Assembly (NCBI GenBank): GCA_014762495.1
Contig: JABURT010000081.1
Span: forward strand, 1-32,518
Length of the DNA: 32,518 nt
Direction: 5' to 3'
Source: Gammaproteobacteria bacterium
GTDB taxonomy: Bacteria; Pseudomonadota; Gammaproteobacteria; Thiohalospirales; Thiohalospiraceae
The translations under genes and the position numbers were made by a program. This document shows, one piece after another, positions 1-32,518 of this stretch (its first letter is position 1; each line of letters opens with the position of its first letter). The notes under the pieces were generated by a model. The model was not told the origin of the DNA. It saw only the letters and a program-made list of their open reading frames with translations, and did not search any database.

Positions 1-1
1 A

Positions 2-295
2 GTAGTGCTTCTAATAGTATTCATGGCATGGATGTTGAAAAGAATTAATGGATTTTCAACAAGTATGTCTGGTGAGCTAAAAGTTATTGCAGGCTTAAAT
101 CTAGGTCAGCGTGAAAAAATTGTCCTACTTAAGGTTGGCGACAAGCAATTACTTGTTGGTGTAACGCCACATACTATTAGCACATTGCATGTATTAGATG
201 AATCGATCCAGGTATCAGAATCCGATACGACAGGATATCAACTCTTTGCCACAAAGCTCAAAAACGCGATGAATAAGGAAAGAAATAAGTCGTGA
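2..295 (+). CDS. fliO: FliO, flagellar export apparatus assembly protein (5'-truncated)
   Basis: The reading frame is open from the left edge, so only about the last 97 residues are present and the true start lies upstream. What remains begins in a hydrophobic segment ([10 protein letters not shown]) followed by a cytoplasmic beta-rich domain with the pattern [26 protein letters not shown], typical of FliO/MopB. FliO is a single-pass inner-membrane protein that helps the FliP ring of the flagellar type III export gate assemble. Its stop overlaps the GTG start of fliP by four bases, and the fliP-fliQ-fliR order downstream supports the assignment. A GTG near the edge could be read as a start, but it lies inside the membrane segment and is unlikely to be one. 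Confidence 0.85.
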
Positions 296-1035
296 GACTG
301 TTAATAGCCATAACTATTCTGCTTTTACCCTTAAACATGGCATTTGCTGCTGATCAAATTATGCCGGCCCTGACTGTTACCTCGAATGACGATGGTAGTC
401 AGACGTATAGCGTAACACTCCAAATCCTAGCCCTGATGACAGCGCTGACATTTATACCAGCAGCGCTGATCATGATGACATCTTTTACACGTATCATTAT
501 CGTTCTCGCAATTGTTAGGCAGGCACTAGGATTACCAACAACACCTTCAAATCAAACAATTATAGGTCTCTCACTTTTTCTGACCATATTTATCATGATG
601 CCTGTTTTCGAGCGTATAAATGAGACTGCATTACAACCCTATATTAATGAACAATTAGCCCTGCAGGATGCTGCCCTCGCTGCAACTAAACCGCTTAAGC
701 AATTTATGTTAGGGCAGACCAGGAATGATGATTTGGCATTATTTGTTCGCATGTCCGGTAGTGATGGTTTGGAGTCAAGAGATAATGTCCCGTTACAAGT
801 TTTAATACCTGCATTTGTAACAAGCGAATTAAAGACAGCATTTCAAATCGGATTTTTACTGTTTATACCATTTTTGATTATAGATCTCGTTGTTGCAAGC
901 GTACTTATGTCAATGGGTATGATGATGTTGTCACCCATGATCATCTCATTGCCATTTAAGATAATGCTGTTTGTGCTCGTGGATGGCTGGAATCTAATTA
1001 TTGGCACGCTGGCAACTAGTTTCTATGTTCAATGA
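292..1035 (+). CDS. fliP: FliP, flagellar type III export gate protein
   Basis: 247 residues, normal for FliP. It starts with GTG overlapping the fliO stop, with AAGGAAAG upstream. Residues 1-19 form a cleavable signal peptide (hydrophobic core ending AFA-AD), as known for FliP. Membrane segments follow, with the conserved stretches [34 protein letters not shown] and, near the C-terminus, [19 protein letters not shown]. FliP forms the helical export gate in the inner membrane together with FliQ and FliR. Fourth member of the presumed fliMNOPQR-flhBA transcription unit, translationally coupled to fliO. Codon use is AT-rich compared with the che genes downstream. Confidence 0.97.
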
Positions 1036-1058
1036 GAAATTAGGCGTAAGGAAGATAA

Positions 1059-1328
1059 ATGTCACCTGAACTTGTTATCACAATCTTCCAGACGGCAGTC
1101 GAAGTCTTATTGGTGCTCGTGCTTGTAATCTTAATACCGGCACTAATCGTTGGTCTTTTAGTCAGCATGTTTCAGGCTGCTACTCAAATAAACGAAATGA
1201 CTCTTAGCTTCATCCCAAAGCTCATTGTAACGCTTCTTATTCTCATGCTAGCAGGCCCTTGGCTTTTGCGTGTGATTATGGAATACACAAATCAACTGTT
1301 TAGTAATATTCCTACCTACCTGGGATAG
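1059..1328 (+). CDS. fliQ: FliQ, flagellar type III export gate protein
   Basis: 89 residues with two transmembrane helices, the usual FliQ size. The N-terminal half has the family pattern ETVFQTAVEV-like (here ELVITIFQTAVEVLLVLVLV), then SMFQAATQINEMTLSFIPK, which is strongly conserved in FliQ/SpaQ/YscS proteins. It packs around the FliP-FliR core of the export gate in the inner membrane. A good ribosome-binding site (AAGGAAG) lies about five bases before the ATG. The gene sits 23 bp after fliP and 2 bp before fliR. Confidence 0.97.
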   Translation: MSPELVITIFQTAVEVLLVLVLVILIPALIVGLLVSMFQAATQINEMTLSFIPKLIVTLLILMLAGPWLLRVIMEYTNQLFSNIPTYLG

Positions 1329-1330
1329 CC

Positions 1331-2104
1331 ATGGAATTATCGTCGGCGGAAATTGCTGCATGGGTTGGCTCATTTATGTGGCCATTCATACGCATTGGTG
1401 CAATGTTCATGGCAATGCCTGTCATAGGCACTCAAAACGTCCCCGTCCGAGTGCGACTGGCTATTACTCTGGCCGTCACCGTAGTAATTGCACCACAATT
1501 ATCTGACCTACCGATAATCGATCCTTTTAGCCTGAATTCATGGCTTCTTATTATTCAACAGGTACTTATCGGTGTCGCGATGGGTTTTGCATTGCAGCTT
1601 GTGTTTTCAGCCGTAATTACAGGAGGACAAATAATCGCCTTACAAATGGGCCTGGGCTTTGCTTCGATGGTTGATCCATCAAGCGGTTTGCAAGTGCCAA
1701 TGGTAAGTCAATTATACCTGCTCGCGGTTATATTGATATTTCTAGCTTTTAATGGACATCTCGTTTTGATTGAAATTCTTGGGCAAAGCTTTGAAACATT
1801 GCCAATTGGGTCTGTCGGTATAGCTAGAGACAGTATATGGCAACTTGTTTCCTGGGGTAGCGATATGTTCGCAGGTGCAGTTCTTATAGCACTTCCAACA
1901 GTAGGGGCGCTACTTGTCGTGAATATATCATTTGGCGTAATGACACGCGCTTCACCTCAATTAAATATCTTCGCTGTTGGCTTCGCAATAATGCTCGGAG
2001 TCGGTTTCGCCGTAATTATTTTCACATTACCGAGCTTGGTAAACCAGACTAGTAAGCTGCTGGAAAATTCTTACGGTCTTATCAGAGCATTGATCGGAGG
2101 CTGA
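1331..2104 (+). CDS. fliR: FliR, flagellar type III export gate protein
   Basis: 257 residues, mostly hydrophobic, with about six predicted membrane segments. FliR-type stretches are visible: FIRIGAMFMAMPVIG near residue 20, GFALQLVFSAVITGGQIIALQMGLGFASMVDP near residues 85-120, and RASPQLNIFAVGFAIMLGVG near residue 210. FliR closes the top of the export gate and in some bacteria is fused to FlhB. Here the two are separate genes one base apart, and the flhB ribosome-binding site lies within the last fliR codons. The start follows the fliQ stop directly with only a weak GGGA signal, so translation may be coupled to fliQ. Confidence 0.97.
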   Translation: MELSSAEIAAWVGSFMWPFIRIGAMFMAMPVIGTQNVPVRVRLAITLAVTVVIAPQLSDLPIIDPFSLNSWLLIIQQVLIGVAMGFALQLVFSAVITGGQIIALQMGLGFASMVDPSSGLQVPMVSQLYLLAVILIFLAFNGHLVLIEILGQSFETLPIGSVGIARDSIWQLVSWGSDMFAGAVLIALPTVGALLVVNISFGVMTRASPQLNIFAVGFAIMLGVGFAVIIFTLPSLVNQTSKLLENSYGLIRALIGG

Positions 2105-2105
2105 T

Positions 2106-3236
2106 ATGGCACAGGATGACGGTCAAGAACGCACAGAACAGGCGACGCCGAAACGGCTTCGTGAAGCACGCGAAAAGGGGCAAATTCCACGCTCACGTGA
2201 ATTGAATACGATGGCAATGATGATGGCATCAGCCGGAGCATTCATACTTTTCGGTGATATTATTATTAATGGTCTGGTTGAGTTGATGAACCAAGGATTC
2301 GTTATCGAACGTGAGCACATATTCGATACCAGATCTATGCCTAATTTATTTTTGCAAATGATTCTCGATGCACTTGGTGTTATTACACCTTTGCTTATTG
2401 TAATGGTCATTGTCGCAGTATTTTCATCTCTTGCAGTTAGTGGCTGGAATTTTAGTAGCCAGGCAATTTCATTCAAATGGGAGAAGCTTGACCCGATAAA
2501 AGGCATGAAGCGTGTATTTGCACTCAGAGGTCTAATGGAGCTGCTAAAGGCCTTTGCAAAATTCATGATCATTGGTGCAGCAGCAGTCATTTTGTTATGG
2601 AATAAGTCAGAAGATTTCATTGTTCTAGGAAATAAATCGCTCGATGTTGCACTAGCAGATTTGGGTAATCTACTAACCTGGTCATTTCTTACCATTTGTC
2701 TGACTCTAATATTACTAGCCTTGATCGATGTGCCATTTCAAATCTGGGATAACGCAAAACAATTGAAAATGACGAGGCAGGAAATTCGCGATGAAATGAA
2801 ACAAACCGAGGGTAATCCCGAAGTTAAGGCAAGGATTCGTCAAATTCAACGTGAAATGGCACAACGGCGAATGATGGAAGCGGTACCCAAGGCCGATGTA
2901 GTTATTACCAACCCGACACACTATGCAATTGCCCTGAAATATGACCAGGAGAATATGGTAGCGCCTGTCGTGATTGCGAAGGGGGTAGATGAGGTCGCTG
3001 CCAATATTCGAGCGATTGCCTCCAGTCATGATATTTCCATCCTTTCCGCACCGCCTTTGGCACGGGCTTTGTATTACAGTACTGAGCTGGATCAGGAAAT
3101 CCCTGTTGGCTTGTTCCAGGCAGTGGCACAAGTACTTGCTTATATTTTCCATTTGAAAGAAACCGGCTCAAACATCGATGAAACAAGGGCTTTACAGGAT
3201 TTACCTATTCCCGACGAGCTGAAACGGGATGGATAA
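2106..3236 (+). CDS. flhB: FlhB, export-switch protein with autocleavage site
   Basis: 376 residues. The N-terminus carries the family signature ERTEQATPKRLREAREKGQ, followed by four membrane segments (about residues 38-205) and a cytoplasmic C-terminal domain. The autocleavage motif NPTH is intact at residues 269-272, followed by YAIALKYD. FlhB self-cleaves between N and P and switches the export apparatus from rod/hook to filament substrates when signalled by FliK. A strong GGAGG site precedes the ATG. A second protein resembling only the post-cleavage part of FlhB is encoded on the other strand next to fliK (17699-17986), so this cell has one full-length and one minimal FlhB-type protein. 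Confidence 0.98.
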   Translation: MAQDDGQERTEQATPKRLREAREKGQIPRSRELNTMAMMMASAGAFILFGDIIINGLVELMNQGFVIEREHIFDTRSMPNLFLQMILDALGVITPLLIVMVIVAVFSSLAVSGWNFSSQAISFKWEKLDPIKGMKRVFALRGLMELLKAFAKFMIIGAAAVILLWNKSEDFIVLGNKSLDVALADLGNLLTWSFLTICLTLILLALIDVPFQIWDNAKQLKMTRQEIRDEMKQTEGNPEVKARIRQIQREMAQRRMMEAVPKADVVITNPTHYAIALKYDQENMVAPVVIAKGVDEVAANIRAIASSHDISILSAPPLARALYYSTELDQEIPVGLFQAVAQVLAYIFHLKETGSNIDETRALQDLPIPDELKRDG

Positions 3237-3251
3237 GAGAAATATTATGAC

Positions 3252-3286
3252 AGCGATTTTTTGTCGCGCGTCAAAAAAATGTCGCT
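3252..3286 (+). promoter_or_regulatory. Imperfect hairpin (and weak promoter-like sequence) between flhB and flhA
   Basis: The arms AGCGA-TTTTTTG (3252-3263) and CAAAAAA-(ATG)-TCGCT (3272-3286) can pair over 12 bp with a three-base bulge and an 8-nt loop. There is no T-run after it, so it does not look like an intrinsic terminator. The same bases contain TTGTCG-N17-GCTAAT (3261-3289), a poor sigma-70 match that could give flhA its own start. A role in mRNA processing, differential flhB/flhA expression or transcription initiation is inference; the pairing itself is visible. Confidence 0.35.
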
Positions 3287-3315
3287 AATGTGACTGAAAT
3301 ACGACAGAGGTAGCT

Positions 3316-5400
3316 ATGGCGCAAGCCGATGTAATGTCAACAATTCGGGATATTGGGAGAAAAGGACTTGGCATACCGATCATGGTGTTGTCCCTTCTCG
3401 CAATGGTCGTTTTGCCATTACCACCGATTCTCCTGGATTTGTTCTTTACTTTTAATATTTCGCTATCTCTGATCATTCTCCTGGTCTCGATATACAGTAT
3501 GCGACCACTGGATTTTGCGATTTTTCCAACCGTTATATTGATCGCAACTTTATTTAGACTAGCACTCAATGTCGCTTCGACCCGGGTAGTGTTGCTAGAA
3601 GGACACGATGGACCTGATGCCGCCGGACAAGTCATCCAGGCCTTTGGTGAGTTTGTCGTGGGTGGTAACTATGCAGTCGGTATCGTCGTCTTTATCATTC
3701 TTGTTTTAATAAATTTCGTCGTAGTCACAAAAGGTGCTGGGCGAATCTCTGAAGTAAGTGCTCGATTTACTCTTGATGCTATGCCTGGAAAGCAGATGGC
3801 AATCGATGCCGATTTGAATTCAGGTCTAATCGATCAGGATGAAGCTCGAAAGAGACGCGCTGAGGTAACGGCAGAAGCGGATTTTTACGGTTCCATGGAC
3901 GGTGCAAGTAAGTTTGTCCGCGGAGATGCCGTTGCCGGGATACTCATCACACTGATTAATATACTTGGCGGACTAATAATTGGTGTCATGCAACATGACA
4001 TGGCATTTTCTGATGCGGCCCAAACTTATACTTTGTTGACTATCGGTGATGGTCTGGTTGCACAAATACCGTCATTACTTCTGTCCAGTGCGGCAGGTAT
4101 TATCGTTACCCGAGTATCATCAGAACAAAACATGGGTGATCAGGTTGTTAGTCAATTACTAGGTAACCCTGCAATTCTCTTTATTACATCTGGCGTGTTG
4201 GCTCTCCTTGGCATGATACCGGGTATGCCGAATGCCTCATTCTTGCTTCTTGCCACTGTTCTGGCAATTTCTGGTTACATGGTTCTACAGAAGCAACGTG
4301 CCGTAGAAGATCAAAAGCTAGAAGTGGCAGAGCAAGAGGAACGAGCACCTCCCGAACCCAAGGAATTAAGCTGGGACGATGTGCCGCCTGTTGATGTAAT
4401 TGGTCTCGAAGTAGGCTATCGACTGATTCCCCTGGTCGATAAATCCCAGGGTGGACAACTCATGGACAGAATTAAAGGTGTCCGGCGTAAGTTGTCTCAG
4501 GAATTGGGGTTCCTCATACCCCCTGTGCATATACGGGATAATCTGGACCTTGAGCCCAACAATTACCGCATAACCTTGATGGGGGTGACGGCTGGTGAAG
4601 CTATTGTTGAACCTGATAAGGAGCTGGCGATCAATCCTGGTGAAGTTCATGGAGACGTTGATGGTATCCACACTACCGATCCCGCATTCGGGCTGCCAGC
4701 AGTCTGGTTTAACCCGGAAATAAAGGACACCGTTCAAGCACTTGGTTACACGGTCGTAGATCCCAATACAGTAATTGCCACTCATCTTAGTCAAATACTA
4801 CAGTCGCATTCTCATGAATTGCTGGGACATGATGAAGTACAAAGTTTGCTAGACAAACTCGGTACAACAGCGAAAAAACTGGTTGAGGATCTTGTACCAA
4901 AAACATTGTCACTTGGTACCGTGCTAAAAGTGCTACAGAACCTACTCGAGGAAGGTATACCGATTCGAGATATGCGTACTATTTCAGAGACCTTGGCACA
5001 ATATTCACAGAAGACTCAGGACCCTGCCGAGTTAACAGAGTATGTCCGTACTGCACTTCGCAGGTTGATATTTCAGCATATCAATGGTTCTGATGAAGAA
5101 ATGCCAGTCATCACACTGGATCAAAGACTGGAACAGGTACTGATGCAGTCATTCACAGTTTCCGATGATGACACCGCCACGATAGAGCCTGGTATGGCGC
5201 AGAATTTACATGGAGCTTTATATGAAAAAGTTCAGGAGAGAGAGGTGGCCGGTGAGCCAGCTGTACTACTGGTAACACCACAGCTACGTAGTGGTTTGGC
5301 GAAATTTGTGCGTCATACCATCACTGGTTTGAATGTTATGTCTTATAACGAAATTCCGGATACCAAACAGATCCGCATAGTTGCTACTGTCGGTGCATAA
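3316..5400 (+). CDS. flhA: FlhA, flagellar export gate platform protein
   Basis: 694 residues, normal length. The N-terminal half (about residues 20-335) has the membrane segments and the highly conserved block around residues 62-95 (RPLDFAIFPTVILIATLFRLALNVASTR) plus the FHIPEP-region KGAGRISEVSARFTLDAMPGKQMAIDADLN. The C-terminal half is the cytosolic domain that forms the nonameric ring and docks chaperone-substrate complexes. It works with FlhB, FliPQR and the FliHIJ ATPase in proton-driven export. The ATG has AGAGGT upstream. flhA starts 79 bp after flhB and is followed 31 bp later by flhF, the order seen in polarly flagellated Gammaproteobacteria. Confidence 0.98.
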   Translation: MAQADVMSTIRDIGRKGLGIPIMVLSLLAMVVLPLPPILLDLFFTFNISLSLIILLVSIYSMRPLDFAIFPTVILIATLFRLALNVASTRVVLLEGHDGPDAAGQVIQAFGEFVVGGNYAVGIVVFIILVLINFVVVTKGAGRISEVSARFTLDAMPGKQMAIDADLNSGLIDQDEARKRRAEVTAEADFYGSMDGASKFVRGDAVAGILITLINILGGLIIGVMQHDMAFSDAAQTYTLLTIGDGLVAQIPSLLLSSAAGIIVTRVSSEQNMGDQVVSQLLGNPAILFITSGVLALLGMIPGMPNASFLLLATVLAISGYMVLQKQRAVEDQKLEVAEQEERAPPEPKELSWDDVPPVDVIGLEVGYRLIPLVDKSQGGQLMDRIKGVRRKLSQELGFLIPPVHIRDNLDLEPNNYRITLMGVTAGEAIVEPDKELAINPGEVHGDVDGIHTTDPAFGLPAVWFNPEIKDTVQALGYTVVDPNTVIATHLSQILQSHSHELLGHDEVQSLLDKLGTTAKKLVEDLVPKTLSLGTVLKVLQNLLEEGIPIRDMRTISETLAQYSQKTQDPAELTEYVRTALRRLIFQHINGSDEEMPVITLDQRLEQVLMQSFTVSDDDTATIEPGMAQNLHGALYEKVQEREVAGEPAVLLVTPQLRSGLAKFVRHTITGLNVMSYNEIPDTKQIRIVATVGA

Positions 5401-5431
5401 CTGAGAAATAGTGGCATAAGGGGTAATCGCC

Positions 5432-6790
5432 ATGAAGATAAAACGAGTCTTAGCCAAGGATATGCGACAGGGAATCCGCCGAGTCCGAGAAGAGCTGGGT
5501 GAAGATGCTGTAATACTGTCAAATAGAAAAGTTGATGATGGAGTCGAAATAGTCGTTGGAATTGATTACGACGAGTCGGCCTTAAATAATCCATCGGCAA
5601 GTTATCTCACTAACAGCAAGGCAAAGCAGCCGGACTCACAACTCGACATCTTCAGCGAAGAAGCACAAGCCAGTGCCAGGGCGAGTTTTCAGGAGGTGAT
5701 TAACAATGCCTCACAGGGGCTTGATTCTCTTTTAGATGATGAGATTAGCACTGATGTTACATACAGTAAGCCGACAAAGCCCAAACCTGTAATTGAATCC
5801 GAACCTCCAAAAGCAAAGCCTTTAGCTAGCAAGCCTATCAATGCAAAAGATGATGATATTTTGTTCGATGATATGAGAACTGAACTAAAATCATTGCGCG
5901 GTATTCTCGAGAATCAATTGTCTGGATTGGCATGGGGTGAGATGTCCAGAAGTCATCCAAACCAGGCAATATTGTTGAAGCGTTATATTGAGATGGGGCT
6001 AGAGAACTCGCTAAGCCACGAGCTGGTTGATGAGGTTTCCAATGAGGAAGATATCGAATCGGCCTGGCGTATGAGTCTTGATCTACTTGCCAACCAGATT
6101 GTCACCACTGGTGAGGATTTTATTGCAGAAGGTGGCGTGGTGGCCTTTGTTGGACCTACCGGAGTCGGCAAAACTACGACAGTGGCAAAGCTGGCGGCAC
6201 GCTATGCGCTACAGCATGGATATCAGCAAGTTGCGCTAGTGACTACGGATAGCTATCGCATTGGAGCCCATGAGCAACTGAAGACATATGGTCGGATACT
6301 TGGTGTACCAGTACGTGTCGCCAACGATGCCGAGGAATTGAAAACAGTCTTGCACAGCCTGTCAGACAAACGACTGGTACTTATCGATACTGCAGGGATG
6401 AGTCAGCGAGATTTGAGACTAACTGAACAATTTCATTCTGTATTATCAGGTGCACCAAAATTAAAAACGTGTGTTGTGTTGTCTGCGAACACGCAGGCTG
6501 CTGGTCTGACTGATGTAATGCGTTCTTTCTCACGAGTTAAAATCGATGCTTGTGTTCTGACCAAAATTGATGAAGCGGTTTCTCTTGGAGGGGCGCTATC
6601 ACTGTTGGTTGAGAATAGGCTGCCCCTGGCCTACATCAGTGATGGTCAGCAGGTTCCGGAAGACATTCATAAGGCGCATCCGCATAACCTTATCAACAGG
6701 GCTCAGCAGCTTCTCATGGAAACAGAGCAGTCTATTGATGAGCAAACCGCTGCTATGGCGATGGGGGGAGTACTGAGCAATGCTAAATAG
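5432..6790 (+). CDS. flhF: FlhF, SRP-type GTPase that positions the polar flagellum
   Basis: 452 residues. The first 50 residues match the FlhF start (MKIKRVLAKDMRQGIRRVRE, then GEDAVILSNRKVDDGVEIV). A poorly conserved, charged and proline-containing B region follows to about residue 140, then the SRP-like N and G domains. The P-loop GPTGVGKTTT is at residues 241-250, with TTDSYRIGAHEQL, the G3 motif DTAG at about 319-322 and the G4 motif TKID downstream. FlhF marks the pole and recruits the first flagellar components; FleN antagonises it. The last 11 bp overlap the start of fleN. A good AAGGGG site precedes the ATG. Confidence 0.97.
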   Translation: MKIKRVLAKDMRQGIRRVREELGEDAVILSNRKVDDGVEIVVGIDYDESALNNPSASYLTNSKAKQPDSQLDIFSEEAQASARASFQEVINNASQGLDSLLDDEISTDVTYSKPTKPKPVIESEPPKAKPLASKPINAKDDDILFDDMRTELKSLRGILENQLSGLAWGEMSRSHPNQAILLKRYIEMGLENSLSHELVDEVSNEEDIESAWRMSLDLLANQIVTTGEDFIAEGGVVAFVGPTGVGKTTTVAKLAARYALQHGYQQVALVTTDSYRIGAHEQLKTYGRILGVPVRVANDAEELKTVLHSLSDKRLVLIDTAGMSQRDLRLTEQFHSVLSGAPKLKTCVVLSANTQAAGLTDVMRSFSRVKIDACVLTKIDEAVSLGGALSLLVENRLPLAYISDGQQVPEDIHKAHPHNLINRAQQLLMETEQSIDEQTAAMAMGGVLSNAK

Positions 6791-7661
6791 GCAGACGCCC
6801 ATGGATCAGGCTGCGGGATTGAGAAAGCTAAGCAGACAGCGGCCTGTTAGAGTGATTACCGTTACCAGTGGTAAGGGGGGGGTTGGGAAAACAAATGTCT
6901 CAGTCAATCTCGCCATGGATTTAATTAATTCCGGAAAAGAGGTCATGATCATGGATGCCGACCTCGGGCTGGCCAATGTAGACGTATTACTAGGCTTGCA
7001 CCCCCGTTTCAATCTTTCTCATGTAGTCAATGGTGATATGTCACTCGAAGATATTATCCTGGAAGGACCGGGAGGGTTGAAACTGGTTCCCGCAGCCTCG
7101 GGGGCGCAGAGTATGGCAGGACTTACACCGACACAGCATGCCGCGATTATTCGTGCATTTAGTGAACTGAACCAAAACCTCGATGTACTGATTGTCGATA
7201 CGGCAGCGGGCATTTCGGATAGTGTAATAACCTTCTCCAAGGCTTCACAGGAAGTGATTGTCGTTGTTTGTGATGAACCTGCATCGATCACAGATGCTTA
7301 TGCATTGATAAAAGTCATGAACCGAGAGCACGGACTGCATCGTTTTAGAATACTTGCCAATATGGTTTCGAATGAAGATCAGGGCCGCAGCCTTTATGAA
7401 AAAATTGCGCGGGTGACAGATCGCTACCTATATGTTGAGCTCGATTATATGGGTATCATCCCGTATGATCCTGCTCTAAGAAAAGCTGTTCAACAGCAAT
7501 CAGCAGTCGTAAATCTATATCCGGATAGCGCTTCAGCTAAGGCATTCCATGAATTAGCCGTTAAGACAGAAAGGTGGCCGTCACCTCGTAGTGGCGGCCA
7601 TCTGGAGTTTTTCGCCGAACGATTATTACAACAGGGTTATCTTGAGGCAGGGGCCTGGTAA
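6780..7661 (+). CDS. fleN: FleN/FlhG, MinD-like ATPase limiting flagellar number
   Basis: 293 residues of the MinD/ParA superfamily. The deviant Walker A SGKGGVGKTN is at residues 30-39, followed by MIMDADLGLANVDVLLGL (Walker A') and a LDVLIVDTAAGISDSV Walker B region. The C-terminus probably contains an amphipathic membrane-targeting helix (FFAERLLQQGYLEAG). In Pseudomonas and Vibrio the protein keeps flagellar number at one by acting on FlhF and on the regulator FleQ. The chosen ATG overlaps flhF by 11 bp and has a G-rich purine site (GGGGGGAG) about ten bases upstream; an in-frame ATG at 6801 is a possible alternative with a poorer site. fliA begins directly after the stop codon. Confidence 0.95.
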   Translation: MLNRQTPMDQAAGLRKLSRQRPVRVITVTSGKGGVGKTNVSVNLAMDLINSGKEVMIMDADLGLANVDVLLGLHPRFNLSHVVNGDMSLEDIILEGPGGLKLVPAASGAQSMAGLTPTQHAAIIRAFSELNQNLDVLIVDTAAGISDSVITFSKASQEVIVVVCDEPASITDAYALIKVMNREHGLHRFRILANMVSNEDQGRSLYEKIARVTDRYLYVELDYMGIIPYDPALRKAVQQQSAVVNLYPDSASAKAFHELAVKTERWPSPRSGGHLEFFAERLLQQGYLEAGAW

Positions 7662-8390
7662 ATGAATGCACGTAGCAGTGTGGAATTTTTCACACTGAAA
7701 GAAGATGATGTCGTCGAGATTTATACGCCTCTGGTGAAGCGTATAGCACATCATATGGCAAGTCGTTTGCCTGCGAGTATACAGTTCGATGACCTGGTAC
7801 AGGCCGGTCTGATCGGCTTACTGGAAGCTGCGCGCAATTACGAAGAAGGTCATAACGCAAGCTTTGAAACCTACGCGGGTATCCGTATACGTGGGGCCAT
7901 GCTGGACGAGATTCGTAAAAATGACTGGGCACCAAGATCCGTACAGAAAAAGGCGCGCATGGTGGCCGAGGCCGTGAGACAGATTGAGCGTGAAGAGGGG
8001 CGTGATGCCCGTGCGCAGGAAATCGCAGACAAGTTGGGGCTGTCGGTTGATGATTATTTTCACATGCTACAGGATGCCAGTGGACAACGAGTTCTCAGCC
8101 TCGAAGAGACAGTCGTTGGTGATGAGGTATTGGGCGATACGATTAGCGACAATCGCCCCGGAGTCCTCGATGACATGCACGAAGAGGATATTGTCGAATA
8201 CCTTGCAGGTGCTATATCCGGCCTGCCCGAACGAGAACGCCTGGTAATGGCGCTTTATTATGTTGAAGAGTTCAATTTACGTGAGATCGGGACGGTAATC
8301 GGGCTCAGTGAGTCGAGGATTTGCCAGATTCACAACCAGGCAAACATCAGATTACGGGCAAGATTGGAAGATTTTCTAAATAATGGCTGA
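7662..8390 (+). CDS. fliA: FliA, flagellar sigma factor sigma-28
   Basis: 242 residues, the standard size of FliA. Region 2 is clear (VKRIAHHMASRLPASIQFDDLVQAGLIGLLEAARNY and FETYAGIRIRGAMLDEIRKNDWAPRSVQKKAR), then region 3, then the region 4 helix-turn-helix (ERLVMALYYVEEFNLREIGTVIGLSESRICQIHNQA). It directs RNA polymerase to late flagellar and chemotaxis promoters with consensus TAAAGTTT-N11-GCCGATAA and is normally held by the anti-sigma factor FlgM, which is not in this window. The ATG immediately follows the fleN stop. A probable target promoter overlaps the end of fliA itself (8377-8403), and three more candidates occur in the window. Confidence 0.98.
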   Translation: MNARSSVEFFTLKEDDVVEIYTPLVKRIAHHMASRLPASIQFDDLVQAGLIGLLEAARNYEEGHNASFETYAGIRIRGAMLDEIRKNDWAPRSVQKKARMVAEAVRQIEREEGRDARAQEIADKLGLSVDDYFHMLQDASGQRVLSLEETVVGDEVLGDTISDNRPGVLDDMHEEDIVEYLAGAISGLPERERLVMALYYVEEFNLREIGTVIGLSESRICQIHNQANIRLRARLEDFLNNG

Positions 8391-8403
8391 ATTTTGCCGA
8401 AAA
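8377..8403 (+). promoter_or_regulatory. Candidate sigma-28 (FliA) promoter for cheY
   Basis: TAAATAAT (8377-8384), an 11-bp spacer, then GCCGAAAA (8396-8403). Against the E. coli FliA consensus TAAAGTTT-N11-GCCGATAA this is 12 of 16, with the TAAA core and GCCGA intact and exact spacing. It overlaps the 3' end of fliA. Transcription would begin near 8410, giving the cheY operon a leader of about 215 nt. The match is read by eye. Confidence 0.6.
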
Positions 8404-8413
8404 GTAATGTGAG

Positions 8414-8447
8414 AGTTGATGGGAAATTCATCAATTAACTAATTGAT
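8414..8447 (+). promoter_or_regulatory. Two mutually exclusive hairpins at the 5' end of the cheY leader
   Basis: AGTTGATG (8414-8421) can pair with CATCAATT (8429-8436) over 8 bp (one G-U) with a 7-nt loop. The second strand is also part of the dyad ATCAATTA-AC-TAATTGAT (8430-8447). The two structures compete for 8430-8436. At DNA level the 18-bp dyad could instead be a protein-binding operator. It lies just downstream of the predicted sigma-28 start site. Function is unknown. Confidence 0.4.
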
Positions 8448-8466
8448 AGTTTTAAAAATGTTTGTA

Positions 8467-8496
8467 AATTCATGTCGTCACAGCTAGGCATGAATT
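8467..8496 (+). promoter_or_regulatory. Perfect 8-bp inverted repeat in the cheY leader
   Basis: AATTCATG (8467-8474) and CATGAATT (8489-8496) are exact reverse complements separated by 14 nt. There is no T-run, so it is not a terminator. It could be an RNA hairpin of the cheY leader or an operator. It lies immediately before the region with the small ORF's ribosome-binding site. Confidence 0.4.
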
Positions 8497-8501
8497 ATGT
8501 G

Positions 8502-8548
8502 GGGAGTAGGATATGAAAGCCCGTCCGACTCCCGTGAGTGATAGGGCT
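8502..8548 (+). promoter_or_regulatory. Possible H-type pseudoknot around the ribosome-binding site of the small leader ORF
   Basis: GGGAGT (8502-8507) pairs with ACTCCC (8528-8533), extended by GGA (8509-8511) with TCC (8524-8526) across one mismatch. The loop of this hairpin contains AGCCC (8518-8522), which is complementary to GGGCT (8544-8548) downstream, giving an interleaved, pseudoknot-type topology. The first strand is the Shine-Dalgarno sequence of the 38-codon ORF at 8513. CTCCC (8529-8533) is also complementary to the GGGAG of the cheY Shine-Dalgarno (8615-8619), so a switch between structures is conceivable. I do not recognise a known riboswitch family in it. Confidence 0.35.
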
Positions 8549-8629
8549 ATGAAACGAGGGACCTTCACTATACTATTAGTATTAGCGAATCATATCCTCA
8601 GAATCAGTCGGTTAGGGAGGTTGCTTTGA
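8513..8629 (+). CDS. Small 38-codon ORF upstream of and overlapping cheY; possible leader peptide
   Basis: ATG at 8513 has GGGGAG (8501-8506) six bases upstream, one of the better ribosome-binding sites in the window. The frame runs 38 codons and its TGA (8627-8629) overlaps the TTG start of cheY (8626-8628), the geometry of translational coupling. The peptide is basic (about seven Arg/Lys) with a hydrophobic middle ([13 protein letters not shown]) and no family I recognise. The ribosome-binding site can be sequestered by a hairpin or pseudoknot (8502-8548). It may be a real small protein, a leader peptide tuning cheY translation, or chance. Codon use includes several rare-type codons (AGA, AGG, CTA, ATA), which argues for caution. 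Confidence 0.35.
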
Positions 8630-9012
8630 ATAAAGACATGAAAATCCTCATTGTGGATGATTTTTCGACAATGCGGAGAATAATCAAGAACTTGCTGCGT
8701 GATCTCGGCTTCAACAATACGGAAGAGGCGGATGACGGTACTACCGCTTTGCCCATGTTGAAAAAGGGCGGCTTCGACTTTTTGATCACGGACTGGAACA
8801 TGCCAGGTATGCCCGGTATCGAACTGCTCAAGGCCGTTCGTTCGGATCCTGGTCTGGCCAATTTGCCTGTGCTCATGGTCACCGCGGAGCAGAAGCGTGA
8901 GCAGATTATCGAGGCCGCGGAAGCGGGCGTTAATGGGTACGTAGTCAAGCCGTTCACGGCTCAGGTCTTGAAAGAGAAAATCGATAAAATCTTCGAGCGC
9001 GTCGGCGGCTAA
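8626..9012 (+). CDS. cheY: CheY, chemotaxis response regulator
   Basis: A single receiver domain of 128 residues. The acidic pocket D11-D12, phosphorylation site D56 (LITDWNMPG), T86 and K108 (VVKPFT) are all present. CheY-P binds FliM at the switch and changes rotation; CheA phosphorylates it and CheZ removes the phosphate, and both are encoded next. The TTG start is preferred because AGGGAGG lies five bases before it; the internal ATG (8638), where many CheY proteins start, would be 17 bases away. The TTG overlaps the stop of a 38-codon ORF, and a probable sigma-28 promoter lies at 8377-8403. Confidence 0.97.
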
Positions 9013-9046
9013 TACGCCCTGGACAGAGCATAGGGAGTCACAATCT

Positions 9047-9787
9047 ATGACCGCAGACAATGTCCTGGGTGACGAAGTTCTTGCCCTTGCAAAAAGTCTG
9101 GTTGAAAAACTGGAGGCGGGTGCCACTGAGGATGCACACGCTTTGCTCGATGAACTCACGAAAGTGCGTGAGAGCCTTTTGTATCAGGAAATTGGTAAAT
9201 TGACACGGGAACTGCACAACTCCCTTAACAGCTTCCACGTCGATACCCATATCACTGCCCTGGCAGAAAAGGACATCCCGGATGCTCGCGAGCGCCTGCG
9301 TTATGTTGTCTCCATGACCGACGAGGCTGCCAACCGTACCCTGACTGCGGTAGAAGAATCGATCCCTCTCTGTGATGAAATTGACGGTCGGGTGACCGAG
9401 ATAAACGAGGCCTGGGCGCGCTTGTTGCGCCGTGAAATGACGGCTGAAGAATTTAGGCAATTGAGCAAGACACTGACGGACTACCTGAGTCTGTCCACTT
9501 ACGATATCGGTAATATCAAGGGCAAACTGAACGACGTCTTAATGGCCCAGGATTTCCAGGATCTTACCGGTCAGATTATTCATCGAGTTATCGATCTGGT
9601 TGAGGACGTTGAGAATAATCTCGTCGGCCTGATCAAAGTCGCCGGGCAGAAAGTGGATGCCCCCAGTTACAAGAGTGAAAAGGCCGATACAACGCCTACA
9701 GGTCCTGCCGTGCCTGGAATCGATGAGAGCAGCAGGGTTTCCGGTCAGGATGAGGTTGACGACCTTTTGTCCAGTCTAGGGTTTTAG
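9047..9787 (+). CDS. cheZ: CheZ, CheY-P phosphatase
   Basis: 246 residues, largely helical. The catalytic region LMAQDFQDLTGQIIHRVIDLVEDVE (about residues 165-189) contains the acidic residue and catalytic glutamine of the known CheZ active site (DxxxxxQ). A flexible linker ends in the CheY-binding peptide DEVDDLLSSLGF at the extreme C-terminus, nearly identical in pattern to E. coli CheZ. It dephosphorylates CheY-P in the cytoplasm. AGGGAG precedes the ATG. It lies 34 bp after cheY and 15 bp before cheA. Confidence 0.96.
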   Translation: MTADNVLGDEVLALAKSLVEKLEAGATEDAHALLDELTKVRESLLYQEIGKLTRELHNSLNSFHVDTHITALAEKDIPDARERLRYVVSMTDEAANRTLTAVEESIPLCDEIDGRVTEINEAWARLLRREMTAEEFRQLSKTLTDYLSLSTYDIGNIKGKLNDVLMAQDFQDLTGQIIHRVIDLVEDVENNLVGLIKVAGQKVDAPSYKSEKADTTPTGPAVPGIDESSRVSGQDEVDDLLSSLGF

Positions 9788-9802
9788 GGTTAGCGTTTAA
9801 AT

Positions 9803-12073
9803 ATGTCTTTCGATGCAGATGAAGAAATCCTTCAAGACTTCCTGGTTGAGGCAGGGGAAATCCTTGAACAGCTCAATGAACAGCTGGTGGAATTGGAGCA
9901 AAGCCCCAATGACAAGGACCTGCTTAATGCAGTATTCCGAGGCTTTCACACCATTAAGGGGGGAGCCAGCTTCCTTGGCCTGACCCCTCTGGTCGAAGTC
10001 TGTCACCGCGCGGAAGATGTCTTCAATATGCTGCGCAATGGTGAAATTGAAGTCACCTCTCAGATCATGGATGTGATCCTGCCGGTACTGGATACCCTGA
10101 ATGCGATGTTCGACAGCATTCGCGCCGGCCAAATGCCAGAGAGCGCGGAACCACAGCTGTTGCGTGACCTGGAAGCAATCATCAATGGCGATCCGATTGC
10201 CGCCACTGCCGAGCCCAGCCCAGCGGCCGCAGATACCAGCGCACCCGCGCCATCGTCCGAGGCCCAAGCAGAGCCGGAAAAAGTACCTGAACCGCCGGCC
10301 CCTGTGGCAACGCCCCCCGCTACCGGTGAATCCAGCGGCGAAGGGGATATTACCGATGATGAATTCGAGGCATTGCTCAACGCCCTCGATTCAAACGCTA
10401 ACGAGGCAGCACCCGCCCAAGCTTCGGCCAGCGATAGTCAGGCCGAATCGGCCAAGAAAGAGAGCGCGAGCACACCAGACGAGATTTCCGAAGACGAATT
10501 CGAAGCCCTGCTCGACGAATTGCACGGCAAAGGCCAGGCACCCGTTGGTCCTTCGGACGATGCCGGCACCGAAGCGAAACCCGCTGAAGCCGAGGCTGCG
10601 AGTCAGCCAGCGGGTGCAAATACCGATGAGATCAGCGAGGACGAGTTTGAGGCCCTTCTGGACCAGTTGCATGGCAAGGGCCAGGCCCCAGGAGACGTCG
10701 AGCCAACATCACAGCCTGCAGCCGCGTCCAAGCCAGCTGAGACGGCCAAGCCCGAACCCGAGACCCGTAAAGAAGAACCCACCCCGGCCAAGCCTGAAGC
10801 CGCTAAACCGGCCCCGGCCGCAGCGGCTAAGCCCAAACCAGAGGCCACGGTACAGGCAGAGACTACAGTGCGAGTCGATACCAAGCGCCTGGACGACATC
10901 ATGAACATGGTAGGCGAACTGGTGCTGGTACGTAACAGACTGGTGAACCTTGAGGGTGCGGTCGAGAATGATGAACTGACCACAGCCGTCAGTAATCTGG
11001 ATGTCGTCACCGCAGATCTGCAAACCTCGGTCATGAAGACACGCATGCAGCCCATCAAGAAGGTCTTCGGCCGTTTCCCACGAGTGGTAAGAGACCTTGC
11101 TCGTAGCCTGCAAAAAGAGGTTGCGCTGGAAATGGTGGGCGAAGATACCGACCTGGACAAAAACCTGGTAGAGGCCCTGGCCGATCCGCTGGTTCACCTG
11201 GTGCGCAATGCCGTAGACCATGGCGTTGAAATGCCCGACGTCCGTGAGGCTGCCGGAAAACCGCGCAAGGGTACGGTCATTCTCTCCGCCGAACAGGAAG
11301 GGGATCATATTCTCCTTTCCATTGAGGATGACGGCGGTGGAATGGACCCCGATATCCTACGTCGCAAGGCCGTGGAAAAGGGCATTATGGACAGTGAGGT
11401 CGCGGCACGTCTTGATGACAAGGAGGCGTTCAGCCTGATCTTCGCTCCGGGCTTTTCCACCAAGAGTGAAATCTCCGATATCTCGGGACGGGGTGTGGGC
11501 ATGGATGTGGTGAAAACCCGCATCACCCAGCTCAATGGCAGTATAGAGATCGACTCGGTCAAGGGCGAGGGGACCCGTCTCTCCATCAAGGTGCCACTGA
11601 CGCTGGCGATCATACCGACCCTGATGGTTATGTTGGGTCAACAAACCTTTGCCCTGCCGCTGGTGAATGTGAATGAGATCTTCAATCTGGATTTGAATCA
11701 CACCAATATTATCGATGGCCAACTCGTTGTGATGGTCCGTGAGGCTCCCTTACCGCTATTCTATCTAAATAAATGGCTGGTCAGTGAAGATCCAATATTG
11801 ACCGAGATGCCTGATGTAGAAGGTGATACCAAAACGCGCGGTAAGAAGATGGAGAGCGAATCACACGTGGTCGTGGTGCATATTGGCACCCAGAAAGTCG
11901 GTTTCGTGGTGGATCAGTTGATTGGTCAGGAAGAGGTCGTTATCAAGCCTCTGGGTGCACTGCTGCACGATGTTCAAGGCCTCGCCGGTGCTACCATCAC
12001 GGGTGACGGCAAGATCGCATTAATACTGGATGTCCCCAGCTTGCTGAAACGCTATGCCAGAAAATTGCGATAG
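9803..12073 (+). CDS. cheA: CheA, chemotaxis histidine kinase with repeated linker motif
   Basis: 756 residues. P1 (HPt) spans about 1-130 with phospho-acceptor H49 (FHTIKGG). Residues 131-350 form an Ala/Pro/Glu-rich linker carrying three copies of a DEFEALL motif (182-198, 226-247, 275-296) and no evident folded P2. P3 dimerisation (about 352-415) contains TVRVDTKRLDDIMNMVGELV. The P4 kinase domain has the N box HLVRNAVDHG (465-474), DDGGGMD (509-515) and GRGVGMD (562-568). The CheW-like P5 is at about 600-745. It phosphorylates CheY and CheB in receptor arrays. The start follows cheZ by 15 bp with a weak ribosome-binding site. Confidence 0.98.
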   Translation: MSFDADEEILQDFLVEAGEILEQLNEQLVELEQSPNDKDLLNAVFRGFHTIKGGASFLGLTPLVEVCHRAEDVFNMLRNGEIEVTSQIMDVILPVLDTLNAMFDSIRAGQMPESAEPQLLRDLEAIINGDPIAATAEPSPAAADTSAPAPSSEAQAEPEKVPEPPAPVATPPATGESSGEGDITDDEFEALLNALDSNANEAAPAQASASDSQAESAKKESASTPDEISEDEFEALLDELHGKGQAPVGPSDDAGTEAKPAEAEAASQPAGANTDEISEDEFEALLDQLHGKGQAPGDVEPTSQPAAASKPAETAKPEPETRKEEPTPAKPEAAKPAPAAAAKPKPEATVQAETTVRVDTKRLDDIMNMVGELVLVRNRLVNLEGAVENDELTTAVSNLDVVTADLQTSVMKTRMQPIKKVFGRFPRVVRDLARSLQKEVALEMVGEDTDLDKNLVEALADPLVHLVRNAVDHGVEMPDVREAAGKPRKGTVILSAEQEGDHILLSIEDDGGGMDPDILRRKAVEKGIMDSEVAARLDDKEAFSLIFAPGFSTKSEISDISGRGVGMDVVKTRITQLNGSIEIDSVKGEGTRLSIKVPLTLAIIPTLMVMLGQQTFALPLVNVNEIFNLDLNHTNIIDGQLVVMVREAPLPLFYLNKWLVSEDPILTEMPDVEGDTKTRGKKMESESHVVVVHIGTQKVGFVVDQLIGQEEVVIKPLGALLHDVQGLAGATITGDGKIALILDVPSLLKRYARKLR
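10346..10690 (+). repeat. Three copies of a DEFEALL motif in the CheA linker, resembling CheY-binding peptides
   Basis: Copies encode residues 182-198 (DITDDEFEALLNALDSN), 226-247 and 275-296 (the latter two beginning DEISEDEFEALLD). Copies 2 and 3 are 22 codons long and differ at one amino acid (E to Q), yet 13 codons differ synonymously and only 8 are identical. The duplication is therefore old and held by selection on the peptide. The motif resembles the CheY-binding N-terminus of FliM (LSQ-EIDALL) and the CheZ tail (DEVDDLLSSLGF). A role in tethering CheY is inference. Confidence 0.8.
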
Positions 12074-12169
12074 CTCGCCTCGCCGGAGTGATCGGTAGCT
12101 GTTTCAAGCAGTCGAATAATACGTAGAATGATGGTTTGGGATGACAATGTTCCGCTCGAGAGGAATTAA

Positions 12170-13267
12170 ATGCCTGTACGTGTGCTCATCGTAGATGATT
12201 CCGGATTTTTCCGTCGACGTATCAAGGATATTCTCGATTCCGATCCCCGTCTTGATGTCATAGGTGAAGCCAAGGATGGGGTTGAGGCCATACAGCGCAC
12301 TCTAGATCTGGACCCCGATATCATCACCATGGATATCGAAATGCCGGTGATGGACGGTATTACCGCGGTCAAGGAGATCATGGCCAAGCACCCAGTGCCG
12401 ATACTGATGTTTTCGTCACTGACTACAGAGGGTGCCCAGGCGACTCTGGATGCAATGCAGGCAGGTGCGCTGGATTTCCTGCCCAAACGTCTGGAAGATA
12501 TTTCCGGTAACCGTGAAGAGGCTTTGAGGCAGCTCCGTTCCAAGGTCTTTCTCATCGGTGCCAAGGGTAAGTCACAGAAGCTGCACCGCAATCTCAAGCC
12601 ATCCACTGCACGCTCTGATAAATCCCAACCCGTGTCGAGTCCGCATAAGTCGGCCGCTCCACCGGTCGCGCAGGTTGCCACCGGACAGGCGAGGGGCCAA
12701 TATGACATAGTGACAATCGGTACCTCGACAGGCGGCCCGGTAGCACTGCAGGAAGTGCTGACCAAGTTGCCAGAGAATTTTCCGGTGCCGATCATATTGA
12801 TTCAGCACATGCCCGGAAGCTTTACACCGGCCTTCGCCAAGAGGCTGGATCAATTATGCAAGATTCACGTCAAGGAAGGCGAAAACGGAGAAGAGCTCAA
12901 GCCGGGATGGGCCTATCTGGCACCAGGCGGCAAGCAGATGGAAGTCGTGGTCAGAAAAGGTAAGGCAAACTTGGAAATCGGCGATGGCGATCAGAGTCTT
13001 AATTATCGCCCGAGCGTGGATTTGACGTTTAACTCCATCGCCAAGAGCTTTCCCGGCCGCTCGCTGGCGGTTGTCCTCACCGGCATGGGGGCCGATGGAC
13101 GCGAAGGTGCGAGGGCCATGAAGTCAGGTGGAGGTACGGTGTGGGCTCAGGATGAAGCCACCTGTGTGGTGTACGGTATGCCGGCTTCCATCGCAGAGGC
13201 GGGATTGGCAGACAAGATTTTGGCTCTGGGTGATGTAGGTAAGAGCTTAGCGCAAGGATTCTCTTGA
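12170..13267 (+). CDS. cheB: CheB, receptor methylesterase/deamidase with receiver domain
   Basis: 365 residues. The N-terminal receiver domain (1-120) has D9-D10 and phosphorylation site D55 (ITMDIEMPVMDG). A linker of about 55 residues leads to the catalytic domain with S186 (IGTSTGGP), H213 (IQHMPG) and D309 (LTGMGADG), the CheB catalytic triad. It removes methyl groups from chemoreceptors when phosphorylated by CheA, giving adaptation. The partner methyltransferase CheR is not in this window. GAGAGGAAT precedes the ATG. A 96-bp gap separates it from cheA; I see no clear promoter there. Confidence 0.97.
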   Translation: MPVRVLIVDDSGFFRRRIKDILDSDPRLDVIGEAKDGVEAIQRTLDLDPDIITMDIEMPVMDGITAVKEIMAKHPVPILMFSSLTTEGAQATLDAMQAGALDFLPKRLEDISGNREEALRQLRSKVFLIGAKGKSQKLHRNLKPSTARSDKSQPVSSPHKSAAPPVAQVATGQARGQYDIVTIGTSTGGPVALQEVLTKLPENFPVPIILIQHMPGSFTPAFAKRLDQLCKIHVKEGENGEELKPGWAYLAPGGKQMEVVVRKGKANLEIGDGDQSLNYRPSVDLTFNSIAKSFPGRSLAVVLTGMGADGREGARAMKSGGGTVWAQDEATCVVYGMPASIAEAGLADKILALGDVGKSLAQGFS

Positions 13268-14010
13268 TGGACATACTAAGTATAACAGGATTGATTTTAG
13301 GCTTTGGTGCGATCTTGATCGGACAACAACTGGAAGGGGGACACCTGCATACCCTCATCAATGGTCCGGCGGCCCTGATTGTATTGGGCGGAACGACCGG
13401 CGCGGCCCTTTTGCAGACCCCAATGCCGGTGTTCGTGGCCTCACTGCGCTCCTTTAAATGGATTTTCGCACCGCCGACCATGGTGCCCGAAGAGGCCATC
13501 GAGAAGATCATCGAGTGGAGTAACATCGCACGTCGCGAAGGCCTGCTGGGTCTGGAGGCAGCCTCCGAAACCGAGGAAGACGCCTTTGCCAGGAAAGGGC
13601 TGCAATTGCTGGTAGACGGCAGTGAGCCGGAGACGATTCGTTCCATCCTTGAGACCGAGGTGGACAGTAAGGAACATTTCGAAACCCAATCCGCCAAGGT
13701 GTGGGAAAGCATGGGTGGGTACTCCCCCACCATCGGCATCATCGGCGCGGTCATGGGACTGATTCACGTCATGGGCAACCTGTCGGACCCCTCGCAGTTG
13801 GGCTCAGGTATTGCCGTGGCCTTCGTCGCGACTATTTATGGGATCGGTGCCGCGAACCTGATCCTCATCCCCGCTGCCAATAAACTCAAGGCGATTGCGA
13901 TGGAACGCTCACGTTTTCGTGAAATGATAATGGAAGGGATCATTTCCATTGCCGAGGGCGAAAACCCCCGCAATATAGAGGTCAAGCTGCAGGGTTACCT
14001 GCACGAGTAG
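13267..14010 (+). CDS. motC: MotC, MotA-family flagellar stator protein
   Basis: 247 residues from the ATG that shares one base with the cheB stop (TGATG), preceded by AAGGA. An in-frame TTG one codon upstream is a less likely start. Four membrane segments are evident: two near the N-terminus and two (about 150-200) with GGYSPTIGIIGAVMGLIHVMG and SGIAVAFVATIYGIGAANLILIP, the MotA signature. The cytoplasmic loop contains the charged stretch that meets FliG. It forms the ion-conducting stator with MotD, encoded 6 bp downstream. The position between cheB and parA matches motC of Pseudomonas; ion specificity cannot be read with certainty. Confidence 0.94.
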   Translation: MDILSITGLILGFGAILIGQQLEGGHLHTLINGPAALIVLGGTTGAALLQTPMPVFVASLRSFKWIFAPPTMVPEEAIEKIIEWSNIARREGLLGLEAASETEEDAFARKGLQLLVDGSEPETIRSILETEVDSKEHFETQSAKVWESMGGYSPTIGIIGAVMGLIHVMGNLSDPSQLGSGIAVAFVATIYGIGAANLILIPAANKLKAIAMERSRFREMIMEGIISIAEGENPRNIEVKLQGYLHE

Positions 14011-14016
14011 TCGAGT

Positions 14017-14988
14017 ATGGCACGCAAAAAAAAGCATGAAGAACATGAAAACCTGGAGCGTTGGCTGGTCTCTTATGCCGATTTCATCACGCTCCTGTTT
14101 GCCTTCTTCGTGGTCATGTATGCCATTTCCTCGGTGAACGAAGGCAAGTACCGCGTGATGGCCGATTCCATCAAGTCTGCACTGCAAAACGACCCGCGTA
14201 CCATGGCGCCCATAAAGTTCGGTGACCCTGGACTGTCATCGGAAAAACAGAAGATCAACGAATCCGAGCGCATTGGAAAGAGTCAGTCTTTTATCGACCA
14301 GCCCAATAAGGAAGAACCGGATCGAGCTGATATGGTGCAACAGGTCAGCTCCAGTATGAAGGCCCTGATCGACAAGGGCCTGATATCGGTAAAAGAACAT
14401 GAAAACTGGATCGAGATTGAAATCAGTAACAGTGTGCTCTTTGTCAGTGGCAGCGCGCGCCTGCAACCGGAGGCGGTTCCCCTGTTGAAGATCCTGTCGC
14501 GGATTCTCAATCGCTTTCCCAACACAATCCAGGTAGAAGGCTTTACCGATAACGAACCCATTAGCAATGAGGTCTTCCCCTCCAACTGGGAGCTCTCGGC
14601 GGCCCGTTCAGCCAGTGTGGTGCGACTGTTTGAACGCTCGGGTATCGACTCCGAACGTCTCTCCGTCGTCGGTTATGGCCAGACTCGCCCGGTGGCCGAC
14701 AATGACAATGCGCGGGGCCGCGAACGCAATCGACGGGTATTGCTGGTAATCAACAAGCAGGTGGAACGCCGTACCACCGATATGAACACACGCGAACAGG
14801 AACGTCAGGCCGCTGCGGCGCCATCGCCGCGCGAACAAGAGGCCGAGGTGCCAACCGAGGTGCCGTTGGTAACACCTGGAGGCGATGAGCTGGTAATAGA
14901 TACCGAGACCCTGCCGCAGGCAACAACCCCGACACCGTCCTCAAGCGGTGAGGGGCAACGTATTTTCCGGGAACAGACAGGGGAGTAG
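14017..14988 (+). CDS. motD: MotD, MotB-family stator protein with OmpA peptidoglycan-binding domain
   Basis: 323 residues. A basic N-terminus is followed by one membrane helix with the essential ion-binding aspartate D22 (SYADFITLLFAFFVVMY). A periplasmic plug/linker region follows, then an OmpA-like domain (about 130-255) with VEGFTDNEPISN, NWELSAARSASVVRLFERSGID and GRERNRRV. About 65 disordered Pro/Glu/Thr-rich residues follow the OmpA domain, a longer tail than in E. coli MotB. MotD anchors the stator to peptidoglycan. It is co-transcribed with motC; parA begins four bases after its stop. Confidence 0.95.
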   Translation: MARKKKHEEHENLERWLVSYADFITLLFAFFVVMYAISSVNEGKYRVMADSIKSALQNDPRTMAPIKFGDPGLSSEKQKINESERIGKSQSFIDQPNKEEPDRADMVQQVSSSMKALIDKGLISVKEHENWIEIEISNSVLFVSGSARLQPEAVPLLKILSRILNRFPNTIQVEGFTDNEPISNEVFPSNWELSAARSASVVRLFERSGIDSERLSVVGYGQTRPVADNDNARGRERNRRVLLVINKQVERRTTDMNTREQERQAAAAPSPREQEAEVPTEVPLVTPGGDELVIDTETLPQATTPTPSSSGEGQRIFREQTGE

Positions 14989-14991
14989 CTG

Positions 14992-15801
14992 GTGAAGGTT
15001 TGGGCCGTGGCAAATCAAAAAGGCGGAGTGGGCAAGACCACCACGGTGGTGACCCTGGCCGGCCTGCTGGCCTCGCATGGTCAGCGCACCCTGATGGTGG
15101 ATATGGACCCCCACGGTTCCCTGAGCGCCTATTTTGGCCATGATCCTGATAGCGTCAGTCACAGTGTCTACAGCCTGTTTCAGGCGGTCAGTTCCAAGCA
15201 GGACATCCATCCCGAACAGGTGATTCGCCCCACCGCCTACGACAACCTGAGCCTGATGCCCGCGTCCACTGCCCTGGCCACCCTTGATCGGCAGTTGGGC
15301 ACCCATGAGGGCATGGGACTGGTCATCAAGAAATCGCTTGAGACGGTCTCAGAACGCTATGACCACGTGATTATCGATTGCCCGCCCGTACTTGGGGTTT
15401 TGATGGTAAACGCCCTGGCGGCCTGTGAGCGGCTGCTGGTGCCGGTACAAACCGAGTTCCTGGCGGAAAAGGGCCTGGAGCGCATGATGCACACCCTCTC
15501 CATGATTCAGAAAGCAAGCCAGAAACCGATGCCCTATCTCATCGTGCCCACCCTGTTCGACAAGCGTACCAAGGCCGCCAAGGAGAGCCTGGAGGTCTTG
15601 CGCGACAATTACGGGCTCGATATTTGGGACTCGGTGATCCCGGTGGATACCCAGATCCGCGAAGCGAGCAAGAAAGGGATCCCGCTTTCGCATCTCAACC
15701 CGCGGGCACGTGGGGCGGTCGCCTACGAGGCCTTGCTGAAAACCCTGCTCGGCAACGAGACCAAACAGGGCGATGATGAGCAATCGGCGGTGCATTACTG
15801 A
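14992..15801 (+). CDS. ParA-like ATPase of the chemotaxis cluster (ParC-like)
   Basis: 269 residues from a GTG start with GGGGAG six bases upstream. The deviant Walker A KGGVGKTT is at residues 10-17 (both lysines present), DMDPHGSLSAYFG follows as Walker A', and Walker B is HVIIDCPPVLGVL. This is a ParA/Soj-family ATPase, but it sits between stator and CheW-like genes without a ParB partner. In Vibrio the equivalent ParC localises chemotaxis arrays to the pole through ParP, and the next gene here is ParP-like. The gene overlaps it by one base (TGATG). The role is inferred from context. Confidence 0.88.
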   Translation: MKVWAVANQKGGVGKTTTVVTLAGLLASHGQRTLMVDMDPHGSLSAYFGHDPDSVSHSVYSLFQAVSSKQDIHPEQVIRPTAYDNLSLMPASTALATLDRQLGTHEGMGLVIKKSLETVSERYDHVIIDCPPVLGVLMVNALAACERLLVPVQTEFLAEKGLERMMHTLSMIQKASQKPMPYLIVPTLFDKRTKAAKESLEVLRDNYGLDIWDSVIPVDTQIREASKKGIPLSHLNPRARGAVAYEALLKTLLGNETKQGDDEQSAVHY

Positions 15802-16598
15802 TGGCAGATAAGGGCAAACAGCCAGATACCCTGGTCGATGAAAAGCAGGCGCTGGGGATCTATCTCGAGTCTTTGTTAAGGGATGTTCCCGAGGCCGACG
15901 AAGAGCTTGTACCGGTCGAAACCCCGGTCGAGCCTCCGGCGGCGCCTGCCATCGATGAGCCGGTCGTGGAGGTCGAGACACCGGCGCCGGCCCGTGTGCC
16001 GGAACCCGAGCCGCAGGTGGCGCCTGCCGCGGTCGAGCCCGCACCGGCCCCTGTCGTTGAGCCGGAACCGGCCCCACCTATAGCGGAGCCTGTTTCCCAG
16101 TCGCAGGAGCCCAGTCCCTGGGAAGGTATCCCGGAATGGGGGGAAGAGCCATTCCAGGCACTGCTGTTCAAGCTATCCGGCCTGACCATGGCCATTCCCC
16201 TCATCGAACTGGATGGGATCCTCGAATGGCCCGATAGTCTGACGCCCTTGCCGAATCGCTCGGCCTGGTATCTAGGTCTGCTCGACAATCGAGGCAAGAC
16301 CCTGCCTGTGATCGAACTGGCACAACTGGTGATACCGCCCAAAATACGCAACAAACATGCGAATGAAGGCGGGGCCTCATTGAGCCGTATCATCCTGATT
16401 GGGGACGGCCGCTGGGGCGTAGCCTGCGACAGTGTGTCGGAGGTGATCACCCTCAATCCCGACGAGGTGCGCTGGCGCTCATCCCGCAGTCGTCGTCAGT
16501 GGCTGGCGGGGACGGTGGTGGACCATATGTGTGCACTGCTCGATGCCCAGGGCCTGGTACATCTGCTCAGCACCGGCCAGGAAGTCGAGGCTCAGTAA
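15801..16598 (+). CDS. CheW-like adaptor with proline-rich N-terminus (ParP-like)
   Basis: 265 residues. A short amphipathic N-terminal helix (KQALGIYLESLLRDVPE) is followed by an Ala/Pro/Glu/Val-rich disordered region (about 30-110). The C-terminal CheW-like domain (about 112-262) contains FQALLFKLSGLTMAIPLIELDGI and WYLGLLDNRGKTLPVIEL. In Vibrio, ParP has this layout: its N-terminal part binds the ParA-like ParC and its CheW-like AIF domain inserts into arrays and binds CheA. Overlap with the ParA-like gene suggests a coupled pair. I infer a ParP role; sequence alone cannot exclude another CheW-type scaffold. Confidence 0.85.
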   Translation: MADKGKQPDTLVDEKQALGIYLESLLRDVPEADEELVPVETPVEPPAAPAIDEPVVEVETPAPARVPEPEPQVAPAAVEPAPAPVVEPEPAPPIAEPVSQSQEPSPWEGIPEWGEEPFQALLFKLSGLTMAIPLIELDGILEWPDSLTPLPNRSAWYLGLLDNRGKTLPVIELAQLVIPPKIRNKHANEGGASLSRIILIGDGRWGVACDSVSEVITLNPDEVRWRSSRSRRQWLAGTVVDHMCALLDAQGLVHLLSTGQEVEAQ

Positions 16599-16605
16599 TG
16601 GGGAT

Positions 16606-16632
16606 TGAAATTATGGTTCGAGCTGCCGATAC
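16606..16632 (+). promoter_or_regulatory. Candidate sigma-28 promoter for cheW
   Basis: TGAAATTA (16606-16613), 11-bp spacer, GCCGATAC (16625-16632): 12 of 16 positions match the FliA consensus, and seven of eight in the -10 element. It lies in the 94-bp gap before cheW, so cheW and the DUF2802 gene may have their own late promoter in addition to read-through from the che operon. Confidence 0.5.
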
Positions 16633-16692
16633 ATAGATGAACTTATCCGGGACGATGTCGGCTCCCGGGCTCAACGCGCAAATGAGGCGAGT

Positions 16693-17178
16693 ATGATGGA
16701 AAATCATGAAGACGTAAGTTTCGACGAAGGCACCGATACCCAGTGGGTGACTTTCTTCCTTGCGGATGAGAAATACGGTGTGCCCGTGGCTCAGGTCAGG
16801 GAGGTATTACGTTATTCGGAGATTACACCGGTACCCGGTGCTCCCGACTACGTAATAGGTATTATTAACCTGCGCGGCAACGTGGTGACCGTGCTCGATA
16901 CGCGCAAGCGTTTCGCACTGCCACAGGTAGAGGTGGACGATTCGACTCGAGTGGTGATCATCGAAGTGGAAGACCAGGTAGTCGGTATCCTCGTGGACCA
17001 GGTCTCCGAGGTCATGCGACTGAACACCGAAGAGATAGAAACGGCGCCCAATGTCGGCAATGACGAGAGCTCCAAATACATCCAGGGCGTGGCCAGCCGT
17101 GATGGCAACCTGCTGATCCTGGTCGATCTGCACAAGCTGCTCAGCGATGAGGAGTGGGCGGAGATGGCGAACCTCTAG
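16693..17178 (+). CDS. cheW: CheW, chemoreceptor-kinase coupling protein
   Basis: 161 residues forming one CheW domain with the usual features: WVTFFLADEKYGVPVAQVREVLRY, PGAPDYVIGIINLRGNVVTVLDTRKRF, VVIIEVEDQVVGILVDQVSEV and IQGVASRDGNLLILVDLHKLL. It links chemoreceptors to the CheA P5 domain in the cytoplasmic array. Two adjacent ATGs are possible (16693 and 16696); GAGGCGAG precedes the first. A candidate sigma-28 promoter lies about 60 bp upstream. The DUF2802 gene follows two bases after the stop. Confidence 0.97.
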   Translation: MMENHEDVSFDEGTDTQWVTFFLADEKYGVPVAQVREVLRYSEITPVPGAPDYVIGIINLRGNVVTVLDTRKRFALPQVEVDDSTRVVIIEVEDQVVGILVDQVSEVMRLNTEEIETAPNVGNDESSKYIQGVASRDGNLLILVDLHKLLSDEEWAEMANL

Positions 17179-17180
17179 CC

Positions 17181-17591
17181 ATGGCGGAGTTCTCGCTCTC
17201 CAACCTGTTGACGGTGCCGGCCGTGGCAAGCCTGGCCGCTGTGACCTTGCTGTTGACCGTTGCCTTCCTGCTTCTGGTCTGGAGACTCCAGCGCTTACGT
17301 CGCCGGCATGACGAGCAGGTTCAAGCTCTGCAATCCGATATGCGCGCGCTCGTATCCGCCGCTATCGGTGTGGGCGAGCGTGTCCACCGAATTGAGAAGT
17401 CCCTGCGTGAGGTAAGCCATCGCCAGGAGCAGCAACTGGACCAGACTGACCCGGGTGGTCAGACCTATCAGCAGGCCATCAAGATGGCACAAAAGGGCGC
17501 GGCGGCAGAGGAATTGATCGAGATTTGCGGGCTAACCCGGGGTGAGGCGGATCTGATTGCCATGCTCCATCGCATGGAGCGCACGGTCTAA
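17181..17591 (+). CDS. DUF2802 family protein, membrane-anchored, function unknown
   Basis: 136 residues from the ATG two bases after the cheW stop. One N-terminal membrane helix (about 10-36, VASLAAVTLLLTVAFLLLVW) is followed by a basic stretch, a predicted coiled coil (about 40-90) and a conserved C-terminal segment (MAQKGAAAEELIEICGLTRGEADLIAMLHRM). That tail looks like a short helix-turn-helix (GLTRGEADLI). DUF2802 genes follow cheW in Pseudomonas and Vibrio type loci, and no function is firmly assigned that I know of. A link to array or pole organisation is inferred from position only. A GTG at 17154 inside cheW is a possible but less likely start. Confidence 0.85.
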   Translation: MAEFSLSNLLTVPAVASLAAVTLLLTVAFLLLVWRLQRLRRRHDEQVQALQSDMRALVSAAIGVGERVHRIEKSLREVSHRQEQQLDQTDPGGQTYQQAIKMAQKGAAAEELIEICGLTRGEADLIAMLHRMERTV

Positions 17592-17631
17592 ACCCTCGTT
17601 TCCGGATACTCAACCTCAGATATCGTGATGA

Positions 17632-17660
17632 AAGACGGCTCCCTGGAGGCCGTCTTTTTT
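17632..17660 (+). terminator. Rho-independent terminator closing the che operon
   Basis: AAGACGGC (17632-17639) and GCCGTCTT (17649-17656) form an 8-bp GC-rich stem with a 9-nt loop, followed by a run of six T (17655-17660). It lies 40 bp after the DUF2802 stop and before the convergent fhlB/fliK unit. The opposite strand has a shorter T-run, so it may also act weakly on fliK-fhlB transcription. Confidence 0.92.
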
Positions 17661-17698
17661 GTTTGGCCAGTTCGGACGCTACCCGCGGTGTGCGGATA

Positions 17699-17986
17699 CT
17701 ATTCTTCCTGCGGTGGCGCCGCCTTGCCGCTTACCATATAGGCGAAGGCGAGGACCTCCGCCACCGCGACATAGAGATTGGACGGGATCTCGGTGCCCAG
17801 GTCGAGCTGCGCCAGCAGGGTGACGAGATCGGGGTCTTCACGTAAGGGGATGCCATGCTCATCGGCCAATGCCAGGATCTTCTCGGCCACCTCGCCCTTG
17901 CCCTTGGCCGAGATTCGTGGGGCCTGTTTGCCGTCATATTCCAGCGCAACCGCGGTCGGCAACTTGTCCTGCTCCTGTTCGCTCAT
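17699..17986 (-). CDS. Stand-alone FlhB C-terminal-domain protein (EscU/YscU switch family, FhlB-like)
   Basis: 95 residues with no membrane segment. The protein aligns with the part of FlhB that follows the autocleavage site: TAVALEYDG matches YAIALKYD of the full FlhB here (after NPTH), and IPSNLYVAVAEVLAFAYMVSGK matches IPVGLFQAVAQVLAYIFHLKE. The NPTH motif is absent, so it is already equivalent to the small cleavage product. Small proteins of this kind (FhlB, YlqH) are known next to fliK; a role in substrate switching is plausible but not well established. Its ATG overlaps the fliK stop by four bases, indicating translational coupling. Confidence 0.9.
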   Translation of the reverse strand: MSEQEQDKLPTAVALEYDGKQAPRISAKGKGEVAEKILALADEHGIPLREDPDLVTLLAQLDLGTEIPSNLYVAVAEVLAFAYMVSGKAAPPQEE

Positions 17987-19470
17987 GCCTCGACGTCCAC
18001 CAGTCCCTTACCTGAGAAAGGTTTTTGCGGTTCGGCGCGTGCGGGTATGCCTTGCTGGCACCCCATGCGACTGACATGCAGACCGGCCTCGATCATGCTT
18101 TGCTTGAGTTGAGAGATATTGCGCTGAAACAGGGCCACGGTGTCGGCCTCGTCGGCCCAGAGATTAATGCCCACCTGCTTTTCGCCCACCAGGGTCAGGC
18201 CGGCGCGTACCGCGCCCAGTTCTTTTAAGTCAAACGAAAGCGAGACCGTCCAGATCGCGCGCTTGTCTTTGCCATCGCCCTCGCGGTCACGCTGTATCTC
18301 GAGTTGCAGGGTATCGACCCGGCCATCGCTTTGGCGCATCGGTACTTCCAGTAACCAGCTCGGGCGTTGTTGATTGTCGCTTTGCTGGATGCTGCTGAGC
18401 TGATTGAACTGGATGCGTGCAAGCCCCGACTCCAGTTGTTGCGTCGTCTCGACGCCGCTTCGCCCGAGCGATGTGGGCTGGGTCGCGGCGGTACCGGTCT
18501 GGGTATTGATCGTGCCTGTTTGAGGGCGCGCGGCGGTGGTATCGGCGGTCTGCCGGCTTGCGTTCTCTACACCCGTCTGTGGTGTTGTGACGATACGCTG
18601 GGCCTGTGTATTGGCTTGAGGCGCCTGACTTGATGCTTGTGCAGACTGACCGCTTCCCGAAGCGGGCGGCGGTGGGGCCGTGGACTTGCCCTGTGCAGGA
18701 GGGTTGGCGGCTTGTTGGGCCGTCGACTGAGCCTGAGGTGTCTGGCCCTGTCCCTGCGCGGCGCGATCCGTCGAGGCCGGATTGCTTTGTTGGGGCAAAT
18801 TACGAATTGCTTGCAGTAGGCGTAGCAGGCCGGCCTTGAGGTCTCGGCCAAGCTGGGCCTGTGCCTCGGGTGAGGTGCTGCCCTGTTGCGAGAGCTGTCG
18901 CAGTCGGGATTCCAGGAAGCTACCGGAATCTTCCACCGCCTGTTTAACCGCGGATCCGGTACGTAGTTGCTGTAATTGTGGAAGCTGGTCGAGGATCTGG
19001 CGGCTCAGGGCCCGCAGTTGTTGTGCATTCTCACCATTGGCCGAGTCTGCCAATTGTGTCAGCGCACGCAGGACCTGGGGCAGGGGTTGTTGCTGGGGTA
19101 GCGACTCACGCGCGCCACGCGAGATCACTTCGCCTCGATTGGCGGCGGGATTGAGGACTCGCAGGAGGGGTTGGTCACCGGCGCGGACCACTTCCAGTTG
19201 TAGGGTCTGGCCCGCGCGCATGGCTTGGTTGGCCTGGGCTTGTCCTTGTGCCTGGGCCTGTACCCGATGCCCGTTGATCTCCAGGGTGGGAGTCCCTTGT
19301 CGATCAACGCTGACCACCATGGCCTTGAGTAACTGGCCGACCTGCCAGCCCGCCCGCATGCGTGACGAACCGGCATTATTGAGATTGAGCAGGGCGTTGT
19401 TGTCGGGGCCTTTTACATACATAGGCTGGATGCGTCCACCGAAGGTTTCTGGAAAAGTCGATAAAGCCAT
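17983..19470 (-). CDS. fliK: FliK, flagellar hook-length control protein
   Basis: About 495 residues from ATG at 19470 (two GTG codons just upstream, at 19479 and 19476, are alternatives). The middle (about 200-340) is a low-complexity Gln/Ala/Pro/Ser/Thr-rich region as in FliK molecular rulers. The C-terminal hook domain (about 375-480) includes WLLEVPMRQSDGRVDTLQLEI, IWTVSLSFDLKELGAVRAGL and GINLWADEADTVALFQRNI. FliK is exported during hook growth and triggers FlhB switching. It is transcribed against the che operon, from a candidate sigma-28 promoter, together with the FlhB-like gene. The middle region is too variable for confident homology, so the call rests on the C-terminus and context. 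Confidence 0.88.
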   Translation of the reverse strand: MALSTFPETFGGRIQPMYVKGPDNNALLNLNNAGSSRMRAGWQVGQLLKAMVVSVDRQGTPTLEINGHRVQAQAQGQAQANQAMRAGQTLQLEVVRAGDQPLLRVLNPAANRGEVISRGARESLPQQQPLPQVLRALTQLADSANGENAQQLRALSRQILDQLPQLQQLRTGSAVKQAVEDSGSFLESRLRQLSQQGSTSPEAQAQLGRDLKAGLLRLLQAIRNLPQQSNPASTDRAAQGQGQTPQAQSTAQQAANPPAQGKSTAPPPPASGSGQSAQASSQAPQANTQAQRIVTTPQTGVENASRQTADTTAARPQTGTINTQTGTAATQPTSLGRSGVETTQQLESGLARIQFNQLSSIQQSDNQQRPSWLLEVPMRQSDGRVDTLQLEIQRDREGDGKDKRAIWTVSLSFDLKELGAVRAGLTLVGEKQVGINLWADEADTVALFQRNISQLKQSMIEAGLHVSRMGCQQGIPARAEPQKPFSGKGLVDVEA

Positions 19471-19505
19471 TGACACCACGCTGGATACATGGCTACTTAT
19501 CCAAT

Positions 19506-19532
19506 ATTTCGTCTAATTAAATCAAAGCTTTA
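19506..19532 (-). promoter_or_regulatory. Candidate sigma-28 promoter for fliK-fhlB
   Basis: Read on the minus strand: TAAAGCTT (19532-19525), 11-bp spacer, GACGAAAT (19513-19506). Seven of eight -35 positions and five of eight -10 positions match the FliA consensus, with exact spacing. Transcription would start near 19500, about 30 bases before the fliK ATG. AAAGCTTT is self-complementary, so the -35 core also reads on the plus strand, but no -10 follows there. Confidence 0.45.
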
Positions 19533-19540
19533 GGCAGAGT

Positions 19541-20422
19541 ATGGCAGAGCAAGAGCAAAACACTAAGGCGGTCACACTGTATACGCGTCGCGATGGAGAG
19601 ATAAAGGGGCCGTTTCCCGTTGGTCAGATCGTGCGCTGGATCCTGTTGGGGCGGGTGCTGCCCAGCGATGAGGTCAGTGAAGACCGACAATACTGGGAAA
19701 AGGTTGAAGATCGCGAAGATTTAATGCCAGAGGTGATGAGCCTGGATCTGTCCATACCCGAGAATCGTGAGCGCTTTGAGGCGGCCAAACGCTGGGCCGA
19801 CGAGCGCCGTTTTCACGAACAAGAGGATGCCGCGCCAACATCCGAACGCCGCCAGCCGGAAAATGAGGAATTGCTTGCCTACCGTCAGACGCGGGAGGAG
19901 GTCATCAACACGCCTCCCAAACGCTTGCGCGGCAACCTGTTTCTACTCACCACGGTCGTGGTTCTCGTGGTGGTCAGTTGGCTGGCCATCGAATGGACCC
20001 CTGAGTCGACGATCCTCCTGCCCGACTGCAGCGACTCTGCGGCCCCTGAAGTGGTATGGGACAACTGCAAACTCGAGGGCATAGAAATCAGCGGCGCCGA
20101 TCTCAGTGGCGCCTATCTTCGCAATGCCAGCCTAAGCGGCAGCGTGGCCAACGGTACGCGATTCCGTGGTGCCAGGCTTCAGTACAGCAATATGAATGGG
20201 GCCTCATTGGTGGGTGCCGATTTTCACGAAGCCAATATGAAAGGCATTGGTCTGCGTGATGCCGATCTCAGCAAGGCCAACCTGAGCGGCGCCGATCTTT
20301 CTTACTCCAATCTGACCGACGCCCTGATAACCGGCGCAAACCTCAAGGGCGCTAATCTCAATCATGCCTACTGGATAGATGGTACATTGTGTTCGGGTGA
20401 CTCCATTGGTGAATGTCGCTAG
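19541..20422 (+). CDS. GYF_2-like / transmembrane / pentapeptide-repeat protein, function unknown
   Basis: 293 residues in three parts. Residues 11-66 resemble a GYF_2 (DUF4339) peptide-binding domain: VTLYTRRDGEIKGPFPVGQI, then a conserved W in QYWEKV. A charged helical region and a single membrane helix (about 132-151, FLLTTVVVLVVVSWLAIEW) follow. Residues 175-275 are pentapeptide repeats of the A(D/N)LSG type (ISGADLSGAYLRNASLSGS, ADLSKANLSGADLS), predicting a right-handed beta-helix. Cysteines occur just after the membrane helix, within the repeats and in the C-terminal tail (CSGDSIGEC), consistent with a periplasmic repeat domain. It is divergent from fliK and convergent with the AMMECR1-like gene. 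Function is not recognised. Confidence 0.85.
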   Translation: MAEQEQNTKAVTLYTRRDGEIKGPFPVGQIVRWILLGRVLPSDEVSEDRQYWEKVEDREDLMPEVMSLDLSIPENRERFEAAKRWADERRFHEQEDAAPTSERRQPENEELLAYRQTREEVINTPPKRLRGNLFLLTTVVVLVVVSWLAIEWTPESTILLPDCSDSAAPEVVWDNCKLEGIEISGADLSGAYLRNASLSGSVANGTRFRGARLQYSNMNGASLVGADFHEANMKGIGLRDADLSKANLSGADLSYSNLTDALITGANLKGANLNHAYWIDGTLCSGDSIGECR

Positions 20423-20437
20423 CTGTAATGCCAGGCA

Positions 20438-21019
20438 TCATTCGGTTTCGCTTACCGGCATGCCGAAGGACTCGGTGGTATATCGTTCAATCTCCATTGT
20501 GTCGGACCAGTAATCGGCCGCCAGACCGGCCTTGCGTTTGAGATGGCTAAGAAACTCCTCGGGTTTGCTTAACTGACCCCAGACCGTAGGTAGGAAGGTC
20601 GCGCGTCTTAGACCGTCTTTGATGATCAAGCCATCAATGCCGGGTCGCAGCTGGTCTAATAATTCCCTCTCATTGTTCACATATATAAGCTCCGGTAGCG
20701 AGAGCACGGATAACTCCAGGTCCAGCTCGGGTAATTCAATGTCCTCGAGGGCAGGAAAGCGTGGGTCGGAAAAGGCCGCTGCATAGGCATTGCTCGACAC
20801 ATCTTCTATCAGGGGGCGTTCGGGTAGCAGGCTGCCAATACAACCTCGCAGCTGGTGATGACGTTGAAGCGTCACGAAGCTTGCCCTGTGTTGCCGCAGA
20901 GACTCGGGGGTCGTGGTCAAATCCACGGGCATGGGCTTACCGTGTTGCAACCCGTATCGAATCGATGACAGTGCCGTTTGCAGCAGGAGCAGGCGTTCAC
21001 TTTGCGAGTAGTCACTCAT
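20438..21019 (-). CDS. amrA: AmmeMemoRadiSam system protein A (AMMECR1-like)
   Basis: 193 residues matching the AMMECR1 fold family, including the hallmark LRGCIGS (residues 57-63) followed by PERPLIEDVSSNAYAAAFSDPRF. The C-terminal half includes GIDGLIIKDGLRRATFLPTVW, also typical. Human AMMECR1 is a homologue of unknown biochemical role; in bacteria and archaea the gene travels with Memo-like and radical-SAM genes. It overlaps the upstream Memo-like gene by four bases, so it is the second gene of a two-gene unit. Its start is the ATG in the overlap. Confidence 0.93.
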   Translation of the reverse strand: MSDYSQSERLLLLQTALSSIRYGLQHGKPMPVDLTTTPESLRQHRASFVTLQRHHQLRGCIGSLLPERPLIEDVSSNAYAAAFSDPRFPALEDIELPELDLELSVLSLPELIYVNNERELLDQLRPGIDGLIIKDGLRRATFLPTVWGQLSKPEEFLSHLKRKAGLAADYWSDTMEIERYTTESFGMPVSETE

Positions 21020-21801
21020 TGAAATACGTAGGCGCCATAGCCGACCACACGGTCTTTTGGACCCGCCGTGTCACCGGAGTTGCGGACATCGATGGCCGTG
21101 CCGTGCAGGCCGTGTCGGCGGGAATAATAGAGCAGGCCGCGAATGGGATTGCGACCACAGGCATCGTCAAAGCCCAGGTCCTCATAGCGCAAGGCCTCAA
21201 TGGCCGACGTTGTGGCCTGATCCCGCTGGCGAGCGGTGGCATAGTCATGGTAATGACTGAGGTCCGAGCTGATGACGATTAGTGTTTCCTCCTTGCCCCA
21301 GAGCATTTCCAGCACCTGCGCCACCTCTTGCGGGGCCGCGTCGCCAACCACCATTGGGATCAGTTCGAAATCCGACAGCAAAACCTGCAGGAAAGGCAGG
21401 TGTACCTCCAGGCTGTGCTCCCGGCTGTGGGCCTCGTCCAGGATCGCCACCGCAGGCAGTTTCAAAAGGGCCTCATCCATACCGTGATCCACGAGGATCG
21501 TACCCAGAGGCGTGGCAAAGCTCTGGGCGCTACTTAGGGCCAGGCCCTGGAAGCCCACGCGATGGGAAGGTCCGAGCAGGACCACGCGCCGGATACGTTC
21601 GCGCAGGGGGGCCAATAGACGATAGGCCGAGGCCGCGACGGGACCGGAATAGACGTAACCGGCGTGGGGCACGATGAGGGCCTTGGGTGGCGGATTCTCA
21701 TTGTGAGTGTCGTGCAGATAGCCCTCGACCGTTTGCCTGAGTTCGACTGGGTCGGCGGGGTAGAACATGCCCGCCACCACGGGCTCGCGTATGCGTTGCA
21801 T
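21016..21801 (-). CDS. amrB: AmmeMemoRadiSam system protein B (Memo-like)
   Basis: 262-residue core from ATG at 21801, preceded by AGGGTGG five bases upstream; a GTG at 21810 would add three residues. Memo-family motifs are present: the N-terminus REPVVAGMFYPADP, PHAGYVYSG, LLGPSHR, EHSLEVHLPFLQ, SSDLSHYHDY and DACGRNPI. The histidines and cysteine in these motifs correspond to the proposed metal/active site related to LigB extradiol dioxygenases. Human MEMO1 is linked to iron and redox signalling; the bacterial reaction is not known. It is first gene of the unit with the AMMECR1-like gene and is divergent from the radical-SAM gene. Confidence 0.93.
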   Translation of the reverse strand: MQRIREPVVAGMFYPADPVELRQTVEGYLHDTHNENPPPKALIVPHAGYVYSGPVAASAYRLLAPLRERIRRVVLLGPSHRVGFQGLALSSAQSFATPLGTILVDHGMDEALLKLPAVAILDEAHSREHSLEVHLPFLQVLLSDFELIPMVVGDAAPQEVAQVLEMLWGKEETLIVISSDLSHYHDYATARQRDQATTSAIEALRYEDLGFDDACGRNPIRGLLYYSRRHGLHGTAIDVRNSGDTAGPKDRVVGYGAYVFQ

Positions 21802-21834
21802 GGATACCACCCTATCCTGTCTACTAGTCTATAA

Positions 21835-21861
21835 ATTATAGTTGTCATGTCTGGCTTTCAA
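21835..21861 (-). promoter_or_regulatory. Candidate sigma-70 promoter and 13-bp dyad between the Memo-like and radical-SAM genes
   Basis: On the minus strand TTGAAA (21861-21856), a 15-bp spacer and a perfect TATAAT (21840-21835), about 33 bases before the Memo-like ATG. The -10 lies in the exact dyad CTATAAATTATAG (21829-21841), which also puts TATAAA on the plus strand toward the radical-SAM gene. The spacer is shorter than ideal. Shared divergent control is possible. Confidence 0.45.
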
Positions 21862-21892
21862 GGGCTCGGGGCCGCGGCAACAGGGGCTTAAG

Positions 21893-22993
21893 ATGAGTGA
21901 TATGAAGGAATCTTTTGGTGACACCATGCCTACCCGGTATTGGCATGTGCTGGAGGATGGCCGCGTCCAGTGCGATCTCTGTCCACGTTTGTGCAAGTTG
22001 CATGAGGGGCAGCGCGGACTCTGCTTCGTTCGGGCCAATCAGAACGGCGCCATCGTCCTCACCACCTACGGTCGTTCCAGTGGATATTGCATCGACCCCA
22101 TTGAAAAAAAGCCGTTAAATCATTTCCTTCCGGGTACACCGGTGCTCTCTTTCGGCACCGCCGGCTGCAACCTGGCCTGTAAGTTTTGTCAGAATTGGGA
22201 CATCAGTAAATCACGCGAGATGGACACGCTGATGGATGATGCAAGCCCCGAGAAGATCGCCCGTGTGGCCAGGGAAATGGGCTGTCGTAGCGTTGCCTAT
22301 ACCTATAACGACCCGGTGATTTTCCATGAATATGCCATCGATGTAGCAAAGGCCTGCCGTCAGCTCGGGATCAAGAACATTGCCGTGACGGCCGGATATG
22401 TCAGTCCCGAACCGCGTGCGGAGTTCTATCGCTATATGGACGCGGCCAATATCGATCTGAAGGCCTTTACCGATGAGTTCTATTACAAGCTCACCGGGGC
22501 TCACCTGGAGCCGGTGCTGGATACGCTTAAATATATCAAGCACGAGACCCAGGTCTGGCTGGAACTGACGACATTGTTGATTCCAGGTAAGAACGACTCG
22601 GACATCGAACTGGAGCAGCTAACGCAGTGGGTCAAATCTGAACTCGGCGCCGAGGTGCCGCTGCACTTTAGCGCATTTCATCCTGACTGGAAGATGCAGG
22701 ATATCCCGGCAACGCCGACGGCGACCCTGCAGAGGGCACGTCAAATCGGCCTGAATAACGGTCTGCATTACGTCTATACCGGAAACATCCATGACAAGAC
22801 GGGGCAGAGCACCTACTGCCATCAATGCGGTCAAATCCTCATTGGCCGAGATTGGTACGAACTGTCGGAATGGAATCTGGATGGCAAGGGGTGTTGCACA
22901 CAGTGCGGGACGCGCTGCGCCGGACACTTCGAAGAGAAGCCCGGGACCTGGGGAGGCAGGCGACAACCGGTGCGTTTGCACGAACATGCATGA
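21893..22993 (+). CDS. amrS: AmmeMemoRadiSam system radical SAM enzyme
   Basis: 366 residues from ATG at 21893, supported by AGGGG six bases upstream. An N-terminal cysteine cluster CDLCPRLC (C27, C30, C34) with C44 is followed by the radical-SAM motif CNLACKFC (C92, C96, C99) ligating the 4Fe-4S cluster. The core continues as a TIM-barrel domain. The C-terminus has a rubredoxin-like zinc ribbon (CHQCG...CTQCG). This layout identifies the radical-SAM member of the AmmeMemoRadiSam triad, related to pyruvate-formate-lyase activating enzymes. The substrate is unknown. The gene is divergent from the Memo-like/AMMECR1-like unit with about 90 bp between. Confidence 0.94.
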   Translation: MSDMKESFGDTMPTRYWHVLEDGRVQCDLCPRLCKLHEGQRGLCFVRANQNGAIVLTTYGRSSGYCIDPIEKKPLNHFLPGTPVLSFGTAGCNLACKFCQNWDISKSREMDTLMDDASPEKIARVAREMGCRSVAYTYNDPVIFHEYAIDVAKACRQLGIKNIAVTAGYVSPEPRAEFYRYMDAANIDLKAFTDEFYYKLTGAHLEPVLDTLKYIKHETQVWLELTTLLIPGKNDSDIELEQLTQWVKSELGAEVPLHFSAFHPDWKMQDIPATPTATLQRARQIGLNNGLHYVYTGNIHDKTGQSTYCHQCGQILIGRDWYELSEWNLDGKGCCTQCGTRCAGHFEEKPGTWGGRRQPVRLHEHA

Positions 22994-23020
22994 GAGATGT
23001 TGTCGAATCAATAGCGGTGA

Positions 23021-23788
23021 TTAAATTGGAACATGGAGGCTAAGTACGAGACTGTTTTGAACGCTATTGGGTTGATAGTAAGACTGCCCCATCAATTGAA
23101 CCTCGGGCGATGCCATCAGCCTGTATCCGTCCAGAGTCAGCCGGAGTTGAAGACCGTCGGGTTGACCCAGTCCCAGTTCGAAATATGTAGTGCTCTGTGG
23201 TGAGGGATATAAGGTCAGGCCGAGACTGACCGTTTCCACCAGCACCCACGGCAGCTTGACGCCGCCCTTCACGTACCAACCGTCGAAATCAAATCCCAGC
23301 CCCACACGGCTTTGCAACACATGAAAGGTTTCCGTGTAGCCAAGGCTGCCACCGTTGTCCAGCACGCGTCGCCAGATATCCAGTCCCAGGCTGTATTCCG
23401 CGAACAGGACGGAGGTGTTAAACAGTTGATGTTGCCAGAGACTGTCCAGGCGTATGCCATCGTAGCCGGTGCTGCTAACGAAGGGGGTACCGTCCATTAA
23501 CTGACCGTCATAGTGAACAATACCGCCGTAGAAAACGAAGCTTCGCTCACGTGACCGCGTCTGCTTATGATCGTACTGTTTCAAGCCCAGGACATAACGG
23601 TTGCCGTTTTCGGTCAGGTAGCGGCTGCCGTCGTCGGCTGTTTCATACCATAGGAAGGACTCATTGCCGATTAATACGCTTCGTTCACGGGCGTCGAGAC
23701 CGGAGCTGATGCCCAACAGGCAAACCAGCAAGAGACCATAACGGTTTGCTATACGACTCAGGCCAGTTGCAGGATTTCGATTGGGCAT
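23021..23788 (-). CDS. Predicted outer-membrane or periplasmic beta-strand-rich protein, unrecognised family
   Basis: 255 residues from ATG at 23788 (AAAGG upstream); a longer frame upstream lacks support. Residues about 13-34 form a signal peptide (ANRYGLLLVCLLGISSGLDA). The mature part is rich in Tyr, Gly, Ser and alternating hydrophobic residues (YVLGLKQYDHK, SFVFYGGIVHYDG, FHVLQSRVGLGFDFDGWYVKGGVKLPWVLVE, TYFELGLGQPDGLQLRLTLDGY), the pattern of amphipathic beta strands in a small outer-membrane barrel. I do not recognise a family. The C-terminus (SLVLSLHVPI) does not end in the Phe usual for barrel proteins. It is convergent with the radical-SAM gene and divergent from mogA. Confidence 0.7.
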   Translation of the reverse strand: MPNRNPATGLSRIANRYGLLLVCLLGISSGLDARERSVLIGNESFLWYETADDGSRYLTENGNRYVLGLKQYDHKQTRSRERSFVFYGGIVHYDGQLMDGTPFVSSTGYDGIRLDSLWQHQLFNTSVLFAEYSLGLDIWRRVLDNGGSLGYTETFHVLQSRVGLGFDFDGWYVKGGVKLPWVLVETVSLGLTLYPSPQSTTYFELGLGQPDGLQLRLTLDGYRLMASPEVQLMGQSYYQPNSVQNSLVLSLHVPI

Positions 23789-23851
23789 CTCGCCTTTATC
23801 ACACGTATAATGGGACACAACAACCACTTTCCTTAGAGTTTTTATAGATTT

Positions 23852-24400
23852 ATGACAAATACCGCACGCATAGGATTCATCACCATCTCCGATCGCGCCA
23901 GTCGCGGCGAATACGAAGACCTGGGCGGGCCGGCCATGCAGGCCTGGATCGATAAGGCCCTGACCTCACCCTGGGAGGCCGTGGTGCGGCTCATCCCGGA
24001 TGAGCAGGATCAGGTGGAGGCGAGCTTGAAGGAACTGTGTGACGAAGAGGGATGCTGTCTCGTTCTGACCACCGGCAGTACCGGACCGGCGGTGCGCGAC
24101 ATCGTCCCCGAGGCCACCGAGGCGGTCTGCGACAAGATAATGCCGGGCTTTGGCGAACTGATGCGCCAGGAGAGCCTGAAATTTGTGCCCACCGCGATCC
24201 TGTCGCGGCAGACCGCGGGCATACGCGGCCAGTCGCTTATCATCAATCTGCCGGGCAAGCCCTCGGCCATTGATGATTGTCTCAACGCCGTGTTTCCGGC
24301 CGTGCCCTATTGTGTCGACCTCATCGAGGGTCCTTATATCGAGACCGATGAGACCGTATGCAAGGTCTTTCGTCCCAAGCATGCCAAGAAGCCTGATTAG
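23852..24400 (+). CDS. mogA: MogA, molybdopterin adenylyltransferase
   Basis: 182 residues of the MoaB/Mog family. Key features: IGFITISDRASRGEYEDLGGPAM at the N-terminus, the nucleotide/pterin-binding TTGSTGPAVRDIVPEAT (residues 73-89), and NLPGKPSAIDDCLNAVFPAVPYCVDLIEG at the C-terminus. It adenylylates molybdopterin before molybdenum insertion. No other molybdenum-cofactor gene is in the window. Upstream I see no good ribosome-binding site (CTTAGAG is the nearest), so the start rests on family alignment. The stop is three bases before rlmK. Confidence 0.95.
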   Translation: MTNTARIGFITISDRASRGEYEDLGGPAMQAWIDKALTSPWEAVVRLIPDEQDQVEASLKELCDEEGCCLVLTTGSTGPAVRDIVPEATEAVCDKIMPGFGELMRQESLKFVPTAILSRQTAGIRGQSLIINLPGKPSAIDDCLNAVFPAVPYCVDLIEGPYIETDETVCKVFRPKHAKKPD

Positions 24401-24403
24401 GCG

Positions 24404-25348
24404 ATGACCGATATCGAAAGCTACCGCAACCGCCTGCGCAAGAATGCCAAACACTGGGGCAAATGGGCGCGGCGACAGGGGATCAGTTGTTATCGCCTCT
24501 ATGACCGGGACATCCCGGAGTTTGCCCTGGCCGTGGATCGCTACGAGGATCAGATCCACCTACAGGAATATGAACGTCGATCCCAGTCCAGCGATGCCGA
24601 ACAGCAGGCGTGGTGGGAGGCCGTGATAGACGCCACCGCCGAGGTACTGGAACTGCCGCGGGATTCCATTCACGGCAAGACCCGGCGTCGGCAACAGGGC
24701 GAAAGCCAGTACGAGGCCACGGGCGAGTCGGGTCGCGAGTATATCGTCGAGGAACAGGGCCGACGCTTTCGCGTCAACCTGGACGCCTATGTCGATACCG
24801 GCTTGTTCCTGGACCATCGCAACACGCGACACATGGTGGCGGAGCGGGCACAAGGCAAACGCTTTCTCAACCTGTTTGCCTATACCGGCAGCTTCACCGT
24901 CTATGCCGCCACCGCCGGGGCACGCGATAGCGTTACGGTGGACATGTCCAATACCTATCAGGACTGGAGCCGACGCAACTTCAAACTCAATGGTCTCGAC
25001 CTGCAACGCCACCAGCTGGTGCGCGCCGACGTCTTCATGTGGATACGCGAGGCCCTGGAGCAGGGCGAAGAGTTCGACCTCATCGTGCTCGATCCGCCCA
25101 CCTTCTCCCAGTCCAAGAAGATGCATGGAGTGCTTGACATCCAACGCGACCATCCCTGGCTCATCCATCAATGTATGAAATTACTTACGCCACAGGGTGT
25201 ACTTTTCTTTTCCACCAACTTCCGCAAGTTCAAGCTGGAACCCAGCCTGCACGACTGGTATGTGCTGGAAGAGATCTCCAGTCAAACCGTCCCCGAGGAC
25301 TTTCGGGATAAAAAGATCCACCGATGCTGGCATGTCGTACACAAGTAA
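24404..25348 (+). CDS. rlmK: RlmK-like 23S rRNA m7G methyltransferase, stand-alone form
   Basis: 314 residues. The sequence follows the C-terminal (RlmK) half of E. coli RlmKL throughout: NRLRKNAKHWGKWARRQGISCYRLYDRDIPEFALAVDRY at the start, YVDTGLFLDHR (129-139), the SAM motif NLFAYTGSFTV (156-166), DMSNTYQDWSRRNFKLNGL, and the catalytic-loop region DPPTFSQSKKM (230-240). RlmK makes m7G2069 in 23S rRNA of E. coli. Here it is not fused to the THUMP-bearing RlmL domain, which would have to be encoded elsewhere. It sits between mogA and cysQ, probably as an operon. Substrate position is inferred from the family. Confidence 0.87.
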   Translation: MTDIESYRNRLRKNAKHWGKWARRQGISCYRLYDRDIPEFALAVDRYEDQIHLQEYERRSQSSDAEQQAWWEAVIDATAEVLELPRDSIHGKTRRRQQGESQYEATGESGREYIVEEQGRRFRVNLDAYVDTGLFLDHRNTRHMVAERAQGKRFLNLFAYTGSFTVYAATAGARDSVTVDMSNTYQDWSRRNFKLNGLDLQRHQLVRADVFMWIREALEQGEEFDLIVLDPPTFSQSKKMHGVLDIQRDHPWLIHQCMKLLTPQGVLFFSTNFRKFKLEPSLHDWYVLEEISSQTVPEDFRDKKIHRCWHVVHK

Positions 25349-25366
25349 AACGGACTGGTTATACAA

Positions 25367-26188
25367 ATGGATGATGCGTCACTCGGGGAACTGCTGGATC
25401 AGGTAACGCAGATCACGAAGGCTGCGGGTCGCGCCATACTTGATGTCTACAAGGGCGAGTTCCATGTCGATTACAAGGAGGATGCCTCGCCGGTCACCCT
25501 TGCCGATACACGCGCCCATGAGATTATTGTCAAGGCCCTGAGAGGATTGGAGACAAACTACCCGATTGTCTCGGAGGAGGGCGGGATTCCTCCACTCGAA
25601 CAACGACAACATTGGATACGATACTGGTTGGTCGATCCCCTGGACGGGACCAGGGAGTTTATCAATCGCAACGGTGAATTCACTGTCAATATTGCACTCG
25701 TAGATGGGCACCAGGTCATACTCGGCGTAGTCTACGCGCCGTGGCTGGATGTAACCTATTGTGCGGCACGTGGTCTGGGTGCGTTCAAAAACGAGGGTGT
25801 TCAGGAGCGAAAGGCGATTCAAGTTGCTAGGCACGGCGTGGCTGAGAGCTGGCGTGTGGTTGTCAGTCGTTCACACATGAGCAAACAGACAGAGCGGTTT
25901 ATCCAGGCACTGGGTGATGTGGAGTGCCTCAGTCTGGGCAGCTCGCTGAAACTCTGCCTGGTGGCCGAGGGCAGGGCACACCTGTATCCGCGACTGGCAC
26001 CTACCTTTGAATGGGACACTGCTGCGGCCCAATGCGTGGTGGAACAGGCCGGGGGCGAAGTCCTGTCATTGGACTTATCTCCCCTTCGCTACAATGCCCG
26101 CGATACGTTGCAAACCCCGGGCTTCGTCGCGTGCGGTGAAGTCGGTAATGACTGGAGGGGGCATTTGAAGGAGTTCGGTAGTGAGTAA
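25367..26188 (+). CDS. cysQ: CysQ, 3'(2'),5'-bisphosphate nucleotidase
   Basis: 273 residues of the inositol-monophosphatase-like family. Metal-binding motifs are intact: EDASPVTLADTRA (39-50), SEEGG (69-73), WLVDPLDGTREF (87-98) and, near the C-terminus, FEWDTAAAQCVVEQAGGEV. CysQ hydrolyses 3'-phosphoadenosine 5'-phosphate to AMP, recycling a by-product of sulfate assimilation. It is 18 bp downstream of rlmK with no clear ribosome-binding site, so coupling is possible. Related inositol phosphatases cannot be fully excluded, but the LDGTREF form is typical for CysQ. Confidence 0.93.
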   Translation: MDDASLGELLDQVTQITKAAGRAILDVYKGEFHVDYKEDASPVTLADTRAHEIIVKALRGLETNYPIVSEEGGIPPLEQRQHWIRYWLVDPLDGTREFINRNGEFTVNIALVDGHQVILGVVYAPWLDVTYCAARGLGAFKNEGVQERKAIQVARHGVAESWRVVVSRSHMSKQTERFIQALGDVECLSLGSSLKLCLVAEGRAHLYPRLAPTFEWDTAAAQCVVEQAGGEVLSLDLSPLRYNARDTLQTPGFVACGEVGNDWRGHLKEFGSE

Positions 26189-26322
26189 TGCCGCTGTCAT
26201 GTAACTATCCAAAGATGAAACGTTCTTGTTATGCTGAGACATCAATAATTACGCCGTTCCATTTGGCATTTGTTTAGTTAGCTAGGCTTGTTTGTTGTAT
26301 TGATTCGATTTAGAGAAACCGA

Positions 26323-27489
26323 ATGAAAATAGCTGTTGTAGGTACGGGTTATGTGGGTCTGTCCAATGCCATGTTGCTGGCCCAACACAACGAGGTCGTA
26401 GCCCTGGATATCGTTCCGGAGCGGATCGATACGCTCAATGCCGGGCAGTCGCCCATCGTCGATGCCGAAATTGAGTCCTTTTTGCACAACAAGGAACTGA
26501 ATTTTCGTGCAAGTCTCAACAAGGAAGAGGCCTATCTCGATGCCGATTTCGTCATCATTGCCACGCCCACCGATTATGACCCCGACACCAACTTTTTCAA
26601 CACCGGCTCGGTCGAGTCAGTGATAGAGGATGTACTTGCGATTAATCCCAAGGCGTTGATGGTGATCAAGTCCACTATCCCGGTGGGATACACCGCAAAG
26701 CTTAAGCAGGATATGGGTTGCGAGAATATCATTTTTTCCCCCGAGTTCCTGCGCGAGGGCAAGGCCCTGTATGACAATCTCTATCCCTCACGCATCGTGA
26801 TCGGCGAGCAGTCCGAGCGCGCCCAACGCTTCGCGCAGTTGCTCAAGCAGGGGGCGATAAAAGAAGATATTCCCACCCTGTTTACCAACTCGACCGAGGC
26901 CGAGGCGATCAAGCTCTTTGCCAACACCTACCTGGCCATGCGCGTGGCCTATTTCAATGAGCTCGACAGTTACGCGGAGACCCATGGGCTGGATACGCGC
27001 CATATCATCGACGGGGTATGTCTGGATCCGCGCATCGGAGCCCATTACAACAACCCCTCTTTCGGTTACGGCGGATACTGCCTGCCCAAGGATACCCGAC
27101 AATTGCTGGCGAATTACCAGGACGTGCCTAATAACATCATAGGTGCCATCGTCGATGCCAACTCCACACGCAAGGACTTCATTGCCGAAAGCATTCTCAA
27201 GCGTAACCCTGGTGTTGTCGGCATCTACCGCCTGGTCATGAAAGCCGACTCGGATAATTTTCGTGCCTCGGCCATACAGGGGGTCATGAAGCGAATCAAG
27301 GCCAAGGGGATCGAGGTGGTGGTATATGAGCCGGTACTTGAAGAAGGTGACTTCTTCCATTCCCGCGTGATCAAGGATCTGGAAGAGTTCAAACGGGTCT
27401 CCGATGTGATTGTCGCCAACCGCATTACCGATGAGATACGCGATGTTCTGGACAAGGTTTACAGTCGCGACCTGTTCGGTGGGGATTGA
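26323..27489 (+). CDS. ugd: Ugd, UDP-glucose 6-dehydrogenase
   Basis: 388 residues, the same length as E. coli Ugd. The NAD-binding motif [13 protein letters not shown] (7-19), [18 protein letters not shown] (81-98), [16 protein letters not shown] (139-146), the central [15 protein letters not shown] and the catalytic cysteine C253 ([10 protein letters not shown]) are present. It oxidises UDP-glucose to UDP-glucuronate for surface polysaccharide or lipid A sugar synthesis. No other polysaccharide gene is nearby, so the final product is not indicated. The 134-bp region upstream is AT-rich and may hold a promoter, but I see no convincing element. prmB follows after three bases. Confidence 0.96.
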
Positions 27490-27492
27490 GTC

Positions 27493-28398
27493 ATGTCGGA
27501 ATTGCATACCATACGTGATCATATCCGCTGGGGCACCAGCCTGTTCAGCCAGGCCAGGCTGTTCTATGGACACGGTACGGTCAATGCCCTGGATGAGGCG
27601 GCCTACCTGGTGTTGCACGCCCTGCACCTGCCGCCCGATTTCCCGGACAGCTATCTCGACACTCGGCTTACCGACACCGAGCGTCAGGCCGTAGTGAGCT
27701 TGCTGAAAAAGCGGGTAGAAACTCGCCAACCGGCCCCCTATCTCACCAACGAGGCCTGGTTCATGGGCATGCCATTCTACGTTGATGAGCGGGTCCTGAT
27801 CCCGCGTTCGCCCATTGCCGAACTCATCGAGCAGGGCTTTGAACCCTGGACAGATCCTGATGGCGTGGCGCGGATTCTGGACCTGTGCACCGGCAGTGGT
27901 TGCATCGCCATCGCCTGCGCTGCGGCCTTCCCCGATGCCGAAGTGGATGCATCAGAACTGTCGCAGGAAGCCCTGGCGGTGGCAGAAATCAATGTTGAGC
28001 GCCACCAGATGGAGGAGCAGATTCGGCTGGTTCAGGGAGACCTGTTCGCTAACCTCGAAAGGGAGCGCTACGACATCATCGTCAGCAATCCCCCCTACGT
28101 GGATGCCGAAGACATGGAGGGGCTGCCCAATGAATACCTGCACGAGCCCGAGCTGGCCCTGGCCGCCGGCTTCGACGGTCTCGATATTGTACGCCGCATG
28201 TTGGCTGAGGGTTCCGAACACCTGAATCCGGGTGGCATCATGGTGGTGGAGGTGGGCAATAGTCAGCCGGCCTTGGAACTGGCCTATCCCGAGGTGGAGT
28301 TCACCTGGCTGGAGTTTGAGCGGGGAGGGCACGGTGTGTTCCTGCTGACCGCAGAACAACTGGAAGAACATCAGGCACTGTTTCAGTCTCGTCTATGA
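27493..28398 (+). CDS. prmB: PrmB, ribosomal protein L3 glutamine methyltransferase
   Basis: 301 residues. The HemK/PrmB family NPPY motif is at 199-202 ([18 protein letters not shown]), the SAM-binding motif [13 protein letters not shown] at 129-141, and the N-terminal substrate domain has the PrmB pattern [23 protein letters not shown]. It methylates the amide of a glutamine in ribosomal protein L3. GGGGA precedes the ATG and the ugd stop is three bases upstream. In E. coli prmB lies next to aroC; here a possible aroC start is at the right edge, with hemN and a GGDEF-EAL gene in between. Confidence 0.95.
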
Positions 28399-28467
28399 TC
28401 GAGGTCATTTCCTGCGCCTCTCTCGTCCGGGATAATGCACGAATAGATATTGATTTGAGAGCCATCC

Positions 28468-29856
28468 ATGAGTGAGACCAACTACGTCGTCTTTGACCCA
28501 GATCTAATCAAGTGTTACGACAAATCCGGACCCCGCTACACCTCCTACCCCACTGCGGTGGAGTTCACCGAAACGTTTGCTGAGGCTCAATACAAGGCCC
28601 AGGTGGAACGCGGTAATGCGACGGGTAATCCCCTGTCACTCTATTTCCATATCCCGTTTTGTGACACCGTCTGCTACTACTGTGGCTGCAATAAGGTGGT
28701 GACCAAGGACCGCTCGCGAGCAGCACCCTACCTGGACCGACTACACAAGGAGATCGCCCTGCAGGCGGCGTTGTTCGACGATTCCCGCATCGTTGATCAG
28801 TTGCACTGGGGAGGCGGTACGCCCACCTTCATTAGCCACGAAGAGATGCGTGAGTTGATGCGTGTCACCCGCGAACACTTCCGACTGTATGAGGATGACA
28901 CTGGCGAATACTCCATTGAGATCGACCCGCGAGAAGTCGATGCCAAGACCGTTGCCGTGTTGCGCGAGTTGGGCTTTAACCGCATGAGCCTCGGCGTACA
29001 GGACTTTGAGCCGGCGGTGCAGAAGGCGGTCAATCGCATCCAGTCCGAGCAGGTGACCCTGGGGGCGATCCAGGCCGCCCGTCATGAGGGTTTCAAGTCC
29101 ATCAGCGTTGATCTGATTTATGGTCTTCCACATCAGTCGTCGGTGAGTTTTCTACGTACGCTGGACAAGATCATCGAGGTCGATCCGGACCGCCTCTCCG
29201 TCTTTAACTACGCCCATCTACCGGAGATGTTTAAGCCGCAGCGACGCATCCATGCCGAGGACCTCCCCTCACCAGAGGAAAAGCTGGCGATCCTCAAGCT
29301 CACCATCGATCGGCTCACCGAGGCCGGCTATGTCTACATCGGCATGGACCACTTCGCCAAGCCCGAAGATGAACTGGCAGTGGCGCAAAGCGAAGGCACT
29401 CTGTATCGCAACTTTCAGGGCTATTCCACCCATGCCGACTGCGACCTGATTGGCCTGGGTGTCACCTCCATCGGCCAGGTAGCCGATTGTTATGCGCAAA
29501 ATATGAAAGGGATGGATGACTACTACGCAGCCATCGACGCGGGTCGTCTGCCCATCTACCGTGGCATCGAGCTGGATACGGACGATCGTCTGCGAAGGGA
29601 GGTCATCACCCAACTCATCTGCCACTTCCGGCTCGACTACGCGACAATAGAGACTCAGTATGGGATCCGTTTTGGCGATTATTTCCTCACGGAGTTACAG
29701 GAACTGGCTGCCTTGCAGAGCGATGGTCTGTTGCGTCTGAGTGACAAGGGGATCGAAGTTCAAGCGGCGGGCAAGTTGCTGATCCGAAATGTCTGCATGG
29801 TCTTTGACAAGTATCTGCGTCAGAAACAGGCGCAGCGTTTTTCCAAGGTCATTTAA
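28468..29856 (+). CDS. hemN: HemN, oxygen-independent coproporphyrinogen III oxidase
   Basis: 462 residues, normal for true HemN. The radical-SAM cluster motif is CDTVCYYCGC (C65, C69, C72 plus C74). HemN-specific features include SGPRYTSYPTAVEF near the N-terminus, LHWGGGTPTF, EIDPREVD, SVDLIYGLPHQS and the C-terminal HemN domain. It decarboxylates coproporphyrinogen III to protoporphyrinogen IX without oxygen. I looked for an FNR/Anr box in the 69 bp upstream and found no convincing one. It converges with the GGDEF-EAL gene, with a hairpin between. Confidence 0.96.
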   Translation: MSETNYVVFDPDLIKCYDKSGPRYTSYPTAVEFTETFAEAQYKAQVERGNATGNPLSLYFHIPFCDTVCYYCGCNKVVTKDRSRAAPYLDRLHKEIALQAALFDDSRIVDQLHWGGGTPTFISHEEMRELMRVTREHFRLYEDDTGEYSIEIDPREVDAKTVAVLRELGFNRMSLGVQDFEPAVQKAVNRIQSEQVTLGAIQAARHEGFKSISVDLIYGLPHQSSVSFLRTLDKIIEVDPDRLSVFNYAHLPEMFKPQRRIHAEDLPSPEEKLAILKLTIDRLTEAGYVYIGMDHFAKPEDELAVAQSEGTLYRNFQGYSTHADCDLIGLGVTSIGQVADCYAQNMKGMDDYYAAIDAGRLPIYRGIELDTDDRLRREVITQLICHFRLDYATIETQYGIRFGDYFLTELQELAALQSDGLLRLSDKGIEVQAAGKLLIRNVCMVFDKYLRQKQAQRFSKVI

Positions 29857-29860
29857 GAGC

Positions 29861-29914
29861 GGGTTTACATGGGCCAAGGATCAGGAAAGAGCAAATAGCG
29901 GGCCCATTAAACCC
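29861..29914. other. Bipartite inverted repeat between the convergent hemN and GGDEF-EAL genes
   Basis: GGGTTT (29861-29866) pairs with AAACCC (29909-29914) and ATGGGCC (29869-29875) with GGCCCAT (29901-29907), 13 bp in two blocks with a 25-nt loop. It starts four bases after the hemN stop. It could end transcription from both sides, but neither strand has a T-run, so it is not a typical intrinsic terminator. Confidence 0.45.
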
Positions 29915-29939
29915 ATCGTCTTGAACCCTGTGGCTACTC

Positions 29940-32312
29940 TTAAATCGTATGAATCAGGTGTCGCTGCGGATCGGTTTCGTTGTCATACAGCAGGCCCTCG
30001 ATAGGACGTGGCTTACCCAACCAGTGCCCCTGCATGTAATTGATGCCGGTCTCTTTGAGAAAATCGGCGGCGGCCTCGGTCTCGACGAATTCGGCGATGG
30101 TCTGTATGCCCATGATACCGGCGATTTGACTGATGGAAGTGACGAAGGCCTGGTTGAGATTATCCTCATCGATGTTGCGGATAAAGTTGCCGTCTATCTT
30201 GATGAAATCCACATTCAGGTTTTTCAGATAGCCGTATGAGCTGAGTCCCGAGCCGAAATCATCCAGTGCGAAACGACATCCCATGTGGCGTAGCACCGAG
30301 ATGAATTCCATTGCCGATGAGAGATTGGCAATGGCCGCCGTCTCGGTGATCTCAAAACAGATCTGGGACGGTTGAGTGTCATACTTTTGAAGACAGTGCA
30401 GGACGTAATCCAGCGACTGTTGGTCGGAAAGCGATTGCGCCGAGAGGTTGATGGTAAACAGGCTGTTACTGAGTACCGGGTTGTTGCTGTTGTCGGATAG
30501 GAATTCGATGGCTTTGCCCACGACCCAGCGGTCCAGGGCCGAGGCAAGATTATATCGCTCCGCCGCAGGTATAAAGGCCATGGGAGGGACGACGGTTCCA
30601 TCTTCTTCCTGCAATCGAATCAGGAATTCGTACATCATCGGTTGTTCATTATCACCGATGGGTATGATGGGCTGGTAAAACAGTGTGAAGCGATCCTTGG
30701 CGATGGCATCGTTAATGGCCGGCAGCCATTGCATTTCCCCCTGGCGACTGATCAAGGCGGCGTCGTCCGGACGGTAGATATGGATATGATTGCGACCCAG
30801 ATCCTTGGCTACATAACAGGCTGAGTCCGCCGCGCTCATCACTTCGTTGCTGTTGCCAGAATTGGCGTTGATTTCCACAAGTCCGATACTGACACCGATT
30901 TCAAACACATTGTTCTTCCAGTTGAAGCGGTAGTCCTTGACGGTTTGTTTCAGACGTTCGGCGATCTGCAGACCTTTGTCGGGATTACAACCCTCCAGCA
31001 GGATGCCGAACTCATCCCCCCCCAGGCGTGCCAGGACATCGTTGCCTCGGATGAGTGGTTTAAGTAGCGGGGCCAGTTGTTTGAGCAATTCGTCACCGGC
31101 ATTGTGACCGCAGGTATCGTTCACTACCTTGAACTGATCCAGATCCATGTACAGAAGGATATGGGTGAGTGATTCATGACGTGAGCTTTCAATGGCGGCA
31201 TCCAGTCTGCTCTCGAATTCCCTTCGATTGAGTAGCCCGGTGAGGGCGTCATGGCAGGCCTGGAAATGCAACTTCGCCGAGAGCTGATGCATTTCCGTGA
31301 CATCTCGCATGGTGAGAATGCCGCCAATCGACTTGCCGCTGCTGTCAAGGATGGGGGCGGCAGTGTATTCGATCGCAAAATTGGCCTGGTCACGTCGATG
31401 CAGATCGATAGCCTTGGGTGAGTAGACCGTCTTTCCTTCCACCATGGCCTGCATCAACGGGATGTTGATGGGCTCACGGTTTTCGAACAGTTCACTAATG
31501 TGAGAAAAGTGCTGTCCAATCAGCTGTTGACGGGACTGACCCAGTATCTTTTCCGCACCGGGATTCACCATATCGATCATACCCATGGCATTGGTGGTGA
31601 TGACGGCATCACCAATGGAGAACAGGGTGGTCTGGGCCCGCTCCTTCTCATTGAGCAGGTTTTGTGCGGCCAATCGCGACTGGCGAACACTGGAGACGGC
31701 GATGAAAATGCCCAACATAATGGTGATGAGGCCACTTAAGATGAGAAAGGTGCGACCGTGATAGTAGGATACACTGGCCTGCTCCAGGCTCAATGCCGCT
31801 TCTTCTTCCTCGTAGTCCAGGAATGCCTGCAGGGTGGATAACACACCTTCCTGCAAGGGGATGACCTCGCGGAATAGCAAGGTGCGGGCTTCTTCCATCT
31901 TGCCGTCTTGAAAGAGTTCAACGACCAAATTTTGCAGAGGAACATTGATGGTGGACAGTCTACTCTGGCGTGCCAGCAATTCTCGTTGAGTTTCATTCAA
32001 ATCGGAATCAAGAACGGCGTTGCGCGCCTTGATGAAGTCCTCGGCCACTTCGCGAAAGCGTATTAACTGTGCATCCTTTTCGAACGGGTCGGAGAGGATG
32101 ATATAGTTCAACAGGGCCACGGTCCGTTCCCGCGCGGCCTTGTACATCGTATAGATGTGTTTCTTTTCCTGTTCGTACTCGGTGATGTGATGCTGCAGGT
32201 ATTCGTGCTGATTGGCCATCCGATTCAGGCCCAGGATCATCATAGTCAGCAGAAGGGCGATCATGACTCCGAAGCCGATCGTGAGTCCTAATGTGCCTTG
32301 TTGTGTTCTCAT
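29940..32312 (-). CDS. Membrane GGDEF-EAL protein with PAS domain (c-di-GMP turnover)
   Basis: 790 residues. Membrane helices at about 8-30 and 188-208 flank a helical periplasmic sensor of about 155 residues (4-helix-bundle type). A PAS domain (about 225-345), GGDEF domain (about 352-515) and EAL domain (about 530-775) follow. GGDEF is intact at 431-435 with inhibitory site RGND at 422-425, the correct five residues before it. In the EAL domain the signature reads EFL (562-564), while N622, E654, D684/D685 (DDFGSG), K705 and E741 are retained, so activity is plausible for both domains. Which activity dominates is unknown. A near-consensus sigma-28 promoter lies upstream (32377-32403), suggesting flagellar co-regulation. 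Confidence 0.94.
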   Translation of the reverse strand: MRTQQGTLGLTIGFGVMIALLLTMMILGLNRMANQHEYLQHHITEYEQEKKHIYTMYKAARERTVALLNYIILSDPFEKDAQLIRFREVAEDFIKARNAVLDSDLNETQRELLARQSRLSTINVPLQNLVVELFQDGKMEEARTLLFREVIPLQEGVLSTLQAFLDYEEEEAALSLEQASVSYYHGRTFLILSGLITIMLGIFIAVSSVRQSRLAAQNLLNEKERAQTTLFSIGDAVITTNAMGMIDMVNPGAEKILGQSRQQLIGQHFSHISELFENREPINIPLMQAMVEGKTVYSPKAIDLHRRDQANFAIEYTAAPILDSSGKSIGGILTMRDVTEMHQLSAKLHFQACHDALTGLLNRREFESRLDAAIESSRHESLTHILLYMDLDQFKVVNDTCGHNAGDELLKQLAPLLKPLIRGNDVLARLGGDEFGILLEGCNPDKGLQIAERLKQTVKDYRFNWKNNVFEIGVSIGLVEINANSGNSNEVMSAADSACYVAKDLGRNHIHIYRPDDAALISRQGEMQWLPAINDAIAKDRFTLFYQPIIPIGDNEQPMMYEFLIRLQEEDGTVVPPMAFIPAAERYNLASALDRWVVGKAIEFLSDNSNNPVLSNSLFTINLSAQSLSDQQSLDYVLHCLQKYDTQPSQICFEITETAAIANLSSAMEFISVLRHMGCRFALDDFGSGLSSYGYLKNLNVDFIKIDGNFIRNIDEDNLNQAFVTSISQIAGIMGIQTIAEFVETEAAADFLKETGINYMQGHWLGKPRPIEGLLYDNETDPQRHLIHTI

Positions 32313-32376
32313 AAAAACCGCTTAAATTATAAGGTTTAATCGTCTTGCGTTTGACCGAGTTCGGATCATCTCAATT

Positions 32377-32403
32377 TTATCGGCAGACAGACAAAATTCT
32401 TTG
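32377..32403 (-). promoter_or_regulatory. Strong candidate sigma-28 promoter for the GGDEF-EAL gene
   Basis: On the minus strand CAAAGAAT (32403-32396), 11-bp spacer, GCCGATAA (32384-32377). The -10 element matches the FliA consensus at all eight positions and the whole site at 13 of 16. Transcription would begin near 32370, about 58 bases before the ATG. It is the best sigma-28 match I found in the window. The rest of 32313-32472 contains no gene I can support. Confidence 0.65.
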
Positions 32404-32472
32404 AGAGAATGCGTTGGTTTTTCAGGCTATTGAATGGCGACTTGGATCCGTGACTGGTTTACAATAGCGGCC

Positions 32473-32518
32473 ATGTCAGGGAACAGCTACGTAAAACTCT
32501 TTCCACTCACCGGCTTTG
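32473..32518 (+). CDS. 5' fragment of a gene running off the right edge, possibly aroC (chorismate synthase)
   Basis: Fifteen codons are visible from ATG at 32473 (MSGNSYVKLFPLTGF). They resemble the start of chorismate synthase (typically [20 protein letters not shown]), matching MSGN, KLF, T and F in register, but the usual Gly at position 7 is Val. In E. coli aroC is adjacent to prmB, and prmB lies 4 kb upstream here. An in-frame ATG at 32434 is an alternative start. No clear ribosome-binding site is visible. Too little sequence is present for a firm call. Confidence 0.35.
   Translation, partial: MSGNSYVKLFPLTGF

Follow-up and report, generated by a model that had tools for sequence, protein, structure and literature searches.

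CheY docking and the linker of CheA

The P2 domain of the kinase CheA, the motor protein FliM and the phosphatase CheZ all bind the same face of CheY. P2 (PF07194, PF09078) lies between P1 and P3 and is expected to bring CheY to P1; some 70-90 residues long, it folds as a domain and is usually present as a single copy. Not every CheA has one: the parts of the survey by Berry et al. considered here (PMC10542144) describe about half of all CheAs as lacking P2 with an unstructured region between P1 and P3, which is taken to be without a docking domain. In Vibrio, the linker before P3 contains the LID, which binds the AIF domain of ParP and was reported only in CheAs that occur together with ParC/ParP (PMC5706961, PMC7534058).

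The CheA of the locus described here has, in place of a folded P2, repeats of 14-22 residues within a disordered linker, and thus a conserved, repeated motif inside the very region regarded as free of docking domains in those parts of the survey. Like P2, the repeats are positioned between P1 and P3. With the N-terminal peptide of FliM (EIDALL) they share the pattern hydrophobic-S/T-x-x-E-hydrophobic-D/E-x-LL in the same register and a helix in a flexible stretch, but they are internal, present in 2-4 copies, have F for I and an LHGKG extension, and belong to the kinase rather than the motor. The CheZ tail (VDDLLSSLGF) has the same DE-hydrophobic-D/E-x-LL-x-x-L pattern and is encoded in the same operon; unlike it, the repeats are internal, repeated, and have neither a free C-terminus nor the GF end. 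The Vibrio LID is found in the same linker and in the same ParC/ParP type of operon. The likeness is to short-peptide CheY docking of a known type rather than to a new type of system, and the motif is unreported in the open-access literature that was searched.

The chemotaxis locus

The window (the whole stretch of DNA that was analysed, 32,518 nucleotides) contains a flagellar and chemotaxis cluster that ends with cheY, cheZ, cheA, cheB, motAB-like genes, parC, parP and cheW. The features needed here are:

8626-9012, + strand: CheY, face residues kept, F6-type positions (CheY alignment)
9755-9784, + strand: C-terminal tail VDDLLSSLGF of CheZ (ORF with a CheZ family match in Pfam)
9803-12073, + strand: CheA, 756 amino acids, with P1 at residues 8-108, the repeat linker at about 130-350, P3 at 354-413, P4 at 461-600 and P5 at 607-750 (ORF list, Pfam)
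9824-10126, + strand: P1 (Hpt) domain of CheA (Pfam; AlphaFold2 helices 3-127, pLDDT >95 except at the N-terminus)
14992-15801, + strand: ParC-like ParA ATPase (Pfam), syntenic with cheA in relatives
15801-16598, + strand: ParP-like protein with an N-terminal helix, a Pro-rich linker and a CheW/AIF-like domain (Pfam)
16693-17178, + strand: CheW (Pfam)

The gene order cheY-cheZ-cheA-cheB-motAB-parC-parP-cheW, with motAB assigned by position only, and the F6-type CheY identify the CheA of the window as F6-like. The CheZ tail is present within the same operon, as the earlier note on this DNA had claimed. No FliM gene was found genome-wide in the draft genome of the window, the contig of which begins inside fliO; since the relatives have FliM, this is probably an assembly gap, and all comparisons with FliM lean on the FliM proteins of these relatives. 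Further downstream, inspection by eye suggested a small protein resembling the FlhB C-terminal domain (17699-17986, - strand), an adjoining Gln-rich FliK-like protein (17983-19479, - strand) and a trio of AMMECR1-like, MEMO1-like and radical SAM proteins of the AmmeMemoRadiSam type (20438-22993).

Three repeats in the P1-P3 linker

The linker between P1 and P3 has three copies of ITDDEFEALLxxL, starting at residues 183, 227 and 276:

10343-10408, + strand: repeat copy 1, GDITDDEFEALLNALDSNANEA (22-residue profile E 4.8e-10; AlphaFold2 helix 185-197)
10478-10543, + strand: repeat copy 2, DEISEDEFEALLDELHGKGQAP (22-residue profile E 7.4e-13; AlphaFold2 helix 230-240)
10625-10690, + strand: repeat copy 3, DEISEDEFEALLDQLHGKGQAP (22-residue profile E 2.0e-13; AlphaFold2 helix 279-289)

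Both the ORF and the profile matches confirm the three DEFEALL(D/N)xL copies that had initially been noticed by reading the sequence. The claim that copies 2 and 3 are one residue apart was recomputed and is correct: over 22 codons there is one amino-acid change (E to Q) and there are 13 synonymous codon differences, with 16 nucleotide differences in total (dN 0.06, dS saturated). Codon comparisons between copies in the relatives gave 1,623 synonymous and 1,335 non-synonymous differences, and identity in the relatives is 73% within the repeat but falls to 18% between 15 and 28 residues downstream of it. When the linkers of 112 relatives were shuffled with their composition preserved, the core was matched in 0.04%, far below the real repeats. 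A recent tandem duplication as the origin of the repeats is unsupported: copies 2 and 3 are saturated for synonymous changes and the pattern of 2-4 copies is class-wide.

Copy 1 (10343-10408) also coincides with a sub-threshold match to SHOCT (PF09851), with which it has the helix-cap pattern ITEEEFE in common, and SHOCT is matched in 59 of the 63 relatives at E up to 0.1. This match would agree with the repeats being a generic helix N-cap element, or binding a partner other than CheY and ParP, such as the receiver domains of CheB or CheV, CheW/P5 or P1/P4 of CheA. We consider such an explanation very improbable: it leaves the match to the ends of FliM and CheZ (see below) unexplained, and the SHOCT match in the CheA of the window covers only the second half of SHOCT (13 of 28 positions) and scores below the cut-off (21.0 and 24.6 bits versus 27 bits). 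Membership in the SHOCT family was rejected on its score.

Distribution and conservation of the repeats

Among 116 CheA entries, in which the CheA of the window enters three times, 57 have three strict matches, 43 have two, seven have four, seven have one and two have none; of the latter, one is a fragmentary entry that lacks the linker, and L047 has variants such as ITDSEFDALLDQIHGKG. The count over homologous CheAs that the earlier note had called for therefore gives usually two to three repeats per protein, across the class rather than in a single genome. The 279 distinct instances have the consensus I-[TS]-[DE]-[DE]-E-F-[ED]-x-L-L-D-x-L-H-G-x-G. The search pattern fixes LL and restricts the residues at D/E, F and the final L, while positions -3, +7, +10 and +11 are free; at these unconstrained positions, I is found in 270 instances, D in 267, H in 230 and G in 239, respectively.

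Within 370 Gammaproteobacteria, the repeat is present in 148 genomes and a closely related CheA in 155. In a scan of the phylum (398 genomes), all matches stronger than E 0.001 fall within Gammaproteobacteria. Genome-wide searches of 12 genomes with the 22-residue profile returned significant matches in CheA alone, with no other carriers; FliM and CheZ were not among them. In an alignment of 63 sequences, 32 of 59 linker columns inside the repeats have at least 80% identity versus 5 of 162 outside, and outside the repeats each column that reaches at least 60% is proline. In this alignment the repeats are essentially the sole conserved part of the linker besides scattered prolines, and they are a class-wide feature of F6-like CheA linkers across Gammaproteobacteria. 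Selection on the peptide, proposed from the codons of copies 2 and 3, is strongly supported by these codon differences, the conservation over 279 instances and the linker alignment.

Two che loci deserve separate mention. A complete single-contig genome (L278, G039:C1:2590000-2609500, and L279) has the order cheY-cheZ-cheA-cheB-parC-parP-cheW with intact repeats and CheZ tail and a cheB match split into two pieces; neither FliM nor FlhA was found genome-wide, so that this F6-type system is apparently without a flagellar motor. In L255 and L256, cheA directly follows cheY, no cheZ was detected in the locus and the CheA has one repeat.

The linker has no recognisable P2 domain

Pfam identifies Hpt (P1), H-kinase_dim (P3), HATPase_c (P4) and CheW (P5) in the CheA of the window, no P2 or CheY-binding family, and no P2 in 62 relatives either. 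Pfam models of P2 are described as insensitive in the parts of the survey considered here (PMC10542144), and for this reason the AlphaFold2 prediction carries weight. Predicted from residues 1-362 with an alignment of 63 sequences, the structure consists of the P1 bundle followed by a low-confidence linker with just three short helices, which are the three copies; each is a short helix inside disorder, as in CheY-docking peptides. Foldseek searches gave confident matches to P1 structures and helical bundles and no match to P2, and comparing a profile of the region with PDB sequences returned P1 entries and designed bundles, again without P2; the repeat itself had only chance matches among PDB sequences. 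Pfam, AlphaFold2 and Foldseek thus bear out the initial impression that this CheA has no clear P2, and Pfam finds none elsewhere in the protein.

Second CheAs of related genomes (L018, L019, L020, L269 and L276) have a conserved P2-like domain with weak Pfam matches to P2/CheY-binding families. None of these five has the repeat, with the P2 assignment itself being weak at sequence level. Among the CheAs compared, P2 and the repeats appear not to occur together.

Likeness to the ends of FliM and CheZ

FliM of the relatives reads LSQDEIDALLHGV, with the N-terminal start LLSQDEIDALLHGV, and the C-terminus of CheZ is SGQDEVDDLLSSLGF or a near variant. FliM and the repeat align in exact register (L-S-Q-D-E-I-D-A-L-L versus I-T-D-D-E-F-E-A-L-L). 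With a matrix made from the CheA repeats, 14 FliM N-termini, which are mutually related and hence not independent, score between 9.3 and 12.6, while the N-termini of 1,469 other ORFs reach at most 8.0; of the C-termini scoring above 5, 58 of 58 are CheZ. Restricting the test to ends presupposes that the known CheY peptides are located at the ends of proteins. When the scan is unrestricted, the FliM score of about 11 is matched by approximately the top 1-2% of other ORFs, among them a segment of FlhA. As FliM is unexceptional there, the unrestricted scan was rejected as proof of FliM likeness, and the likeness is meaningful only with the protein-end prior. The resemblance to FliM and CheZ seen by the earlier note thus holds among protein ends, but does not stand out when whole proteins are scanned.

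The CheY face and a possible docking mechanism

Nine residues, which we take to be the contact face of CheY (I95, A99, Y106, V108, F111, T112, L116, K119 and K122, E. coli numbering), are identical between the CheY of the window and that of E. coli and almost unchanged across 147 CheYs; this face would stay conserved for FliM and CheZ regardless. According to a published comparison, the move of CheY from CheA-F6 to CheA-F7 involved R92K, Q94N and V103A, as well as K117E, and positions 92, 94 and 103 are described as facing P2 (PMC7184735). The CheY of the window is in the F6 state (R92, Q94, V103, K117). That the F6 state is kept at P2-facing positions indicates that the CheY face differs between partners of P2-less and P2-bearing kinases. 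If P2 is missing from the F6 CheA, another part of the kinase should touch this face, and the repeats are the candidate. In one locus (L083), the genes cheY, cheZ and cheA share a reading frame, and reading TAG as Q joins them into a single chain; the model of this read-through chain, made with a ten-row alignment, is of low confidence (pLDDT about 50-75 for CheY and about 40 for the CheZ tail), and even the CheZ tail, a known CheY ligand that served as control, is undocked, so that the model speaks neither for nor against docking of the repeats.

We infer that the repeats could be short linear CheY-docking peptides in the disordered linker of a P2-less CheA. Each repeat would fold as an amphipathic helix of two to three turns (I-S/T-x-D-E-F-D/E-x-L-L-D-x-L) and dock on CheY, presumably at its alpha4-beta5-alpha5 face. 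With several weak copies, CheY would be more concentrated in the vicinity of P1; it would be released from the repeats once phosphorylated, and the repeats would in this way do the work of P2. ParP is possibly a second user, via some of the copies or the LHGKG tail. Whether the repeats are such multivalent CheY tethers in place of P2, perhaps shared with ParP, is in our estimate evenly balanced.

ParC, ParP and the Vibrio LID

In most genomes the repeats are found together with ParC/ParP and, as with the Vibrio LID, the repeats of the window are in the pre-P3 linker of a CheA whose operon encodes ParC and ParP. In L290, a two-chromosome genome that is probably Vibrio, three repeats are the sole conserved matter of the linker. 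Because the repeats are the sole conserved linker sequence, L290 included, there is hardly another candidate for a conserved LID, and the published LID may be these same repeats. These data fit an alternative that had been raised at the outset: as the LID of CheA, the repeats would keep CheA in polar arrays by binding ParP through its CheW-like AIF domain, and P1 would phosphorylate CheY directly, with no docking site.

The distribution of the core is difficult to reconcile with this. No ParC above the level of an ordinary ParA homologue was found in G028, G159, G009, G352, G338, G179, G327 and G267: the best ParC match has 125-155 bits, like the ParA homologue of controls, in comparison to 325-377 bits for real ParC. 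Matches to the ParP profile are absent or weak in these eight genomes, mostly at the position of cheW, and their che loci contain neither parC nor parP. Nevertheless all eight, which belong to five families and all have cheY, keep the repeat core in one to four copies, whereas the LID is reported only with ParC/ParP; in two more genomes without ParC/ParP (G016 and G031) the core is degenerate. As a full account of the repeats, the LID was consequently rejected, and we regard it as unlikely that ParP binding is their only role; in that case the likeness of the core to FliM and CheZ would be a coincidence. What stands from this alternative is that the repeats are the sole conserved linker sequence in ParC/ParP-associated CheAs, and the ParC/ParP-less f50 lineage, which has three DGDITDDEFEALLNQRD-like units with the core kept and LHGKG gone, is in line with it.

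Core and tail behave differently, which would suit a linker that serves both signalling and array positioning, CheY docking on the core IxxDEFxxLL and ParP on either a single copy or the LHGKG tail. The tail is kept in most genomes with ParC/ParP and lost in f50 and f87, both without ParC/ParP, and copy 1 is tail-less in many species (ITDDEFEALLNALDSN in the CheA of the window). Three further ParC/ParP-less lineages (f21, f2 and f164) have retained the tail, however, and we think such a division of labour rather improbable. In one ParC/ParP-less family (L267, L268 and L273), the unit is lengthened (L-x-LPEGVDPDG-[DE]-[IM]TDDEFEALLNQRD-like) and the LHGKG tail is replaced.

Implications

Returning to the repeats as CheY tethers, it is possible, if somewhat short of probable, that the F6 CheA of Gammaproteobacteria has swapped a folded CheY-docking domain for two to four peptides resembling FliM and CheZ, that kinase, phosphatase and motor compete for one face of CheY with motifs of the same kind, and that these repeats may also be recognised by ParP when the array is positioned. 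To the question of how the P2-less CheAs, reportedly about half of all, reach CheY quickly, the repeats offer a specific and mutable candidate answer. The motif is present in P2-less CheAs of well-studied groups, for example Pseudomonas and Shewanella, and bears directly on the identity of the ParP-binding LID in Vibrio CheA. If the tether function is true, the number of copies would provide a natural means of tuning how kinase, phosphatase and motor compete for CheY.
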